Positions 1-64,000 of a stretch of DNA of 64,000 nucleotides are shown here, one piece after another. The stretch is taken from NCBI GenBank assembly GCA_030684695.1, contig JAUXXX010000020.1, forward strand, positions 31,933-95,932, in the 5' to 3' direction. The notes below the pieces were generated by a model. The model made no database searches. It was given only the letters and a program-made list of their open reading frames with translations, and was not told where the DNA came from. The stretch comes from a bacterium (GTDB lineage: Bacteria > Bacillota_I > Bacilli_A > Izemoplasmatales > Hujiaoplasmataceae). The position numbers were made by a program, and so were the translations under genes. Each line of letters opens with the position of its first letter. Within the stretch, counting starts at the first letter, position 1.

Positions 1-777
1 TATTCCTGCTCTTCTTCCACCCGCAACCAAACTCACAGCAGTCGCTTCTCCAAGAGTACGACCAATTCCTAAAATAGCAGCGGTAAATATTCCTGATTTC
101 GCAGAAGCAAGCACGACTTTAAAATTGGTTTGGGTGTTACTAGCACCAAGGGCAAGCGACCCATGTTCAATGGTTTTATCCACCGAACGAATCGCTACTT
201 CAGAAATTGCTGTAATCGTTGGTATGGTCATTAATGCTAACACCAATACTACTGAAATAATCGAATTACCACCTTTTGATTGATATCCAAACAAGGCACT
301 GACATCATACACCACTTGCAAGATGATCCCAGCTCCAAACAACCCATAGACAATCGATGGAATCGCTGCTAGTGTTTCGATGACGGTTCTTAGAATCTTA
401 GCAAGTGGTTTTGGGGCAACTTTGGCAATAAACAGTGCCGTTAACACCCCGATTGGAAAACTAACAAGTAGTGATAATAAGGCAATAAAGAGTGTAGATA
501 CAATGATAAAGCCAACACTATACAGATTGGATGCAAACGTCGCACCAATCAACCAAACATCTCCTGTTAAAAACGACCACAAGTTCACCGATCCTAATCC
601 TTGATTATCTGTCACAAAAGGTCTTATTCCTTGAACAAAGATAATTCCTACTACGATAAAGATAAACGAAGCGGATAACAAAGCCGTTCCTAGAAAAATA
701 TGTTGCGTAATTTTATCGGTGATTCGATTTTTCTTCGTACTGCGCATTTGTTCTTTCCATTTTAGTAGTTCTTCCAT
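1..777 (-). CDS. pstC: Phosphate ABC transporter permease PstC, truncated by the window edge
   Basis: Reverse-strand translation from ATG at 777 (MEELLKWKEQMRSTKKNRITDKI...GIRPFVTDNQGLGSVNLWSFLTGDVW...LASAKSGIFTAAILGIGRTLGEATAV) matches the PstC family; directly downstream of pstS. Missing from the ORF track because it is open at the edge. Confidence 0.88.
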   Translation of the reverse strand, partial: MEELLKWKEQMRSTKKNRITDKITQHIFLGTALLSASFIFIVVGIIFVQGIRPFVTDNQGLGSVNLWSFLTGDVWLIGATFASNLYSVGFIIVSTLFIALLSLLVSFPIGVLTALFIAKVAPKPLAKILRTVIETLAAIPSIVYGLFGAGIILQVVYDVSALFGYQSKGGNSIISVVLVLALMTIPTITAISEVAIRSVDKTIEHGSLALGASNTQTNFKVVLASAKSGIFTAAILGIGRTLGEATAVSLVAGGRRAGI

Positions 778-797
778 GAAGTCTCCTCTCTAAGGAC

Positions 798-819
798 GAA
801 AAAGACCCAAATGGGTCTT
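798..819 (-). terminator. Intrinsic terminator/attenuator between pstS and pstC
   Basis: Minus-strand AAGACCCATTTGGGTCTTTTT hairpin plus U-run. Confidence 0.7.
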
Positions 820-838
820 AACGACTCGTTTGAAAATA

Positions 839-1789
839 TTAACGATTTATTAATGCGTTCCACGTACGGTATGTGCCATTGTACATGTTCTTAAGGTCAT
901 CTGCTGTGACATTAGATACTGGGTTATTCAAATGAACGATAGCGACAATGGCATCCCATGCTAATTGACCACGAATCGACGCCGCAACTGTTAATTCCGC
1001 TCCACGGAAGAATCTGGATGAGAAGCCGATGTCTTTTCCTACGGATGTATCCTTGATAGCAGGATCGTTGGTACGTTTGTATGCATCACTGGATCCTGTA
1101 TGATCATGCTCTGCGGAGAAGTTTCCACATTTTGGGGTAAATGCTTTGGTAAGTGCTTCCGCTACTTTTTGAATGGAATCAGATCCACCAATGCGTAGAA
1201 CAACACCACTGTTATTTTGATTACAAACCGCATGATTTCCTTTTACTTGGTCCCATGTTTGAGTAGAAGGTAGTGGAATCGCTCCCGCATTGTTAATGAT
1301 ATCTCCACCATCGCTCGTTGCTAAGAAAGCGATGAATGCTTGAACGATTTGTTCTACTGTAGTGGATGGATAATCTCCTGCTGGACGAATCATCCACATA
1401 AAGGGACGTTTTAATCCATAGGTATCATTGATTACGTTGGCTTCTGTCGGCGCAACTCCATTGAAATGCAATCCTTTTACAGTGCTGTTTACGCTTGATA
1501 ACGATACATAACCTACTCCGTACTCATCAATCGATAATGCGTTTAAAATGGCGGTATTGTCTTTAATTAGAAATCCTGTTACTAATACAGAATCGGATGT
1601 TGCGGCTTCCGCAAAACCAATGCCTTCCATGAATCCTGTTCTTGTCCCAGAAGTGGTATCTCTGGTATAAACGGTGATGTTCTTTGACCCATCGTATGTT
1701 ACTAAAGTGGTTGCTGATGTTGAAGTTTGTGAACAAGCAGCGAGTGTCAATGTTAATAAACCTACTAATGCAATTAAAACTTTTTTCAT
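839..1789 (-). CDS. pstS: Phosphate-binding lipoprotein PstS
   Basis: Lipobox LTLTLAAC; PstS-like motifs (TSGTRTGF, GSDSIQKVAEAL); adjacent to pstC. Confidence 0.88.
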   Translation of the reverse strand: MKKVLIALVGLLTLTLAACSQTSTSATTLVTYDGSKNITVYTRDTTSGTRTGFMEGIGFAEAATSDSVLVTGFLIKDNTAILNALSIDEYGVGYVSLSSVNSTVKGLHFNGVAPTEANVINDTYGLKRPFMWMIRPAGDYPSTTVEQIVQAFIAFLATSDGGDIINNAGAIPLPSTQTWDQVKGNHAVCNQNNSGVVLRIGGSDSIQKVAEALTKAFTPKCGNFSAEHDHTGSSDAYKRTNDPAIKDTSVGKDIGFSSRFFRGAELTVAASIRGQLAWDAIVAIVHLNNPVSNVTADDLKNMYNGTYRTWNALINR

Positions 1790-1859
1790 AATTTCCTCCT
1801 ATATTCCTTAGTTTACGAGGTTATTATACGTGTTGAAGTTGTTTCCTTCCTTTGGTTTA

Positions 1860-1887
1860 GGTAAAGGCTTTGTAATGGTTGTGTAAA
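1860..1887 (-). promoter_or_regulatory. Putative PhoP (Pho) box upstream of pstS
   Basis: Minus strand TTTACA-N5-ATTACA-N5-TTTACC, exact 11-bp period, upstream of a TATAAT at 1828-1823. Confidence 0.5.
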
Positions 1888-1916
1888 AAAAACGAACCCT
1901 TTGATAGAGTTCGTTT
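1885..1916 (-). terminator. Terminator downstream of the DUF438 gene
   Basis: Minus strand AACGAAC-TCTATCAAAGG-GTTCGTTTTTTTT. Confidence 0.75.
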
Positions 1917-1923
1917 CAATATC

Positions 1924-3156
1924 TTACTTTACAAGTCTTTTTTCGCCATCTAGCTGTGTAATTGGCAAGATGTTTTGTGTAACTTCTAAGGTTCCTAAGT
2001 AATTACCTTGTGGATCTTTTATCGCAAAATAACGAATATGGATAAAATTACCCTTCATTCGAATCCAAAAATCCTCATGATCTTTTTTTCCGGATTTGAA
2101 ATCATTAAGTATTTGCTCCACCACATGAACACTTTGTGGTGGATGACACATCGATACGTTTCGTCCAAGAATTGTTTTTGGACGATCAAAGATTCGTTCT
2201 TTTCCTTGGGTAAAGTATTTGACGTTATCGTCTTTATCCACAAACGTCATATCAAAAGGAACGGAATTGAAAATGGCATTAATCTCTGTTCCTGACAACG
2301 TACCAGCATCAAAGGTAAATTCTCCATTGCTGGTATTTGTTAACTCTTCGGTTTGTTGTTGAGAGTCTTCTTTTTTTGCCCACGAGGGGACGTTTTGAAT
2401 CAGAGTATATGGATATTCTGGCATCGATTGATCTATTTTGATCCATTCATAATAACTAAATGTTTCTAACATCAAAGGAATCAAAATATTATTTTCCTTA
2501 AAAATCATATCTTTGACCTTTTGAATCGCTGATTGAATTTTTAAAACAATTTCTGTGGGTTGTATCTGAATGCTTGATAACAAAGAAACACACTCTTTGA
2601 TTTCTTTACGAATCTCATCGTCCACACCCCACATGACTTTAGGAGGTGCTGTAATTCCATGTTTTTCTAAATATGGAAACATCAGATACTCTTTTTTGCT
2701 GTAGTGATGATTGATTTCCGTGAGTCGATCTAGTCCAACGCGTAACATTAAGTGAGACATGTTATCATGTTTCGCTTCGAAAGAAACTAAATACGGCTGA
2801 ATTTCTTCTGAAATCAATAACTCGATTGCGTTGTTTTCAAGGACCAATATGTTTGCCGGATGTCCTGGTAATTTCGTAAAATCTTTTTGCGCATGTATTT
2901 CGCTGATGGATCCTTCAAATACACTGGCATGCACATCACATAAGCGTTGCACATCTTCGATAGGAAGTCCTTCTTTTACCAACGCTTGTTCAATACTTGA
3001 AATCTCGGTTGTGGAGACGTCTTTGAAATGTTTTTGAAACTCGACTTTTACTTCATCTACGGTTTTTCCTTGATGAAGTGATTTAATTAACTCTTTTAAC
3101 AACGTTTTTCTTGAATCGCTGTTATTGATAAACTCACTCATAATGATTCCTCCCAT
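1924..3156 (-). CDS. DUF438 / hemerythrin HHE / PAS-like domain protein
   Basis: N-terminal DUF438-like region, central HHE-like HDNMSHLMLRVGLDRLTEINHHYSKKEYLMFPYLEKHG, C-terminal PAS-like region (FNSVPFDMTFVDKDDNVKYFTQGKERIFDRPKTILGRNVSMCHPPQSV). Confidence 0.8.
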   Translation of the reverse strand: MGGIIMSEFINNSDSRKTLLKELIKSLHQGKTVDEVKVEFQKHFKDVSTTEISSIEQALVKEGLPIEDVQRLCDVHASVFEGSISEIHAQKDFTKLPGHPANILVLENNAIELLISEEIQPYLVSFEAKHDNMSHLMLRVGLDRLTEINHHYSKKEYLMFPYLEKHGITAPPKVMWGVDDEIRKEIKECVSLLSSIQIQPTEIVLKIQSAIQKVKDMIFKENNILIPLMLETFSYYEWIKIDQSMPEYPYTLIQNVPSWAKKEDSQQQTEELTNTSNGEFTFDAGTLSGTEINAIFNSVPFDMTFVDKDDNVKYFTQGKERIFDRPKTILGRNVSMCHPPQSVHVVEQILNDFKSGKKDHEDFWIRMKGNFIHIRYFAIKDPQGNYLGTLEVTQNILPITQLDGEKRLVK

Positions 3157-3419
3157 TGAAAACCATGAATCTGCAATACTTCAATGATTTTATCCATTGA
3201 AATTTGTTTCATGATTGCCCCTTTTTTTAACGTCATGATTCGCCCCACTGTTTGTAGTTGGAGTGGGTTTACGATGTTTGAAAACCCAAGTGACACTAGT
3301 ATATCGACAACTTCTGGGTATGTTTGTACAATCGAATAGACCGATTGATTGGCATTAATTATTTTACTCATTGGGATACCTCCTAACGTTATCGTATCAC
3401 AGTTTCCATCAGTAACCAA
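3138..3419 (-). CDS. DUF1858 domain protein
   Basis: INANQSVYSIVQTYPEVVDILVSLGFSNIVNPLQLQTVGRIMTLKKGA; overlaps the DUF438 gene. Likely start MSKIINAN at about 3374. Confidence 0.75.
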   Translation of the reverse strand: MVTDGNCDTITLGGIPMSKIINANQSVYSIVQTYPEVVDILVSLGFSNIVNPLQLQTVGRIMTLKKGAIMKQISMDKIIEVLQIHGFQWEESL

Positions 3420-3487
3420 ACGATGTCATAAGAAATCGTGCGTGCGTGTGCACGCGAGCTATAAATCAGCACTTTACACAAAATAAA

Positions 3488-3519
3488 ACAGATGAATCAC
3501 TAATCACGGACTCATCTGT
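3488..3519 (-). terminator. Terminator of the FIVAR-like protein gene
   Basis: Minus strand ACAGATGA...TCATCTGTTTTATTTT. Confidence 0.7.
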
Positions 3520-3525
3520 ATAAAA

Positions 3526-5469
3526 TTATGGCTTTTTTTGCAAAAAGGCGATTTTTTTTAGAAATCTGACATACTCTGGTTTAAAGAAAATTAAGGTGGC
3601 TCCCAAAGCCAAGGTCGAAACCGGAATCAATGAAGCAAATACAACCGTAATCACCTGTACTTCTGATTTTACTTGGATCTGTATTTCTTCTTGGACACCA
3701 TTTGACAAGGTAATCGTGAGGATTGCATTTCCAAATCGTTTCCCTTGAACTTGATATAATTCATCTACTTCGATGATAGAAGGGTCACTAGAAACGATGG
3801 ATTTGATACTGGATCTATATAGAAAAATATATTCCGATAAATCAATGGGGTTTTGATTCGCTCGAATGGAAAGCGTCGGACGTTTCCAAATCAACTCTTG
3901 AATAATGGTTTGAAGATGAGTCACATAATCATCCACCAGTGCTTGTGAAGCGTTTGGATTTTGATAAATTGCTTGTGCTTCAACTAAATAGAGTTGAAGT
4001 GTATCTAATGATGCTTTTGAATATCTTGAAACAATCAACGAATCGATCCGATTGATTTGTGTGAGTAGATTATTTTTTTGAGCTTTCAATACTAGTAAAT
4101 CCGTTGCTTGATCCAAAATAAACAGTGCACTTTGAACAACTTGGGTGTCCGTATTACTACTTTGAATGACTTGTCCAACAAGTATAAGTTGTGATTGATA
4201 GATGGAAACAGAGTGAGGGGTATACGCTTCTATATTGATGTGTTGTGCTTGTTGATACTTCGTCATCAATTCCGTAATATCTGCACGTAATACCAACAAA
4301 TCCAGTGCCCCTTGAACTGTAGCTGTAAACAAATCCACTTGCTCTTGCGAAGCATTTAAATCTGCCAAAAGTTGATTGATACGAAAATAATGACCATAAG
4401 CCAAGACTGCTGTTTTAAACAACTCATAGGAGTTTGCAGTATACAAGTGACGTTCTTCATAATAAGCAATCAACACTTGATACCCCATGATTTCTAATTG
4501 TGTTTTATCGGATTGAAGAACCAACACGGTGTATGCTGCTTCAATAGTGTTGATTGCATCTTGAACCTCTTGAAAAGTAGCGTTAAGATTATTGATTACG
4601 GATGCCACGGGTATAATCAACAACATAAACTGTGCATAAGAATTCGGGGTGTAAGGATTGCTTTGCATTGTGGAAGCCATTTGATAATCGTTCATTAATT
4701 GTGTCTTATCCGCTCGTTGAACAAGTTGATTTTGAGCAGCTACTAACAAAGCAAGTGCAATTTGTGCTTCAATTATCGAAGTATCGCTATCGGTTACCAC
4801 ATGCAATACACTGAAGCCTAGTACATCAGGATTGGTTTGAAACAAATCCATCTGCGAAGTAAATAAGTCAAAGGATTGAGGGGTATAAAGCAGACTCCCT
4901 TGTGAATAAATGGCAAGTAGTTCATTCCATTTCGCTGTTAATTCGGTTTTGTCTGCTAACAGAACCAACAAGTCTTTGGCAAGCAATAACTCATCTTCAG
5001 CTTCAAGCATGGCTTGCTCTCCGGATGTTGGTTCATCGATGATTGCCTTTATTCGAAGTAGTTCACTGTTATATAGCGTAATACTTCGTAAGGTATACGT
5101 TGATAAACTTTCACTTTTCGCATTCCAATAGGATGCACTGATTCGAATGTAGGTCGTGTCTAGTGTAAGTTGAGACAGTAACCTCGTTAAATCCACAATC
5201 CACTGATTGACATCACTTTCCAGCGCTAAATCGTCGGCTAGCAGCGCTTCCACAGAAGCGTTGCCTCCTAATGCTTGATAATTTGAGACAAACGCGGTAT
5301 AGGAAGCGTTATAATAATTGCTTGAGTTAGCAAATCTTGTTTGAATTTCATCATATCTTGCCTGTAAGGTTGGTTTATCTACTTCCGCATACAAAGGAAT
5401 CCAAGACATCGCTTGGAAGAAAAATACAAATAAAATTAATGGTGTTAAAAAACGAATCTTTTTAGCCAT
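3526..5469 (-). CDS. Secreted, membrane-anchored protein with several FIVAR-like helical repeats
   Basis: Signal peptide; recurring 'YTPxSYxxF...LxxLVLxADKTxL' units about 90 aa apart; C-terminal TM helix and basic tail (KPEYVRFLKKIAFLQKKP). Confidence 0.65.
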   Translation of the reverse strand: MAKKIRFLTPLILFVFFFQAMSWIPLYAEVDKPTLQARYDEIQTRFANSSNYYNASYTAFVSNYQALGGNASVEALLADDLALESDVNQWIVDLTRLLSQLTLDTTYIRISASYWNAKSESLSTYTLRSITLYNSELLRIKAIIDEPTSGEQAMLEAEDELLLAKDLLVLLADKTELTAKWNELLAIYSQGSLLYTPQSFDLFTSQMDLFQTNPDVLGFSVLHVVTDSDTSIIEAQIALALLVAAQNQLVQRADKTQLMNDYQMASTMQSNPYTPNSYAQFMLLIIPVASVINNLNATFQEVQDAINTIEAAYTVLVLQSDKTQLEIMGYQVLIAYYEERHLYTANSYELFKTAVLAYGHYFRINQLLADLNASQEQVDLFTATVQGALDLLVLRADITELMTKYQQAQHINIEAYTPHSVSIYQSQLILVGQVIQSSNTDTQVVQSALFILDQATDLLVLKAQKNNLLTQINRIDSLIVSRYSKASLDTLQLYLVEAQAIYQNPNASQALVDDYVTHLQTIIQELIWKRPTLSIRANQNPIDLSEYIFLYRSSIKSIVSSDPSIIEVDELYQVQGKRFGNAILTITLSNGVQEEIQIQVKSEVQVITVVFASLIPVSTLALGATLIFFKPEYVRFLKKIAFLQKKP

Positions 5470-5491
5470 GACGTGGTCCTTTCTACAATAT

Positions 5492-6646
5492 TTATGGGTA
5501 TAAGGTGAAATATACTTCTTTTAATTGATTCATCGCTTTTTCTAACAAAATGCGTGGGGACGCTAGATTTAATCGATAATATCCCTTGCCATCTTGTCCA
5601 AACAAGATTCCATCTTCGCCACGAACTCTTGCTTGTGTTTCAAAAAAATCGACGACAGATATTGAAATGTTTCGACAATCTAACCATAATAAATAACTTC
5701 CCTCTAGAGGTAATACTTTAATTCTAGGCATATGTTGTGTAAACTCTGAGACGACATACTGATAATTTTGATAGATATAGAGGATTACTTGATCCAACCA
5801 ATCATCTCCGTGGCGATACGCTGCCTCGACCATCGCCATCGATATCACATTCATCGCTCCCAAATGGAATTTGGTCATCCATTGTTTGATTGCGACTTGA
5901 TAATCAAGATTCGCTGTAACAATCAATGCCATTCCCGCTTGAGCAATGTTGAATGTTTTCGTTGAAGAAACTAAAGTAATGGTTCGTTGCTTTGCCTTGG
6001 GATGAACTTGAACAAATGGAATATGTTGATACCCAGGCATAATCAAATCCGCATGGATTTCATCACTAATCACCATAATATCATACTTTTCTACCAAATC
6101 ATAAATTCGTGTTAACTCTTGCATGGTAAACACTCGACCCACAGGGTTATGAGGATTACATAACAACAATACGTTGCTCTTTTGCAAACTAATTTCTAAC
6201 TGTTCAAAATCGATTTCCATGCGATTACATCGATTGATCATCGATACTTCATTTAGGGTTCGAGACGTTTCAGAAACACTCATCGGAAATCTCATATATA
6301 CAGGACTGATAATGGTAACTCTATCTTCTTCTTTGGTAAGTGCCATGAAACATAGATGGATGGCAGAAACAACTCCATAATAAGGAATCATATCGGATGG
6401 TTGATAGGTTACACGATGTCTTCGTTGATACCAAAGCGACGCTGCTTCTAACAAAGAAGCTGGGAGTGTAGTATAACCAAATATTGGATGAAGAAGTCTT
6501 TCCTGCGCTGCTTGTATGATTTCATGACTCACTTCAAAATCCATATCCGCTACCCACAGTGGAATCATCGCTTCAGCTAATTGATAATCTTCTTTGATGC
6601 TTCCAGTATTACGGCGATCAATGACTCGATTAAAATCATAGTCCAT
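5492..6646 (-). CDS. patB: PLP-dependent aminotransferase, PatB/MalY (C-S lyase) family
   Basis: MDYDFNRVIDRRNTGSIKED...PLWVADMDFEVSHEI; CNPHNPVGRVFT; SSTKTFNIAQ. Confidence 0.85.
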   Translation of the reverse strand: MDYDFNRVIDRRNTGSIKEDYQLAEAMIPLWVADMDFEVSHEIIQAAQERLLHPIFGYTTLPASLLEAASLWYQRRHRVTYQPSDMIPYYGVVSAIHLCFMALTKEEDRVTIISPVYMRFPMSVSETSRTLNEVSMINRCNRMEIDFEQLEISLQKSNVLLLCNPHNPVGRVFTMQELTRIYDLVEKYDIMVISDEIHADLIMPGYQHIPFVQVHPKAKQRTITLVSSTKTFNIAQAGMALIVTANLDYQVAIKQWMTKFHLGAMNVISMAMVEAAYRHGDDWLDQVILYIYQNYQYVVSEFTQHMPRIKVLPLEGSYLLWLDCRNISISVVDFFETQARVRGEDGILFGQDGKGYYRLNLASPRILLEKAMNQLKEVYFTLYP

Positions 6647-6658
6647 AAAGGGTACTCC

Positions 6659-7954
6659 TTAGTTTGTAAATACTTGAGAATAGATATAATCTACATGTCT
6701 TGTATAGAAATCAAGCGTAAAACAAGAGTTGATTTCTTCTAAGGATAGTATGGTTTTCACAAGAGAATCGCTTTTTAATAACGATTGAAAATCAACTTGT
6801 AATGTCATGGCTTGCATGGCAATCACTTGAATATGATCATAAGCTTGTTCTCTTGACCATCCTTTTTCAAGTAAAAGAGTTAATACTCGTTGTGAATATA
6901 TGACCCCTTGTGTTGCGTTGATTTGTGCTAGCATTCTATCTTCATACACCACCAAGCCATCTAAGGTAGTGGTATAGCGTTGTAACATATAATCAAGCAA
7001 CGAAGTAGCGTCTGGCATAATAATTCGCTCTACGGAAGAATGAGAGATATCTCTTTCATGCCATAACGCAACACTTTCCATCGCAGGTACGCAGTATCCA
7101 CGAAGTACACGGGATAATCCACAAGTATTTTCACTTGATATTGGGTTTTTCTTATGAGGCATTGCGGAAGACCCTTTTTGTCCACTACTAAAGGGTTCGC
7201 TCACTTCTTGAACTTCTGTTCTCATTAAATGTCGAATCTCCGTAGCAATTTTTTCTAACGTCGCACCAATCAATGCCAAAGTAGTAATATAAAAAGCATG
7301 ACGATCACGTTGTAATGTTTGAGTGGAGATTTCAACCCGGCCCAATCCCAACCGCTCCAAGACATATTGTTCAATAAAAGGATCAATGAAGGCATAATTT
7401 CCAACAGCACCACTGATTTTTCCGACTTCAATGTCTTTAGACGCTTGTTGAAAACGAACTAAATGTCGTTTCATCTCACTGTACCACAATGCAAATTTTA
7501 AGCCAAATGACGTAATATCTGCATGTATCCCATGGGTTCTCCCAATGGTCATTGTATGTTTATATCGAAGTGCTTTTTGATGAAGCACCTCCATGAATCG
7601 TAACATATCTGCACGTATCAACGCATTGGCTTGTTTAAACAACAACCCATAAGCCGTATCTACAACATCAGTAGAGGTTAATCCATAATGGATGAATCGC
7701 TTTTCAGGCCCAAGAGATTGAGAAACTGCTCGTGTAAAAGCAATCACATCATGTTTCAGTGACTCTTCTAGTTCATGAATCAACGGGATACTAAAAGAAG
7801 CGTTCGCTTTTAATAAAGCAAGTTCAGCTGTTGAAACAACTCCTTGTTTATGAAGAGCTTCTGCATTCATTAATTCAATTTGTAGGAATGCATTGTATTT
7901 GGCTTCTTCGGTCCAAATGGCTTGCATTTTTTTAGTGGTATAGCGCTCAATCAT
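6659..7954 (-). CDS. purB: Adenylosuccinate lyase
   Basis: MIERYTTKKMQAIWTEEAKY; signature GSSAMPHKKNPISSE. Confidence 0.95.
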   Translation of the reverse strand: MIERYTTKKMQAIWTEEAKYNAFLQIELMNAEALHKQGVVSTAELALLKANASFSIPLIHELEESLKHDVIAFTRAVSQSLGPEKRFIHYGLTSTDVVDTAYGLLFKQANALIRADMLRFMEVLHQKALRYKHTMTIGRTHGIHADITSFGLKFALWYSEMKRHLVRFQQASKDIEVGKISGAVGNYAFIDPFIEQYVLERLGLGRVEISTQTLQRDRHAFYITTLALIGATLEKIATEIRHLMRTEVQEVSEPFSSGQKGSSAMPHKKNPISSENTCGLSRVLRGYCVPAMESVALWHERDISHSSVERIIMPDATSLLDYMLQRYTTTLDGLVVYEDRMLAQINATQGVIYSQRVLTLLLEKGWSREQAYDHIQVIAMQAMTLQVDFQSLLKSDSLVKTILSLEEINSCFTLDFYTRHVDYIYSQVFTN

Positions 7955-7955
7955 C

Positions 7956-8807
7956 TTAGACTCCTACTAAATCACGGTAACAAGTTAACGTGTTTTCTAA
8001 CAAACATGCAATCGTCATTGGACCAACTCCACCTGGTACGGGGGTGAGATACGCTGCGATTGGAAAAACAGAATCATAATCCACGTCGCCCTTAATGACT
8101 CCGTCTACTTTGGAAATCCCCACATCAATCACTGTCGCTCCTATTTTTACATAGGAGGAATCAATCATGTTAGGAACTCCGATGGCAGCGATTAAAATAT
8201 CTGCTTCTTTGCAAACAGCACGCAAATCTGCTGTTTTCGAATGACAAATGGTAACCGTCGCATGATCTTTTAATAACAATGCCGCCATTGGTTTTCCAAC
8301 AATTTGGCTTCTTCCAATCACAACAGCTCTTTTTCCTAGGATACGAACTTGATATGTTTGTAACAACCTCATCACACCTAAAGGGGTACATGGTACCAGA
8401 TGCGGAAACCCATTGGAAAGTTTTGCGACATTGGTCCAAGTGAAGCCATCTACATCTTTGGATGGAGAAATTTGATTGATAATGAAGTCGCTATTTAAAT
8501 GTTTGGGAATGGGAAGTTGTAATAAAATCCCATGTACGTTGCTGTCTTGGTTTAATTGATGGATAATTTCTAAGACTTCAGCTTGTGAAGTAGTGTCTTC
8601 TTTTTTTATGATGGTACTTTTGATTCCCGCTTTTTGACAAGCCAACTCTTTGCCTCTGACATAGGACATTGAAGCGGCGTTATCTCCAATTAAGAGGACC
8701 ACCAAATGTGGAATAATGTGATATTTTGCAATCAGTTCACTCGTTTGAATTTTTATTTGTTCACGCAACGCTATTGCTGTTTGTTTTCCATCCATCAGTT
8801 GAGCCAT
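7956..8807 (-). CDS. folD: Bifunctional methylenetetrahydrofolate dehydrogenase/cyclohydrolase
   Basis: VGRSQIVGKPMAALL and PVPGGVGPMT motifs. Confidence 0.95.
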   Translation of the reverse strand: MAQLMDGKQTAIALREQIKIQTSELIAKYHIIPHLVVLLIGDNAASMSYVRGKELACQKAGIKSTIIKKEDTTSQAEVLEIIHQLNQDSNVHGILLQLPIPKHLNSDFIINQISPSKDVDGFTWTNVAKLSNGFPHLVPCTPLGVMRLLQTYQVRILGKRAVVIGRSQIVGKPMAALLLKDHATVTICHSKTADLRAVCKEADILIAAIGVPNMIDSSYVKIGATVIDVGISKVDGVIKGDVDYDSVFPIAAYLTPVPGGVGPMTIACLLENTLTCYRDLVGV

Positions 8808-8810
8808 GGG

Positions 8811-9332
8811 TTACACATCCTTTCGAGTTCTATAAATATCGACTACTTCAGCGTAGTATGCAATGTGCATGGAATCATTCCCTGGAGAATAGTATCTGTT
8901 CAATATATCTTCTGGAATATGATCTTTATCCAGCAATTGTTTGTATATGACCTTGCATTCCATGTGCAAAGGGCATTGTTCAATAATTGGTGCATCGATG
9001 GTTCTTGCTTCTTTTGTAGTTAAACCTGCTAGTGCAAATTTATTAACTCCTTCTCCTCGAATGGACCCACAAATTGAAATGGCTTTTTTTAAATCAGTCT
9101 GAATCGGAATACTTAATGTAAAGCAGTTCGCTGCTTCAAGTAATTGGTATGAATACCGAACGTCACGAACGTAAACAATCACCATTGCTTTTCCCCAATG
9201 AAATAAAATCCCACCCCACCCAATAATCATGGTGTTATCAATGGAACCAAAACGAGTGTTTAAAAAAATACCTGATTTCATCAAAGACATGACTTCTGTT
9301 GATACTTCATTCAATGAAACGGACTCAATCAT
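8811..9332 (-). CDS. Flavin reductase-like (FMN-binding split barrel) protein
   Basis: Start at MIESVSLNEVS with upstream SD-like AAAGGATG; FMN-binding split-barrel-like sequence. The ORF track starts upstream at 9404. Confidence 0.65.
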   Translation of the reverse strand: MIESVSLNEVSTEVMSLMKSGIFLNTRFGSIDNTMIIGWGGILFHWGKAMVIVYVRDVRYSYQLLEAANCFTLSIPIQTDLKKAISICGSIRGEGVNKFALAGLTTKEARTIDAPIIEQCPLHMECKVIYKQLLDKDHIPEDILNRYYSPGNDSMHIAYYAEVVDIYRTRKDV

Positions 9333-9490
9333 GACTTCACATCCTTTGGGGTAATTATACCACAATCGCCTTTGATGTGGTAGGGTCCTTACAGAGGTGC
9401 TCAATAATTCTTAAAAAAGAATCAAGAATTCTCTAAAATATCACATGTTTGTGCTACAATATTTGAGTATAAACGAAAGGTGGTGAGTGG

Positions 9491-10327
9491 ATGAAAATCG
9501 GAATTATCGGTCTAGGATTGATGGGCGGAAGCATCGCCATGAAACTTCATGAGACACATGAAGTATTTGGATTTGATATCAATCAATCGACCATTGATTA
9601 TGCCATCAAGCATAAAATGATCGATGGCGGAAGTACTTGTGTTGATCATTTTTTTTCTGATTTGGAAGTCGTCTATCTTTGTTTGTATCCCACTCAAATA
9701 GTCCCATTTATTCAAAACAATCAATCTTTCATCCGACCAAATACTGTAGTGATTGATATTGCTGGAATTAAACTGCCTCTCCAAAAAAAGGTGCTACCGA
9801 TTTTGCGTGAGGACATTGATTTTGTCTTAACACACCCAATAGCTGGAAGAGAAAAGATTGGCATTCAACACGCTAAGTCTAGTATCTTTCATAATGCGAA
9901 CTACATTATTACGCCTACATCGCTCAATAAAGAATCATCTTTAGAAATAGTGGAATCTTTGGCAAAATCCATGGGATTCAAAACCATTACTCGAGTAGAT
10001 GCTTTCACACATGATGATATTATCGCCTATACTTCTCAACTCACACATGCCATCTCTTTGGCATTGGTTCATAGTGAAGAAGACTCCATAAATGTCAGTT
10101 CTTTTATTGGGGATTCGTACAGAGATTTAACTAGAATAGCGATGATCAATGAACCATTATGGAGTGAATTATTCATTGAAAATAAAGAAGCTTTATTGTC
10201 TAAAATTAGCGCTTTCCAAGAATCGTTATCCTTGTTAAAAAGCACCATTGAATCTTCTGATTCTAATGTGTTACAAGATTACATGACCTATGTGAAGAAC
10301 AAGCGTTTAAAAATTGAAAAGGGGTAA
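9491..10327 (+). CDS. tyrA: Prephenate dehydrogenase
   Basis: MKIGIIGLGLMGGSIAMKL; THPIAGRE; YTSQLTHAIS; first gene of the aro operon. Confidence 0.9.
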   Translation: MKIGIIGLGLMGGSIAMKLHETHEVFGFDINQSTIDYAIKHKMIDGGSTCVDHFFSDLEVVYLCLYPTQIVPFIQNNQSFIRPNTVVIDIAGIKLPLQKKVLPILREDIDFVLTHPIAGREKIGIQHAKSSIFHNANYIITPTSLNKESSLEIVESLAKSMGFKTITRVDAFTHDDIIAYTSQLTHAISLALVHSEEDSINVSSFIGDSYRDLTRIAMINEPLWSELFIENKEALLSKISAFQESLSLLKSTIESSDSNVLQDYMTYVKNKRLKIEKG

Positions 10328-10330
10328 GTT

Positions 10331-11602
10331 ATGAATGCAATCATTGAACCAAAACCAATCCTTGGAACTGTCTTAATTCCCCCCTCCAAAAGTTGCTCAC
10401 ACAGAGCCATTATTTGTGCTTCTCTTGCCAAAGGAAAAAGTGTGATAAACAATATTATATTGTCCGATGATATCATTGCGACTGTAGAAGCCATGGAGAA
10501 GATTGGTGCTAGAATCATCAAGAATCCCTATCAATTGGTGATTCACGGCCAAGGCAAAGTAATCATTGGAGACGACAATTTTATCGATTGTAAAGAATCT
10601 GGATCCACCATCCGGTTTTTAATGCCCGTGATGGCTTTGTCCAAACAAAAAGTCGTGTTTACTGGTAAAGCAGGCTTGTTTAAAAGACCCATGAGTGTGT
10701 ATGAAGACTTGTTCAATCAAATGGGTTTTTTGTATCAACAATCGGAAAAAGGAATTATCTTAAGCGGCTCACTACAGTCTGGAAGTTTTGAACTTCCAGG
10801 CAACTTATCCAGTCAATTTATCTCAGGTTTATTGTTTGCACTTCCTTTATTAAAAGAAGATTCAACGATTACGTTAACTACCACTTTGGAATCTGCAGAA
10901 TATGTGGATATTACCATTCATATTTTAAAGCAATTTGGTATCCAAATTCATGTTCTTGATAATGGCTATCACATTCCAGGAAATCAGTCGTATCAAGCAA
11001 CGACTGTGGAAGTAGAATCCGATTATTCACAACTCGCTTTTTTTGCGGTAGCTGGAAGCCTCAGTGGACCCATCAATGTCAAAAAATTCAAAAGTACCAT
11101 TTCTGCTCAACCTGATCGGCGCATCATTGATTACATCAATCAAATGGGGGGTTCCATCATTCACAAAGGAAATGAATACTGCATCAAAAAGTCTAAAACC
11201 ACTGGTCGAACCATCGATGTGAGTCAATGCCCAGATATCGCTCCTATTTTAGCCTTACTCGGTGCTTTATCCACTGGAAAAACCGTAATAGAAAATGCCT
11301 CTCGCTTGAAACTAAAAGAATCCAATCGTTTAAAAACAACTTTCGATACCTTACAAATGTTTGGTGTTGATGTCGAAATGACAGAAGATTCCTTAATCAT
11401 CCAAGGAGAAAACAAAGCCTTGAATGGCGGAGTTTTTGATTCCTTTGGGGATCATCGAATCGCGATGATGATTGCCATTGGTGCTATACGTGCAAAAGGT
11501 CCAGTACTTATTAAAAACGCAGAATCTGTGAACAAATCCTACCCTCACTTTTTTGATGATTACATCAGTTTGGGTGGCGAAGTTCATTTTACGGAGAATT
11601 AA
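10331..11602 (+). CDS. aroA: 3-phosphoshikimate 1-carboxyvinyltransferase (EPSP synthase)
   Basis: LIPPSKSCSHRAIICASLAKGKS; ESGSTIRFLMPV; KESNRLKT. Confidence 0.95.
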   Translation: MNAIIEPKPILGTVLIPPSKSCSHRAIICASLAKGKSVINNIILSDDIIATVEAMEKIGARIIKNPYQLVIHGQGKVIIGDDNFIDCKESGSTIRFLMPVMALSKQKVVFTGKAGLFKRPMSVYEDLFNQMGFLYQQSEKGIILSGSLQSGSFELPGNLSSQFISGLLFALPLLKEDSTITLTTTLESAEYVDITIHILKQFGIQIHVLDNGYHIPGNQSYQATTVEVESDYSQLAFFAVAGSLSGPINVKKFKSTISAQPDRRIIDYINQMGGSIIHKGNEYCIKKSKTTGRTIDVSQCPDIAPILALLGALSTGKTVIENASRLKLKESNRLKTTFDTLQMFGVDVEMTEDSLIIQGENKALNGGVFDSFGDHRIAMMIAIGAIRAKGPVLIKNAESVNKSYPHFFDDYISLGGEVHFTEN

Positions 11603-11604
11603 CC

Positions 11605-12606
11605 ATGAAAAAACTAACTGTTTCCACACGTTTCTTTGATTATGATATTTTCGTTATGCCAAAGCTCATTCAAAACGTAGCTTCTTTTTTGGATGTTCAG
11701 AAGACGTATGTCATTATCACAGACTCTGGGGTTCCGGTTAGTTATCTAACAACACTTCAGTCACAAATCAATGTGTTATATACAAAAATTATCCCTCAAG
11801 GGGAATCTTCCAAATCCATGAACCAATATCATGAGATTATCGAAGAATTGATTCATCATGAGATTAAAAAAGATACCTTCATTCTAGCTTTAGGCGGTGG
11901 CGTTGTTGGTGATTTGGCAGGATTCGTTGCATCTACGTACCTACGAGGTGTTCCGTTTATTCAAATTCCAACCACACTTCTGTCTCAAGTGGATTCTTCC
12001 ATTGGTGGGAAAGTAGCGATCAATTCCAACACTGCGAAGAACATGATTGGTCAGTTTTATCCACCTCTTAAAGTGCTTATTGACCCTTCGCTTCTACATA
12101 CTCTTCCCCCAAGACAAATCGCCAACGGATTTGCGGAAATCATCAAGATCGCTGCTATTTCTGACGCTGATTTTTTTGAGAGACTGGAAAAAGGATTCAT
12201 TGTAGAAGAACTGGAAGATATTATTTTTCGTGCACTAGAACTTAAAAAACGGTTTGTGGAAGCAGACGAACTTGATCAAGGGATTCGTCAAGCTTTAAAC
12301 TTTGGTCATACCTTCGGTCATGCCATTGAACAGTATTATCACTATGATGAATACTTGCACGGAGAAGCTGTAGCCATTGGTATGGTACTGATTGTATCAA
12401 GCGAAGAAGTAAAAAGCCGTTTAAGAAAAATACTCACAAAATATCAGTTACCAACCGAATGTCCGACATCCATCCCCGAATTGTATCCCATTATTCAACG
12501 GGATAAAAAATCTACAAGACATCAATTTTTAGCCATTGATGTGCCTCAAATTGGCCAATTTATCATTCGCCCATTCGGGGTTCTCTCGAAAGGAGCATTC
12601 CAATGA
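11605..12606 (+). CDS. aroB: 3-dehydroquinate synthase
   Basis: ALGGGVVGDLAGFVASTYLRGVPFIQIPTTLLSQVDSSIGGKV; NFGHTFGHAIE. Confidence 0.96.
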   Translation: MKKLTVSTRFFDYDIFVMPKLIQNVASFLDVQKTYVIITDSGVPVSYLTTLQSQINVLYTKIIPQGESSKSMNQYHEIIEELIHHEIKKDTFILALGGGVVGDLAGFVASTYLRGVPFIQIPTTLLSQVDSSIGGKVAINSNTAKNMIGQFYPPLKVLIDPSLLHTLPPRQIANGFAEIIKIAAISDADFFERLEKGFIVEELEDIIFRALELKKRFVEADELDQGIRQALNFGHTFGHAIEQYYHYDEYLHGEAVAIGMVLIVSSEEVKSRLRKILTKYQLPTECPTSIPELYPIIQRDKKSTRHQFLAIDVPQIGQFIIRPFGVLSKGAFQ

Positions 12607-13700
12607 ATACCATAGGAAAAAACATACAAATTACCGTATTTGGAGAGTCTCACGGACAAACAATCGGTGTTGTTATTGATGGACTTGAAGCTGGAATAGC
12701 GCTCGATATAGACGCTATTCATTTTGAACTACTCAAGCGAAGACCAAAAAGTAAGGTTTCTACACCACGGGTAGAATTAGATGAATTCAACATTGTATCT
12801 GGATATTCCGGTGGCGTATTAACGGGAGCTGCCTTAACGATTTTAGTACCCAATACCAATACTGCTTCAAGTGATTATGATCAAACAGCATTCATTCCTC
12901 GTCCTGGACACGCGGATTACCCTGCTTATGTGAAATACAATGGCTTCCATGACAAACGTGGTGGTGGAATATTTTCCGGACGAATGACGGTATTGTTGGT
13001 CATTGCTGGTGCGATTGCCAAGCAAATTTTGGAACGAAAGGGCGTAATTATTGCTTCCCATATCGACCGTATTGGATCAGTCGTAGATTCCACGTTTCCT
13101 CCACTAGGAGAAGACATCAACGTGTTAAAGCGTCTTCAAACAATGGATTTTCCAGTCATAGAACCCGCAAAGGAATCGTTAATGAAACAAGTAATCCTCG
13201 ATGCTCTTGAACAAAATGATTCCGTTGGAGGCTCCATTGAATCCATTATCCAAGGAGTACAAGCAGGAATTGGCGAGCCGTTGTATCGTTCGATTGAATC
13301 TACTTTAGCACAATATCTTTTCTCGATTCCAGCCATCAAAGGGGTAAGTTTTGGAGACGGTTTCGAGTTTGCAAAACAAACCGGTACTCAGTCTTCCGAT
13401 GGCTACACGCAAAAAGATGGTCAAATTCAAACCATTGCGAATCACAATGGTGGAATCTTGGGTGGCATTTCTACTTCTATGCCTATCATCGTTCATACCG
13501 TATTTAAACCAACTTCCTCCATTGCTTCTTCTCAAGTAAGTGTGGATTTATTGACCAATCAAGGTGTCCATTTAGAAATAAAGGGACGACATGATCCAGC
13601 TATTGTCAACCGAGGGATTCATGTTGTAAATGCTGTCTTATATATAGGAATGTTGGATTTATATTTAGACACATATCCAAGAAGTTGGATGAAAGAATGA
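12603..13700 (+). CDS. aroC: Chorismate synthase
   Basis: TVFGESHGQTIGVVIDG; RPGHADYPAYVKY; DKRGGGIFSGRMT. Confidence 0.96.
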   Translation: MNTIGKNIQITVFGESHGQTIGVVIDGLEAGIALDIDAIHFELLKRRPKSKVSTPRVELDEFNIVSGYSGGVLTGAALTILVPNTNTASSDYDQTAFIPRPGHADYPAYVKYNGFHDKRGGGIFSGRMTVLLVIAGAIAKQILERKGVIIASHIDRIGSVVDSTFPPLGEDINVLKRLQTMDFPVIEPAKESLMKQVILDALEQNDSVGGSIESIIQGVQAGIGEPLYRSIESTLAQYLFSIPAIKGVSFGDGFEFAKQTGTQSSDGYTQKDGQIQTIANHNGGILGGISTSMPIIVHTVFKPTSSIASSQVSVDLLTNQGVHLEIKGRHDPAIVNRGIHVVNAVLYIGMLDLYLDTYPRSWMKE

Positions 13701-14956
13701 ATGGGTTAGTAGGCAAACAACTGACTCATAGTTTATCGCCTTTGATTCATAACTATTTTGGTTATCCCAATTATCAACTCATTGAAACACAAAATATCGC
13801 AGCTTTTTTACAACAAAAGAATTTTGAAATGGTCAACATAACCATCCCTTATAAAGAAATGGTTCTCCCCTTTTTGGATGTCATTGACCCACTTGCCAAA
13901 GAGATTGGTGCGGTCAACACGATTATTCATAAAAACAACCAATTGTATGGGTATAATACAGACTATATCGGATTACTTTCAGCGCTTGATTCTTTACATC
14001 TTTCCTTAAAGAATCAACGGGTCGTCATCACAGGTAATGGAGGTATGGCTAAGTGTGCTCACATCTTGTGTCTTCATGAACATGCATACTCGATTCATCA
14101 TCTTGTTCGAACAAAAAAAGATCATTTTGATGTATCATTTGATGAAATAGCTTCCTTACAACAGACAACCGTGTTGATTCAAACCACCCCCGTTGGGATG
14201 TATCCAATGCTTAATGAAACCTTGCCTTTTTCCTTACATCAATTTCCTCATCTCATCGGGATGATAGAAACGATTTATAACCCTTATCGAACTGATTTGT
14301 TAATTCAAGCTTCTCAATTAAGAATTCCTTCTACCAACGGATTACACCAGTTGGTCGTTCAAGCAAAACAAGCAAGAGAGCTCGCAGATCAACGAATCAT
14401 TCCTCAAGAACTGATTACCAAAGTGCTTCAAACAGTACGAAAAGTTACATTGAATGTGGTCTTAATTGGTCTTCCTATGTCTGGTAAGTCTTCGATTGGA
14501 AAACTATTGGCTACCCGATGGAATAAATCATGGATTGATACCGATCAAGCCATCGAAGAAATTCAACACCAAACAATTGATGAAATATTTGATTTATTAG
14601 GTGAACAAAGCTTCCGACAAATGGAACTTGACTATGCATTATCGATTCAACACCTGAAGAATACAATCATTTCAACGGGTGGTGGAATGATTGAACAAAT
14701 CCCCCTAATAAACGCATTAAAACGCAATGGAATTTTGATCTATTTAGAAAAACAGCCTGTTCAAACCAAAGGGCTTGACATGACGGGTCGTCCACTGTTA
14801 AAATTTCCCGAAGCGATGTTTAAACTCCATGAAAAACGTGCTCCCTTATATCAAAAACACGCTGACATCATCATCAACGCAAATCAACCTTATGAGCAAA
14901 TTTTAAGGGAAATCGAGGAAAAATTCGATGAAATTACTCGTTTTAGGCGGTCCTAA
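13685..14956 (+). CDS. aroE-aroK: Bifunctional shikimate dehydrogenase / shikimate kinase fusion
   Basis: N-terminal AroE motifs (LSPLIHNYFG, NITIPYKE, GAVNTI, GYNTDYIG) followed by AroK motifs (LIGLPMSGKSSIGKLLA, DTDQAIEE, STGGGMIE, MTGRPLL) in one uninterrupted frame. Confidence 0.93.
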   Translation: MDERMNGLVGKQLTHSLSPLIHNYFGYPNYQLIETQNIAAFLQQKNFEMVNITIPYKEMVLPFLDVIDPLAKEIGAVNTIIHKNNQLYGYNTDYIGLLSALDSLHLSLKNQRVVITGNGGMAKCAHILCLHEHAYSIHHLVRTKKDHFDVSFDEIASLQQTTVLIQTTPVGMYPMLNETLPFSLHQFPHLIGMIETIYNPYRTDLLIQASQLRIPSTNGLHQLVVQAKQARELADQRIIPQELITKVLQTVRKVTLNVVLIGLPMSGKSSIGKLLATRWNKSWIDTDQAIEEIQHQTIDEIFDLLGEQSFRQMELDYALSIQHLKNTIISTGGGMIEQIPLINALKRNGILIYLEKQPVQTKGLDMTGRPLLKFPEAMFKLHEKRAPLYQKHADIIINANQPYEQILREIEEKFDEITRFRRS

Positions 14957-15362
14957 TCTCAATTTTTTGGGTATTCGTGAAGTTGGTATCTATGGTCTTA
15001 TGACCTATACCGACTTAATTCATGACATTCAAGAGTATGCGTTATCTTATGGAATTGAAACGCTCTTTTTCCAATCGAATCATGAAGGTGAACTCATTGA
15101 CTATCTACAATCACACTACCGTGAAATCGATGGCATTATTATCAATCCAGGAGCGTTGACCCATTATTCGTATGCCCTATACGATTGTTTAAAAAGTATT
15201 CCTGTCTGTGCGATTGAAGTTCACCTAAGTGACATCCATCAACGCGAACCGTTTCGGCGCATTTCGGTCATCAAAGACGCCTGCATTGCTCAAATTTGCG
15301 GCAAAGGTCTTCACAGTTATTTAGAAGCCATCGACCGATTTCGAAAGGACAAACAATCATGA
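14928..15362 (+). CDS. aroQ: 3-dehydroquinate dehydratase, type II
   Basis: LVLGGPNLNFLGIREVGIYG; QSNHEGELIDYL; NPGALTHYSYAL; EVHLSDIHQREPFR. Confidence 0.94.
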   Translation: MKLLVLGGPNLNFLGIREVGIYGLMTYTDLIHDIQEYALSYGIETLFFQSNHEGELIDYLQSHYREIDGIIINPGALTHYSYALYDCLKSIPVCAIEVHLSDIHQREPFRRISVIKDACIAQICGKGLHSYLEAIDRFRKDKQS

Positions 15363-16375
15363 TTATTAAATTTAAAGAAGGTACCAGCCGAAGTGATATT
15401 GAATCCATGCGTCAATACCTTATGGGTCGTGGATTTGAAATTCACGAATCCATCGGTCAAAGCATTACATTATTTGGGGTAGTAGGCGATACTACAAAAT
15501 ATGACATCAATAGTCTCTATGCCTTTAAATACATCGATACTGTCGTACGCATCCAAGAACCATTTAAGAAAGTAAACCGTAAAATCAAGCCAACAGACAC
15601 CATAGTAGATTGTGGAGGTGTTTTGGTAGGTGGAAACAACATTGTCATCATTGGTGGGCCGTGTGCCGTGGAATCTGCAGAACAAATCGACTTAACCACT
15701 TCTTTGGTAAAAGAAGCTGGTGCGAAAATGCTTCGAGCCGGTGCTTATAAACCAAGAACGTCTCCTTACTCCTTCCAAGGAATGGGAAAAAGTGGCCTTG
15801 ATTTACTAAAAGAGATGAAAGACAAATACCATTTGCCGATTGTTTCAGAATTAATGGATATTGATGATCTGCCTTATTTTATGGATACGGTAGATGTCAT
15901 CCAAGTAGGCGCACGAAACATGCAAAACTTCGCTTTATTAAAAGAACTTGGTAAAATTAACAAACCCATTTTGCTAAAAAGAGGTCTGGCAAGCACCATT
16001 GAAGAATGGTTAATGTCCGCAGAATACATTTTAGCAGGTGGAAACCCCAATGTCATATTATGTGAACGTGGCATTCGAACCTTTGAAACGCAAACACGAA
16101 ATACTTTAGACATTTCTGCCATTCCTGTGATTAAAAAATTAACTCACTTGCCAATCATCATCGATCCAAGTCACGCAAGCGGACGCTGGGAATATGTCGA
16201 ATCCTTGGCAAGAGCTGCCATCGCAGCTGGAGCAGATGGATTAATCGTTGAAGTTCATCCAGAACCAGAAAAAGCATTATCGGATGGGCAACAATCCTTA
16301 AAACCAGAACGTTTTGAAGAGTTGGTCAAAGTTTGTCGTAAAATCGCTTTGGCTGTAGATCGTACCCTAGACTAA
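15359..16375 (+). CDS. aroF: 3-deoxy-7-phosphoheptulonate synthase with N-terminal ferredoxin-like regulatory domain
   Basis: MIIKFKEGTSRSDIESMRQYL...; GGPCAVESAEQI; LRAGAYKPRTSPYSFQGMG; IIDPSHASGRW. Start overlaps the aroQ stop (ATGA). Confidence 0.94.
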   Translation: MIIKFKEGTSRSDIESMRQYLMGRGFEIHESIGQSITLFGVVGDTTKYDINSLYAFKYIDTVVRIQEPFKKVNRKIKPTDTIVDCGGVLVGGNNIVIIGGPCAVESAEQIDLTTSLVKEAGAKMLRAGAYKPRTSPYSFQGMGKSGLDLLKEMKDKYHLPIVSELMDIDDLPYFMDTVDVIQVGARNMQNFALLKELGKINKPILLKRGLASTIEEWLMSAEYILAGGNPNVILCERGIRTFETQTRNTLDISAIPVIKKLTHLPIIIDPSHASGRWEYVESLARAAIAAGADGLIVEVHPEPEKALSDGQQSLKPERFEELVKVCRKIALAVDRTLD

Positions 16376-16388
16376 ATAAAATTAAAAT

Positions 16389-16433
16389 ATGAATGGCATT
16401 GTCAATATGTAGAATATCGACAATGCCATTCAT
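16389..16433. repeat. Perfect 15-bp inverted repeat with a 15-nt spacer
   Basis: ATGAATGGCATTGTC-aatatgtagaatatc-GACAATGCCATTCAT, between convergent genes, no U-tract. Confidence 0.85.
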
Positions 16434-16448
16434 CTATAAATAAGTTCT

Positions 16449-17120
16449 TTAACCTATACTCATCTTCGTTTTTTTAAAGCGAACTACAATATCGTTTTTG
16501 ATTTTCAGCGCTAAATAGATTACAAAAATAATGTGATAAAGCCAGGAATACTTACTGAACATTATACTAAATGTTCCATTCGAAACATACAATGTAAAAG
16601 CTAAATGAATATAGATCATTGCATAAACAATATAAGCCGCTTTATGAACATTTTTCCATGTATTTCCTTTGAGTTTTCTTCTCACTTTCGGTATTGATGT
16701 TATCACTAGAGGTATCATAAGGATAAAAGCGATAATTCCTGTACTATTATACCCAGATAATGCAAGTGACAAACGGTAGACAACGTGAGGAACTAAAAAG
16801 ACAAATCCTAGAAAAGCCATTTGTCGCCTTACACGTAACAGTACCATTTTAAACTTGGATTTATTTTTTAAAGCCCCTACAAACATCACCACGTAAAACA
16901 ATGCAAAACTCAGAGGTCCATTCACAATGACTTGATGTAAAACCGGAATTCTTATGTCTAACATAAGCAAGATACTAAGGACGACTGAGATAAGAAACGC
17001 TCCAAGGTAAATCCGATATTCTTGTTTATAAAATGGTTTTCCAAATTTAGTCATCACAAAAAAAATCAAAAAAATCAACCAAACTCCAAGTGTTTCTAAT
17101 AGAAAGTTTATCATGAACAT
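16449..17120 (-). CDS. Ferric-reductase-like / MsrQ-like transmembrane heme protein
   Basis: Multi-TM protein with spaced His residues (VPHVVYRL; WKNVHKAAYIVYAMIYIHLAF) as in FRD-like b-heme domains. Confidence 0.7.
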   Translation of the reverse strand: MFMINFLLETLGVWLIFLIFFVMTKFGKPFYKQEYRIYLGAFLISVVLSILLMLDIRIPVLHQVIVNGPLSFALFYVVMFVGALKNKSKFKMVLLRVRRQMAFLGFVFLVPHVVYRLSLALSGYNSTGIIAFILMIPLVITSIPKVRRKLKGNTWKNVHKAAYIVYAMIYIHLAFTLYVSNGTFSIMFSKYSWLYHIIFVIYLALKIKNDIVVRFKKTKMSIG

Positions 17121-17126
17121 ACCCCC

Positions 17127-17741
17127 TTACTCGATGATAATTCCAACAATAGGAATACCATCTAAAACCCTTGTTCCATGAGGTGAAACTCCCAATATTT
17201 GAGTGGTTAAATCTTGTCCTGCTTGATATCCATTATGGTTGCCTCCTGGCCACCTTGGTGAATTTGAAACATCATAAACAACTCCATTGACTGCTATGTA
17301 TGCTTTTCGTCCCTCAAGACCGTCGTAGGAAGCCAGTTCTTCAAGAGTTAACTGAAGTCCTTGAACTAACTCGTTTTCTTCTTCTGGTAATTCTTCATTG
17401 ATTTCACTGTCCGGAAGGGATTCAACCAAGGAACCAACGATTGGAATTCCATTAAGAACTCTTATCCCATGGGGTGAAACACCTAAGATTTCTGTGGTAA
17501 GATCTTGACCAGCTTGATATCCATTGTGGTTGCCTCCTGGCCACCTTGATGAATTTGTTACATCATAAATAACTCCATTGACAGCTATGTAGGCTTTTCG
17601 CCCCTCGAGACCGTCGTAAGTTGCCAACTCTTCGATTGTTAGTTCAATCAATTCCAAATCGATTGTTGTCGTTGTTGCGCTGCAAGCATATATAGTTAGA
17701 ATTATAAGTAGCGAAAATACTCCTTTTATTAATTTTTTCAC
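17127..17741 (-). CDS. Lipoprotein with two tandem cytochrome-b5-like heme-binding domains
   Basis: Two copies of 'LTIEELATYDGLEGRKAYIAVNGVIYDVTNSSRWPGGNHNGYQAGQDLTTEILGVSPHG'; lipobox ILTIYAC. GTG start at 17741 with SD AGGAGG fits better than the ORF-track start. Confidence 0.8.
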   Translation of the reverse strand: MKKLIKGVFSLLIILTIYACSATTTTIDLELIELTIEELATYDGLEGRKAYIAVNGVIYDVTNSSRWPGGNHNGYQAGQDLTTEILGVSPHGIRVLNGIPIVGSLVESLPDSEINEELPEEENELVQGLQLTLEELASYDGLEGRKAYIAVNGVVYDVSNSPRWPGGNHNGYQAGQDLTTQILGVSPHGTRVLDGIPIVGIIIE

Positions 17742-17953
17742 AATAATCAATCCTCCTATTGTTATCGTATCATACACAAGAAAAAATATTCGTTCATATG
17801 CTTTCTGGTTGCTCATAGAGATGAAAACCGTCCAAAAAAACCATCGCTTGATGGGTTAATTGTTAATTTTTTGTAAAAATCGAAGGTTTTTTTACAATTG
17901 GATTATTCTTTCCCTAAAAAGTGCTATAATTCATTTCAAAGGAGTGTGATGCT

Positions 17954-18169
17954 ATGAAAGAATACGTACGATTAATTGATGGGTTGCCTTTGATTTTGAA
18001 AGTGATTCTTGCTTTTCCTGGTATTGATGGCTTTGTTTATGGATTTTACCGTATTGCTAAAGGGAGACTTTTAGAGGGTATCATTTGGATTTTCGTTGGA
18101 TTTTTCTTATTTTGGGTTCTCGATATCTATTCGCTTCTTACCAAAGGAAAAATTACTTTCTTCGTTTAA
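17954..18169 (+). CDS. Small (71 aa) membrane protein, paralogue A
   Basis: MKEYVRLIDGLPLILKVILAFPGIDGFVYGFYRIAKGRLLEGIIWIFVGFFLFWVLDIYSLLTKGKITFFV; about 87% identical to paralogue B. Confidence 0.8.
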   Translation: MKEYVRLIDGLPLILKVILAFPGIDGFVYGFYRIAKGRLLEGIIWIFVGFFLFWVLDIYSLLTKGKITFFV

Positions 18170-18190
18170 TCAAAGGACAAACAACCAAAA

Positions 18191-18250
18191 AGGGCTGTAT
18201 GGAAATGAAGATTTTTTTCTCTTCGTGGACATAACAGTCTTTTTTTTTGA
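18191..18250 (+). terminator. Probable intrinsic terminator after paralogue A
   Basis: GGCTGTATG...CATAACAGTC followed by a T-run. Confidence 0.55.
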
Positions 18251-18514
18251 TTAGTGACTTTAAACACTACTCCACATCTTCTGTAAGTCATACGAATCAA
18301 GACCCAATAAGGTCCGTTCTTAGTTGATATCGATAAATAACTTCATTTTTTTTGCTTTGAAAGTGAATTGATGTATCAATTTGATTGAAACTAGTGAATA
18401 TCCCTTTACTTTACATATATTTATCATTTTTTTCATATAAATGACATATTATTCATAATTATACACTTGAAATGCAATAAGAGTGGTATAATGCATGTAG
18501 AAGGGTGTGATAAT

Positions 18515-18730
18515 ATGAAAGAATATGTTCGAATAATGGATGGTTTACCTTTAATTTTGAAAGTGCTTCTCGCTTTTCCTGGTATCGATGGATTTGCATA
18601 TGGATTTTATCGGATTGCCAAGGGTAAAATTTTAGAAGGTGTGATTTGGATATTCGTTGGTTTCTTCTTGTTTTGGATTCTCGATATCTATTCACTTCTT
18701 ACTAAGGGAAGAATTACTTTCTTCGTTTAG
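18515..18730 (+). CDS. Small (71 aa) membrane protein, paralogue B
   Basis: MKEYVRIMDGLPLILKVLLAFPGIDGFAYGFYRIAKGKILEGVIWIFVGFFLFWILDIYSLLTKGRITFFV; internal Met of the 18467 ORF aligns with paralogue A. Confidence 0.8.
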   Translation: MKEYVRIMDGLPLILKVLLAFPGIDGFAYGFYRIAKGKILEGVIWIFVGFFLFWILDIYSLLTKGRITFFV

Positions 18731-18747
18731 TGAAAGAATGAGCAACC

Positions 18748-18780
18748 AAAAAAGGAATCGAAAATTCGATTCCTTTTTTT
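18748..18780. terminator. Bidirectional intrinsic terminator
   Basis: AAAAAAGGAATCGAA-AATTCGATTCCTTTTTTT between convergent genes. Confidence 0.85.
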
Positions 18781-18784
18781 GATA

Positions 18785-20020
18785 TTATACGTATTTTTTG
18801 ATAGTTTCTACCAATCGAGAAACTTCAGATAACTTAATGGACGATAAAGCCACTCGTATTAAGCCTGGCATCGGAACCACGAAAATATGAGCATCTACTA
18901 ATTGTTGGAATATTTTGTTGTTCTTGGATTCGATTCCTACAAAGAATCCGCCTCCGTAAGGTAGTGTCTTTAACCCAATACGGTCAGCTTCTTTACAAAA
19001 CGCTGCCGCACGTTCTTTGAGCAAATCGTGGGCAATCAGTAATTTTTCTTTGAATAGTTCTCTATTTTCAGGAATTGAAAATACTTTTCCAATCGCAGAC
19101 ATAGCAGGATGACTCACAGAGGAGAACCTTCCGCGAACAGAATGATCGCCTACGCGTGCAAAATCATCAAGCACTTGTTTGTTTCTAGAAAGTCCTATTT
19201 GAGCTCCAATTCGGAATCCATACAAAGAGAAACTTTTTGATCCACTAAAAGACACCACAGCTAAAATATCTTCATGCAACTCAAGATATCGTTCAAACAC
19301 CTGACGGCTTTGATTGTATCCCCCCATTTGATAATCAATATAAGCAATGTCATGTAGTAAAATAACTGGAATTCCTTGAGAAGCAATCTCATTTAAGGAT
19401 GTTACCACTTTTTTCCAAGCGTCTTGTGTCATGCAAAGACCTGTAGGGTTATTACAAGGATCATTTAAAATAACAAATAGCCGTTGCTGAGAAGCAGCTA
19501 ATTTTTTCGCTACTTCGTCAAAGCTTTGGTTGTTAAACTGATAATGCTCATCATACATCAAAAAGGTATCGACTCCACAATTGCCTTCGGCAGCGATATT
19601 TTCGTAAGGAGTCCAATAATAATTTGGAACTAAAATTTTATGACCAAATTCATTGAAGTTGTAAACGGCGTTACTAATCGCTGCGGTTCCACCTGTGGTT
19701 GGAATAACTTGATAGTGGAATACTTGCTTTAACGACTCTGCGAAAGGACCAAAGACCCACGTGAAAATCCCTTCTGTAAATGCTTTACTACCACTAACGG
19801 GTGCGTATGGATAAAGTTGGAGGTCATCCAAGTTTTTCCATAAATCATCGATCACCGGGAATGTGAAAAGGGCTCCCGAGTCATGATTGAGCATACCAAC
19901 TGTGGCATCAATCACATCTGCATGTTCTTTCTTGCTTTGTTTGGCCATCTCTGCGATTCGTAAAATATTGCTTTCTACTTTTTTGGTAAGTGCATGTTGA
20001 CCAACGATACGTGAAATCAC
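18785..20020 (-). CDS. Class I/II aminotransferase (aspartate/aromatic type)
   Basis: TTGGTAAISNAVYNF; NDPCNNPTGLCMT; SFSGSKSFSLYGFRIG (PLP lysine motif). Confidence 0.85.
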   Translation of the reverse strand: MISRIVGQHALTKKVESNILRIAEMAKQSKKEHADVIDATVGMLNHDSGALFTFPVIDDLWKNLDDLQLYPYAPVSGSKAFTEGIFTWVFGPFAESLKQVFHYQVIPTTGGTAAISNAVYNFNEFGHKILVPNYYWTPYENIAAEGNCGVDTFLMYDEHYQFNNQSFDEVAKKLAASQQRLFVILNDPCNNPTGLCMTQDAWKKVVTSLNEIASQGIPVILLHDIAYIDYQMGGYNQSRQVFERYLELHEDILAVVSFSGSKSFSLYGFRIGAQIGLSRNKQVLDDFARVGDHSVRGRFSSVSHPAMSAIGKVFSIPENRELFKEKLLIAHDLLKERAAAFCKEADRIGLKTLPYGGGFFVGIESKNNKIFQQLVDAHIFVVPMPGLIRVALSSIKLSEVSRLVETIKKYV

Positions 20021-20040
20021 TTCATCACCGCTTTCTGTTT

Positions 20041-21423
<1,383 letters not shown>

Positions 21424-21567
21424 TTATATAGAACAATTTCATCTTTTTACAAAGGGGTTGGTTCTACAAGTTTCTATCTTTTGAAACGATTATAAATGAT
21501 AAGTAAAAATACATCCTCCTTTTCTTGTTTTATCATATAATAGATATGATTACTGGAGGATTTCATC

Positions 21568-21831
21568 ATGATTGATTATATTGGCGTCGCAGCTGCATTT
21601 CTTACTACCATTTCCTTTTTGCCTCAAGCTATTTCTGTGGTAAAAACCAATAAAACCGCAGGCATTTCTTTGCCTATGTATGTTCTATTCAGTATTGGTG
21701 TTGTTTGTTGGTCGATCTATGGTCTTGCCCGCAATGACATTCCTTTGTTTGTGGCCAACAGCATTACTCTTGTATTCGCGTTGGTTGTACTGATCACGAA
21801 AATCAAAAATGTGATTCGTAAAATAGATTAA
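21568..21831 (+). CDS. SemiSWEET-type sugar transporter (PQ-loop/MtN3 family)
   Basis: 87 aa, three TM helices, FLPQ motif (AAFLTTISFLPQAISVVKTNKTAGISLPMYVLF). Confidence 0.85.
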   Translation: MIDYIGVAAAFLTTISFLPQAISVVKTNKTAGISLPMYVLFSIGVVCWSIYGLARNDIPLFVANSITLVFALVVLITKIKNVIRKID

Positions 21832-21863
21832 TAATCAACATTATCCTAGTTGAACACATCTTT

Positions 21864-21893
21864 GTCTATTTGATTCCAAATAGACTTTTTTTT
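21864..21893 (+). terminator. Terminator after SemiSWEET
   Basis: GTCTATTTG-attc-CAAATAGAC-TTTTTTTT. Confidence 0.85.
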
Positions 21894-21995
21894 ATCTTTG
21901 TACACTCTTATAACGCTCAGATTGTCCCCAACAATACAAAAGAAATCCTCTTGATGATTCATTCTTATGGATTGAAACGAATTTCCTTAGGTGCA

Positions 21996-22025
21996 TTGAC
22001 AAAACGTTATTTCTGATTCTATAAT
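21996..22025 (+). promoter_or_regulatory. Sigma-A-type promoter for the hydrogenase operon
   Basis: TTGACA (21996-22001), 18-bp spacer, TATAAT (22020-22025). Confidence 0.75.
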
Positions 22026-22031
22026 AGAAGA

Positions 22032-22222
22032 AATGAATCAATCAAAGGAGGACTGTGTCAACATCATCTTGCGTTGCTCAAATCTGAAATAGGCTTTAAA
22101 TCGGTGAAACACTATTTCTACAGATCTGGATGCAAACAAAGGACCGAAAGTCTGCAAGAGTTTTGTCAACAACATGAGCGGTACTTTATTTTGCACAGGG
22201 AACACTTCCCTGTTTTTTTGTT
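22032..22222 (+). ncRNA. Structured 5' leader (candidate riboswitch/attenuator) of the [FeFe] hydrogenase operon
   Basis: About 220-nt leader with nested complementary segments (CTTGC/GCAAG; ATCTG-AAATAG/CTATTT-CTA-CAGAT; GGAC-CGAAA-GTCT) ending in terminator CAGGGAA-CAC-TTCCCTG-TTTTTTT. Confidence 0.55.
22196..22222 (+). terminator. Intrinsic terminator in the hydrogenase leader, about 30 nt before the first start codon
   Basis: ACAGGGAACACTTCCCTGTTTTTTTG. Confidence 0.8.
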
Positions 22223-22250
22223 TTATATTACTAATGAAAGGAACACTAAA

Positions 22251-22712
22251 ATGGACTTAACTCAATTGCTTGCACAATACCCTCACGAAGAAAATCGTTT
22301 GATTGATCTCCTTTTGGATATTCAAAAGCAAAAAAACAATCATTTTATAAGCGAACAAGAAATTCAAATGGTTGCTAAACACATTGGTGTCTCGGAGGCG
22401 AAAGTATGTAGTGTCATCTCGTTTTATACCTTACTTTCCTTTCATCCGCGTGGTCGATACGTCATCCAAATATGTCGTGATATTCCCTGTCATATCAACC
22501 ATTCTGCTTCGATTGTAGGAACCCTTGAACAACTCCTTGGTATTCAAATGGGACAGACCACACAAAATGGATTATTTTCACTGGAGTATTCGAGTTGTCT
22601 TGGCCATTGCGATGCCCCTCCTTCGATGAGAATCGATGGACGAACTTATGTTCATCTCACTCCAGATAAAGTAAAAGCGATCATTTCTGAATATCGCGGG
22701 AGGACTCCATAA
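22251..22712 (+). CDS. hndA: NADH-dependent hydrogenase subunit, NuoE-like [2Fe-2S]
   Basis: MDLTQLLAQYPHEENRL; IQICRDIPCHINHS...EYSSCLGHCDAPPSMRIDG; start moved to the Met at 22251. Confidence 0.85.
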   Translation: MDLTQLLAQYPHEENRLIDLLLDIQKQKNNHFISEQEIQMVAKHIGVSEAKVCSVISFYTLLSFHPRGRYVIQICRDIPCHINHSASIVGTLEQLLGIQMGQTTQNGLFSLEYSSCLGHCDAPPSMRIDGRTYVHLTPDKVKAIISEYRGRTP

Positions 22713-23965
22713 TGGAACGTAAATTAATCTCTGCTCGTTGTGGGGTCATCAATCCACTTTCCATCGATGATTATATCAAAACTGGTGGCTATGTTGCTCT
22801 TCGTAAGGCATTACGTATGGAAAGAATTGAAATTCTTGAAGAAATTTCAGATTCAAAGTTGCGCGGTCGTGGGGGTGCAGGATTCCTTACTTCCACAAAA
22901 ATGATGGGGCTTGCTAAAGAATCCGGTCCAATGAAATACATCGTATGTAATGCAGACGAAGGAGAACCTGGAAATTTTAAGGACCGATTCTTAATCGAAA
23001 ATGATCCGCATCAAATCATTGAAGGTATGGCAATCATTGCTTTCGCAACACGGGCGAATCATGGTTATATCTATGTACGTGGAGAATACGACCATGCGAT
23101 CGAAGTGCTCCAATGGACACTTCTTGAAGCTAGAAAGCATAAATTTCTTGGAAACAATATCATGGACTCTGACTTTTCGTTTGACATAGAATTACGATCC
23201 GGTGCAGGATCTTATGTTTGTGGAGAAGAGTTCGCACTGATTGAATCCATTGAAGGAAAACCTGGACGAACGCGTGTGAAACCCCCATTCCCAACTTCAA
23301 TTGGATTGTTTGGAAAACCAACACTCATTCAAAATGTCGAAACACTAGTAAACATCCCTGCAATTCTCACCATGGGAGGAAAAGCATATTCAAAAATAGG
23401 TATGCCCAATTGTACAGGAACGAAATTGATTAGTTTATCCGGTAATGTAAAAAATAAAGGAGTCTATGAGATTCCGTTTGGTATTTCGATTCGTAAAGTA
23501 ATTTTTGAACTTGGTGGTGGGATAGAGAACAACAAAAAACTAAAGATGGTTCAACTAGGCGGTGCTTGTGGACCGTTTATTCCAGAATATATGTTAGATA
23601 TGCTTATTGACTACGAACGTTTCGAAGAGTTTGAATCCAAAACCGGAGCTGGGGCCATCATTGTGGTAGATGATCGCTTCGATCTGTTCGATTTAATGTT
23701 ACGTGTTGTACGCTTCTTTGAACATGAATCCTGTGGAAAATGCACTCCTTGTCGTGAAGGTCATGCCCAATTGGTCATCTTACTACAAAAGTTCATTGAT
23801 AAGAAAGCCTCTATGAAAGACCTGATTTCCATCGAAAGTTTGGCTCGCGTAATGCACCAAACAGCGCTTTGTGGTTTGGGTCAATCATCACCAACCGCTA
23901 TTATTTCAACACTCCGATATTTTCGCGATGAGTATATCGATCGCTGTGATATTTGGACAAACTGA
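22712..23965 (+). CDS. hndC: NADH-dependent hydrogenase subunit, NuoF-like (FMN/NADH, 4Fe-4S), short form
   Basis: LRGRGGAGFLTSTKM; CNADEGEPGNFKDR; ESCGKCTPCREGHAQL. Confidence 0.88.
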   Translation: MERKLISARCGVINPLSIDDYIKTGGYVALRKALRMERIEILEEISDSKLRGRGGAGFLTSTKMMGLAKESGPMKYIVCNADEGEPGNFKDRFLIENDPHQIIEGMAIIAFATRANHGYIYVRGEYDHAIEVLQWTLLEARKHKFLGNNIMDSDFSFDIELRSGAGSYVCGEEFALIESIEGKPGRTRVKPPFPTSIGLFGKPTLIQNVETLVNIPAILTMGGKAYSKIGMPNCTGTKLISLSGNVKNKGVYEIPFGISIRKVIFELGGGIENNKKLKMVQLGGACGPFIPEYMLDMLIDYERFEEFESKTGAGAIIVVDDRFDLFDLMLRVVRFFEHESCGKCTPCREGHAQLVILLQKFIDKKASMKDLISIESLARVMHQTALCGLGQSSPTAIISTLRYFRDEYIDRCDIWTN

Positions 23966-23971
23966 GGTGCT

Positions 23972-25696
23972 ATGATGATTCAACTTAAAATTAACAATAT
24001 CGAGTTATCCGTTCCTGAAAAAACAACGATTCTAAACGCGGCACGAATGAATAATATAAACATCCCAACCCTATGCTATTATCCGGATTTGGGACTTCAA
24101 TCGGATTGTCGAATTTGTGTTGTGGAGATTGATGGTCAAAAAGGACTAGCAACCTCTTGCTCCACAAAGGTACGCGAAGGGATGGTTGTAAAAACGAACT
24201 CCCCACGTGTACTAAATGCTCGTAAAACCATAACCGAGTTGATTTTATCTAATCATGATGCAAATTGCACCGCTTGTCCCAAAAACTTAAAATGTGAACT
24301 TCAATCCTTAGCAAACAAATTAGGGATTGACCAAAATCGTTTTGAACCAGTTCTTCGGGTTAAGCCAATAGATACTTCAAACCCTTCCTTGATTCGAAAT
24401 CCCAATCGGTGTATAAAATGTGGACGATGCATCGATGTATGTAAAAATGTTCAAGGAATGAATGTTCTCGAACTAATGGGTCGTGGTCATGATGCAGAAA
24501 TAACCCCTGCGTACGGTCGTTTTTTATCGGATGAAAGTTGTACGTATTGCGGACAATGTGCTTCCGTTTGTCCTGTAGGTGCAATTATCGAAAATGATGA
24601 AACCGATCGTGTTTGGAAACAGCTACATGATAAAGATAAAACAACCATTGTTCAAGTAGCTCCAGCCGTACGTGTTTCTTTAGGGGAAGCTCTTGGGTTA
24701 CCAATTGGAAGTATTGTTACTGGAAAACTGGTAACGGCCTTAAAACTACTTGGGTTTCACTATGTCTTTGATACCGATTTTACTGCAGACTTAACCATCA
24801 TCGAAGAAGGACACGAGTTGCTTCATCGAGTTACCAACAACGGGGTTTTACCGATGATTACTTCTTGTTGTCCTGGTTGGATTAACTACGCAGAACAAAG
24901 ATATCCTTCCATCTTATCGCATATATCCACTTGTAAATCGCCCCAACAGATGTTTGGTGCACTTGCAAAAACATATTTTACAAAAATCATTCAAAAGGAA
25001 CCAAAAGATGTTATTGTAGTCTCTATTATGCCTTGCACTGCTAAAAAATATGAGGCCAAGCGTGACGAAATGAAATCAGATGGCATCCATCAAGACGTTG
25101 ATATTGTATTGACAACACGTGAACTGAGTAAAATGTTGGATCAAATGGGAGTTGATTTTGCCAAACTCGACGAAACTCCATTTGATAATCCGTTTGGAAT
25201 CACCACTGGTGCGGCCGCCATCTTTGGCGCAACAGGTGGTGTTATGGAAGCTGCGCTTCGTACCGTCTATGAAGTTGTCAATCATCAACCACTTGAATCA
25301 ATCGAATTAACTGAGGTTCGTGGATTAGATGGAATAAAAGAAACTTCCGTTGAATTAGGTGGAAACGTATATCGCTTCGCCGTTGCACATAGCTTATCGA
25401 ATGCAAAAACTCTCGTTGATCAAGTGTCAAACGGTACTTCCCCATATACCTTTATCGAAATAATGTGCTGCCCAGGAGGTTGCATTGGTGGTGGTGGTCA
25501 ACCATACGGAACGATACAAAAAACCAGAAGAGATCGAATCGAGGCAACCTACCTTCTCGATCAATCTATGCCCCTTCGAAAATCTCATGAGTCCCCAGCA
25601 GTAAAAGAAATATACCGTGCTTTCTTGGGTGAACCGCTTGGAGAATTATCTCATAAACTATTGCATACCCATTACCATAGCAGACAACATACGTAG
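23972..25696 (+). CDS. hndD: [FeFe] hydrogenase catalytic subunit
   Basis: 2Fe-2S plus His-Cys3 motif (HDANCTACPKNLKC), two 4Fe-4S motifs, H-cluster motifs TSCCPGW, MPCTAKK, EIMCCPGGCIGGGGQP. Confidence 0.95.
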   Translation: MMIQLKINNIELSVPEKTTILNAARMNNINIPTLCYYPDLGLQSDCRICVVEIDGQKGLATSCSTKVREGMVVKTNSPRVLNARKTITELILSNHDANCTACPKNLKCELQSLANKLGIDQNRFEPVLRVKPIDTSNPSLIRNPNRCIKCGRCIDVCKNVQGMNVLELMGRGHDAEITPAYGRFLSDESCTYCGQCASVCPVGAIIENDETDRVWKQLHDKDKTTIVQVAPAVRVSLGEALGLPIGSIVTGKLVTALKLLGFHYVFDTDFTADLTIIEEGHELLHRVTNNGVLPMITSCCPGWINYAEQRYPSILSHISTCKSPQQMFGALAKTYFTKIIQKEPKDVIVVSIMPCTAKKYEAKRDEMKSDGIHQDVDIVLTTRELSKMLDQMGVDFAKLDETPFDNPFGITTGAAAIFGATGGVMEAALRTVYEVVNHQPLESIELTEVRGLDGIKETSVELGGNVYRFAVAHSLSNAKTLVDQVSNGTSPYTFIEIMCCPGGCIGGGGQPYGTIQKTRRDRIEATYLLDQSMPLRKSHESPAVKEIYRAFLGEPLGELSHKLLHTHYHSRQHT

Positions 25697-25741
25697 ATAG
25701 AACAATTGATAAACTCCTTTGACTAACCAAAATGAATAAGA

Positions 25742-25786
25742 AAGACCACTAACTTTGTCCGTTTGACATCTAGTGGTCTTATTTTG
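25742..25786. terminator. Terminator between the convergent hydrogenase and amidohydrolase genes
   Basis: AAGACCACTA...TAGTGGTCTT plus T-rich run. Confidence 0.75.
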
Positions 25787-25793
25787 TTATTTA

Positions 25794-27389
25794 CTATATT
25801 TGAATCATTCTACCTATTTGAGCTGCTATAGGATGGATTACTTCGTTGTTATTCACAATGATTTTCCCATTGTTTATGACATATTCAATTCCTTGAGGGG
25901 ATACATCCTTGCCTTCTTCAAACGATAATTTGTTTAGATCAAATATGACAACATCGGCATATTGACCAACTTCAAGGCTTCCTCTTTCTTTGATTTGGAA
26001 ACGCGCAGCACTCAACCCTGTCATTTTATAGATGGCTGCTTCAAGTGATGTTTGGTGATCTCTTGCCAAAGTCATAAATTTAGGAAACGCATAATAACAA
26101 GCAAAGTTTTGAACACCTGATTCTTGTTCAATCCAGGCATCAGACATATAAATACTTTGTGGATGAAGTCGTAGTTTTTCAATGATGTCTTTGTTTTGAT
26201 ATTGGTACATCAATACATTAATTTTCCCATTGGTTTTTTCAATGAGTTCTAGGTAAGTTTGAAAAGCACTTTTCTTCCATTTTTTTGCAATTTCAGTAAC
26301 TCGCAAGCCTTCTAGTTCTTTTAGCTTACCAAAAGTATTAGAAACCAACATATCTTTGAATCCAAACCCAAGAGCTTTCGTCGCCACAAAAATCTCAAGC
26401 CATAACCGAACTTTTGTAATCAATGTCTTTCTTTTTTCTTTGGGCATTCCAAGATACCATGCCGGCAACACAACAGTGATCACTGAAGCCCCAAATTCCA
26501 TAGGATACATATCAAACCCTATTTCGAATCCTTCCTTTTTTGCTTCCTCAAGGAGTTGAAGCGATTCTTCCACGGTACTCCATGATTGTTTTCCTACAAA
26601 AATTAAATGGGAGTATTGTGTTCGAACACAAGTCTTTCTCATAATTGATAATACTTCATCCATTGCTCGAAGATTATGAGCCCTTCCACCAATCGGTGGT
26701 TGATACGAAGTAGATACTTTCGAACAAGCTCTAGCGTGGAACGTTACAATCTTGTTGTGTTTTTTGACAAGTTTACAAATTTCTTCTAATTCCTCGATGG
26801 GTGCGTATTGTCCTGGTTCATACATAAGACCAAAACTTACTCCGGCTGCGCCCTCCAAAAGTGCTTGTTCGATGGAAGAAAGCATTTGAGTCATTTGTTC
26901 GTCTGTTAATGGGGATGGACTTTTTCCATTCACACCAATTCGTGCAGTCCCGTGCCCGACTAAACTTACAAGATTGACAGGCATGTGTTGATGAACCAAC
27001 GAAGACCACTGTTTAAATGAGTGATAATCCCGACCATCGTTGGTAAACAACCCTCCACCTACTAAATGAGAATAATCAGAACCTTCAAGATATCCAGCAG
27101 CTGAAAAACCGCAGTTTCCGGCGATCATCGTGGTTACTCCTTGTTTAATAAATGGCTCGAAAAATAACATATTATTATCTTTTCCAGCGAAGAAATCATT
27201 ATGTGTGTGTGCATCAATAAATCCTGGAGTGACCATCTTATTTGTACAGTCAATCATCTCTTCATCAGGCAAATCCACGCCGTCCTCCAATGAGAAAATT
27301 TTGACGATACGTTCACCTTGAATCAAAATGTTTCCTTGATAAGCTGGATTGTTTAATCCATCAATGATGGTTGCGTTTTTTAATAACAT
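25794..27389 (-). CDS. N-acyl-D-amino-acid deacylase / amidohydrolase family protein
   Basis: MLLKNATIIDGLNNPAYQGNILIQGERI; TPGFIDAHTHNDF; GVSFGLMYEPGQYA; start moved to the Met at 27389. Confidence 0.85.
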   Translation of the reverse strand: MLLKNATIIDGLNNPAYQGNILIQGERIVKIFSLEDGVDLPDEEMIDCTNKMVTPGFIDAHTHNDFFAGKDNNMLFFEPFIKQGVTTMIAGNCGFSAAGYLEGSDYSHLVGGGLFTNDGRDYHSFKQWSSLVHQHMPVNLVSLVGHGTARIGVNGKSPSPLTDEQMTQMLSSIEQALLEGAAGVSFGLMYEPGQYAPIEELEEICKLVKKHNKIVTFHARACSKVSTSYQPPIGGRAHNLRAMDEVLSIMRKTCVRTQYSHLIFVGKQSWSTVEESLQLLEEAKKEGFEIGFDMYPMEFGASVITVVLPAWYLGMPKEKRKTLITKVRLWLEIFVATKALGFGFKDMLVSNTFGKLKELEGLRVTEIAKKWKKSAFQTYLELIEKTNGKINVLMYQYQNKDIIEKLRLHPQSIYMSDAWIEQESGVQNFACYYAFPKFMTLARDHQTSLEAAIYKMTGLSAARFQIKERGSLEVGQYADVVIFDLNKLSFEEGKDVSPQGIEYVINNGKIIVNNNEVIHPIAAQIGRMIQI

Positions 27390-27391
27390 TG

Positions 27392-28807
27392 TTATCCTCT
27401 TTTCGCGATGTCTCTGGCAATCCAAATACCATTTGCGCTTGCCTGTGCAAGCCCTCTGGTGATTCCAGCTCCATCTCCTCCAAAATATAACCCTCGAATC
27501 ATGCTTTCAAACGAATCATTTACCTCTGGTCTTGCGGAATAAAACTTCGCTTCTACCCCATAAAACAAGGTATGTTCACTTGCAATCCCTGGAGTTACAT
27601 GATCCAGCGCTTCAATCATTTCCATAATGGCTTTCATCGATTTGTAAGGCAAGACCAATCCTAAATCACCAGGTACTGCTTCTTTTAATGTAGGAATGAC
27701 AAACCCTTCCTTGATTCGTTTATCGGTAGATCTTCTTCCTCGTTTTAAATCACCATACCGTTGAATAATAATAGAACCATTGGATAACATATTAGCTAAA
27801 CGGGATACCCCATGAGCGAACTCATTTGGTTGGTTAAATGGTTCTGTAAAACTATGACTCACCAATAAGGCAAAATTCGTGTTCTTACTTCCAAGTAGAC
27901 TATCCGTATATGCGTGACCATTTGCGAGGACAGTTCCACTATGATTTTCAATAACCACATGTCCCGATGGGTTGGAACAAAATGTTCGAACTTTTAATCC
28001 TCCACTTGTTTGATATATAAATTTACCTTCGTATAAGTGTTTGTTAATTTCTGCCATGATTTCATTGTTGGTTTCTACACGCACTCCAATATCAACATGA
28101 TTAGAATGCATGCCTATTCCCAATCGGTTACAAAGTCCAGACAACCATTTTGATCCGTCTCTTCCTGGTGTAATGATCACATATCTCGTTTTAATCATTT
28201 CTTTGTTTGCTAAAAGAACTGCCTCTACTTGATTTTGATTGACAATCACATCTTGAACTTCAGTTTTATAGACCATATCAATTTTAGTACGTAAATATTC
28301 ATAGAGATTTCGTAATATCTCTAAATTGATTTCCGTTCCAAGATGACGGACCTTTCCACGTAATAGTTTTAACCCTACAGCAAGACCTCTACGCTCGATT
28401 TCTCGTACCTTCTCGGTAGTAGGGTCGGTTATCTCTAAAGGTGCTCCAAACCCTAAATTGATTTGGTCAACATATCCAATTAATTCCTCTATTCGATCAT
28501 CATCCATATATTCAGACATCCATCCACCGTATTCACTCGTAATGTTAAATTTTCCATCTGAATACGCTCCAGCTCCACCAAAACCATTCGTGATGGAACA
28601 ATTCGGTAAACACCCGATTTCACCATTGTTACGAACCGGGCATTTTTTTAGTTTCTTTTCTAAAATCGGACAGTTTCGATGATAAATATCGTTTCCTTTA
28701 TCAATCAAAAGTACCGATAATCCCGGGTTTTTTACGGTTAATTCATACGCTGCCATGGACCCAGATGGGCCACCACCAACAATTACTACGTCGTATTCTT
28801 TTTTCAT
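27392..28807 (-). CDS. NAD(P)/FAD-dependent dehydrogenase (COG2509-like)
   Basis: YDVVIVGGGPSGSMAAYEL; Cys-rich N-terminal region; C-terminal GLYFGGDGAGITRGLAQASANG. Confidence 0.82.
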   Translation of the reverse strand: MKKEYDVVIVGGGPSGSMAAYELTVKNPGLSVLLIDKGNDIYHRNCPILEKKLKKCPVRNNGEIGCLPNCSITNGFGGAGAYSDGKFNITSEYGGWMSEYMDDDRIEELIGYVDQINLGFGAPLEITDPTTEKVREIERRGLAVGLKLLRGKVRHLGTEINLEILRNLYEYLRTKIDMVYKTEVQDVIVNQNQVEAVLLANKEMIKTRYVIITPGRDGSKWLSGLCNRLGIGMHSNHVDIGVRVETNNEIMAEINKHLYEGKFIYQTSGGLKVRTFCSNPSGHVVIENHSGTVLANGHAYTDSLLGSKNTNFALLVSHSFTEPFNQPNEFAHGVSRLANMLSNGSIIIQRYGDLKRGRRSTDKRIKEGFVIPTLKEAVPGDLGLVLPYKSMKAIMEMIEALDHVTPGIASEHTLFYGVEAKFYSARPEVNDSFESMIRGLYFGGDGAGITRGLAQASANGIWIARDIAKRG

Positions 28808-28873
28808 AAAAATCGACTCCCCTCGTAAAACATAGAAATAATATCATTTTACTATGCTCTTTGCAATAATCAA

Positions 28874-28899
28874 ATTAAAAATGGAGCCGAAGCTCCATC
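28874..28899 (-). terminator. Terminator downstream of dnaN
   Basis: Minus strand GATGGAGC-TTCG-GCTCCATTTTT. Confidence 0.8.
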
Positions 28900-28914
28900 A
28901 AATGTTTATATTAT

Positions 28915-30039
28915 TTATTCCGTTCGAACAGGTAGAATTAATTGAACCAATCCTGGATCCAATTCTCCTTCAATAACGAATGGACGAATCTCTCCAGTGA
29001 ATTTGACATATACTTGTTCTGAATTAAATGTTTTTAATGCTTCCATGAAAAATTTAGCAGAGAAGGCAATTTTGATGGAAGATCCAAGGACTTTATCGAG
29101 AGGAAATACTTCTTCATTCACTTTACCAATTTCTGGAGAATTAGAAGTAATTTCGACTACATTATCAGCACGTAAATTTAATTTAACAATACTTGCGCTT
29201 CCTTCTCTAGCAGATAACAAGGAGGCACGATCAATAGCAACGAATAAATCATTTTTATTAAATTTAATCACAATTGGAAATTCTACTGGAATCAAACGAC
29301 TTGTTTCTGGGAAGTTTCCATCAAGCAATCGTGATTGGAATAACACATTTCCATATTCAAATAAAATCGATTTATGATCCAAATGAATTAAGATTTCATC
29401 TAAGTTTAATTCCAACACTTTGGATAACTCATCCAAACTTCTTGCAGGAATTACCACATTCATTTTTTCGAAGTTTGCTGGTAAATCAATATGTTTTTGG
29501 GATAAACGGAAAGAGTCGGTCGCAATCGCTGTTAATTTACCACCATCCACACGAATGTTCACACCGGTTAATATCGGACGGTTTTCAATCGCAGATGCAG
29601 CGAATGTAGTTTGACGAATCACAGATTTCATGACCTTGGCATCAATCTTAATTGGATTGTCATTTGTAATAAATTGAATGTCTGGATAATCTTCGACATT
29701 AATCATATTTAGGGTTACATCAGAATTTCCAGCTTGAATCCGTAGTGTGTTATTATCAACTACTGAAAACGCTACTTCCGTTCCATTCATTTTCCGCATG
29801 ATTTCTACAAAGTATTTTCCAGGAACTAAAATTTGTCCGACATTTTCTACTTTTAAACTTTCGTCTTTTATAGAAATCTTAATGGAGATGTCTGAATTAC
29901 TAGTAATCAATACCAGTTCATGTGGATAGACCTCAAGTTTAATTCCTTGAAGATATGGAGCGGGTGTTTTAGTGGAGAGGGCTTTTTGGGAGATTAATAG
30001 GTGATTAAGAATAACATCTTTTGCAATCGTAAAATTCAT
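28915..30039 (-). CDS. dnaN: DNA polymerase III beta sliding clamp
   Basis: MNFTIAKDVILNHLLISQKALSTKTPAPYLQGIKLEV; ends LVQLILPVRTE; adjacent to dnaA. Confidence 0.97.
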   Translation of the reverse strand: MNFTIAKDVILNHLLISQKALSTKTPAPYLQGIKLEVYPHELVLITSNSDISIKISIKDESLKVENVGQILVPGKYFVEIMRKMNGTEVAFSVVDNNTLRIQAGNSDVTLNMINVEDYPDIQFITNDNPIKIDAKVMKSVIRQTTFAASAIENRPILTGVNIRVDGGKLTAIATDSFRLSQKHIDLPANFEKMNVVIPARSLDELSKVLELNLDEILIHLDHKSILFEYGNVLFQSRLLDGNFPETSRLIPVEFPIVIKFNKNDLFVAIDRASLLSAREGSASIVKLNLRADNVVEITSNSPEIGKVNEEVFPLDKVLGSSIKIAFSAKFFMEALKTFNSEQVYVKFTGEIRPFVIEGELDPGLVQLILPVRTE

Positions 30040-30199
30040 AGTTTACCTCCTGGGCACTTCTTTATTTATTATCTTTAGCTTTTAATGATGATTGTTGTTA
30101 CGTCTGTGGAAACTGTGGAAAACAACATAATTTAGATGCTTATATTATACCATATATGGCCGTTAAAGTACATTATTTAGAAAAATGTTTTCCCCAAAA
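30040..30199. other. Second origin subregion (incC-like) between dnaA and dnaN
   Basis: Abutting DnaA-box-like 9-mers TGTGGAAAC/TGTGGAAAA (30105-30122) flanked by AT-rich sequence. Confidence 0.45.
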
Positions 30200-31576
30200 C
30201 TACGCCTTTTTTCCACATTTTAATAAGAGCTTATCAACGTCGTCTTTTTTTGATTGATCGATTTGAATATCGTTGGTGATTTGCTCGATAGAGTAGATTA
30301 CAGTGGAATGATCGCGGTTATTAAACAACTGACCGATTTTTTTATAGGTGAGATCATACAATTCTTTTAAAATGTACATCGAAATTTGTCGAGGATAGAC
30401 ATATTGCTTGTTTCTTTTTGTTGATAATAAATCACTGGTTGTAATTCGATAGTACGAACTGACAACATCAAGTACCGTATTATAATTTCCATTATTGACG
30501 CTTTTATTCGAAATATCTTTTGAGTTAAGCAAGTTCTTTAAAGCCTCTTCCGCATTTTGAACGGTGAACTTATAATCAAATGCCGTGCAATAAAACAAAA
30601 CTCGTTTTAACGCTCCTTCTAACTCACGAACGTTGTTATCAAAGATACTTGCAATAAACTCAAGTACTTCTTCTGGAATCAAGTCTGGATTTTGGGTTTC
30701 AACTTGAAGTTTCTTCTTTAAAATTAAGATTCGATGATCCAAACTAGGACGATTAATATCAACAGTAAGTCCCCATTCAAAACGAGAAGTGAGTCGCGAC
30801 ATGATATCAAAAAGTTCAGGTGCAGGACGGTCAGAAGTAATGACGATTTGCTTATTTGCTTCTTTTAAACGTTCAAATATTTTGAAAAATTCTAGTTGAG
30901 ATTGAGTTTTACCCGCTAAGAATTGAATATCATCTACGAGTAAAATATCAATGTTTTCGTATTTTTTTGAAAATTCTTCAAATGTTTTCTTGACTGCAGC
31001 ACGACCATAATCTTCGATAAATTGGTCTGTCTTTACATACAAGACCTTTCGTTTAATGTCGTTTTCTAAAATATAGTTACCCACACATTGCATTAAGTGG
31101 GTTTTTCCAAGGCCAACATCACCAAAAATGTATAAAGGATTGGCAAATTCTCCGGGTTGATCAGCGACTTTGATGGCAGAAGTATATGCCAATCGGTTGG
31201 AAGCGCCCACAACAAAGTTATCAAAGGTATAGGAGTTGTTCAATCCTGTTTTAAAGCGTTCCTCTAATTTTGGTTCCGGAGTATTGATTTGGTACTCTTT
31301 TGTTTTTGAAATTTCTTCCGCTGCTTGATCTTTGGTAATGATTTTAAAGACATGCTTTTCTTTTAAGTGCTCGCTTAACATTCCATTGAGGCGATTTAAC
31401 CAGAAATTATCAATCTTGCTTTTAATAAACGGATTCGGAGCGATTAAATATATGTTATTGTTTACAACCTTAAAAACGTTTGAAATACTGACAAACGTTT
31501 CTTTAAAATCTTCTTCAGCAATGGATTGTTCCAATTGAGTTTTTATGTTGTTCCAGATGTTTTGAAATGTTTCCAT
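30200..31576 (-). CDS. dnaA: Chromosomal replication initiator DnaA
   Basis: NPLYIFGDVGLGKTHLMQCVGNY; DILLVDDIQFLAGK; C-terminal DnaA-box-binding signature (RDHSTVIYSIEQI). Confidence 0.98.
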   Translation of the reverse strand: METFQNIWNNIKTQLEQSIAEEDFKETFVSISNVFKVVNNNIYLIAPNPFIKSKIDNFWLNRLNGMLSEHLKEKHVFKIITKDQAAEEISKTKEYQINTPEPKLEERFKTGLNNSYTFDNFVVGASNRLAYTSAIKVADQPGEFANPLYIFGDVGLGKTHLMQCVGNYILENDIKRKVLYVKTDQFIEDYGRAAVKKTFEEFSKKYENIDILLVDDIQFLAGKTQSQLEFFKIFERLKEANKQIVITSDRPAPELFDIMSRLTSRFEWGLTVDINRPSLDHRILILKKKLQVETQNPDLIPEEVLEFIASIFDNNVRELEGALKRVLFYCTAFDYKFTVQNAEEALKNLLNSKDISNKSVNNGNYNTVLDVVSSYYRITTSDLLSTKRNKQYVYPRQISMYILKELYDLTYKKIGQLFNNRDHSTVIYSIEQITNDIQIDQSKKDDVDKLLLKCGKKA

Positions 31577-31810
31577 ATGTGTCCCTCATATCCTTACTAA
31601 GAATATACCACATTTTCAAGCACTTGAATCAAATAGTTTTCCACAAAAAATGTGGATAAACTTCTCTCGAAATTCTTTCTTCCACAATGAAATGTGGATA
31701 ACTAAGCGCTACATATAGCAAAAATCGGCACTTTTCCACATATCTACAAAGTCATCTATCCACAAAATTGTGGAAATGGGGATAACACGTCATCCATCCA
31801 CATTTCTATT
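31577..31810. other. oriC: Chromosomal origin (oriC) DnaA-box cluster
   Basis: Perfect TGTGGATAA at 31651-31659 and 31693-31701; one-mismatch boxes TTTTCCACA (31637-31645, 31732-31740) and CTATCCACA (31756-31764); TGTGGAAAT at 31769-31777; between divergent dnaA and rpmH. Confidence 0.9.
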
Positions 31811-31947
31811 AGGCAAGAAAGGAGAAACAATTATTTGTAGTAAAACAATCCTTTACGAAGAGATATTTCCTTAAATATACGTACGTGTGTACACAAGGGA
31901 TAGAGTTCGTCTTTACAAGAGAAACGTGAAGGGCAAAAGAATTATTG

Positions 31948-31976
31948 TTGACATAAAAAGTAAAATCACTTATAAT
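31948..31976 (+). promoter_or_regulatory. rpmH promoter
   Basis: TTGACA-17 bp-TATAAT. Confidence 0.85.
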
Positions 31977-32019
31977 GATTAAGCATGGTTTTTGAAGTAT
32001 CTGTAGGGAGGTGCCAATT

Positions 32020-32163
32020 ATGAAAAAGACCTATCAACCTAGTAAACTAAAAAGAGCTAGAACGCATGGCTTCCGCGCAAGAATGGCGAGTGCAACTGGC
32101 CGCAAGGTACTTGCAAGACGCCGCCAAGTCGGACGCAAATCCTTAACGGTTTCTGATCGTTAA
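32020..32163 (+). CDS. rpmH: 50S ribosomal protein L34
   Basis: [47 protein letters not shown] with SD GGGAGG; 47 aa, below the ORF-track cutoff. Confidence 0.98.
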
Positions 32164-32199
32164 AAACAAAATCAACCAAACCATTATATTTATACCCGT

Positions 32200-32247
32200 A
32201 ATCACCAGAATAATATAATCAATTATTTGGTGATTTTTGTTTTTTCT
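32200..32247 (+). terminator. Long AT-rich hairpin plus U-tract between rpmH and rnpA
   Basis: AATCACCA-g-AATAAT-ataatca-ATTATT-TGGTGATT-TTTTGTTTTTTC, 14-bp stem with one bulge. Confidence 0.75.
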
Positions 32248-32259
32248 TGGGGGTACGTG

Positions 32260-32595
32260 ATGAAAAAAGAATTTAGAATCAAAAAAAGTAGTGAAATTGA
32301 ACGGATTCTCGACAAGCGCAATTCCGTTGGAAACAGTCATTTTTCACTATACAAGAAAGAAAACCATGAATTATCACATTTTCGTTTTGCAATAAGTGTC
32401 TCAAAGAAATTTGGAGGATCTGTAGAACGAAATCTTCTAAAAAGACGCGTGCGTGATATTGTGAAAGAACATCAATTTTTAACGTTTATCGAGTTCTTTA
32501 TTATTGCAAAGCCTGCCGCAAATCAATTGACGTATCAAGAAATAAAATCAGACTTAGAAAAATTATTCGCTCGAGCGAAGATACTAGAGGTATGA
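32260..32595 (+). CDS. rnpA: Ribonuclease P protein component
   Basis: MKKEFRIKKSSEIERIL; FAISVSKKFGGSVERNLLKRRVRDI. Confidence 0.95.
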   Translation: MKKEFRIKKSSEIERILDKRNSVGNSHFSLYKKENHELSHFRFAISVSKKFGGSVERNLLKRRVRDIVKEHQFLTFIEFFIIAKPAANQLTYQEIKSDLEKLFARAKILEV

Positions 32596-32596
32596 A

Positions 32597-33883
32597 ATGA
32601 AGAAAAATAAATGGCTTCTCTTGGTAATGGCGTTTGTACTTGTTTTAACACTTTCTGCATGTGGCGGAAGTCCAAAGGGTACCGTCTCTTATCAAAATTA
32701 TGATCAAATTATCGAAGGAACGACTACTTATAACGAAGTCATCATCTTGCTTGGCCAACCAACCACTTCTGATGTGAGTAAACATCTTACTTGGACCAAT
32801 TATCAAGTTGGAGAACAAAGTTATACATTCACCATCATCTTTACTTCAGGAAACATTGTCAAAATGCTTCCATCCGATTTATCTACGATGCCAGTAGCGT
32901 CTCCAGCACTTCAAGTAGATGTTGCCACACTCACCGATGTCGTAAATCAATTTGGTAACCCAAGTACAAACGATACTATTACCGTGATTCAGTATTCCAA
33001 AGCGGATGATATTTATGATGTTACTCTTACATTTGGAACGAACAATGTGGTTTCATCCATGACACCCATTGAGGAATCAAATTTGTTTGTTTCAGCGTAT
33101 ACCACTCCGATTGGTTTAAAAACAGGGGCTTGGGAATGGATCATCTTACAAATCGGAAGATTTACGTTCCATGCAAGCAACTTATTCGGTTTATTAGGAA
33201 ACACCTACATTTACTGGATTGGATTATTAATTATGACATTAACCATTCGTACTCTTGCATGGCCTGTCTATGCTAAATCGAATGATATGACGATTAAAAT
33301 GGGAATTGCACAACCAGAGTTAGGCCGTATCCAAGAAAAGTATCGGGGAAAAACCGATCAAGCCAGCCAGCAACGGATGCAACTAGAAACCATGGAAGTC
33401 TATAAAAAATATAAGATTAATTTCTTAGGTTGCTTAATGCCACTTGCTCAAATGCCCATCTTTATTGCGATGTACCAAGTGGTACAACGTTTCCCATTGA
33501 CTCAAACAACCGTATTTGGTTCCGATGTTTCAATCAATATTGACTTCTTATGGACAAACCTTGGAAACACCAGTTTCTGGGCAAATTTACCGTTAGCGAT
33601 TATCGTCGCTGCTACGATGTTCTTAAGCCAATGGTTGATGAATCAACGAACAAAAGCGAATACCAAAAACGTAAAATACCAAAATGCTCAAGCACAACAA
33701 ACTCAAAAAACAATGAAATATATGATGTACTTCATGACCTTAATGATGGGGTATATTGCGGTAGGTAATGCTGGTATTGCGTATTACTGGATCATCGGTA
33801 ACGTTTATCAATTATTCCAAAGTCATGTTTCTCACAAAAAAAGCGGAGCTCGTCAAGAGCAACTCCGTAATCGAGCTAACTAG
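32597..33883 (+). CDS. yidC: Membrane protein insertase YidC/SpoIIIJ with an extra N-terminal extracytoplasmic domain
   Basis: Lipobox TLSACG; region 'YDQIIEGTTTYNEVIILLGQPTTSD' resembling SmpA/BamE-type folds; then YidC core (LTIRTLAWPVYAKSNDMTIKM...YKKYKINFLGCLMPLAQMPIFIAMYQVVQ). Confidence 0.92.
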   Translation: MKKNKWLLLVMAFVLVLTLSACGGSPKGTVSYQNYDQIIEGTTTYNEVIILLGQPTTSDVSKHLTWTNYQVGEQSYTFTIIFTSGNIVKMLPSDLSTMPVASPALQVDVATLTDVVNQFGNPSTNDTITVIQYSKADDIYDVTLTFGTNNVVSSMTPIEESNLFVSAYTTPIGLKTGAWEWIILQIGRFTFHASNLFGLLGNTYIYWIGLLIMTLTIRTLAWPVYAKSNDMTIKMGIAQPELGRIQEKYRGKTDQASQQRMQLETMEVYKKYKINFLGCLMPLAQMPIFIAMYQVVQRFPLTQTTVFGSDVSINIDFLWTNLGNTSFWANLPLAIIVAATMFLSQWLMNQRTKANTKNVKYQNAQAQQTQKTMKYMMYFMTLMMGYIAVGNAGIAYYWIIGNVYQLFQSHVSHKKSGARQEQLRNRAN

Positions 33884-33902
33884 TTCACTCAGGGGGATTT
33901 TT

Positions 33903-34523
33903 ATGAAATCGTTTCGTTTAGAAACCAAAAGTATTGGCGAGCAAGAAAAGAAACTTGCGGCGAAAGAATTAGGGGTCAATCCAAACTACGTCGAACTAAA
34001 AGTCGTTGAGGAGAGAAAAGGACTGTTTCACTTGAATCGTTCTTATACCATTGAAGCAACGGTGAAGTTTGATGTCATCAAAGATAGCATTGCGTATTTA
34101 AATCTCATGTTAACCAATATGGAAGTGGAAGCATTCGTTGAAGCAAGACAAGGCGAAGACCGTCAAATCATTTTTACGGTTGATACCAATGAAAATCCAT
34201 TATTGATTGGTAAAAATGGTAAAACATTGGATGCTATTCAAGTCTTAATCAAAAACTTACTAAATGTTTATACTGAAGAACACTACGTTGCACTAGTCGA
34301 TGTAGGTGGATACAAAGAACAACGTAAAAAACAATTAGAAATCCTAGCGACTAAAACAGCAAAAGATGTTGCGAGAACCAAAATAAAAGTTCGCTTAGGC
34401 AAAATGAATGCGTATGAACGTCGAGTAATTCACACTAAATTAGCAGAATGGCGTGATGTTTCAACAGAATCCGAAGGGGAAGAACCCAATCGGTATGTTG
34501 TCATCAAACCAAAGCACAAGTAA
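33903..34523 (+). CDS. jag: RNA-binding protein Jag (Jag_N-KH-R3H)
   Basis: MKSFRLETKSIGEQEKKLAAKELG; LIGKNGKTLDAIQVLIKNLLN; MNAYERRVIHTKLAEWRDVSTESEGEEPNRYVVIKP. Confidence 0.93.
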   Translation: MKSFRLETKSIGEQEKKLAAKELGVNPNYVELKVVEERKGLFHLNRSYTIEATVKFDVIKDSIAYLNLMLTNMEVEAFVEARQGEDRQIIFTVDTNENPLLIGKNGKTLDAIQVLIKNLLNVYTEEHYVALVDVGGYKEQRKKQLEILATKTAKDVARTKIKVRLGKMNAYERRVIHTKLAEWRDVSTESEGEEPNRYVVIKPKHK

Positions 34524-34525
34524 AG

Positions 34526-35080
34526 ATGCGATTGGTTGTCGGTCTCGGAAATCCCGGGAAAATTTATCAATGGTCGAAGCATAATATCGGTTTTTTAGTG
34601 GTGGATGCCTATGCGACATATCTTGGATTAGTTTTTAGTAAAGAACCTAAATTTCAAGGTGAAATCATCAAAACCGACACATGTATCTTTTTAAAACCAA
34701 AAACGTTTATGAATTTGTCTGGCAACTCCGTTTCATTGGTTGCTCAGTTTTACAAAATAGAACCCAAAGACATTTTGGTTGTTTCAGACGATCTTGACTT
34801 ACCTTTTTTAAAGCTGCGAGTTCGCGAAAAAGGAAGTGCAGGCGGACACAACGGATTAAAATCGATTATTGCATCGCTTTCCTCTCCTGAATTCAATCGT
34901 CTTCGAATTGGAATCGACCGAGAGGAAGAAATGGATACGAAGGATTATGTATTAAGCAATTTCTCGAAAGCAGAAAAAAAGGAGTTAAGCGGATTATTTG
35001 CCCTTACAAACGATCTCATAGATCGCTTTGTCAAAAATGAGTCCATTGACAGTATCATGAATCAGTTTAATCGAAACTAA
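34526..35080 (+). CDS. pth: Peptidyl-tRNA hydrolase
   Basis: MRLVVGLGNPGKIYQWSKHNIGFLVVD; KPKTFMNLSGNSV; GSAGGHNGLKSII. Confidence 0.96.
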   Translation: MRLVVGLGNPGKIYQWSKHNIGFLVVDAYATYLGLVFSKEPKFQGEIIKTDTCIFLKPKTFMNLSGNSVSLVAQFYKIEPKDILVVSDDLDLPFLKLRVREKGSAGGHNGLKSIIASLSSPEFNRLRIGIDREEEMDTKDYVLSNFSKAEKKELSGLFALTNDLIDRFVKNESIDSIMNQFNRN

Positions 35081-35099
35081 GAGGCGTGAGCCTCTTTTT
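35081..35099 (+). terminator. Terminator after pth
   Basis: GAGGC-GTGA-GCCTC-TTTTT. Confidence 0.75.
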
Positions 35100-35170
35100 C
35101 AATGGGGATTTTAAGAATTCTTTAACAGACCATGGTATAATAATTGCATGCAATTCAAGGAGGAACGGAC

Positions 35171-35920
35171 ATGTACGCATTTATCACTGGAGCCACAAGC
35201 GGAATTGGAAAAGAAATCGCATATCTTTTAGCACAAGAAAAAATGGATCTCCTATTATCTGGTAGAAGAGTGGCTCAACTAGAAGAAATTCAAGCAGACA
35301 TTCAACAACGTTTTTTTGTTAAAGTCCAGATATTACCAGCAGATTTATCAGTTCGGTCTGAAGTATATGAATTACATAAACTGGTGTCTGCCTTTCAACC
35401 AGAAATTGTGATAAACAATGCAGGATTTGGGGTAGTCGATCATTTTATTGATAGTTCACTTGATACGGAACTCTCCATGCTTGAAACGAATATTGTTAGT
35501 CTACATATCTTAACAAAACTGTTTGCTAGATCAATGACAAAAGGAAAAATCTTGAATGTAGCGAGCATGGCTGCGTTTTTACCAACACCCAAGATGGCTT
35601 CTTACGCAGCTTCCAAGTCGTATGTCTATCATTTTTCTGAAGCGATTAATTATGAAATGAAAAAAGTAAAGCCTTCTATTCAAGTTTTGTCCTTGTGCCC
35701 AGGGCCGGTTGATACTGGATTTGCACAAGTAGCAGGAGTTCATATGGCGTTGCCAGGGATTAGTGCAAAGAAATGTGCAAAAATAGCGGTCAAAGGATTA
35801 CTCAAGGGAAAACGAGTGTCGATACCGGGATTTTCGATGAAATTGACACGATTCTTTGTACGCTTCATCCCAACCCGCCTTTTACTAGCGATTAGTTATC
35901 GTCTACAACAAAAAAAATAA
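35171..35920 (+). CDS. Short-chain dehydrogenase/reductase
   Basis: MYAFITGATSGIGKEIAYLLAQ; NNAGFG; YAASKSYVYHFSE. Confidence 0.88.
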   Translation: MYAFITGATSGIGKEIAYLLAQEKMDLLLSGRRVAQLEEIQADIQQRFFVKVQILPADLSVRSEVYELHKLVSAFQPEIVINNAGFGVVDHFIDSSLDTELSMLETNIVSLHILTKLFARSMTKGKILNVASMAAFLPTPKMASYAASKSYVYHFSEAINYEMKKVKPSIQVLSLCPGPVDTGFAQVAGVHMALPGISAKKCAKIAVKGLLKGKRVSIPGFSMKLTRFFVRFIPTRLLLAISYRLQQKK

Positions 35921-36014
35921 GGATGAAACAAATCGGTTTTTGATACAATAGAGTTGGATGTTGATGATACCCCAGGCGAGTGACAAACTCGCCTAATCGG
36001 TGTTGGAGGAATAA

Positions 36015-39000
36015 ATGAAAAACATTGTTTCGTACTTACAAAAAAACCCAATCATCTCAGATTATCTTTCATTTGTCTCGTTACGACAAGAAAACACTTT
36101 GTTCGTGGAAGACGTGAATGATGAGGCAGCACTTACGTTAATCGCATCTGCGTGGATAGCCACAGATCGTTCTTTTGTCGTGGTATTACCCAACTTATAT
36201 AAAGCCCAACAAACCTATGACCGTTTATCCGTTTTACTAGGCGCAGAGGGGATTTGCTTTTTCCCACAAGATGAGTTTATTACCGCTGAACTACTTTCAT
36301 CAAGTTATGAATTAAAGATAGAGCGTCTACATACCATTGCCCAGATTCTATCCAAGAAACGCGTGATGGTGGTCACTCATGTGGCGGGATATGTCAAAGC
36401 ACAGGTTCCATTACCACATTGGAAAAGTGCTAAAATAAGCCTTATTTCGGGGGAGGACTATCCTCAAGAAATACTCATCAACCAATTAAGCACCTTAGGA
36501 TATAAGAGGGAGTATACCGTAGAAAAGCCAGGGGATTTTGGGGTTCGTGGCGGGATTATCGATGTTTTTCCCATTGATGCGATTCAACCAGTTCGATTGG
36601 ATTATTTTGGAGATACCGTCGAAGATATCAAAGTATTTGAAGTAGATAGTCAACGATCGGTGGATCGAACCAGCAATGTAGAAATTCTGCCTGTACATGA
36701 GTTCTTCTTTTCTGATGAACAAGTCAAGCCGTTGATATCGTTTTTAACACAAGCAAAGGATTCCATTATTTCTGGAAAAGTTGCGATAGAAAAAGTGTTA
36801 CAGGACATTGAACACTTACAAACACGAGACAATCTTGATCGATTGGTTCGTTATATTCCGATGGTTTTTGGGACAGTGTCAACACTCGTTGATTTTTTTG
36901 TTCAACCAATGGTTTTCTTTGTAGAAGAACACCGAATTCAAGAGCAAATCAAGATCATCGCATCTGAAACAACAGATTGGTTTTTATCCATGGAGGATTA
37001 TCTTAAGATTGGGTTCACTCCTTATTTAACACTAAAAGAAGTAACTCCTGTACAAGCGGTTCACTTTGATACTTTTCACTCACAGAGTACTCAACATTTT
37101 ACTAAAAGACTTTCCATTCCTAGTAAAACTCCTGTTCGATATGAAGGAGACTTTGAATATTTAGCGAAGGATGTATCGCATTTTTCGTTATCGAAAGCTG
37201 TCTTGATTCTTGTAAAAAACATTGTTTCCTTAGAACACCTTTGTGAAGAACTCGATCAACGACTCATACCTTATCGTGTGATTGGACCAGAGGATGAAAT
37301 CAAAGAATTCCAGATACAACTGTTGATTAACGATCATTATTTTGATGCTGTCTTTGATTGTGGGAATTTAGCCATCATCACCGATCAAATGATTTCTCGA
37401 AAACTCACTCCATCAAAAAAGGGAAGATACCGATCCATTACCCAAAACACCAAGCGACTGACTTCTGTCAATGATTTAAAACCAGGAGATTATGTTGTTC
37501 ATTATGATTATGGCATTGGGCGTTTTTTAGAAATTGTTACTATGGAACTGGGAAAAACCAAGAATGATTATATTCACATTGAATACAAAGATGGAGATAA
37601 ATTATACATTCAACTTGATGCCATTGACCAAATCCAAAAATACGCAGGCAGCGAAGGGTTTCAACCGCGATTAAGCAAATTAGGAGGCACGGATTGGTCA
37701 AAAACCAAGCAGCGTGTCCGAGCAAAAGTCCAAGACATTGCAGAGAAACTTATTGTCTTATACGCACAGCGAGAAAAATCAGTTGGCTATGCCTTTTTAC
37801 CAGATAATTCCATGCAAAAAGACTTTGAAGAAGATTTTGAGTATGTCGAAACACCCGACCAACAACGGGCCATCGATGAAGTAAAGAAAGATATGGAGAT
37901 AGCTAAACCAATGGATCGGTTACTATGTGGGGATGTTGGTTTTGGAAAAACCGAAATTGCTTTGCGTGCAGCGTTTAAAGCAGTATTATCGGGAAAACAA
38001 GTTGCTTATTTAGCTCCAACCACTGTTTTAGCCAAACAACATGCCAATACATTCAAACGTCGGATGGAGAAGTTTGGTGTAAAAGTAGCACTTCTCAATC
38101 GATTTGTTTCTAGAAAGGAACAAAAGCAAGTGTTGATAGAACTACAATCTGGTCAAGTTGATGTTCTTATTGGAACTCATCGTATTTTATCTGAAGACGT
38201 AAAGTTTAAAGATTTAGGATTGTTGGTCATTGATGAAGAACAACGTTTTGGTGTAGAACATAAGGAAAAAATTAAAGAAATGAAAGTCAATGTTGACGTC
38301 ATATCGTTGTCTGCAACGCCCATTCCAAGGACGTTGCAAATGGCAATTATGGGAGTTAAAAACATGTCATTGCTCGAAACAGCTCCTGAGAATCGCTATC
38401 CAATACAGACGTATGTTCTAGAAAGAAATGACACCGTCATAAAGGATGCAATCGAACGGGAACTAGCAAGAAATGGCCAAGTTTTCTACTTATATAACCG
38501 CGTGGAAGACATTCATAATATCGAAACCTATATCAAACGAATGGTTCCAGAAGCTCGTGTTCAAATTGCACATGGACAAATGTCAAAAATCCAGTTAGAA
38601 AATGTTGTCGATGATTTTATCGAGCAAAAAATTGATGTATTGGTTGCTACTACCATCATTGAAACAGGAATCGACATTCCAAATGCTAATACGTTAATTA
38701 TTCATGATGCAGATCGGTTGGGATTGTCTCAACTCTATCAAATTCGAGGACGTGTAGGAAGATCAAACCGAATTGCTTACGCGTACTTGATGTACCAAAA
38801 GAATAAAGTTCTCACCGAAGACGCAGAAAAACGTTTGAAAGTGATCAAAGAGTTTACTGAACTTGGAAGCGGATTTAAGATCGCGGTTCGCGACTTATCG
38901 ATCAGGGGAGCAGGGGATGTGTTGGGCAGTGAGCAATCAGGGTTTATCGATTCAGTGGGGATTGATTTGTACTTAAAAATCCTTCAAGAAGAAGTTGCTT

Positions 39001-39476
39001 ATCAACAAGGGAACTCACCAGTTGCCCAACCGATTGCCCGAATCAAAGCTCAAGTATCGAAATTTATTGACAAAACCTATGTGGAAGACGATTTTGTAAA
39101 ACTGGAAATGCATGGGAAAATTAATAGTGTGCGTTCAAAGGAACAACTAGAAGACTTATTATTCGAATTTTCTGATCGTTTTGGAACCTATCAAGGAGAG
39201 CTTGAATTATACTTATACGAAAAACTTTTTGAGCACTACTCTTTGGTGTTAGATGTCGAGAAACTCCAGGAAGCAAAAACAAACGTAACCTTAACTATTT
39301 CTGAAGAAGGCACGAAAAAATTAGCGGGAGACAAGTTATTTACTACCGGAGTAGAGGTCTCTAAGTTCTTACGATTTGCATACAAAGATCATAAAATTCA
39401 AATCATTTTAGACACGATACGCTTAGATAAACATTGGTTGTATACAATGTGCGATTTTCTTGAAAAAATCGTCTAG
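36015..39476 (+). CDS. mfd: Transcription-repair coupling factor
   Basis: 1153 aa; RLLCGDVGFGKTEIALRAAFKAV; DEEQRFGVEHKEKIK; SATPIPRTLQMA; IRGRVGRSNR. Confidence 0.97.
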   Translation: MKNIVSYLQKNPIISDYLSFVSLRQENTLFVEDVNDEAALTLIASAWIATDRSFVVVLPNLYKAQQTYDRLSVLLGAEGICFFPQDEFITAELLSSSYELKIERLHTIAQILSKKRVMVVTHVAGYVKAQVPLPHWKSAKISLISGEDYPQEILINQLSTLGYKREYTVEKPGDFGVRGGIIDVFPIDAIQPVRLDYFGDTVEDIKVFEVDSQRSVDRTSNVEILPVHEFFFSDEQVKPLISFLTQAKDSIISGKVAIEKVLQDIEHLQTRDNLDRLVRYIPMVFGTVSTLVDFFVQPMVFFVEEHRIQEQIKIIASETTDWFLSMEDYLKIGFTPYLTLKEVTPVQAVHFDTFHSQSTQHFTKRLSIPSKTPVRYEGDFEYLAKDVSHFSLSKAVLILVKNIVSLEHLCEELDQRLIPYRVIGPEDEIKEFQIQLLINDHYFDAVFDCGNLAIITDQMISRKLTPSKKGRYRSITQNTKRLTSVNDLKPGDYVVHYDYGIGRFLEIVTMELGKTKNDYIHIEYKDGDKLYIQLDAIDQIQKYAGSEGFQPRLSKLGGTDWSKTKQRVRAKVQDIAEKLIVLYAQREKSVGYAFLPDNSMQKDFEEDFEYVETPDQQRAIDEVKKDMEIAKPMDRLLCGDVGFGKTEIALRAAFKAVLSGKQVAYLAPTTVLAKQHANTFKRRMEKFGVKVALLNRFVSRKEQKQVLIELQSGQVDVLIGTHRILSEDVKFKDLGLLVIDEEQRFGVEHKEKIKEMKVNVDVISLSATPIPRTLQMAIMGVKNMSLLETAPENRYPIQTYVLERNDTVIKDAIERELARNGQVFYLYNRVEDIHNIETYIKRMVPEARVQIAHGQMSKIQLENVVDDFIEQKIDVLVATTIIETGIDIPNANTLIIHDADRLGLSQLYQIRGRVGRSNRIAYAYLMYQKNKVLTEDAEKRLKVIKEFTELGSGFKIAVRDLSIRGAGDVLGSEQSGFIDSVGIDLYLKILQEEVAYQQGNSPVAQPIARIKAQVSKFIDKTYVEDDFVKLEMHGKINSVRSKEQLEDLLFEFSDRFGTYQGELELYLYEKLFEHYSLVLDVEKLQEAKTNVTLTISEEGTKKLAGDKLFTTGVEVSKFLRFAYKDHKIQIILDTIRLDKHWLYTMCDFLEKIV

Positions 39477-39496
39477 TGGTCAATTATGATACCATA

Positions 39497-39529
39497 GAGC
39501 ACAAACTTCATTGTGCTCTTTCTTTTTTT
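39497..39529 (+). terminator. Terminator after mfd
   Basis: GAGCACAA-ACTTCA-TTGTGCTC-TTTCTTTTTTT. Confidence 0.85.
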
Positions 39530-39581
39530 GAACATATCGTTTGAAAAATGATTTTTTTGTGAAGATTTTGGCCGGTTTCAA

Positions 39582-39620
39582 TTGAAAATTCCTATATAAT
39601 ATTATATAATATTATATAAT
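39582..39620 (+). promoter_or_regulatory. Promoter with three TATAAT boxes at 10-bp period (yaaA-recF-gyrB-gyrA)
   Basis: TTGAAA at 39582-39587; TATAAT at 39595, 39605 and 39615; the middle box has a 17-bp spacer. Confidence 0.65.
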
Positions 39621-39660
39621 AGGTTACCCCATAAACTCGCATTGATGAAGGGATGAAACG

Positions 39661-39885
39661 ATGAAAACAATCACTATTCAGACCGAATATATTACATTAG
39701 GACAATTGTTAAAATATGCGGACATCATCTCAAATGGCGGAGAAGCGAAGAGTTATCTAGAAGCCAATAAAGTCTTCGTAAATAACGAACAAGATCAACG
39801 AAGAGGACGTAAGCTTTATCCAGGAGACAAAGTAAATATTACTACAAAATATGCACTTTTGATTGCTAAAGCTCATGTGGATTAA
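39661..39885 (+). CDS. yaaA: S4-domain protein YaaA/YlxQ-like, recF-associated
   Basis: MKTITIQTEYITLGQLLKYADIISNGGEAKSYLEANKVFVNNEQDQRRGRKLYPGDKV; upstream of recF. Confidence 0.9.
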   Translation: MKTITIQTEYITLGQLLKYADIISNGGEAKSYLEANKVFVNNEQDQRRGRKLYPGDKVNITTKYALLIAKAHVD

Positions 39886-40978
39886 AGAACTGACACTGAG
39901 TCATTTTCGCACCTATCCCAAACAAACTCTCAAACTGCACAAGGGATTACACTTCATGGTGGGGAACAATGGGGTTGGAAAAACCAACTTTTTGGAAGCC
40001 ATTTATGTTCTGGGTTTGGCGAAAAGCTATAAATCAGATGACGATGACTTGATTCATTATGAAGATGAATTCGCTAAAATTACGGCAACGATTGTTGTTG
40101 GACAGCGCGAGCGAGTACAAAGCATCATCATTAGTGAAATTGGTAAAAAGGCAATTGTGAACCAAACCGAGATTAAACGATTAAGTGATTACATCGGATT
40201 GTTAAACATCGTCGCGTTTACTCCGGATTCGATGAACTTAATCAAAGGGTCTCCTTTGGGTAGGCGATATTTTCTTGATGTATTTTTAGGACAAAGTGAT
40301 CGAGCTTATTTCCTTGCATTATCCGCATTCAAACAAGTATTAAAACAACGAAACGAACTTCTAAAACAATACGGTGTATCCCATAAAATCGATGAGACAC
40401 TCTTAGATGTACTCGATCAACAATTTGCGCAATACGCTCAAATCATTATTCATAAAAGACAGGCATTCATTGATAACGTCAAAGAAAAAGCAACTACTGT
40501 TTTTCAACAATTGACCAACTCTGATTCCTTGTTAACACTAAAGTATCTCCCTTCTATTGGCAACGATATTATAGCAGTATTACAAAGTAAGCGAAAAAGC
40601 GATCTGCATCAAGCAATGACGTTGATGGGTCCTCATCGAGACGACTTTGAGTTTTATCTAAACGAAAAGAATGCCAAAGATTTTGCCTCACAAGGAGAAC
40701 AACGATTAGCGATTTTGTCGATTACACTTGGATTGGTGGATTACTTATCCGAAATCACAGGTGAAATTCCAATTTTACTTCTTGATGATGTATTTAGTGA
40801 ACTAGACTCACAAAAGCAAAACTACTTGATTCGACGATTGATCGAATCAGGAGCACAGACGATTATTACAACGACGACTTTATCCGATATCATGAGTGCG
40901 AACTTAGTTCGTGCCAAACGATACACGGTTGCAAAAGGAACAATCAAGGAGGAACAACCTAGTGGACAACACGATTAG
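39875..40978 (+). CDS. recF: DNA replication and repair protein RecF
   Basis: [63 protein letters not shown]. Confidence 0.95.
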
Positions 40979-42872
40979 AAAGTATGATGAAAGTAGCATT
41001 CAAATTCTAGAAGGGCTTGAGGCGGTTAAAAAACGTCCAGGGATGTACATTGGGACTACGGGTCCTAGAGGGTTACATCACTTAGTATGGGAAATCGTTG
41101 ATAATTCAGTCGACGAAGCCTTAGCGGGATTTGCAGATACCATTGGTGTTGAAATTCTCCCAGGAAACGTAATTCGTGTTACCGATAATGGAAGAGGCAT
41201 TCCAATTGAAGTGCATCCAAAAACCAAACGTCCCTCTGTAGAGACGGTTTTTACGGTATTGCATGCTGGTGGGAAGTTTGACCACAACTCGTATAAAGTC
41301 TCTGGAGGATTACATGGTGTTGGTGCATCGGTTGTTAATGCACTGAGCTCGTATTTGAATGTTGAAATTCACAAAGATGGTAAACAATATTTGATTGGTT
41401 TTGACCATGGTTTTGTGAAACAAGAGTTACTTTGTTTAGGAGAAACGGATCGCAACGGTACAACGGTCACATTTTTAGCAGACGCTGAAATCTTCTCTGA
41501 ATCACAAGTGTATGAATTTGAGACGCTACGTAACCGGATTCAACAACTTGCTTTTCTAAACAAAGGCATTCGCTTTTGGATTGAAGATTCCAGAGAAACC
41601 AACGCAGTTGTTCATAAAGAGTACAAGTATGATGGGGGAGTACGTGAATATGTTCAATTCTTAAACCAAGGAAAAGAACTTCTTCATCAAAACGTCGCTT
41701 ATTTTGAAGGCGAACAAGAAGGAATAACCGTTGAAATTGCCATGCAATACAACGAAGGATATGCAGCAAACATTTATCCATTTACAAACAACATTACCAA
41801 CCCTGAAGGTGGAACACATGAAGAAGCCTTTAAGACAACACTAACGCGGATTATTAACAACTTTGGAAGAAACTTGAACATCTTTAAGAAGGACGAATCT
41901 CTCTTAGGGGAAGACACCAGAGAAGGATTGATCGCGATCGTTTCTGTGAAACATCCCGACCCTCAATTTGAAGGACAAACCAAATCAAAATTAGGATCTA
42001 GTGATGCAAGAAGAGTGGTTGGAAATATTATGTCCATTGGTTTAGAACGATTCTTGTTAGAAAACCCTACTGCAACAAGAGTGATTCTTGATAAAGCAAT
42101 CATGGCACAACGTGCGCGACTCGCTGCTAAAAAAGCCAGAGAAGCTACTAGAAGAAAATCACCACTTGATTCCCTCGGATTTGCGTCTAAATTAGCGGAT
42201 TGTCGCACCAAAGACGCGACACGTTCAGAAATCTATATCGTCGAAGGAGATTCTGCCGGTGGTTCTGCAAAACAAGGCAGAGATTCTGAGTTCCAAGCCA
42301 TTCTTCCTCTTCGTGGAAAAGTACTGAACGTTGAAAAAGCACGTTTGGATAAAATCTTAGGAAACAAAGAAATCTTATCGATGATCCAAGCATTTGGGAC
42401 AGGAATTGGTGAAGATTTCCAAGTAACATCCGCCCGATATCATAAAATTATTATCATGACCGATGCCGATGTCGATGGTGCACATATTCGTACATTACTG
42501 CTTACCTTTATTTATCGTTATTTACGCCCATTGATTGAAAAAGGGTATGTATACATCGCACAACCACCTCTTTTTAAAGTGCAACAAGGAAAAAACATTG
42601 AATATGCCTATGACGAAGCTCAAATGGAGTTAATCATGGCAAAAATCACTGGAAAACCAGTGATACAACGATACAAAGGTCTTGGGGAAATGAACCCAGA
42701 ACAATTGTGGGACACCACAATGGATCCGGAAACCAGAACATTATTACAAGTGACACTAGAAGATGCCATGGACGCTGACCGCGTATTCTCGATGCTTATG
42801 GGAGAAGACGTGTTAAGTCGTCGTGAGTTTATTCAAGAGAATGCGGTCTATGTCCGCAATCTAGACGTATAA
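40962..42872 (+). CDS. gyrB: DNA gyrase subunit B
   Basis: GTG start after AAGGAGGA: (M)[69 protein letters not shown]. Confidence 0.97.
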
Positions 42873-42882
42873 GGGGGAACAC

Positions 42883-45486
42883 ATGGACAATATAAACCAA
42901 ACGGTGGGACCCGTATCAACCGCACATAAAGTGGTGGAGATCAACATCACCACGGAAATGAAAACCTCGTTTTTAAGCTATGCAATGAGTGTCATTGTTT
43001 CAAGAGCGTTGCCTGATGTTCGTGACGGATTAAAACCAGTTCATCGACGCATTTTGTATGGGATGGAAGAGCTTGGTGTATATCCAGACAAACAATATAA
43101 GAAGTCTGCTCGTATTGTTGGGGACGTCATGGGGAAATATCATCCTCATGGAGACTCGGCAATTTATGAATCCATGGTTCGGATGGCTCAAGACTTTAGC
43201 TATCGATATCCCTTGGTCAATGGACATGGAAACTTTGGGTCTGTCGACGGAGACGGCGCTGCGGCGATGCGTTATACCGAAGCCAAGATGGAAAAAATCA
43301 CCTTAGAAATGATTCGGGATTTGCGTAAAAATACCGTGGATTTTGTCGACAATTATGATGGTTCGGAACAAGAGCCAAAAGTACTACCTTCTCATTTTCC
43401 AAACCTTTTGGTCAATGGCGCAACTGGAATCGCTGTCGGTATGGCAACGAACATTCCACCACACAACTTAACAGAAGTGGTGAATGGATATATTGCGTTC
43501 ATTAAAAATCAAGACATCACTTCCGAAGAACTTATGGAATACATCAAAGCACCTGATTTTCCAACAGGAGGCACCATCTTAGGTCTTGCAGGTGTGAGAG
43601 AAGCATACACCAAGGGCAAAGGCACTGTGCGTGTCAAAGCTAAAATTGATGTGGTTGAAATGGCTTCAGGTAAAAAGCAACTCATCATCAAAGAAATCCC
43701 TTATCAAGTCAATAAAACCACATTGATTGAACGAATTGCTGAATTAGCCAAAGAAAAGAAAGTCGATGGCATCACTGATTTGCGTGACGAGTCCAACCGC
43801 AACGGAATGCGTGTTGTGATTGAACTTCGTCGTGATGTAAATGCAGAAGTCGTTGTAAACAACTTACTCAAAAATACTCAACTCCAAATCTCTTATAGCG
43901 TCAACATGCTTGCATTGGTCAATGACACACCTCAAGTGCTTTCCTTAGTGGAAGTATTACGTCATTATTTCCATCATCAAGTGGAAGTATTGGTTCGTAA
44001 AACCAAGTTTGATTTAGACAAAGCTACGCAGCGCGAACATCTATTGCGTGGATTCATCATCGCGCTCGACAATATCGATGAAGTGATTCGTACCATTCGG
44101 GAGTCATATGACGATACCGAACAACGTTTAATCGAACGTTTTCAATTATCGGAAGTGCAAGCCAAAGCCATTTTATCGATGCAATTACGCCGACTTTCCG
44201 GAATGGAACGTTCCAAAATCTATGACGAGTTAAAACAAATTGAAGAGGCTATCATCTACTTCAATCAAATCTTAAGTAGTACAGAAGTTCAACACCAAAT
44301 CTTAATTGCAGATGCTCAAGACATCAAAGAACGTTTCGGTGACAAACGCAGAACGGAAATCGATCCATTCGGAGATTATGACATTGAAGATGAAGACTTG
44401 ATTCCCGTGGAAGAAGTTATTATAGCGGTCACCACCAACGGCTATGTCAAGAGAATGAACATTGACACCTACAAATCTCAAAACCGTGGAGGCCGTGGAA
44501 AAACAGGTATGAAGATCAATGAAGACGATGTCATTGATTCGATTGTCTCGATGTCCAGTCATGACTATTTGCTGTTCTTTACCTCCTTAGGCCGCGTTTA
44601 TAAAATGAAGGGCTATAAAGTTCCAGCATTAGGCAGAAACTCCAAAGGATTGCCAATTGTTAATCTACTCAACCTCACAGACGGCGAAACGTTAGCGGCA
44701 GTCATGAGTATTCAAAACTTTGAAGAAGGATTCCTCTTCTTTACCACTCTAAAAGGCGTTGTTAAAAGAACCTCTGTTTCTAATTTCCAAAACATACGTA
44801 CCAACGGGATTCGCGCGGTATCACTGCGCGACGGGGACCAATTACATAGCGTAAAATTCACTAACGGAGACCAAGATATCATCATAGGAGCTTCCAACGG
44901 GAAAGCCATTCGATTTAACGAAGTGGATGTCCGCGATATGGGAAGAAACGCAGCGGGAGTTCGAGGAATCGAGTTAAGCGACAACGAAGAAGTCATTGGG
45001 GTTACTACCGTTACGGAAGATCGAAACGAAATCTTAGTCATTTCTGAGAAAGGGTATGGAAAACGTACCATTGTTGAGGAATATCGTCTTCAAGGCCGCG
45101 GCGGAAAAGGTGTAAAAACCATCAATGTGACCGAGAAAAATGGTGCGCTTCGCAAACTGATCAGTGTAACAAGCGAAGAAGATTTGATTGTAGTAACCGA
45201 CAAAGGAATGATCATTCGAGTACCTATCGACCAAATCACACAAACAAAACGTTCAACACAAGGAGTCAGAATCATTAACTTAATGGAGGGTCATTGTGTC
45301 GCAACGATTGCCATCGTGCCCCGCGAGGAAGAAGTCAGTGAGTTTGACGAATCAATCGAAGATCATGAAGTAACCACCGCATCCATCATCGAAGCACTTC
45401 ATAAGCCAACCGTACTGGAGTTTGCAAACGAAGAAGACGAAACCAGTGTTTCAGAAATTAACGACTTAATGAGCGAAAGCTACTAA
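42883..45486 (+). CDS. gyrA: DNA gyrase subunit A
   Basis: [44 protein letters not shown] catalytic Tyr. Confidence 0.98.
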
Positions 45487-45497
45487 GGAGAACGCCC

Positions 45498-46772
45498 ATG
45501 TTAGATATTAAACTCATTCGTGAGAACCCAGAAAAAATCATCGAGTTACTCAATCGACGCAATCAGGACTTTTCATATTTGTATGACGTAGTACAAAAAG
45601 ATAAAAATAGACGAGATGCGATTGCTTCTGTAGAACTATTAAAAGCGAAGAAAAACGAAGTATCCAAACAAATTGGCATTGCGAAAAGAACCGGTGCAGA
45701 CACGAGCTCTTTACAAGCAAGCGTGGTTGAATATGGAGACGAAGTCAAACGACTAGACCAACTTGTTTCCTCAATCGATGAGGAAATTAAGAACGTTCTT
45801 ATGGCAACACCAAACCTTCCACATGAAGACATTAACGTTGGGAAGGATGACTCGGATAATCGCGAATTATGGCGCTATAGCACCCCAAGAGTCTTTGATT
45901 TTCCAATCAAAGCTCACTATGAACTAGGAGAAAGTTTAGATATTTTAGACTTTGCAAGAGCAAGTAAAATCGCAGGAGCGAGATTTGTTGTATACAAAGG
46001 TCTTGGCGCGAGACTGGAACGAAGTCTGATCATGTTCATGATGGATTTACATTCCAATCAACATGGTTACACCGAAGCCATTCCTCCATATATTGTCAAT
46101 GAAGCATCGATGTACGCAACAGGACAATTTCCAAAGTTCAAAGAAGATGCCTTTAAGCTATATGATGATCGACAATTTTATTTAAATCCTACCGCTGAAG
46201 TGCCCACCATCAATTTACATCGTGATGAAGTACTTGATGTGACGAAGTTACCGATTAAATACGTTGCCTATACCACTGCATTCCGTCAAGAAGCAGGTTC
46301 AGCAGGACGTGATACAAGAGGAATCTTACGTCAACACCAGTTTAATAAAGTGGAACTTATCAAGTTTACCAAAGCGGAAGATTCCTATATAGAACATGAT
46401 AAAATGTTAAAAGATAGCGAAAAAGTGTTACAACTTCTTCAAATTCCTTATCGGGTCATGGAACTTTGCACCGGTGATTTAGGGTTTGGTATGCGAAAAA
46501 CCTATGACATTGAAGTCTGGATTCCATCTGAAAACAAGTACCGTGAAATTGGATCCATCTCCAATGCAGAAGATTATCAAGCAAGACGTGCAAACATTAA
46601 ATACCGTCCAACACCAGATTCTAAGTTAGAATATGTGCATACGTTGAATGGATCAGGGTTGGCAGTTGGAAGAACAGTCATTGCCATCATGGAAAACTTT
46701 CAACAAGCCGATGGAACGATTATTATTCCTGAAGTACTCCGTCCCTACATGGGAACAGACATTATTAAATAA
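45498..46772 (+). CDS. serS: Seryl-tRNA synthetase
   Basis: MLDIKLIRENPEKIIELLNRR; FRQEAGSAGRDTRGILRQHQFNKVELIKF; LNGSGLAVGRTVIAIMENFQQADG. Confidence 0.98.
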   Translation: MLDIKLIRENPEKIIELLNRRNQDFSYLYDVVQKDKNRRDAIASVELLKAKKNEVSKQIGIAKRTGADTSSLQASVVEYGDEVKRLDQLVSSIDEEIKNVLMATPNLPHEDINVGKDDSDNRELWRYSTPRVFDFPIKAHYELGESLDILDFARASKIAGARFVVYKGLGARLERSLIMFMMDLHSNQHGYTEAIPPYIVNEASMYATGQFPKFKEDAFKLYDDRQFYLNPTAEVPTINLHRDEVLDVTKLPIKYVAYTTAFRQEAGSAGRDTRGILRQHQFNKVELIKFTKAEDSYIEHDKMLKDSEKVLQLLQIPYRVMELCTGDLGFGMRKTYDIEVWIPSENKYREIGSISNAEDYQARRANIKYRPTPDSKLEYVHTLNGSGLAVGRTVIAIMENFQQADGTIIIPEVLRPYMGTDIIK

Positions 46773-46773
46773 G

Positions 46774-46803
46774 AAAAAGGCAAGCACGAATGCTTGCCTT
46801 TTT
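46774..46803. terminator. Bidirectional terminator between serS and the HIT gene
   Basis: AAAAAGGCAAGCA-CGAA-TGCTTGCCTTTTT. Confidence 0.9.
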
Positions 46804-46809
46804 GAATGC

Positions 46810-47220
46810 TCATAATTGTGCCCGAATGGCTTCTTTAATTTCAGTAAATTTTTCTTTTGATGTATTGCCCATGTTGTTAATGAAGTCGATTTCAACGCCA
46901 TCATGGGGATAACGCGGAATCAGATGTACATGGAAATGAAAGACTGTTTGTAATGGTTTTTCTGTGTTGATTAAGACATTGAGTCCAATCGGATGAAAAG
47001 CGTTTTTTAATGCGTTAGCCAGTTTTGGAATCACTCGAAAGATGTCTGCAGCGACATTTTCGTCAATGTCATACAAATTCTTATAGTGACGCTTCGCCAC
47101 AATTAATGTATGACCTTTGGTTGCTTGTGAGATATCGAGTAAAGCCAACACGTTTTCATCTTCGTAGACGATGTTTGAGGGGATTTCCCCTGATACAATT
47201 CGACAAAATACACAATCCAT
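46810..47220 (-). CDS. HIT family nucleotide-binding protein
   Basis: MDCVFCRIVSGEIPSNIVYEDENVLALLDISQATKGHTLIVAKRHYKN; HFHVHLIPR. Confidence 0.93.
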   Translation of the reverse strand: MDCVFCRIVSGEIPSNIVYEDENVLALLDISQATKGHTLIVAKRHYKNLYDIDENVAADIFRVIPKLANALKNAFHPIGLNVLINTEKPLQTVFHFHVHLIPRYPHDGVEIDFINNMGNTSKEKFTEIKEAIRAQL

Positions 47221-47882
47221 TATGATCCCTCCATTTGATTATATTTTTTGACCCATTGGATCAATTCAAATCCATTTTGAATCCACCCATCAGGGTTGGA
47301 TTTTTTGAGTTCCTCTAGCTTTAAACTATAGAGAACCCCTAGAGTTGGAATCTTAGCATTCTTCCCTGATTCGATATCCGTTGAGTTATCTCCTATCATC
47401 ACTGCATGAACAGAGCACAGCCGTTTCATCGCAAGATACAGCGGTTCAGGATCCGGTTTCGGACAAACAACATCTTCTAGCGCAATGATGTCTTGTAAGT
47501 ATGTATGAAGACCAAAATGCAGAATGGATGGCATTGCAGAATCACGAAATTTAGTTGTTACAACGGCTTGTTTGATGCCGATTTTATGAAAGTACTCCAT
47601 TGCTTCTTTCATGCCATCATACAGGCTCAAGTATTCGAACTCTACTTGTTTGTATCTTGTTAAATAGGTGTGAATCATGTCTTCTACCATTTGTGATTCT
47701 TTTGTAAAACGATGAAATGTTTCCTTCAGTGGTGGACCCATCATGCCAAGATAATCCGCTCTTGTTAATTGCATGCTGGGAAAATGAATCTCAAACGTTT
47801 TTTGAAACGTTGAAAGGATAAGTTCATTTGAATCGACAAGCGTTCCATCTAAATCATAGAGTATTGTATCAAGTTTGGCCAT
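47220..47882 (-). CDS. HAD-superfamily phosphatase (PpaX/Gph-like)
   Basis: MAKLDTILYDLDGTLVDSNELILSTF; MIGDNSTDIESGKNAKIPTLGV; start moved to 47882. Confidence 0.88.
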   Translation of the reverse strand: MAKLDTILYDLDGTLVDSNELILSTFQKTFEIHFPSMQLTRADYLGMMGPPLKETFHRFTKESQMVEDMIHTYLTRYKQVEFEYLSLYDGMKEAMEYFHKIGIKQAVVTTKFRDSAMPSILHFGLHTYLQDIIALEDVVCPKPDPEPLYLAMKRLCSVHAVMIGDNSTDIESGKNAKIPTLGVLYSLKLEELKKSNPDGWIQNGFELIQWVKKYNQMEGS

Positions 47883-47976
47883 ATCATCACCTAATTCATT
47901 ATACCAAAGGATGATACCTTTGTCTTGTATGTTGGGAATAAATGGTGATTTGTGATATAATGTGCGTGGTGATAAC

Positions 47977-48888
47977 GTGAAGCGAGCCATTATTATATAC
48001 AATCCAAAAAGCGGTAAACAAGACTTTCAATCGAAAGTCGATTGTGTCGTGGGAAAAATGGAGCGTATGCATTATTTGGTTGATTCCTACGCAACAGCCT
48101 ATCCTGGACAAGGCACTGAGCTTGCTAAAGTAGCGTGTGAAGAACGATACGATGTACTCATCATCGTTGGCGGCGATGGAACGTTTAATGAATGCGTGAA
48201 TGGGGTCATGGAATTTGAACAAAGACCCATACTCGGTTACATCCCCGCTGGGACAAGCTGTGACATCGGACACACCCTCGGATTATCCAAAGATGTCGAT
48301 CAAGCACTACATAACATCTTACATAATCAGTCTGTTAAGATGGATGTAGTGAAAGCAAATGACCGGTATTTTTGTTATGTCTCTGGCAATGGAGCGTATG
48401 TTGATATTAGTTATGTAACGGACTCATACTTAAAGAAAAAGATTGGGTATTTGGCCTATGTGCTCAAAGGCATAGAAGAACTATTTACCATTCCGAAACT
48501 GCGGATGAGAATCATCCATGATAAAGGTGAGTTTAAAGGCCGATTCTCTTTGGTGTTGATCATTAACTCAAAACGAGTGGCTGGGATTAGTATGATTTAT
48601 AAACCGACCTTAGACGATGGGTTAGTTGATGTTGTGTTGTATCCCTATTTATTCCCAATCAATAATATTATCTTTTTGATTGGATTCTTCTTACCCTTTT
48701 GGTCTACTCCTTTGGTAAAACGCTTTAAAACGTCGAAGTTGAATATTATTACCAATGCAAAATCAAGATGGAACATCGATGGCGAATCCGGTGGCGTTGG
48801 AAATCAAACCATGCAAGTATACAAACAAGCCATCGAAGTGATTGTTCCTGCATATATTAAAAAGAGATATTTTAAGAATCAAGCATAA
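47977..48888 (+). CDS. Diacylglycerol/lipid kinase family protein
   Basis: (V)KRAIIIYNPKSGKQDF; VGGDGTFNECVNGVM; LGYIPAGTSCDIGHTLGL; probable GTG start. Confidence 0.88.
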   Translation: MKRAIIIYNPKSGKQDFQSKVDCVVGKMERMHYLVDSYATAYPGQGTELAKVACEERYDVLIIVGGDGTFNECVNGVMEFEQRPILGYIPAGTSCDIGHTLGLSKDVDQALHNILHNQSVKMDVVKANDRYFCYVSGNGAYVDISYVTDSYLKKKIGYLAYVLKGIEELFTIPKLRMRIIHDKGEFKGRFSLVLIINSKRVAGISMIYKPTLDDGLVDVVLYPYLFPINNIIFLIGFFLPFWSTPLVKRFKTSKLNIITNAKSRWNIDGESGGVGNQTMQVYKQAIEVIVPAYIKKRYFKNQA

Positions 48889-48925
48889 GATAGTGGGCCG
48901 ATAGGCCTTGTTTTTTGAGGTGAGC

Positions 48926-49462
48926 ATGTTGAAAGAAATTATTGTTGTGGAAGGACTCCACGACGTTCAAAAGCTACAAAGTATCGATCCATTCATCGAA
49001 TGCATTTTTACCAATGGCAGTGAGATTTCACCCAAGACCATCGAACTGATAAAGCAAGCCCAACAAGCACGAGGGGTGATTTTGTTCATGGACCCCGATT
49101 TTCCTGGAAGAAAGATTACCCAAACGATTATGGCACTGGTTCCTAATGTGAAAGTTGCCTTTATTGAAAAGCAAAAGACGATTAGTAAAAATGGAAAAAA
49201 AGTAGGAATAGAACATGCCAGTAAAGCTGATATTTTGGAGGCTTTAAGCCATTTTCACAGTATAGATGAATCTAAAAAATTACCAGTCATCACCATGACA
49301 GAGTTGTATCAATTAGGATTGTGTGGACAGCCACATTCGTTTGAAAGTAGAGCAAAAGTCTCGCAGGCTCTCCATTTACCACCAACGAATGCAAAGACAT
49401 TATTAAAGTGGTTGAATATGTTACGTATCAGTTTATCCCAAGTAAAGGAGGTGCTCTTATGA
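48926..49462 (+). CDS. rnmV: Ribonuclease M5
   Basis: MLKEIIVVEGLHDVQKLQSIDPFIECIFTNGSEISPKTIELIKQA; FMDPDFPGRKI Toprim; precedes ksgA. Confidence 0.9.
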   Translation: MLKEIIVVEGLHDVQKLQSIDPFIECIFTNGSEISPKTIELIKQAQQARGVILFMDPDFPGRKITQTIMALVPNVKVAFIEKQKTISKNGKKVGIEHASKADILEALSHFHSIDESKKLPVITMTELYQLGLCGQPHSFESRAKVSQALHLPPTNAKTLLKWLNMLRISLSQVKEVLL

Positions 49463-50325
49463 ATGAAATAGGATCGATTAAAAAAGTTCGTGAAATGCTT
49501 CAAGAAAACCAGTTTCGAATCAAAAAGCATTATGGACAAAACTTTATTACGGATCAAAACCTACTCAAAAAAATCGTAGATTCAGCAAATATTGGACCGG
49601 AATGCGGCGTGATTGAAGTAGGACCAGGATTTGGGGCATTAACTCAACATTTGGTTGGTAAAGCAAAAAAAGTATTAGCATTCGAAATTGATAAAGAATT
49701 GATTCCTTTATTACAATCGCAGTTTATCAATTATCCTGCATTTATCTTAATTCATCAAGATATTTTAGAAGTACAAATTGATGAAGTCATTCATACGTAC
49801 CTTAGTGATTGCAAAGAAATTGTGGTGGTTGCGAATTTACCTTATTATATTACAACGCCTATTCTCATGCGTTTTCTTGAAACTTCCCAAAAAGTATCAC
49901 GCTTGATACTCATGATGCAACATGAAGTGGCGATGAGAATAACAGGGAAACCGAATACGAAAGATTACAACGCTCTTAGTATTGTTATTCAATATTTAGC
50001 GAAAGCCAAACTACTATTCAAAGTGCCAAGAACCGTCTTTATCCCCGCGCCTAATGTTGATTCTGCGATTGTTCATCTCGAAATCAAAAAGACAAAAGAG
50101 TTGAATCCACAACTTGAACCTCGCTTCTTTGATTTCGTACACCAATGCTTTACCCAACGTCGTAAAACACTGATGAATAACTTGAAAGCTTCGAATCTTG
50201 GAAAATCAAAAGAAGAATATGAAACTAGTTTAACTTCTTTGGGTATTGCTCTTGATGCTAGAAGTGAACAGCTTGATGTTGTGACATTCCTTGCCTTGTT
50301 TCATCAGTTGGGAGAAAACGTTTGA
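49459..50325 (+). CDS. ksgA: 16S rRNA dimethyladenosine transferase
   Basis: KKHYGQNFITDQNLLKKIVD; VIEVGPGFGALTQHL; VANLPYYITTPILM. Confidence 0.96.
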   Translation: MNEIGSIKKVREMLQENQFRIKKHYGQNFITDQNLLKKIVDSANIGPECGVIEVGPGFGALTQHLVGKAKKVLAFEIDKELIPLLQSQFINYPAFILIHQDILEVQIDEVIHTYLSDCKEIVVVANLPYYITTPILMRFLETSQKVSRLILMMQHEVAMRITGKPNTKDYNALSIVIQYLAKAKLLFKVPRTVFIPAPNVDSAIVHLEIKKTKELNPQLEPRFFDFVHQCFTQRRKTLMNNLKASNLGKSKEEYETSLTSLGIALDARSEQLDVVTFLALFHQLGENV

Positions 50326-51221
50326 AAAAATTAACGGGTTTCGCTGCAATTTTTGGTGTAGTAGTCTTTTGGGGGATTAGTTTTATTAGTATCAAAATCG
50401 TTTTGGAAGTCATTGATCCGATTTTATTGGGATTGTTTCGATATGTATTAGCGGTATTGTTTGTGCTAGGAGTAGTTGTTGTAAAAAAGATATCCTTGCG
50501 AGTTACAAAAAAAGACTTGTTGGTCTTTTTCTTAGCAGGATTGTTTGGCATCTTTTTGTATTCCTCTTTGGAAAATACCGCAATGCTTTATGTCTCAGCT
50601 CAAACCGCAGCGATCATGACCTCTTTGGTGCCACTGATGATTATCATCGGCAACTCTATTGTATTTAAGGAACGTTTCTTATTCCGGTATTTGTTTTATG
50701 TTGGATTATCCATATCGGGGGTATTGTTGGTTGTGTTACCAGATAGTGCTACTGATACGGGGACAAATAACCTCTTAGGAGTAACTCTTTTGTTCTTATC
50801 GATTGTATCGTGGACGGGGTATGCTTTAATGACAAAAAAAGTGATTGAGAAATACAATACGATTAAAGTGACTGCACTTCAATCAATTATGGCATTGCTT
50901 GCCTTTTTCCCATCGTTGTTTTTAAGACCATTTCCTGTATTTTCTACGTTTATGTTTGAGCATTGGGCACATTTATTGTTTCTAGGAGTTGTGTGTTCGG
51001 GAGTTACTTATTTGTTATATGTACATTCCATCAATCGATTAGGGGTAGCGATTCCGAATATATTTTTGAATTTTATCCCACTTGTGACGGTACTTGCTAA
51101 CCTCATAATTTTTGGAATTACGATTGGATGGATTCAAATTGCTGGAGGATTGGTGGTTGTAATCACGATGACGTTGTTAACCATGGATCGAATGAAACAA
51201 GATAAAGCAACTGTTTCATGA
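50322..51221 (+). CDS. EamA/DMT-family transporter
   Basis: Ten predicted TM helices with two EamA halves (GVVVFWGISFISIKIVLEVIDPILLGLFRYVLA). Confidence 0.88.
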   Translation: MKKLTGFAAIFGVVVFWGISFISIKIVLEVIDPILLGLFRYVLAVLFVLGVVVVKKISLRVTKKDLLVFFLAGLFGIFLYSSLENTAMLYVSAQTAAIMTSLVPLMIIIGNSIVFKERFLFRYLFYVGLSISGVLLVVLPDSATDTGTNNLLGVTLLFLSIVSWTGYALMTKKVIEKYNTIKVTALQSIMALLAFFPSLFLRPFPVFSTFMFEHWAHLLFLGVVCSGVTYLLYVHSINRLGVAIPNIFLNFIPLVTVLANLIIFGITIGWIQIAGGLVVVITMTLLTMDRMKQDKATVS

Positions 51222-51328
51222 GAAGTTTGTGAGGAGAGGTCTTTGGAAGACATTTTCTCTTTTTTTTTCTGTAAAAATGTGATATTATTCGTGTGTAACT
51301 GTTTTCATCTAGAAGGAGGACTTCGTTT

Positions 51329-52702
51329 ATGAAAAAAATAATGATACTAATAGTCGCTATATTTTCAACATTTAGTATTCTTGCATGCGATGTTACTAGT
51401 ATTTCTTTAGATACCACTTTACCAATCACGTCTACTATTTCGAGTACGGAGTCTCCATCCACTTCAACAGCTGGAACCACGACGTCATTGAATCCTACAA
51501 CCACATTAACAACTTCAAATACAACAAATACAACAACTTCACCTACGACTACTAATACAACCACTTCCACGACTTCCTCCACTGTCTTGGGGTTGATGGG
51601 TCAAATACCAACGGAATGTCAACACATTCCCATTGAATCAGGTTGGATCCCTGTTTGGTGTGATGAATTTGAAGAATCCTTTGGTGAATCCATTGTCGAT
51701 CCAAGCAAATGGGTATATGAAGTAGGTACAGGCGTCTGGGGTTGGGGAAATAATGAAGCCCAATATTACACCTACCGTGATCCAGATAATACAAAAGTAG
51801 AAGAAGGGTTTTTAAAGATTATTGCTCTTCGTGAAAATTTTGGTGGAAAAGAATATACTTCAACAAGACTTCGCACTAGATTAGGCACAGAATTTAAGTA
51901 TGGAAAATTTGAAATGCGTGCAAAACTTCCTTTTGGGAGAGGTACTTGGGTCGCCTTTTGGATGATGCCAAGAAACTCCGTGTATGGCGGTTGGCCATCA
52001 AGTGGCGAAATCGACATCATGGAACATGTTGGTTATGATATGAACGTGGTTCATGGAACGATTCATACCAATCGCTTCTTCGGTACGAATGGACGAGGTG
52101 GCACCACTCGTTCCTTGATTACTTCTGGTCAAATAGCACCATTTAGTGTGGTAAATGATTTCCATACTTATGGAGTGGAATGGGTAGAAGGGAAAATTAC
52201 CTGGTTCTTTGATGGACTGGCGTATGCATCAGTAAGCTATGATCCAAACCTTGCAAGAAATAGTTATCTATATCCAACCAATATCGATTGGCCTTTTGAT
52301 CAAGCGTTCTACCTAATTTTAAATTTTGCAATTGGTGGACAATGGGGCGGAGCTCAAGGAATTGATAACTCCATTTTCCCTCAAACATTCACGATTGATT
52401 ATGTACGTGTATTCCAAAAAGAATATGTGGTTGGTGATCAAGAAAACCCAAGCATGATTTCCAACTTTAGAGTGCTACATAAAACATCATCTACTGCATA
52501 TATTACATGGAATGAAGCCACTGATGATATGCGTGTCAAAGGGTATTTAGTCTTTGTGGATGGCCAACTCAAGAAAACCACTGATTTATGGGGGACCCAA
52601 TTAACAGGGTTATTACCAGGAGACCGATTCATCTCCATTTATGCCGAAGATTATGCAGGTAACTTATCGGAAGTATTTGAAACGGTTATTACGATAGAAT
52701 AA
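51329..52702 (+). CDS. GH16 beta-glucanase-like lipoprotein with Thr/Ser linker and C-terminal FN3-like domain
   Basis: Lipobox SILAC; Thr-rich linker; GH16 catalytic motif GEIDIMEHVG; C-terminal FN3-like (ISNFRVLHKTSSTAYITWNEATDDMRVKGYLVFVDG). Confidence 0.88.
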   Translation: MKKIMILIVAIFSTFSILACDVTSISLDTTLPITSTISSTESPSTSTAGTTTSLNPTTTLTTSNTTNTTTSPTTTNTTTSTTSSTVLGLMGQIPTECQHIPIESGWIPVWCDEFEESFGESIVDPSKWVYEVGTGVWGWGNNEAQYYTYRDPDNTKVEEGFLKIIALRENFGGKEYTSTRLRTRLGTEFKYGKFEMRAKLPFGRGTWVAFWMMPRNSVYGGWPSSGEIDIMEHVGYDMNVVHGTIHTNRFFGTNGRGGTTRSLITSGQIAPFSVVNDFHTYGVEWVEGKITWFFDGLAYASVSYDPNLARNSYLYPTNIDWPFDQAFYLILNFAIGGQWGGAQGIDNSIFPQTFTIDYVRVFQKEYVVGDQENPSMISNFRVLHKTSSTAYITWNEATDDMRVKGYLVFVDGQLKKTTDLWGTQLTGLLPGDRFISIYAEDYAGNLSEVFETVITIE

Positions 52703-52705
52703 AGG

Positions 52706-54037
52706 ATGCGTATGAAAAAAATAACTATTTTCTTTGTCTTATTATTCACTTTGATTGGATTTATTGGATGTCAAAGTAGTACAACAATTTCTACAACTAC
52801 TGCCCTGACTACTTCATCCTCTACAACTATTGATTCGACGACGATATCAACATGGGAATCGACTACTTCGATTACTTCCACTACAACCATTCCTACAACA
52901 ACTACCATCCCTACAACCACTACAGTACCAACCACTTCCACAACCATGACAACTACACTTGATCCAAATAGTTTATTAGCAAATATTCCATCGGATTGTA
53001 ACCTTGCGCCTATTGAACAAGGGTGGATTCCAGTATGGTGTGAAGAGTTTAATTATACAGGTCCAGTTGATCCAACCAAATGGAAACATCAAGTAGGCGG
53101 TGGTGGATTTGGAAATCAAGAATTGCAATATTACACCTCACGCCCTGAAAATGCGATTGTGGATGGGGAAAAACTGATCATTACAGCAATCAAAGAATCC
53201 TACGGCGGACATGCTTATACCAGTTCCAAAATTTGGACACAAGGTCTTCATAACTTTAAGTATGGGAAGTTTGAAATCCGTGCAAAAGTTCCAGCAGGAC
53301 TTGGAACGTGGCCAGCATTTTGGATGATGCCAAAATCAAGTGTCTATGGCGGATGGCCCAACAGTGGTGAGATTGATATTTTAGAACATGTTGGGAATAA
53401 TCTCGATTCTCTTTTAGGAACCATTCATACCGGTAAATACAATCACATGACTGGAAATCAAAAGGGACACAGTCGCTATGTAAAAGGATTGTCAGAAGAA
53501 TTTCATGTGTATTCGATTACCTGGAATGAACATACCATTTCATGGCAAATTAATGGACTAAACTATGGAATAACCACATTTATTCCTGGAGAAAACCTCG
53601 ATGTAGAAACCTATATGGCTTGGCCATTTGATCAAGAATTTTACTTGATTCTAAACCTTGCAATGGGGGGAGGACTTGGGGGAAGTGTTGACCCTAATTT
53701 TATCTTTGATCGTTTTGAAATCGATTATGTTCGTGTGTATCAAAAAGACCATGTTACTGGAGACACCATTAAACCATTTAGCCCTACCGATATTGAAGCA
53801 CTTCGAATTACACCAACGAGTGCGTACTTAATCTGGACGCGTGCATTTGATAACAGACAAATCAAGTATTATAATATCTATGTGAATGGAGTTTTGAATA
53901 AGAAGGTCTCATTAAATACGTGGAAGATGTCTTCGTTGTTACCTAACACGACGTACATGATTGAAATTGAGTCCGAAGATTATGCTGGAAATCGATCTGC
54001 TAAAGTTCCATTTAGTTTTACAACCACGAGTGAATAA
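52706..54037 (+). CDS. GH16 beta-glucanase-like lipoprotein, tandem paralogue
   Basis: Lipobox GFIGC; TTTIPTTTTIPTTTTVPTTSTT linker; GEIDILEHVG; C-terminal FN3-like domain; 3 bp after the first GH16 gene. Confidence 0.88.
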   Translation: MRMKKITIFFVLLFTLIGFIGCQSSTTISTTTALTTSSSTTIDSTTISTWESTTSITSTTTIPTTTTIPTTTTVPTTSTTMTTTLDPNSLLANIPSDCNLAPIEQGWIPVWCEEFNYTGPVDPTKWKHQVGGGGFGNQELQYYTSRPENAIVDGEKLIITAIKESYGGHAYTSSKIWTQGLHNFKYGKFEIRAKVPAGLGTWPAFWMMPKSSVYGGWPNSGEIDILEHVGNNLDSLLGTIHTGKYNHMTGNQKGHSRYVKGLSEEFHVYSITWNEHTISWQINGLNYGITTFIPGENLDVETYMAWPFDQEFYLILNLAMGGGLGGSVDPNFIFDRFEIDYVRVYQKDHVTGDTIKPFSPTDIEALRITPTSAYLIWTRAFDNRQIKYYNIYVNGVLNKKVSLNTWKMSSLLPNTTYMIEIESEDYAGNRSAKVPFSFTTTSE

Positions 54038-54060
54038 TCAAAACTTTACAAAAGAAGTCG

Positions 54061-54089
54061 TTGACATTGATTATTTGCTATGGTAAGAT
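54061..54089 (+). promoter_or_regulatory. uraA promoter
   Basis: TTGACA-17 bp-TAAGAT. Confidence 0.7.
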
Positions 54090-54099
54090 ACCGATAGAA

Positions 54100-54204
54100 T
54101 TTCCCTTTAATATAGTCCAGAGAGGCTAAAAAGAGAACATAATCTGTAACTTCCGATTATTGGAATCTTGTTCCTAAGTCTCTTTGACTTAGGACTTTTT
54201 TTTG
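54100..54204 (+). promoter_or_regulatory. PyrR-dependent pyr attenuator leader
   Basis: CCTTTAATATAGTCCAGAGAGGCTAAAAAGAG matches the PyrR-binding loop (TCCAGAGAGGCT); downstream terminator CCTAAGTC-TCTTT-GACTTAGG-ACTTTTTTTT. Confidence 0.92.
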
Positions 54205-54231
54205 GGAAAAACACAAAAAAAGGAGAATAAT

Positions 54232-55785
54232 ATGGAAAAACTACTGCTCGAACCGAATCAAAAACCGAAAACAGCGAAATGGATTTTGTTATCCCTCCAA
54301 CATGTCTTTGCGATGTTTGGCGCTACAGTCTTAGTACCCTTATTAACAGGTCTTGATGTCGGAGTTACCTTAATTGCAAGTGGAGTGGGAACCCTGATTT
54401 ACATTCTATGTACCAAGGGGAAAGTTCCAGTGTATCTTGGAAGTAGTTTTGCTTATATCGGTGCGATTGTTGCATCGGCCTTACAATCCGCAAAAGACTT
54501 AGGAATTGTCAATCCAATAGATGCAAGCTTACCCTTAGACTTAAGTGTCGTATCACAAGCCATTCGTAATGGTCAAGTTAGTTTTGCTCAAGTCTATGCA
54601 AGTGCCTTTATAGGACTGATGGTTGTTGGAATCATCTACATCATCGTTGCATTGATCATTCGTTTTGTCGGTAGTGCCTGGTTGAAAAAATTACTTCCTC
54701 CTGTTGTTATTGGACCCATGATTATCATCATCGGGTTGGGATTAGCACCAGTTGCGATTAACTCCTCTGGTCTATCAGGTGCGTCAGGTTGGCAAATCCC
54801 CGCTACTCTTGCCATCGTAGCGGTATTAATCGGCGGATTGTTTGTCGGACTAAAAAAATTAGTATCTCTTCTAAAGAATCCGAAGGCATTCTCCATCGCT
54901 AAGTCCCTCATTTTACCAGTGGTAGCATTAATCGTCTTGCTAGTAAGTCCTTTATTACTGGACGTACTGAATATTGAATTAGCTCCATCTCATCTTGGAC
55001 CGATTGTAGCGATTATTACCTTAGCAGCAGTTGTTATTGTCTCCTTGTTTGGAAAAGGCTTTGTAAAAGTCGTACCATTCTTAATAGCAGTAGTCATTGG
55101 GTATCTCGCGGCTGTACAATTCAATTTACTTGATCTATCAACCGTATTTGCCAATCACTCTTTCTTACAAGTACCATCGGTCACCTTGTTTGGAACGTAT
55201 GCGATTAACTGGGCAGCGGTCTTAACCTTCGCACCCATCTCGTTTGTGACCATCGCTGAACACATCGGGGACCACTCCGTGTTAGGTGAAATATGTCAAA
55301 AAGACTTTATTACCGATCCAGGCCTAGACAAAACATTGCTTGGGGATGGAATAGCGACACTTTTTGCAGGAGCCATCGGTGGTCCAGCGAATACAACGTA
55401 TGGAGAAAACACAGGGGTTGTAGCGATGACCAGAGTTGGATCGGTATATGTCACTGGATTAGCCGCAATCTTCGCGATTGTACTCGGATTCTTTGGATAT
55501 GTCCAAGCATTCATTCTAAGCATTCCATGGGCTGTCATTGGTGGAATGACGATTGTGTTATATGGATTAATTGCAGGTAATGGTGTCAAAGTGTTGATTA
55601 AGGCAAAAACAAATCTTGGAAACATGAAAAACTTAATCGTCATGGCAACCATGTTGGTTCTAGGACTTGGTGGAGCGGCATTTAGTTCTGGTAATTTCAC
55701 CTTAACTGGAATGAGTTTAGCAGCGGTTGTTGGGATTATCTTAAACTTAGTATTACCAGATGAAGTAGAAGCAAAATCAATCTAA
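54232..55785 (+). CDS. uraA: Uracil/xanthine permease (NCS2 family)
   Basis: MEKLLLEPNQKPKTAKWILLSLQHVFAMFGATVLVPLLTGL; PANTTYGENTGVVAMTRV; PyrR-type leader. Confidence 0.93.
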   Translation: MEKLLLEPNQKPKTAKWILLSLQHVFAMFGATVLVPLLTGLDVGVTLIASGVGTLIYILCTKGKVPVYLGSSFAYIGAIVASALQSAKDLGIVNPIDASLPLDLSVVSQAIRNGQVSFAQVYASAFIGLMVVGIIYIIVALIIRFVGSAWLKKLLPPVVIGPMIIIIGLGLAPVAINSSGLSGASGWQIPATLAIVAVLIGGLFVGLKKLVSLLKNPKAFSIAKSLILPVVALIVLLVSPLLLDVLNIELAPSHLGPIVAIITLAAVVIVSLFGKGFVKVVPFLIAVVIGYLAAVQFNLLDLSTVFANHSFLQVPSVTLFGTYAINWAAVLTFAPISFVTIAEHIGDHSVLGEICQKDFITDPGLDKTLLGDGIATLFAGAIGGPANTTYGENTGVVAMTRVGSVYVTGLAAIFAIVLGFFGYVQAFILSIPWAVIGGMTIVLYGLIAGNGVKVLIKAKTNLGNMKNLIVMATMLVLGLGGAAFSSGNFTLTGMSLAAVVGIILNLVLPDEVEAKSI

Positions 55786-55802
55786 CTCAAACAAGATATT
55801 GG

Positions 55803-55826
55803 AAAGCCCGCTTCGGCGGGCTTTTG
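55803..55826 (+). terminator. Terminator after uraA
   Basis: AAAGCCCG-CTTCGG-CGGGCTTTT. Confidence 0.88.
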
Positions 55827-55894
55827 CTTTTTTTATGCTTTTTTTAACAGATTGGTTCTAAAAGATTCATGATATAATAAGGATGGTGATAAAG

Positions 55895-56404
55895 ATGAAA
55901 AAAGTATATCCATACGAAGATATCCAACGGATGATTCGGCGCATAACCCATGAAATTAATGAGAAAAATCCGGTGTTATCGGAGATTATTTTAGTTGGGA
56001 TATTAAAAAAAGGGTTGCCATTGGCAAAACTAATCCAAGAAAATTTAAAGACCTACGAAGGAATGGATGTCACTTGTGTGGCACTTGATATTTCATCATA
56101 TCGTGATGATGAGAAGAAAACGCCAGGAAAGATTTCTTCCATTGATGTTACTGACAAAGTATGTATTTTAGTCGATGATGTGTTTTATACCGGTAGAACT
56201 GCAAGAGCTGCTATGGATGCATTAATTGATCTTGGACGGCCTGCCAAAATTCAATTGGCAGTATTGGTAGATCGAGGACACCGTGAATTACCCATACGAG
56301 CTGATTTTGTGGGCAAAAATATACCAACATCGAAAGAAGAAAGAATTGTTGTGGATGTAACCTCGGACCAACCGGGGATTTATATAGAAAGAGTTGAGGG
56401 CTAA
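55895..56404 (+). CDS. pyrR: Bifunctional pyr operon regulator / uracil phosphoribosyltransferase
   Basis: [70 protein letters not shown]. Confidence 0.96.
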
Positions 56405-56405
56405 T

Positions 56406-57647
56406 ATGAATCATATTTTGAAAACCGATCCAGTCATGTACGAACTCATTGGAAAAGAAATTGGTCGCCAAAAATCCCATTTAGAACTAATTGCTTCTGA
56501 GAACTTTGTCTCCTTAGCGGTATTAGAAGCAGCGGGGAGTGTACTGACCAATAAGTACGCAGAAGGGTATCCTAAAAAACGTTATTATGGAGGCTGCGAA
56601 TTCGTTGATGAAGTCGAAGAACTAGCAAGACAACGAGTCAAACAATTGTTTCATGTTCAATATGCAAATGTGCAAGCTCATTCTGGTTCGACTGCCAACA
56701 TGGGAGCGTACCGTGCCATCTTGAAACCAGGGGACACTGTCCTTGGATTAGCACTGGATCAAGGCGGACATTTGACTCATGGACATCCATTAAACTTTAG
56801 TGGAATTGATTATCATTTCCATCCTTATTTTGTTTCCAAAGAGTCCGAAACGATTGATTATGAAGAGTTAGCTTTATTGGCACAAGCGGTACGGCCTACT
56901 TTAATTGTGGCAGGTGCGAGTGCGTATCCACGAATCATCGATTTTAAAAGATTTCGTGAAATCGCTGATTCTGTCGAAGCACTCTTAATGGTGGATATGG
57001 CCCATATCGCAGGATTGGTTGCGGCGGGACTTCATCCCAATCCTTGTGATTATGCAGATATTGTTACCTCTACAACACATAAGACACTACGTGGCCCAAG
57101 AGGCGGAATCATTTTAACGAATCGTCAAGACATCGCTGAAAAAGTAGATAAAGTAGTGTTCCCAGGGATTCAAGGGGGACCACTCATGCATGTCATCGCT
57201 GCCAAAGGGGTTGCGTTTAAAGAAGCCTTAGAACCATCGTTCGTGGAATATCAAAAACAAGTGATTAAAAATACCAAAGCAATGTCAGATGAGTTTATGA
57301 AGTTGGGGTATCATGTCGTTAGTCATGGAACGGACAATCATTTAATTCTTCTTGATGTGCTAAAGACAACCGGATTGACTGGTAAAAAAGCAGAGAATCT
57401 CTTGGACAGCGTAAATATTACTTGTAATAAAAATACCATTCCTTATGATACACAAAAACCATTTATTGCTAGTGGCATTCGTCTAGGAAGTCCTGCAATG
57501 ACTTCTCGTGGGCTAGTGGAAACTGATTTTACGACGATTGCACAGTTGATTGATCGAGCATTAAAAAACCCTAACAACATCGATGAGTTAGCCTCTGTCA
57601 AAGCGGAAGTAATCGCTTTAACAGATCGCTATCCACTTCCTTACTAA
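56406..57647 (+). CDS. glyA: Serine hydroxymethyltransferase
   Basis: [58 protein letters not shown]. Confidence 0.97.
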
Positions 57648-57649
57648 TC

Positions 57650-58204
57650 ATGAAACGGATTCTTGTTGGGATGGAAGACAAGCTCGCGCTTTTTCAGCTC
57701 GACCGTGTCTTAAAAACCAAACAGGTATCCTATGACTTGGCTCAAGGATTGGTTTCAAAAGAAACCGTCCTTCGGTACGATGTCTTGATTGTACATCCTT
57801 CCTGGAGATTGCCAAGTCTTTTTGTGTTTGTGGAAAACTTGGTGTTATCCGAACAAGTTATTGTACTTTTTATTCAACCATCCATGTCATCGAACTCCTT
57901 GAGTCGTGTTCAAGAGAGTGCATATTTGGTACGAATTAATGAATTGAAGCAAGAAAGTGAACTTCCCTTGGCTTTGGAATTGTCGATGAAATTTATGACG
58001 GAGAAGAAAAGATTATTCAAACAACTTCACATCGCACAAAACAAGCTTACTCAGCAAGAAAAAATAGTGGAATGTAAATTCCTTCTAGTAGACAAAGGAA
58101 TGACCGAAGAAGAAGCTCATCGCTACATCATAAAAGTAGCGATGGACCATCAAATGACCAAATACGCAGCTTGCTTAAAAATCTTGTCAGAATTTAAAAC
58201 ATAA
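57650..58204 (+). CDS. ANTAR-domain RNA-binding regulator with degenerate receiver domain
   Basis: C-terminal 'VECKFLLVDKGMTEEEAHRYIIKVAMDHQMTKYAACLKIL' fits ANTAR; N-terminal receiver-like strands (RILVGMEDKLALFQL; YDVLIVHP). Adjacent to glnA. Confidence 0.75.
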   Translation: MKRILVGMEDKLALFQLDRVLKTKQVSYDLAQGLVSKETVLRYDVLIVHPSWRLPSLFVFVENLVLSEQVIVLFIQPSMSSNSLSRVQESAYLVRINELKQESELPLALELSMKFMTEKKRLFKQLHIAQNKLTQQEKIVECKFLLVDKGMTEEEAHRYIIKVAMDHQMTKYAACLKILSEFKT

Positions 58205-58207
58205 GAC

Positions 58208-58236
58208 TTGAAACTTCGCTTACTTCCTTATATAAT
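58208..58236 (+). promoter_or_regulatory. glnA promoter
   Basis: TTGAAA-17 bp-TATAAT. Confidence 0.8.
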
Positions 58237-58246
58237 TGGCAACTAT

Positions 58247-58266
58247 AAAAGACAAAGGCGTCTTTT
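58247..58266 (+). promoter_or_regulatory. Hexaloop hairpin in the glnA leader (candidate ANTAR-binding element)
   Basis: AAAAGAC-[AAAGGC]-GTCTTTT; six-nt loop with A at position 1 and G at position 4. Confidence 0.5.
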
Positions 58267-58336
58267 TAAAAAACAGAGAGGTCATCCAATCGATTGGCAT
58301 GCATTGCATGGTCCAAGGATTCGATGAATGTAGACC

Positions 58337-59680
58337 ATGATGGCAAAATTTACCAAAGAAGAGATTCTTCGTAGCGCGAAGGAAGAAAACGTCCGCTACA
58401 TCCGTTTGATGTTCACCGACATCAACGGCGTAATTAAAAGTGTTGAAGTACCAGTAGGAAGATTAGAAACTGCATTAGATGGCAAAGTGATGTTTGATGG
58501 ATCCTCAATTGAAGGATTTGTTCGAATCATGGAAGCGGACATGTATTTACGCCCAGATTATAATACATGGTTGATTTTCAGTTGGGAAGAAACTGCTTAT
58601 GGAAAGGTAGCTCGTTTGATTTGTGATGTCTATACTCCAGATGGCAAAGCATTTGCAGGAGACCCAAGAAGCAATTTGAAAAGAGTCGCTGCACGCATGG
58701 AAAAGCTGGGATTCTCAGCACTCAATATTGGTTTTGAACCAGAATTCTTCTTATTTAAAACCGATGAACACGGTAACCCTAAAATGGAATTTACAGACAA
58801 TGGTGGCTATTTCGACTTATCCCCAATCGATGGAGCGGGCGATTGCCGTCGTGATATTGTCTTAGAACTAGAACGAATTGGTTTCACCATTGAAGCGTCT
58901 CATCATGAAGTCGCTCCTGGTCAAAATGAAATCAACTTCCAATTCTCGAATATTATTGAAGCTTGTGATAACGTACAAACATTTAAGTTAGTGGTTAAAA
59001 ACGTTGCACGTCGACATGGTCTCCATGCGACATTTATGCCAAAACCAGTAGCGAAAATCAATGGTTCTGGGATGCACACCAATTGCTCTTTGGCTGATTT
59101 AGAAGGAAACAATGCGTTTTACGACCCCAAAGATCCAAACGGACTTTCTTTGGTTGCTCGTAAATGGCTTACAGGAATTTTAACTCATGCACAAGGATTT
59201 TGTGCCATTACCAATCCAACCGTCAACTCCTACAAACGTCTCGTTCCAGGATATGAAGCTCCTTGTTATATTTCTTGGTCCGAACACAATCGTAGTGTGA
59301 TGGTTCGTATTCCAGCAACAAGAGGAAGAACAACACGGACAGAAATTCGTTCTGTGGATTGTTCCGCAAACCCCTATTTAGCGATGGCAACCATTTTAGC
59401 AGCGGGATTAGATGGTGTAGAAAATGATTTACCATTAATCGGGCCTGTCAATGAAAACCTCTTTGCCAAGTCCGCAAAAGAGCGGGCTGCGCTTGGCGTA
59501 GAAAACTTACCAGAAAATTTAAAAGAAGCTCTTCTTGCGTTATCCAAAGATGAAGTCATTAAAGACGCATTGGGAGCACATATTTATAAAAAATTCGTGG
59601 AACTCAAGAACCATGAATGGGATGATTTTAGAATGAGCATTACAGAGTGGGAACTCAAACGTTATTTAAATATGATGTAA
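58337..59680 (+). CDS. glnA: Glutamine synthetase type I
   Basis: [54 protein letters not shown]. Confidence 0.97.
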
Positions 59681-59686
59681 TAGGAA

Positions 59687-59711
59687 GATGCCGCTTGCGG
59701 CATCTTTTTTC
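59687..59711 (+). terminator. Terminator after glnA
   Basis: GATGCCGC-TT-GCGGCATCTTTTTT. Confidence 0.88.
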
Positions 59712-59770
59712 GATTTTACCCACAAAATCAAGAAATTTATGGTATAATGTGAATGAAATGAGGTGGAATG

Positions 59771-60085
59771 ATGGACTACCAATCCAAATTAGCATCCAAT
59801 GATTTAACTATACTATTTGAGGCAATTTTACAGTTGAAAACGGTAGAAGAGTGCTACCGATTTTTTGAAGATTTATCTACCATCAAAGAATTACAAGATA
59901 TGGGTCAACGGTTTATGGTAGCAAAAATGCTATTTGATAAAAAACCTTATTACCGAATCTCTGAACAAACCAAAGCATCCACTGCGACAATTAGCCGTGT
60001 GAATAAATCATTGGTGTATGGAGCTGAAGGATATAAACTAATCTTGGAACGATTGAAATCTCAAATTAAAGCGAATCCAGAATAA
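59771..60085 (+). CDS. TrpR/YerC/YecD-family DNA-binding protein
   Basis: MDYQSKLASNDLTILFEAILQLKTVEECYRFFEDLSTIKELQDMGQRFMVAKML...TKASTATISRVNKSL. Confidence 0.88.
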   Translation: MDYQSKLASNDLTILFEAILQLKTVEECYRFFEDLSTIKELQDMGQRFMVAKMLFDKKPYYRISEQTKASTATISRVNKSLVYGAEGYKLILERLKSQIKANPE

Positions 60086-60090
60086 TCCGT

Positions 60091-60120
60091 CCAAACAGGC
60101 AAGTTACCGCCTGTTTTTTT
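60091..60120 (+). terminator. Terminator after the YerC-like gene
   Basis: AAACAGGC-AAGTTACC-GCCTGTTTTTTT. Confidence 0.85.
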
Positions 60121-60264
60121 AATGATTGGGGAAGGATGGTTTTTCAAAGAAAAACGGATTCTTGACACTAATTTATTTTGAATCACTCATAAGTCATTGA
60201 CTCTATGTCCACAGATTATTATAATGAAAGAGTTGAAACTATGAATTCATCAAGGAGGGTTAAA

Positions 60265-61497
60265 ATGAATCAAACATTATTAGAAAAATATGCAAAAGTC
60301 GCTGTGGTTATCGGCGCAAACGTTCAAAAGAATCAACGATTAATTGTCAATTCTTCAACAGAAACCAAAGAATTAGCCAGAGAAATTGCAAAACAAGGAT
60401 ATCTTGCTGGTGCGAAGTCAGTTGATATTTTGTGGAATGATGCGTATGTTTCGCGTTATGGATACGAGTACATGTCCGATGAAGAACTAACTTCCATTCC
60501 AGAGTGGATCATTAATCGCTATCAGTTTTATGTAAATGAAGGAGCTTGCCTAATCAGTATCGCTTCTCCCATCACAGGAGTGAATGAAGGAGTAAACCCT
60601 CAAGCCATCCAAAAATCAAGCGTCGCTGTTTCAAAAGCCATTGCTTTTTTCAGAAATCATACCATGGCCAACCATACCCAGTGGTGTGTCATTGCGGCTC
60701 CCAATCCCATTTGGGCAAGCAAAGTGTTTCCGCACGTTCCTGTAGATCAAGCAGTAGAATTACTTTGGGATGCCATTTTAAAGGCAAGTCGAGTAACGGA
60801 AAATAACGATCCAGTTGCCGAATGGAATCAACACAATGCCACATTAGCAAGCCACAACAAGATTTTGAATGACTATCAATTTGAATCCCTTCATTTTAAA
60901 AACAGTGTGGGAACTGACGTAGTTGTTTCGTTGGTCAAAAATCATATTTGGGCTGGTGGGTGTGAGCATTCTTCAAAAGGTGTATTGTTTAATCCCAACA
61001 TTCCAACCGAAGAAACCTTTACCATGCCTCATAAATTTGGTGTCAACGGAAAAGTCGTTGCGACCAAACCACTTGAATATCAAGGCAATTTAATCGAAGA
61101 TTTTTACCTCATTTTTAAAGATGGAAAAGTCGTTGAATATGGAGCGAAGAAAAATCAAGATACACTAAAAAATTTACTAACTGCAGATGAAGGAAGTTCT
61201 CGTTTAGGTGAAATTGCATTGCTATCCCATGACTCTCCGATCTCTAATTCAGGAATTTTGTTCTTGAATACACTGTTTGATGAAAATGCTAGTTGTCATA
61301 TGGCTCTGGGAAGAGCTTATCCAATTAATGTCCAAGGTGGAGTAAACATGTCTCCAGAAGAACTAGAAAAAGTAGGATACAATCAATCGATGGTTCATTC
61401 TGATTTTATGTTTGGTAGTGCCTGCATGCAAATGGTTGGCTATACCTTTGATGGAACTGAAGTAGTCGTATTTAAAGATGGTAATTTTGTAATTTAA
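60265..61497 (+). CDS. M29 family aminopeptidase (AmpS/aminopeptidase T)
   Basis: MNQTLLEKYAKVAVVIGANVQKNQRLIVNSSTETKELAREIAKQGYLAGAKSVDILWND; start moved to follow AAGGAGGG. Confidence 0.92.
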   Translation: MNQTLLEKYAKVAVVIGANVQKNQRLIVNSSTETKELAREIAKQGYLAGAKSVDILWNDAYVSRYGYEYMSDEELTSIPEWIINRYQFYVNEGACLISIASPITGVNEGVNPQAIQKSSVAVSKAIAFFRNHTMANHTQWCVIAAPNPIWASKVFPHVPVDQAVELLWDAILKASRVTENNDPVAEWNQHNATLASHNKILNDYQFESLHFKNSVGTDVVVSLVKNHIWAGGCEHSSKGVLFNPNIPTEETFTMPHKFGVNGKVVATKPLEYQGNLIEDFYLIFKDGKVVEYGAKKNQDTLKNLLTADEGSSRLGEIALLSHDSPISNSGILFLNTLFDENASCHMALGRAYPINVQGGVNMSPEELEKVGYNQSMVHSDFMFGSACMQMVGYTFDGTEVVVFKDGNFVI

Positions 61498-61507
61498 AAC
61501 ATCAAAA

Positions 61508-61544
61508 TAAAAGAGCAAATGGCTTCACTCCATTTGCTCTTTTC
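61508..61544. terminator. Bidirectional terminator between the aminopeptidase and hslO genes
   Basis: AAAAGAGCAAATGG-CTTCACT-CCATTTGCTCTTTT. Confidence 0.88.
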
Positions 61545-61547
61545 TAT

Positions 61548-62432
61548 TTATGCTTCCTTATGAGAAGCAATTTTTTCTAACGTCTGTAATTCAGGAATGG
61601 TGAAGTTATATTTTTTCCCACAAAAACGACAGATAATCTCAACATCATTTTTTTCTGAAATCAAAGAGGTAAGTTCAGTAGAACCCAGTGATAATAATCC
61701 TTTTTCAAACTTGTCTTTATGACAATCGCAGGCATAAGATAAATCAAGATACTCAATGAATTCATGATCTTCTTTGGTTATTTGTGAAACAATCATTTCA
61801 GGAGTATATCCCAAATGGATGAGTTCACTCACTGGTTTCATCGATTTGATGTTGGCTTCAATCGCTTGTAAGGTTGCTTCTTTCGCTCCAGGCATCACTT
61901 GAAGGATATATCCGCCACTCGACAACACAGAATTATCATCGTTGACTAACACACCAAGACCAACGGCGGAAGGAATTTGTTCACTCATAGCAAAGTAATA
62001 AGTGAAGTCTTCAGCAATTTCACCTGTTCGAAGTTCTGCACTTGAAGTGAAGACATCACGTACTTTTAAATCTTTGGTAATATGAATGAATCCATCGCTT
62101 CCTACTACATGTCCAACAGCGAGTTTGTCGTCATTAGTAGACATGTGAACATGAGGTTCTTGCACATAACCACGAATCGTTCCATTGGCAGAAGTGACAG
62201 CGATGATATCACCAATTGGTCCTCCACCGTTGATACGAATCGTCAGTGTTTGATCCCCTTTGTACATAGCCCCCATGATAATTCCAGCAGTCAAAACACG
62301 CCCAAACGCAGCGGTAGCGGCCGGCCAAGTATCGTGAATTTGTCTTGCGTGTTCTACCAACTGAGTGGTTGTCGCTCCATAAATACGGACTGTTCCATCA
62401 AACGCGTAGGCTTTTACTAAATAGTCTTTCAT
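61548..62432 (-). CDS. hslO: Redox-regulated chaperone Hsp33
   Basis: MKDYLVKAYAFDGTVRIYG; C-terminal zinc motif CDC...CRFCGKKY. Confidence 0.95.
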   Translation of the reverse strand: MKDYLVKAYAFDGTVRIYGATTTQLVEHARQIHDTWPAATAAFGRVLTAGIIMGAMYKGDQTLTIRINGGGPIGDIIAVTSANGTIRGYVQEPHVHMSTNDDKLAVGHVVGSDGFIHITKDLKVRDVFTSSAELRTGEIAEDFTYYFAMSEQIPSAVGLGVLVNDDNSVLSSGGYILQVMPGAKEATLQAIEANIKSMKPVSELIHLGYTPEMIVSQITKEDHEFIEYLDLSYACDCHKDKFEKGLLSLGSTELTSLISEKNDVEIICRFCGKKYNFTIPELQTLEKIASHKEA

Positions 62433-62444
62433 GTTATCACGTAT

Positions 62445-62475
62445 AATTAAATCTGTAAGAAATACAGGTTTAATT
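62445..62475 (-). promoter_or_regulatory. 13-position inverted repeat between the apparent SD and the start codon of hslO
   Basis: + strand AATTAAATCTGTA-agaaa-TACAGGTTTAATT (one T/G position); SD AAAGGAG on minus strand at 62486-62480. Confidence 0.55.
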
Positions 62476-62490
62476 ATTACTCCTTTCTTA

Positions 62491-62510
62491 GTTAATCTAT
62501 TTGGATTAAC
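62491..62510. repeat. Perfect 7-bp inverted repeat in the hslO leader
   Basis: GTTAATC-TATTTG-GATTAAC, directly upstream of the SD. Confidence 0.6.
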
Positions 62511-62575
62511 ATATTATAATATTGTTATAAGCGCTGTGGATTTGTTCCTATGTTATTATACCTTGAGTATTAGAG

Positions 62576-64000
62576 GGTGACTCAGACCACAGTTTTTTAT
62601 TTAATAATGGTAATCAGTTAGGTAAGACTCGATCTTTTATGTACGTGATGACATGAGTAGAAAACTGTTTAAACCACACGCTTAAATTGTTAGTAAAAGA
62701 GGTTGATAGTCATGTACTTGATTGGCATTGATGTGTCTAAGTACAAGCACGACTGCTTCATCGCCACGGAAGCAGGTCAGGTCATTAAAGATTCTTTTAC
62801 CTTCACAAACGACGCCAAAGGGTTCAACACATTACTAGAAGTTCTTCACAGTTTGGATCCTGCCCAAACAAAAAGGATAGGCCTAGAAGCTACGGGACAT
62901 TATGGCTATAACTTAAAAGTCTTTCTTGATCGACATGGTTTTGATTTTATGGAGTTCAATCCCTACTTAGTGAAAAAACTTTCCACAGGACTTTCACTAA
63001 GAAAAACGAAAACCGATTCTGTCGATGCGAAACTTTTATCCATGATTTTACTGTCCGTAGAATACAAGGTCTACCCAGTTCAATCATATCACATTTATGA
63101 TCTTAAATCATTAACTCGCTACTATAAAGATTTGGTAAAAAAGCATTCGAAAGAATTGGTGGTCTTAACCAATCTCCTTGATTCCATGTTTCCTGAATTC
63201 AAGGCTTTCTTTAACAACCGTTTTACCAAAACGGCTCTTTATCTGCTTGAACACTATCAAACCCCGGAGAAAATGGCGAGAATGACGCTTCCAAGTTATG
63301 AAAAACTACAAAATATTTCCAGGGGACATTTCTCTTATGCGCAATTTATTCACTTGAAAAATCTCGCAAAGAATACCATCGGCTCAACGAGTCCTTATCT
63401 TGAATTTAAGTTAGAATCCTCGCTTCGTGTCATCCGAACATTCAATCAAGAAATTCAAGAGTTAGAATCTCGTTTGAAAGATTGGGCAAGTCGGATGAAC
63501 TCTGTGGTTTTTTCCATCCATGGCATTGGCGTCATTTCAGCGCTGTCTATCATCGCTGAATATGGTTCTTTTGATTCGTTTGACTCTCCAGCTAAGATGC
63601 TTTCTTTCGCTGGATTAGAACCTTCTGTCAATCAATCTGGCACTTCCAATACCTCAGGTCATATGGTCAAACGAGGTTCTGGCTATCTTCGTGAAACCAT
63701 CATGAACGTTGCTGTTTCCTTTATGATGCATAACCCGACCATTTATGAATACTACCTTAAAAAAAGAAATGAAGGAAAGTCCCATCGTGTTGCCTTGTCT
63801 CATGTGGCGAAAAAACTCATCCGGATTCTCTTTCATCTTGTTAAATCAAACGTATCTTTTCTTCCTTCTAAACTTGTTTGATCCTTCCTCTTAGTGGCTG
63901 AAGTCTAAGGATCATTGCCCTTTTTGTGAACCGCTTCTCATCAGAAGAGGTGTTTTGTCATGAACTGCACTTTTATCTTGATTTCTAATAGTTAGTCACC
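62576..64000 (+). mobile_element. IS110-family insertion sequence, boundaries tentative, right end possibly outside the window
   Basis: Transposase plus structured non-coding flanks; GGTGACT at 62576-62582 is inverted as AGTCACC at 63994-64000. Confidence 0.45.
62712..63881 (+). CDS. IS110-family transposase (DEDD recombinase with Tnp_20 C-terminal domain)
   Basis: MYLIGIDVSKYKHDCFIATE; IGLEATGHYGYNL; RKTKTDSVDAKLL; C-terminal GLEPSVNQSGTSNTSGHMVKRGSGYLRETIMNVA. Intact frame. Confidence 0.93.
   Translation: MYLIGIDVSKYKHDCFIATEAGQVIKDSFTFTNDAKGFNTLLEVLHSLDPAQTKRIGLEATGHYGYNLKVFLDRHGFDFMEFNPYLVKKLSTGLSLRKTKTDSVDAKLLSMILLSVEYKVYPVQSYHIYDLKSLTRYYKDLVKKHSKELVVLTNLLDSMFPEFKAFFNNRFTKTALYLLEHYQTPEKMARMTLPSYEKLQNISRGHFSYAQFIHLKNLAKNTIGSTSPYLEFKLESSLRVIRTFNQEIQELESRLKDWASRMNSVVFSIHGIGVISALSIIAEYGSFDSFDSPAKMLSFAGLEPSVNQSGTSNTSGHMVKRGSGYLRETIMNVAVSFMMHNPTIYEYYLKKRNEGKSHRVALSHVAKKLIRILFHLVKSNVSFLPSKLV

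Follow-up and report, generated by a model that had tools for sequence, protein, structure and literature searches.

A terminator-bearing 5' leader of an [FeFe] hydrogenase operon in Izemoplasmatales as a candidate transcription attenuator

Does the stretch of about 220 nt that separates a consensus promoter from the first gene of an [FeFe] hydrogenase operon control that operon at the RNA level? We addressed this question in a 64,000-nt stretch of DNA from a bacterium of the order Izemoplasmatales (henceforth, the window), the relevant features of which are collected in Table 1. We think it somewhat probable that this region forms the 5' leader of the hydrogenase mRNA, where it acts as a transcription attenuator equipped with a GGAGG box and a lineage-specific hairpin. 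Regulation of the leader, if it occurs, would amount to control of a HydABC-type [FeFe] hydrogenase at the RNA level, a subject on which a limited search of the open-access literature found no paper.

Promoter, leader and downstream operon

Every sequence element named in a first-pass annotation of the window was recovered at its position. The promoter, there called near-consensus, turned out to match sigma-70 at all consensus positions, with the -35 TTGACA at 21996-22001, an 18-nt spacer and the -10 TATAAT at 22020-22025; transcription would start about 7 nt past the -10, near 22032. The hndA frame is open upstream through the whole leader (22017-22250, 78 codons), which we estimate to happen by chance in about 0.5% of cases. 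An N-terminal coding extension of HndA via this open frame was nevertheless rejected on its noncoding-like codon usage: the leader scores -0.15, below 95% of coding chunks (5th percentile, -0.00) and in the range of wrong-frame sequence (median, -0.21; 95th percentile, -0.03). Because its codon score sits with wrong-frame sequence, the leader is treated here as non-coding. In addition, the start position of hndA is the same in homologues. As for the hydrogenase itself, the best PDB match of the window HydA is HydA1 of 8a6t, and its closest relatives within the PDB are the HydA1 subunits of electron-bifurcating hydrogenases (8a6t, 7q4v).

Table 1. Features of the hydrogenase leader and operon in the window (positions are those of the window)
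Feature	Position	Strand	Basis or remark
Sigma-70 promoter, TTGACA-18-TATAAT	21996-22025	+	12/12 consensus positions
Putative transcribed, non-translated leader, ~220 nt	22032-22250	+	Codon usage noncoding-like; without Rfam match
AAAGGAGGA box, Shine-Dalgarno-like, without properly spaced start codon	22044-22052	+	GGAGG common in family leaders
GTG..TGA mini-ORF (MSTSSCVAQI), probably untranslated	22055-22087	+	3-nt spacing; not common to orthologous leaders
Closing helix CTTGC/GCAAG of proposed three-way junction	22068-22158	+	Predicted only; z -0.84
Long arm, apical loop GCUUUAAAUCGGUGAAACA at 22093-22111	22082-22125	+	Predicted in MFE and centroid
Small hairpin GGAC-CGAAA-GUCU	22141-22153	+	Predicted; z -0.06
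Intrinsic terminator, perfect 8-bp stem + T7	22195-22219	+	Hairpin -10.5 kcal/mol, z -3.17
AAAGGA Shine-Dalgarno + hndA ATG	22237-22253	+	Sequence; ATG at 22251
NuoE/HndA-like subunit (hndA)	22251-22709	+	First gene of operon
NuoF-like subunit	22712-23965	+	Second gene
[FeFe] hydrogenase group A6 (HydA of HydABC type)	23972-25696	+	NF040763 856 bits, cut-off 765

The terminator and the predicted folds of the leader

The clean intrinsic terminator that had been noticed about 30 nt upstream of the first start codon is borne out: a perfect stem (ACAGGGAACACTTCCCTGT at 22195-22213) runs into seven T residues at 22213-22219, 31 nt before the hndA ATG. This hairpin is the sole part of the leader that folds better than its shuffles, 1 of 200 being as good. 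Among 500 shuffles of the T-rich 3' part of the leader, 12 to 16 (2-3%) yield a terminator that reaches -9.5 or -8 kcal/mol; of the 50 orthologous leaders from the order, 5 have a terminator of -8 kcal/mol or better ahead of the start codon, against 0.9 expected. The window thus has what defines a transcription attenuator in outline—an intrinsic terminator that follows the promoter and precedes the first codon, all on one strand—and because this terminator separates the first gene from its only good promoter, attenuation appears to be the natural reading. RNA polymerase would start near 22032 at the consensus promoter and make a leader of about 165 nt; many transcripts would stop at the terminator before hndA, with expression hinging on read-through. 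The GGAGG box would probably bind the 30S subunit without a start of translation, protecting or loading the leader, and a hairpin with a U-rich CGG(U/A) loop would be the likeliest target of a factor or ligand, since it recurs in orthologous leaders of other genera of the family. That termination is regulated we infer from this arrangement; the earlier suggestion that the leader senses a redox, iron or cofactor signal is conjecture.

Judged by its anatomy, the leader belongs to the broad kind of intrinsic-terminator attenuators. Attenuators of this kind with unknown sensor have been surveyed in Firmicutes (Naville and Gautheret 2010, PMC2965389; the word "hydrogenase" is absent from the main text), and the window shares with them a promoter, a leader of 100-300 nt, an intrinsic terminator shortly before the gene and a fast-evolving leader sequence; it differs in that no close homologue of its leader could be detected and no antiterminator is clear. 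The leader had not been matched to a riboswitch class by eye, and Rfam/Infernal searches concur even at permissive thresholds: Rfam 15 (4227 models) at the gathering threshold gave 0 matches in the whole window, a permissive scan of 21950-22300 gave one chance match (E 7.3), and a scan of 24 related loci returned tRNA genes and one sub-threshold chance match, none of it relevant. A terminator-controlled leader in a Bacilli-class genome is a trait shared with T-box and Rfam riboswitch classes, from which the window differs in having no Rfam match.

Termination could also be constitutive, because a strong antiterminator was not found: stepwise folding of the leader produced none that competes strongly with the terminator. 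As long as the terminator lacks its 3' arm, CUGUG (22053-22057) pairs with CACAG (22194-22198) with a probability of about 40%; this pairing, of 5-6 bp, overlaps four terminator bases. A constitutive partial terminator would let a fixed fraction of transcripts through, keeping expression low, and the leader would sense nothing. In keeping with such fixed termination, the terminator forms beside the predicted upstream fold without competition, and the window shows no conserved fold; however, other genera have long leaders with a common box and hairpin, which go beyond the needs of a bare terminator, and we consider fixed termination unlikely.

The upstream fold had been proposed as a plausible three-way junction, with CTTGC (22068-22072) and GCAAG (22154-22158) enclosing a small hairpin and a long arm built of ATCTG/CAGAT plus AAATAG (22087-22092) and CTATTT (22112-22117). 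This proposal is not supported, its stability being at chance level: the junction region (22064-22163) folds at -20.2 kcal/mol with 38 of 200 shuffles as good, the z-scores of junction and small arm are those of Table 1, and the whole-leader fold has a z of -0.34 with 74 of 200 shuffles as good. TTGCGT (22069-22074) can alternatively pair with ATGCAA (22130-22135), competing with CTTGC/GCAAG for the same bases. We also considered, by eye, a pseudoknot that would pair the loop UCGGU with ACCGA in the small hairpin, and dropped it, as the position of the partner is not conserved. Of the idea of a cis-acting RNA controlling the hydrogenase, the terminator between promoter and gene stands, but the structured three-way-junction sensor lacks statistical support.

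These folds also bear on whether the leader is a new small-molecule riboswitch with the junction or the long arm as its aptamer. The absence of an Rfam match, the position ahead of a metabolic operon and 3' ends that vary between genera, as expression platforms do, would all suit one. Yet the junction is no more stable than chance, what recurs among leaders is one short loop motif (marginal in the window) rather than a conserved multi-helix aptamer, and covariation is weak even in the five close relatives to which the test was confined—2 of 12 pairs changed on both sides, with 47 of 500 shuffles as high. A new riboswitch is accordingly possible but decidedly unlikely, and a weaker case than an attenuator of known broad kind.

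The GGAGG box and the loop hairpin among orthologous leaders

Of 90 genomes of the order, 80 contain HndA homologues, which are at best about 50-55% identical, and we compared 50 leaders, 21 from the window's family and 29 from another. BLAST of the leader against 61 genomes found no close homologue, just short chance matches besides itself, and MAFFT gave no consistent alignment of the window with the leaders of genus g7. Pairwise alignments with the window are marginal, the best meaningful p being 0.022 (L042, owing to the box), followed by 0.07-0.09 (L059 and L066). The window has AAUCAAAGGAGGA in common with L042, at nearly equal distance from the promoter, and AUCGGUGAAA in common with L059 and L066, in the apical loop. 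Other words common to the window and L042 (GCGTTGCT, GGATGCA and GACNGAAAGTC) were dropped, 8-mers being expected by chance and their order relative to the hairpin differing.

In the window, GGAGG lies 21 nt past the -10, which puts it about 14 nt into the predicted transcript. Within the family, 14 of 21 orthologous leaders place GGAGG 12-34 nt downstream of the -10, whereas by chance about 1.1 of 21 should contain it at any position; in leaders of the other family GGAGG is found in just 4 of 29, mostly at other positions. Most of the family boxes have no start codon at a usable distance, and in five leaders (L037, L045, L048, L051 and L076) none occurs within 20 nt of the box. Where other strong promoters of the window are followed by GGAGG, an ATG stands directly behind the box. 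A precedent in Gram-positive bacteria is STAB-SD, a Shine-Dalgarno-like box close to the 5' end of the mRNA that binds 30S, directs no translation and obstructs RNase J1 (PMC4113751). The window box, like that of cry3A, is Shine-Dalgarno-like, lies near the 5' end and has no properly spaced ORF behind it, and by analogy it is possibly a stabiliser of the STAB-SD type; in the window a terminator follows the box, an arrangement not described for cry3A in PMC4113751.

The box also invites a translational explanation, raised as a weak alternative in the first-pass annotation, in which MSTSSCVAQI is translated from the GTG at 22055 and ribosome stalling decides termination. With AAAGGAGGA directly upstream of a short ORF with a stop, and a terminator downstream, the window does resemble ribosome-dependent leader-peptide attenuators, and in genera g9 and g11 a TTG stands 9-14 nt past the box. 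It departs from them in its bad spacing (the 3 nt between GGAGG and GTG, already remarked upon as short) and in lacking a conserved peptide or a codon bias pointing to a signal. Nor is the peptide common to the orthologous leaders, five of which, as listed above, have no start codon near the box, and in g9 the region past the box folds into a hairpin whose two arms, as seen by eye, change in a compensating way. We therefore set leader-peptide attenuation aside as very improbable. Still more improbable is it that hairpin and T-run are incidental and that transcription starts inside or after them from the promoter-like TTGTCA-18-TATTTT (22163-22192): this sequence matches at 9 of 12 positions and its start would fall within the terminator stem, but such matches occur here at chance level (8 found, 6.2 expected) and the upstream promoter matches in full.

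Returning to attenuation at the terminator, the second recurrent element is the hairpin with a T-rich loop containing CGG[AT], which a script found in 13 of 19 family leaders against 1.24 in dinucleotide shuffles, a count made on the same leaders on which the motif was defined, so that leave-one-genus-out scoring is the fairer comparison. In that scoring, most leaders exceed all or nearly all of a 128-kb background; for the window hairpin, 30 background sites in 128 kb score as high, or about 0.05 per leader. The resemblance of the window's long arm to the U-rich/CGG(U/A) hairpins of orthologous leaders is thus suggestive only, that of a marginal member. L059, L066 and L042 have the CGG[AT] loop hairpin with shorter stems, and within the family the loop motif recurs with differing stems. 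A covariance model (R1) built on the hairpins of g9 and g11 found neither the window nor most other genera, and in the sister family f3 the GGAGG box and the loop hairpin are both absent from most leaders. Collecting the leaders of hndA homologues, as had been advised, yielded a recurrent box and U-rich/CGG(U/A) hairpin, with weak covariation in the five close relatives. The orthologous leaders of the family look related. It is a tentative proposal that they represent a new cis-acting element, made of a 5' GGAGG box and a hairpin whose U-rich loop ends in AUCGG(U/A), to be read by a factor or ligand and joined to interchangeable 3' outputs, with the window as a divergent member. The 3' parts do differ, being a terminator in the window and genus g7 and a Shine-Dalgarno hairpin in L048. 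The box and hairpin shared across the family offer a concrete, testable handle on leader function.

Several individual leaders deserve mention. In the last 60 nt before hndA of L048, the Shine-Dalgarno sequence is predicted to be sequestered by a hairpin of CUCCUUAG / CUAAGGAG, and the output of this leader would be translational. L051 and L076 can form mutually exclusive helices, a local GUCUA..UAGAC and a long-range GUCUAAGUAAAA/UUUUGCUUGGAC (with changes in L076); six T residues follow the local hairpin in L076, resembling a terminator/antiterminator pair. In five f3 leaders (L050, L054, L067, L072 and L081), about 120 nt before hndA, we observed a long-loop hairpin ending in ..GTGG (ATGG in L081), with a T-rich run near the Shine-Dalgarno sequence and stem sequences that differ among leaders; judged by these sequences, it resembles a further attenuator of this operon, likewise specific to a lineage. 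Finally, a second A6 hydrogenase operon in genome G000 (L130, G000:C119) has a short leader; because this leader lacks both box and hairpin, the two elements are not general to the hydrogenase operons of that genome.

Hydrogenase motifs and maturases

The group A6 [FeFe] hydrogenase of the window has intact H-cluster motifs and stands without maturases, as do those of G000, G018, G025 and other genomes of the family. HydG, HydE and HydF (the last where tested) were over cut-off in none of 16 family genomes, the control, Thermotoga maritima, being found each time. In G018 and G025, which consist of one contig each, HydG and HydE were not found, and their hydrogenases keep TSCCPAW, MPCTAKKAE and EIMACPGGCIGGGGQP. 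Among the 248 genomes of the class, a hydrogenase match was obtained in 144 and HydG in just 18. We also observed in Bacilli a second A6-like type with TSCSPGW (L086-L092, L095-L097, L104, L106, L107 and L113), in which Ser replaces what we take to be the proton-transfer Cys; its third motif, where matched, reads MGC..GGC[VI]NGGGQP. The genomes with this second type are mostly without HydG, and L089, L096 and L097 lie in HydG-bearing genomes.
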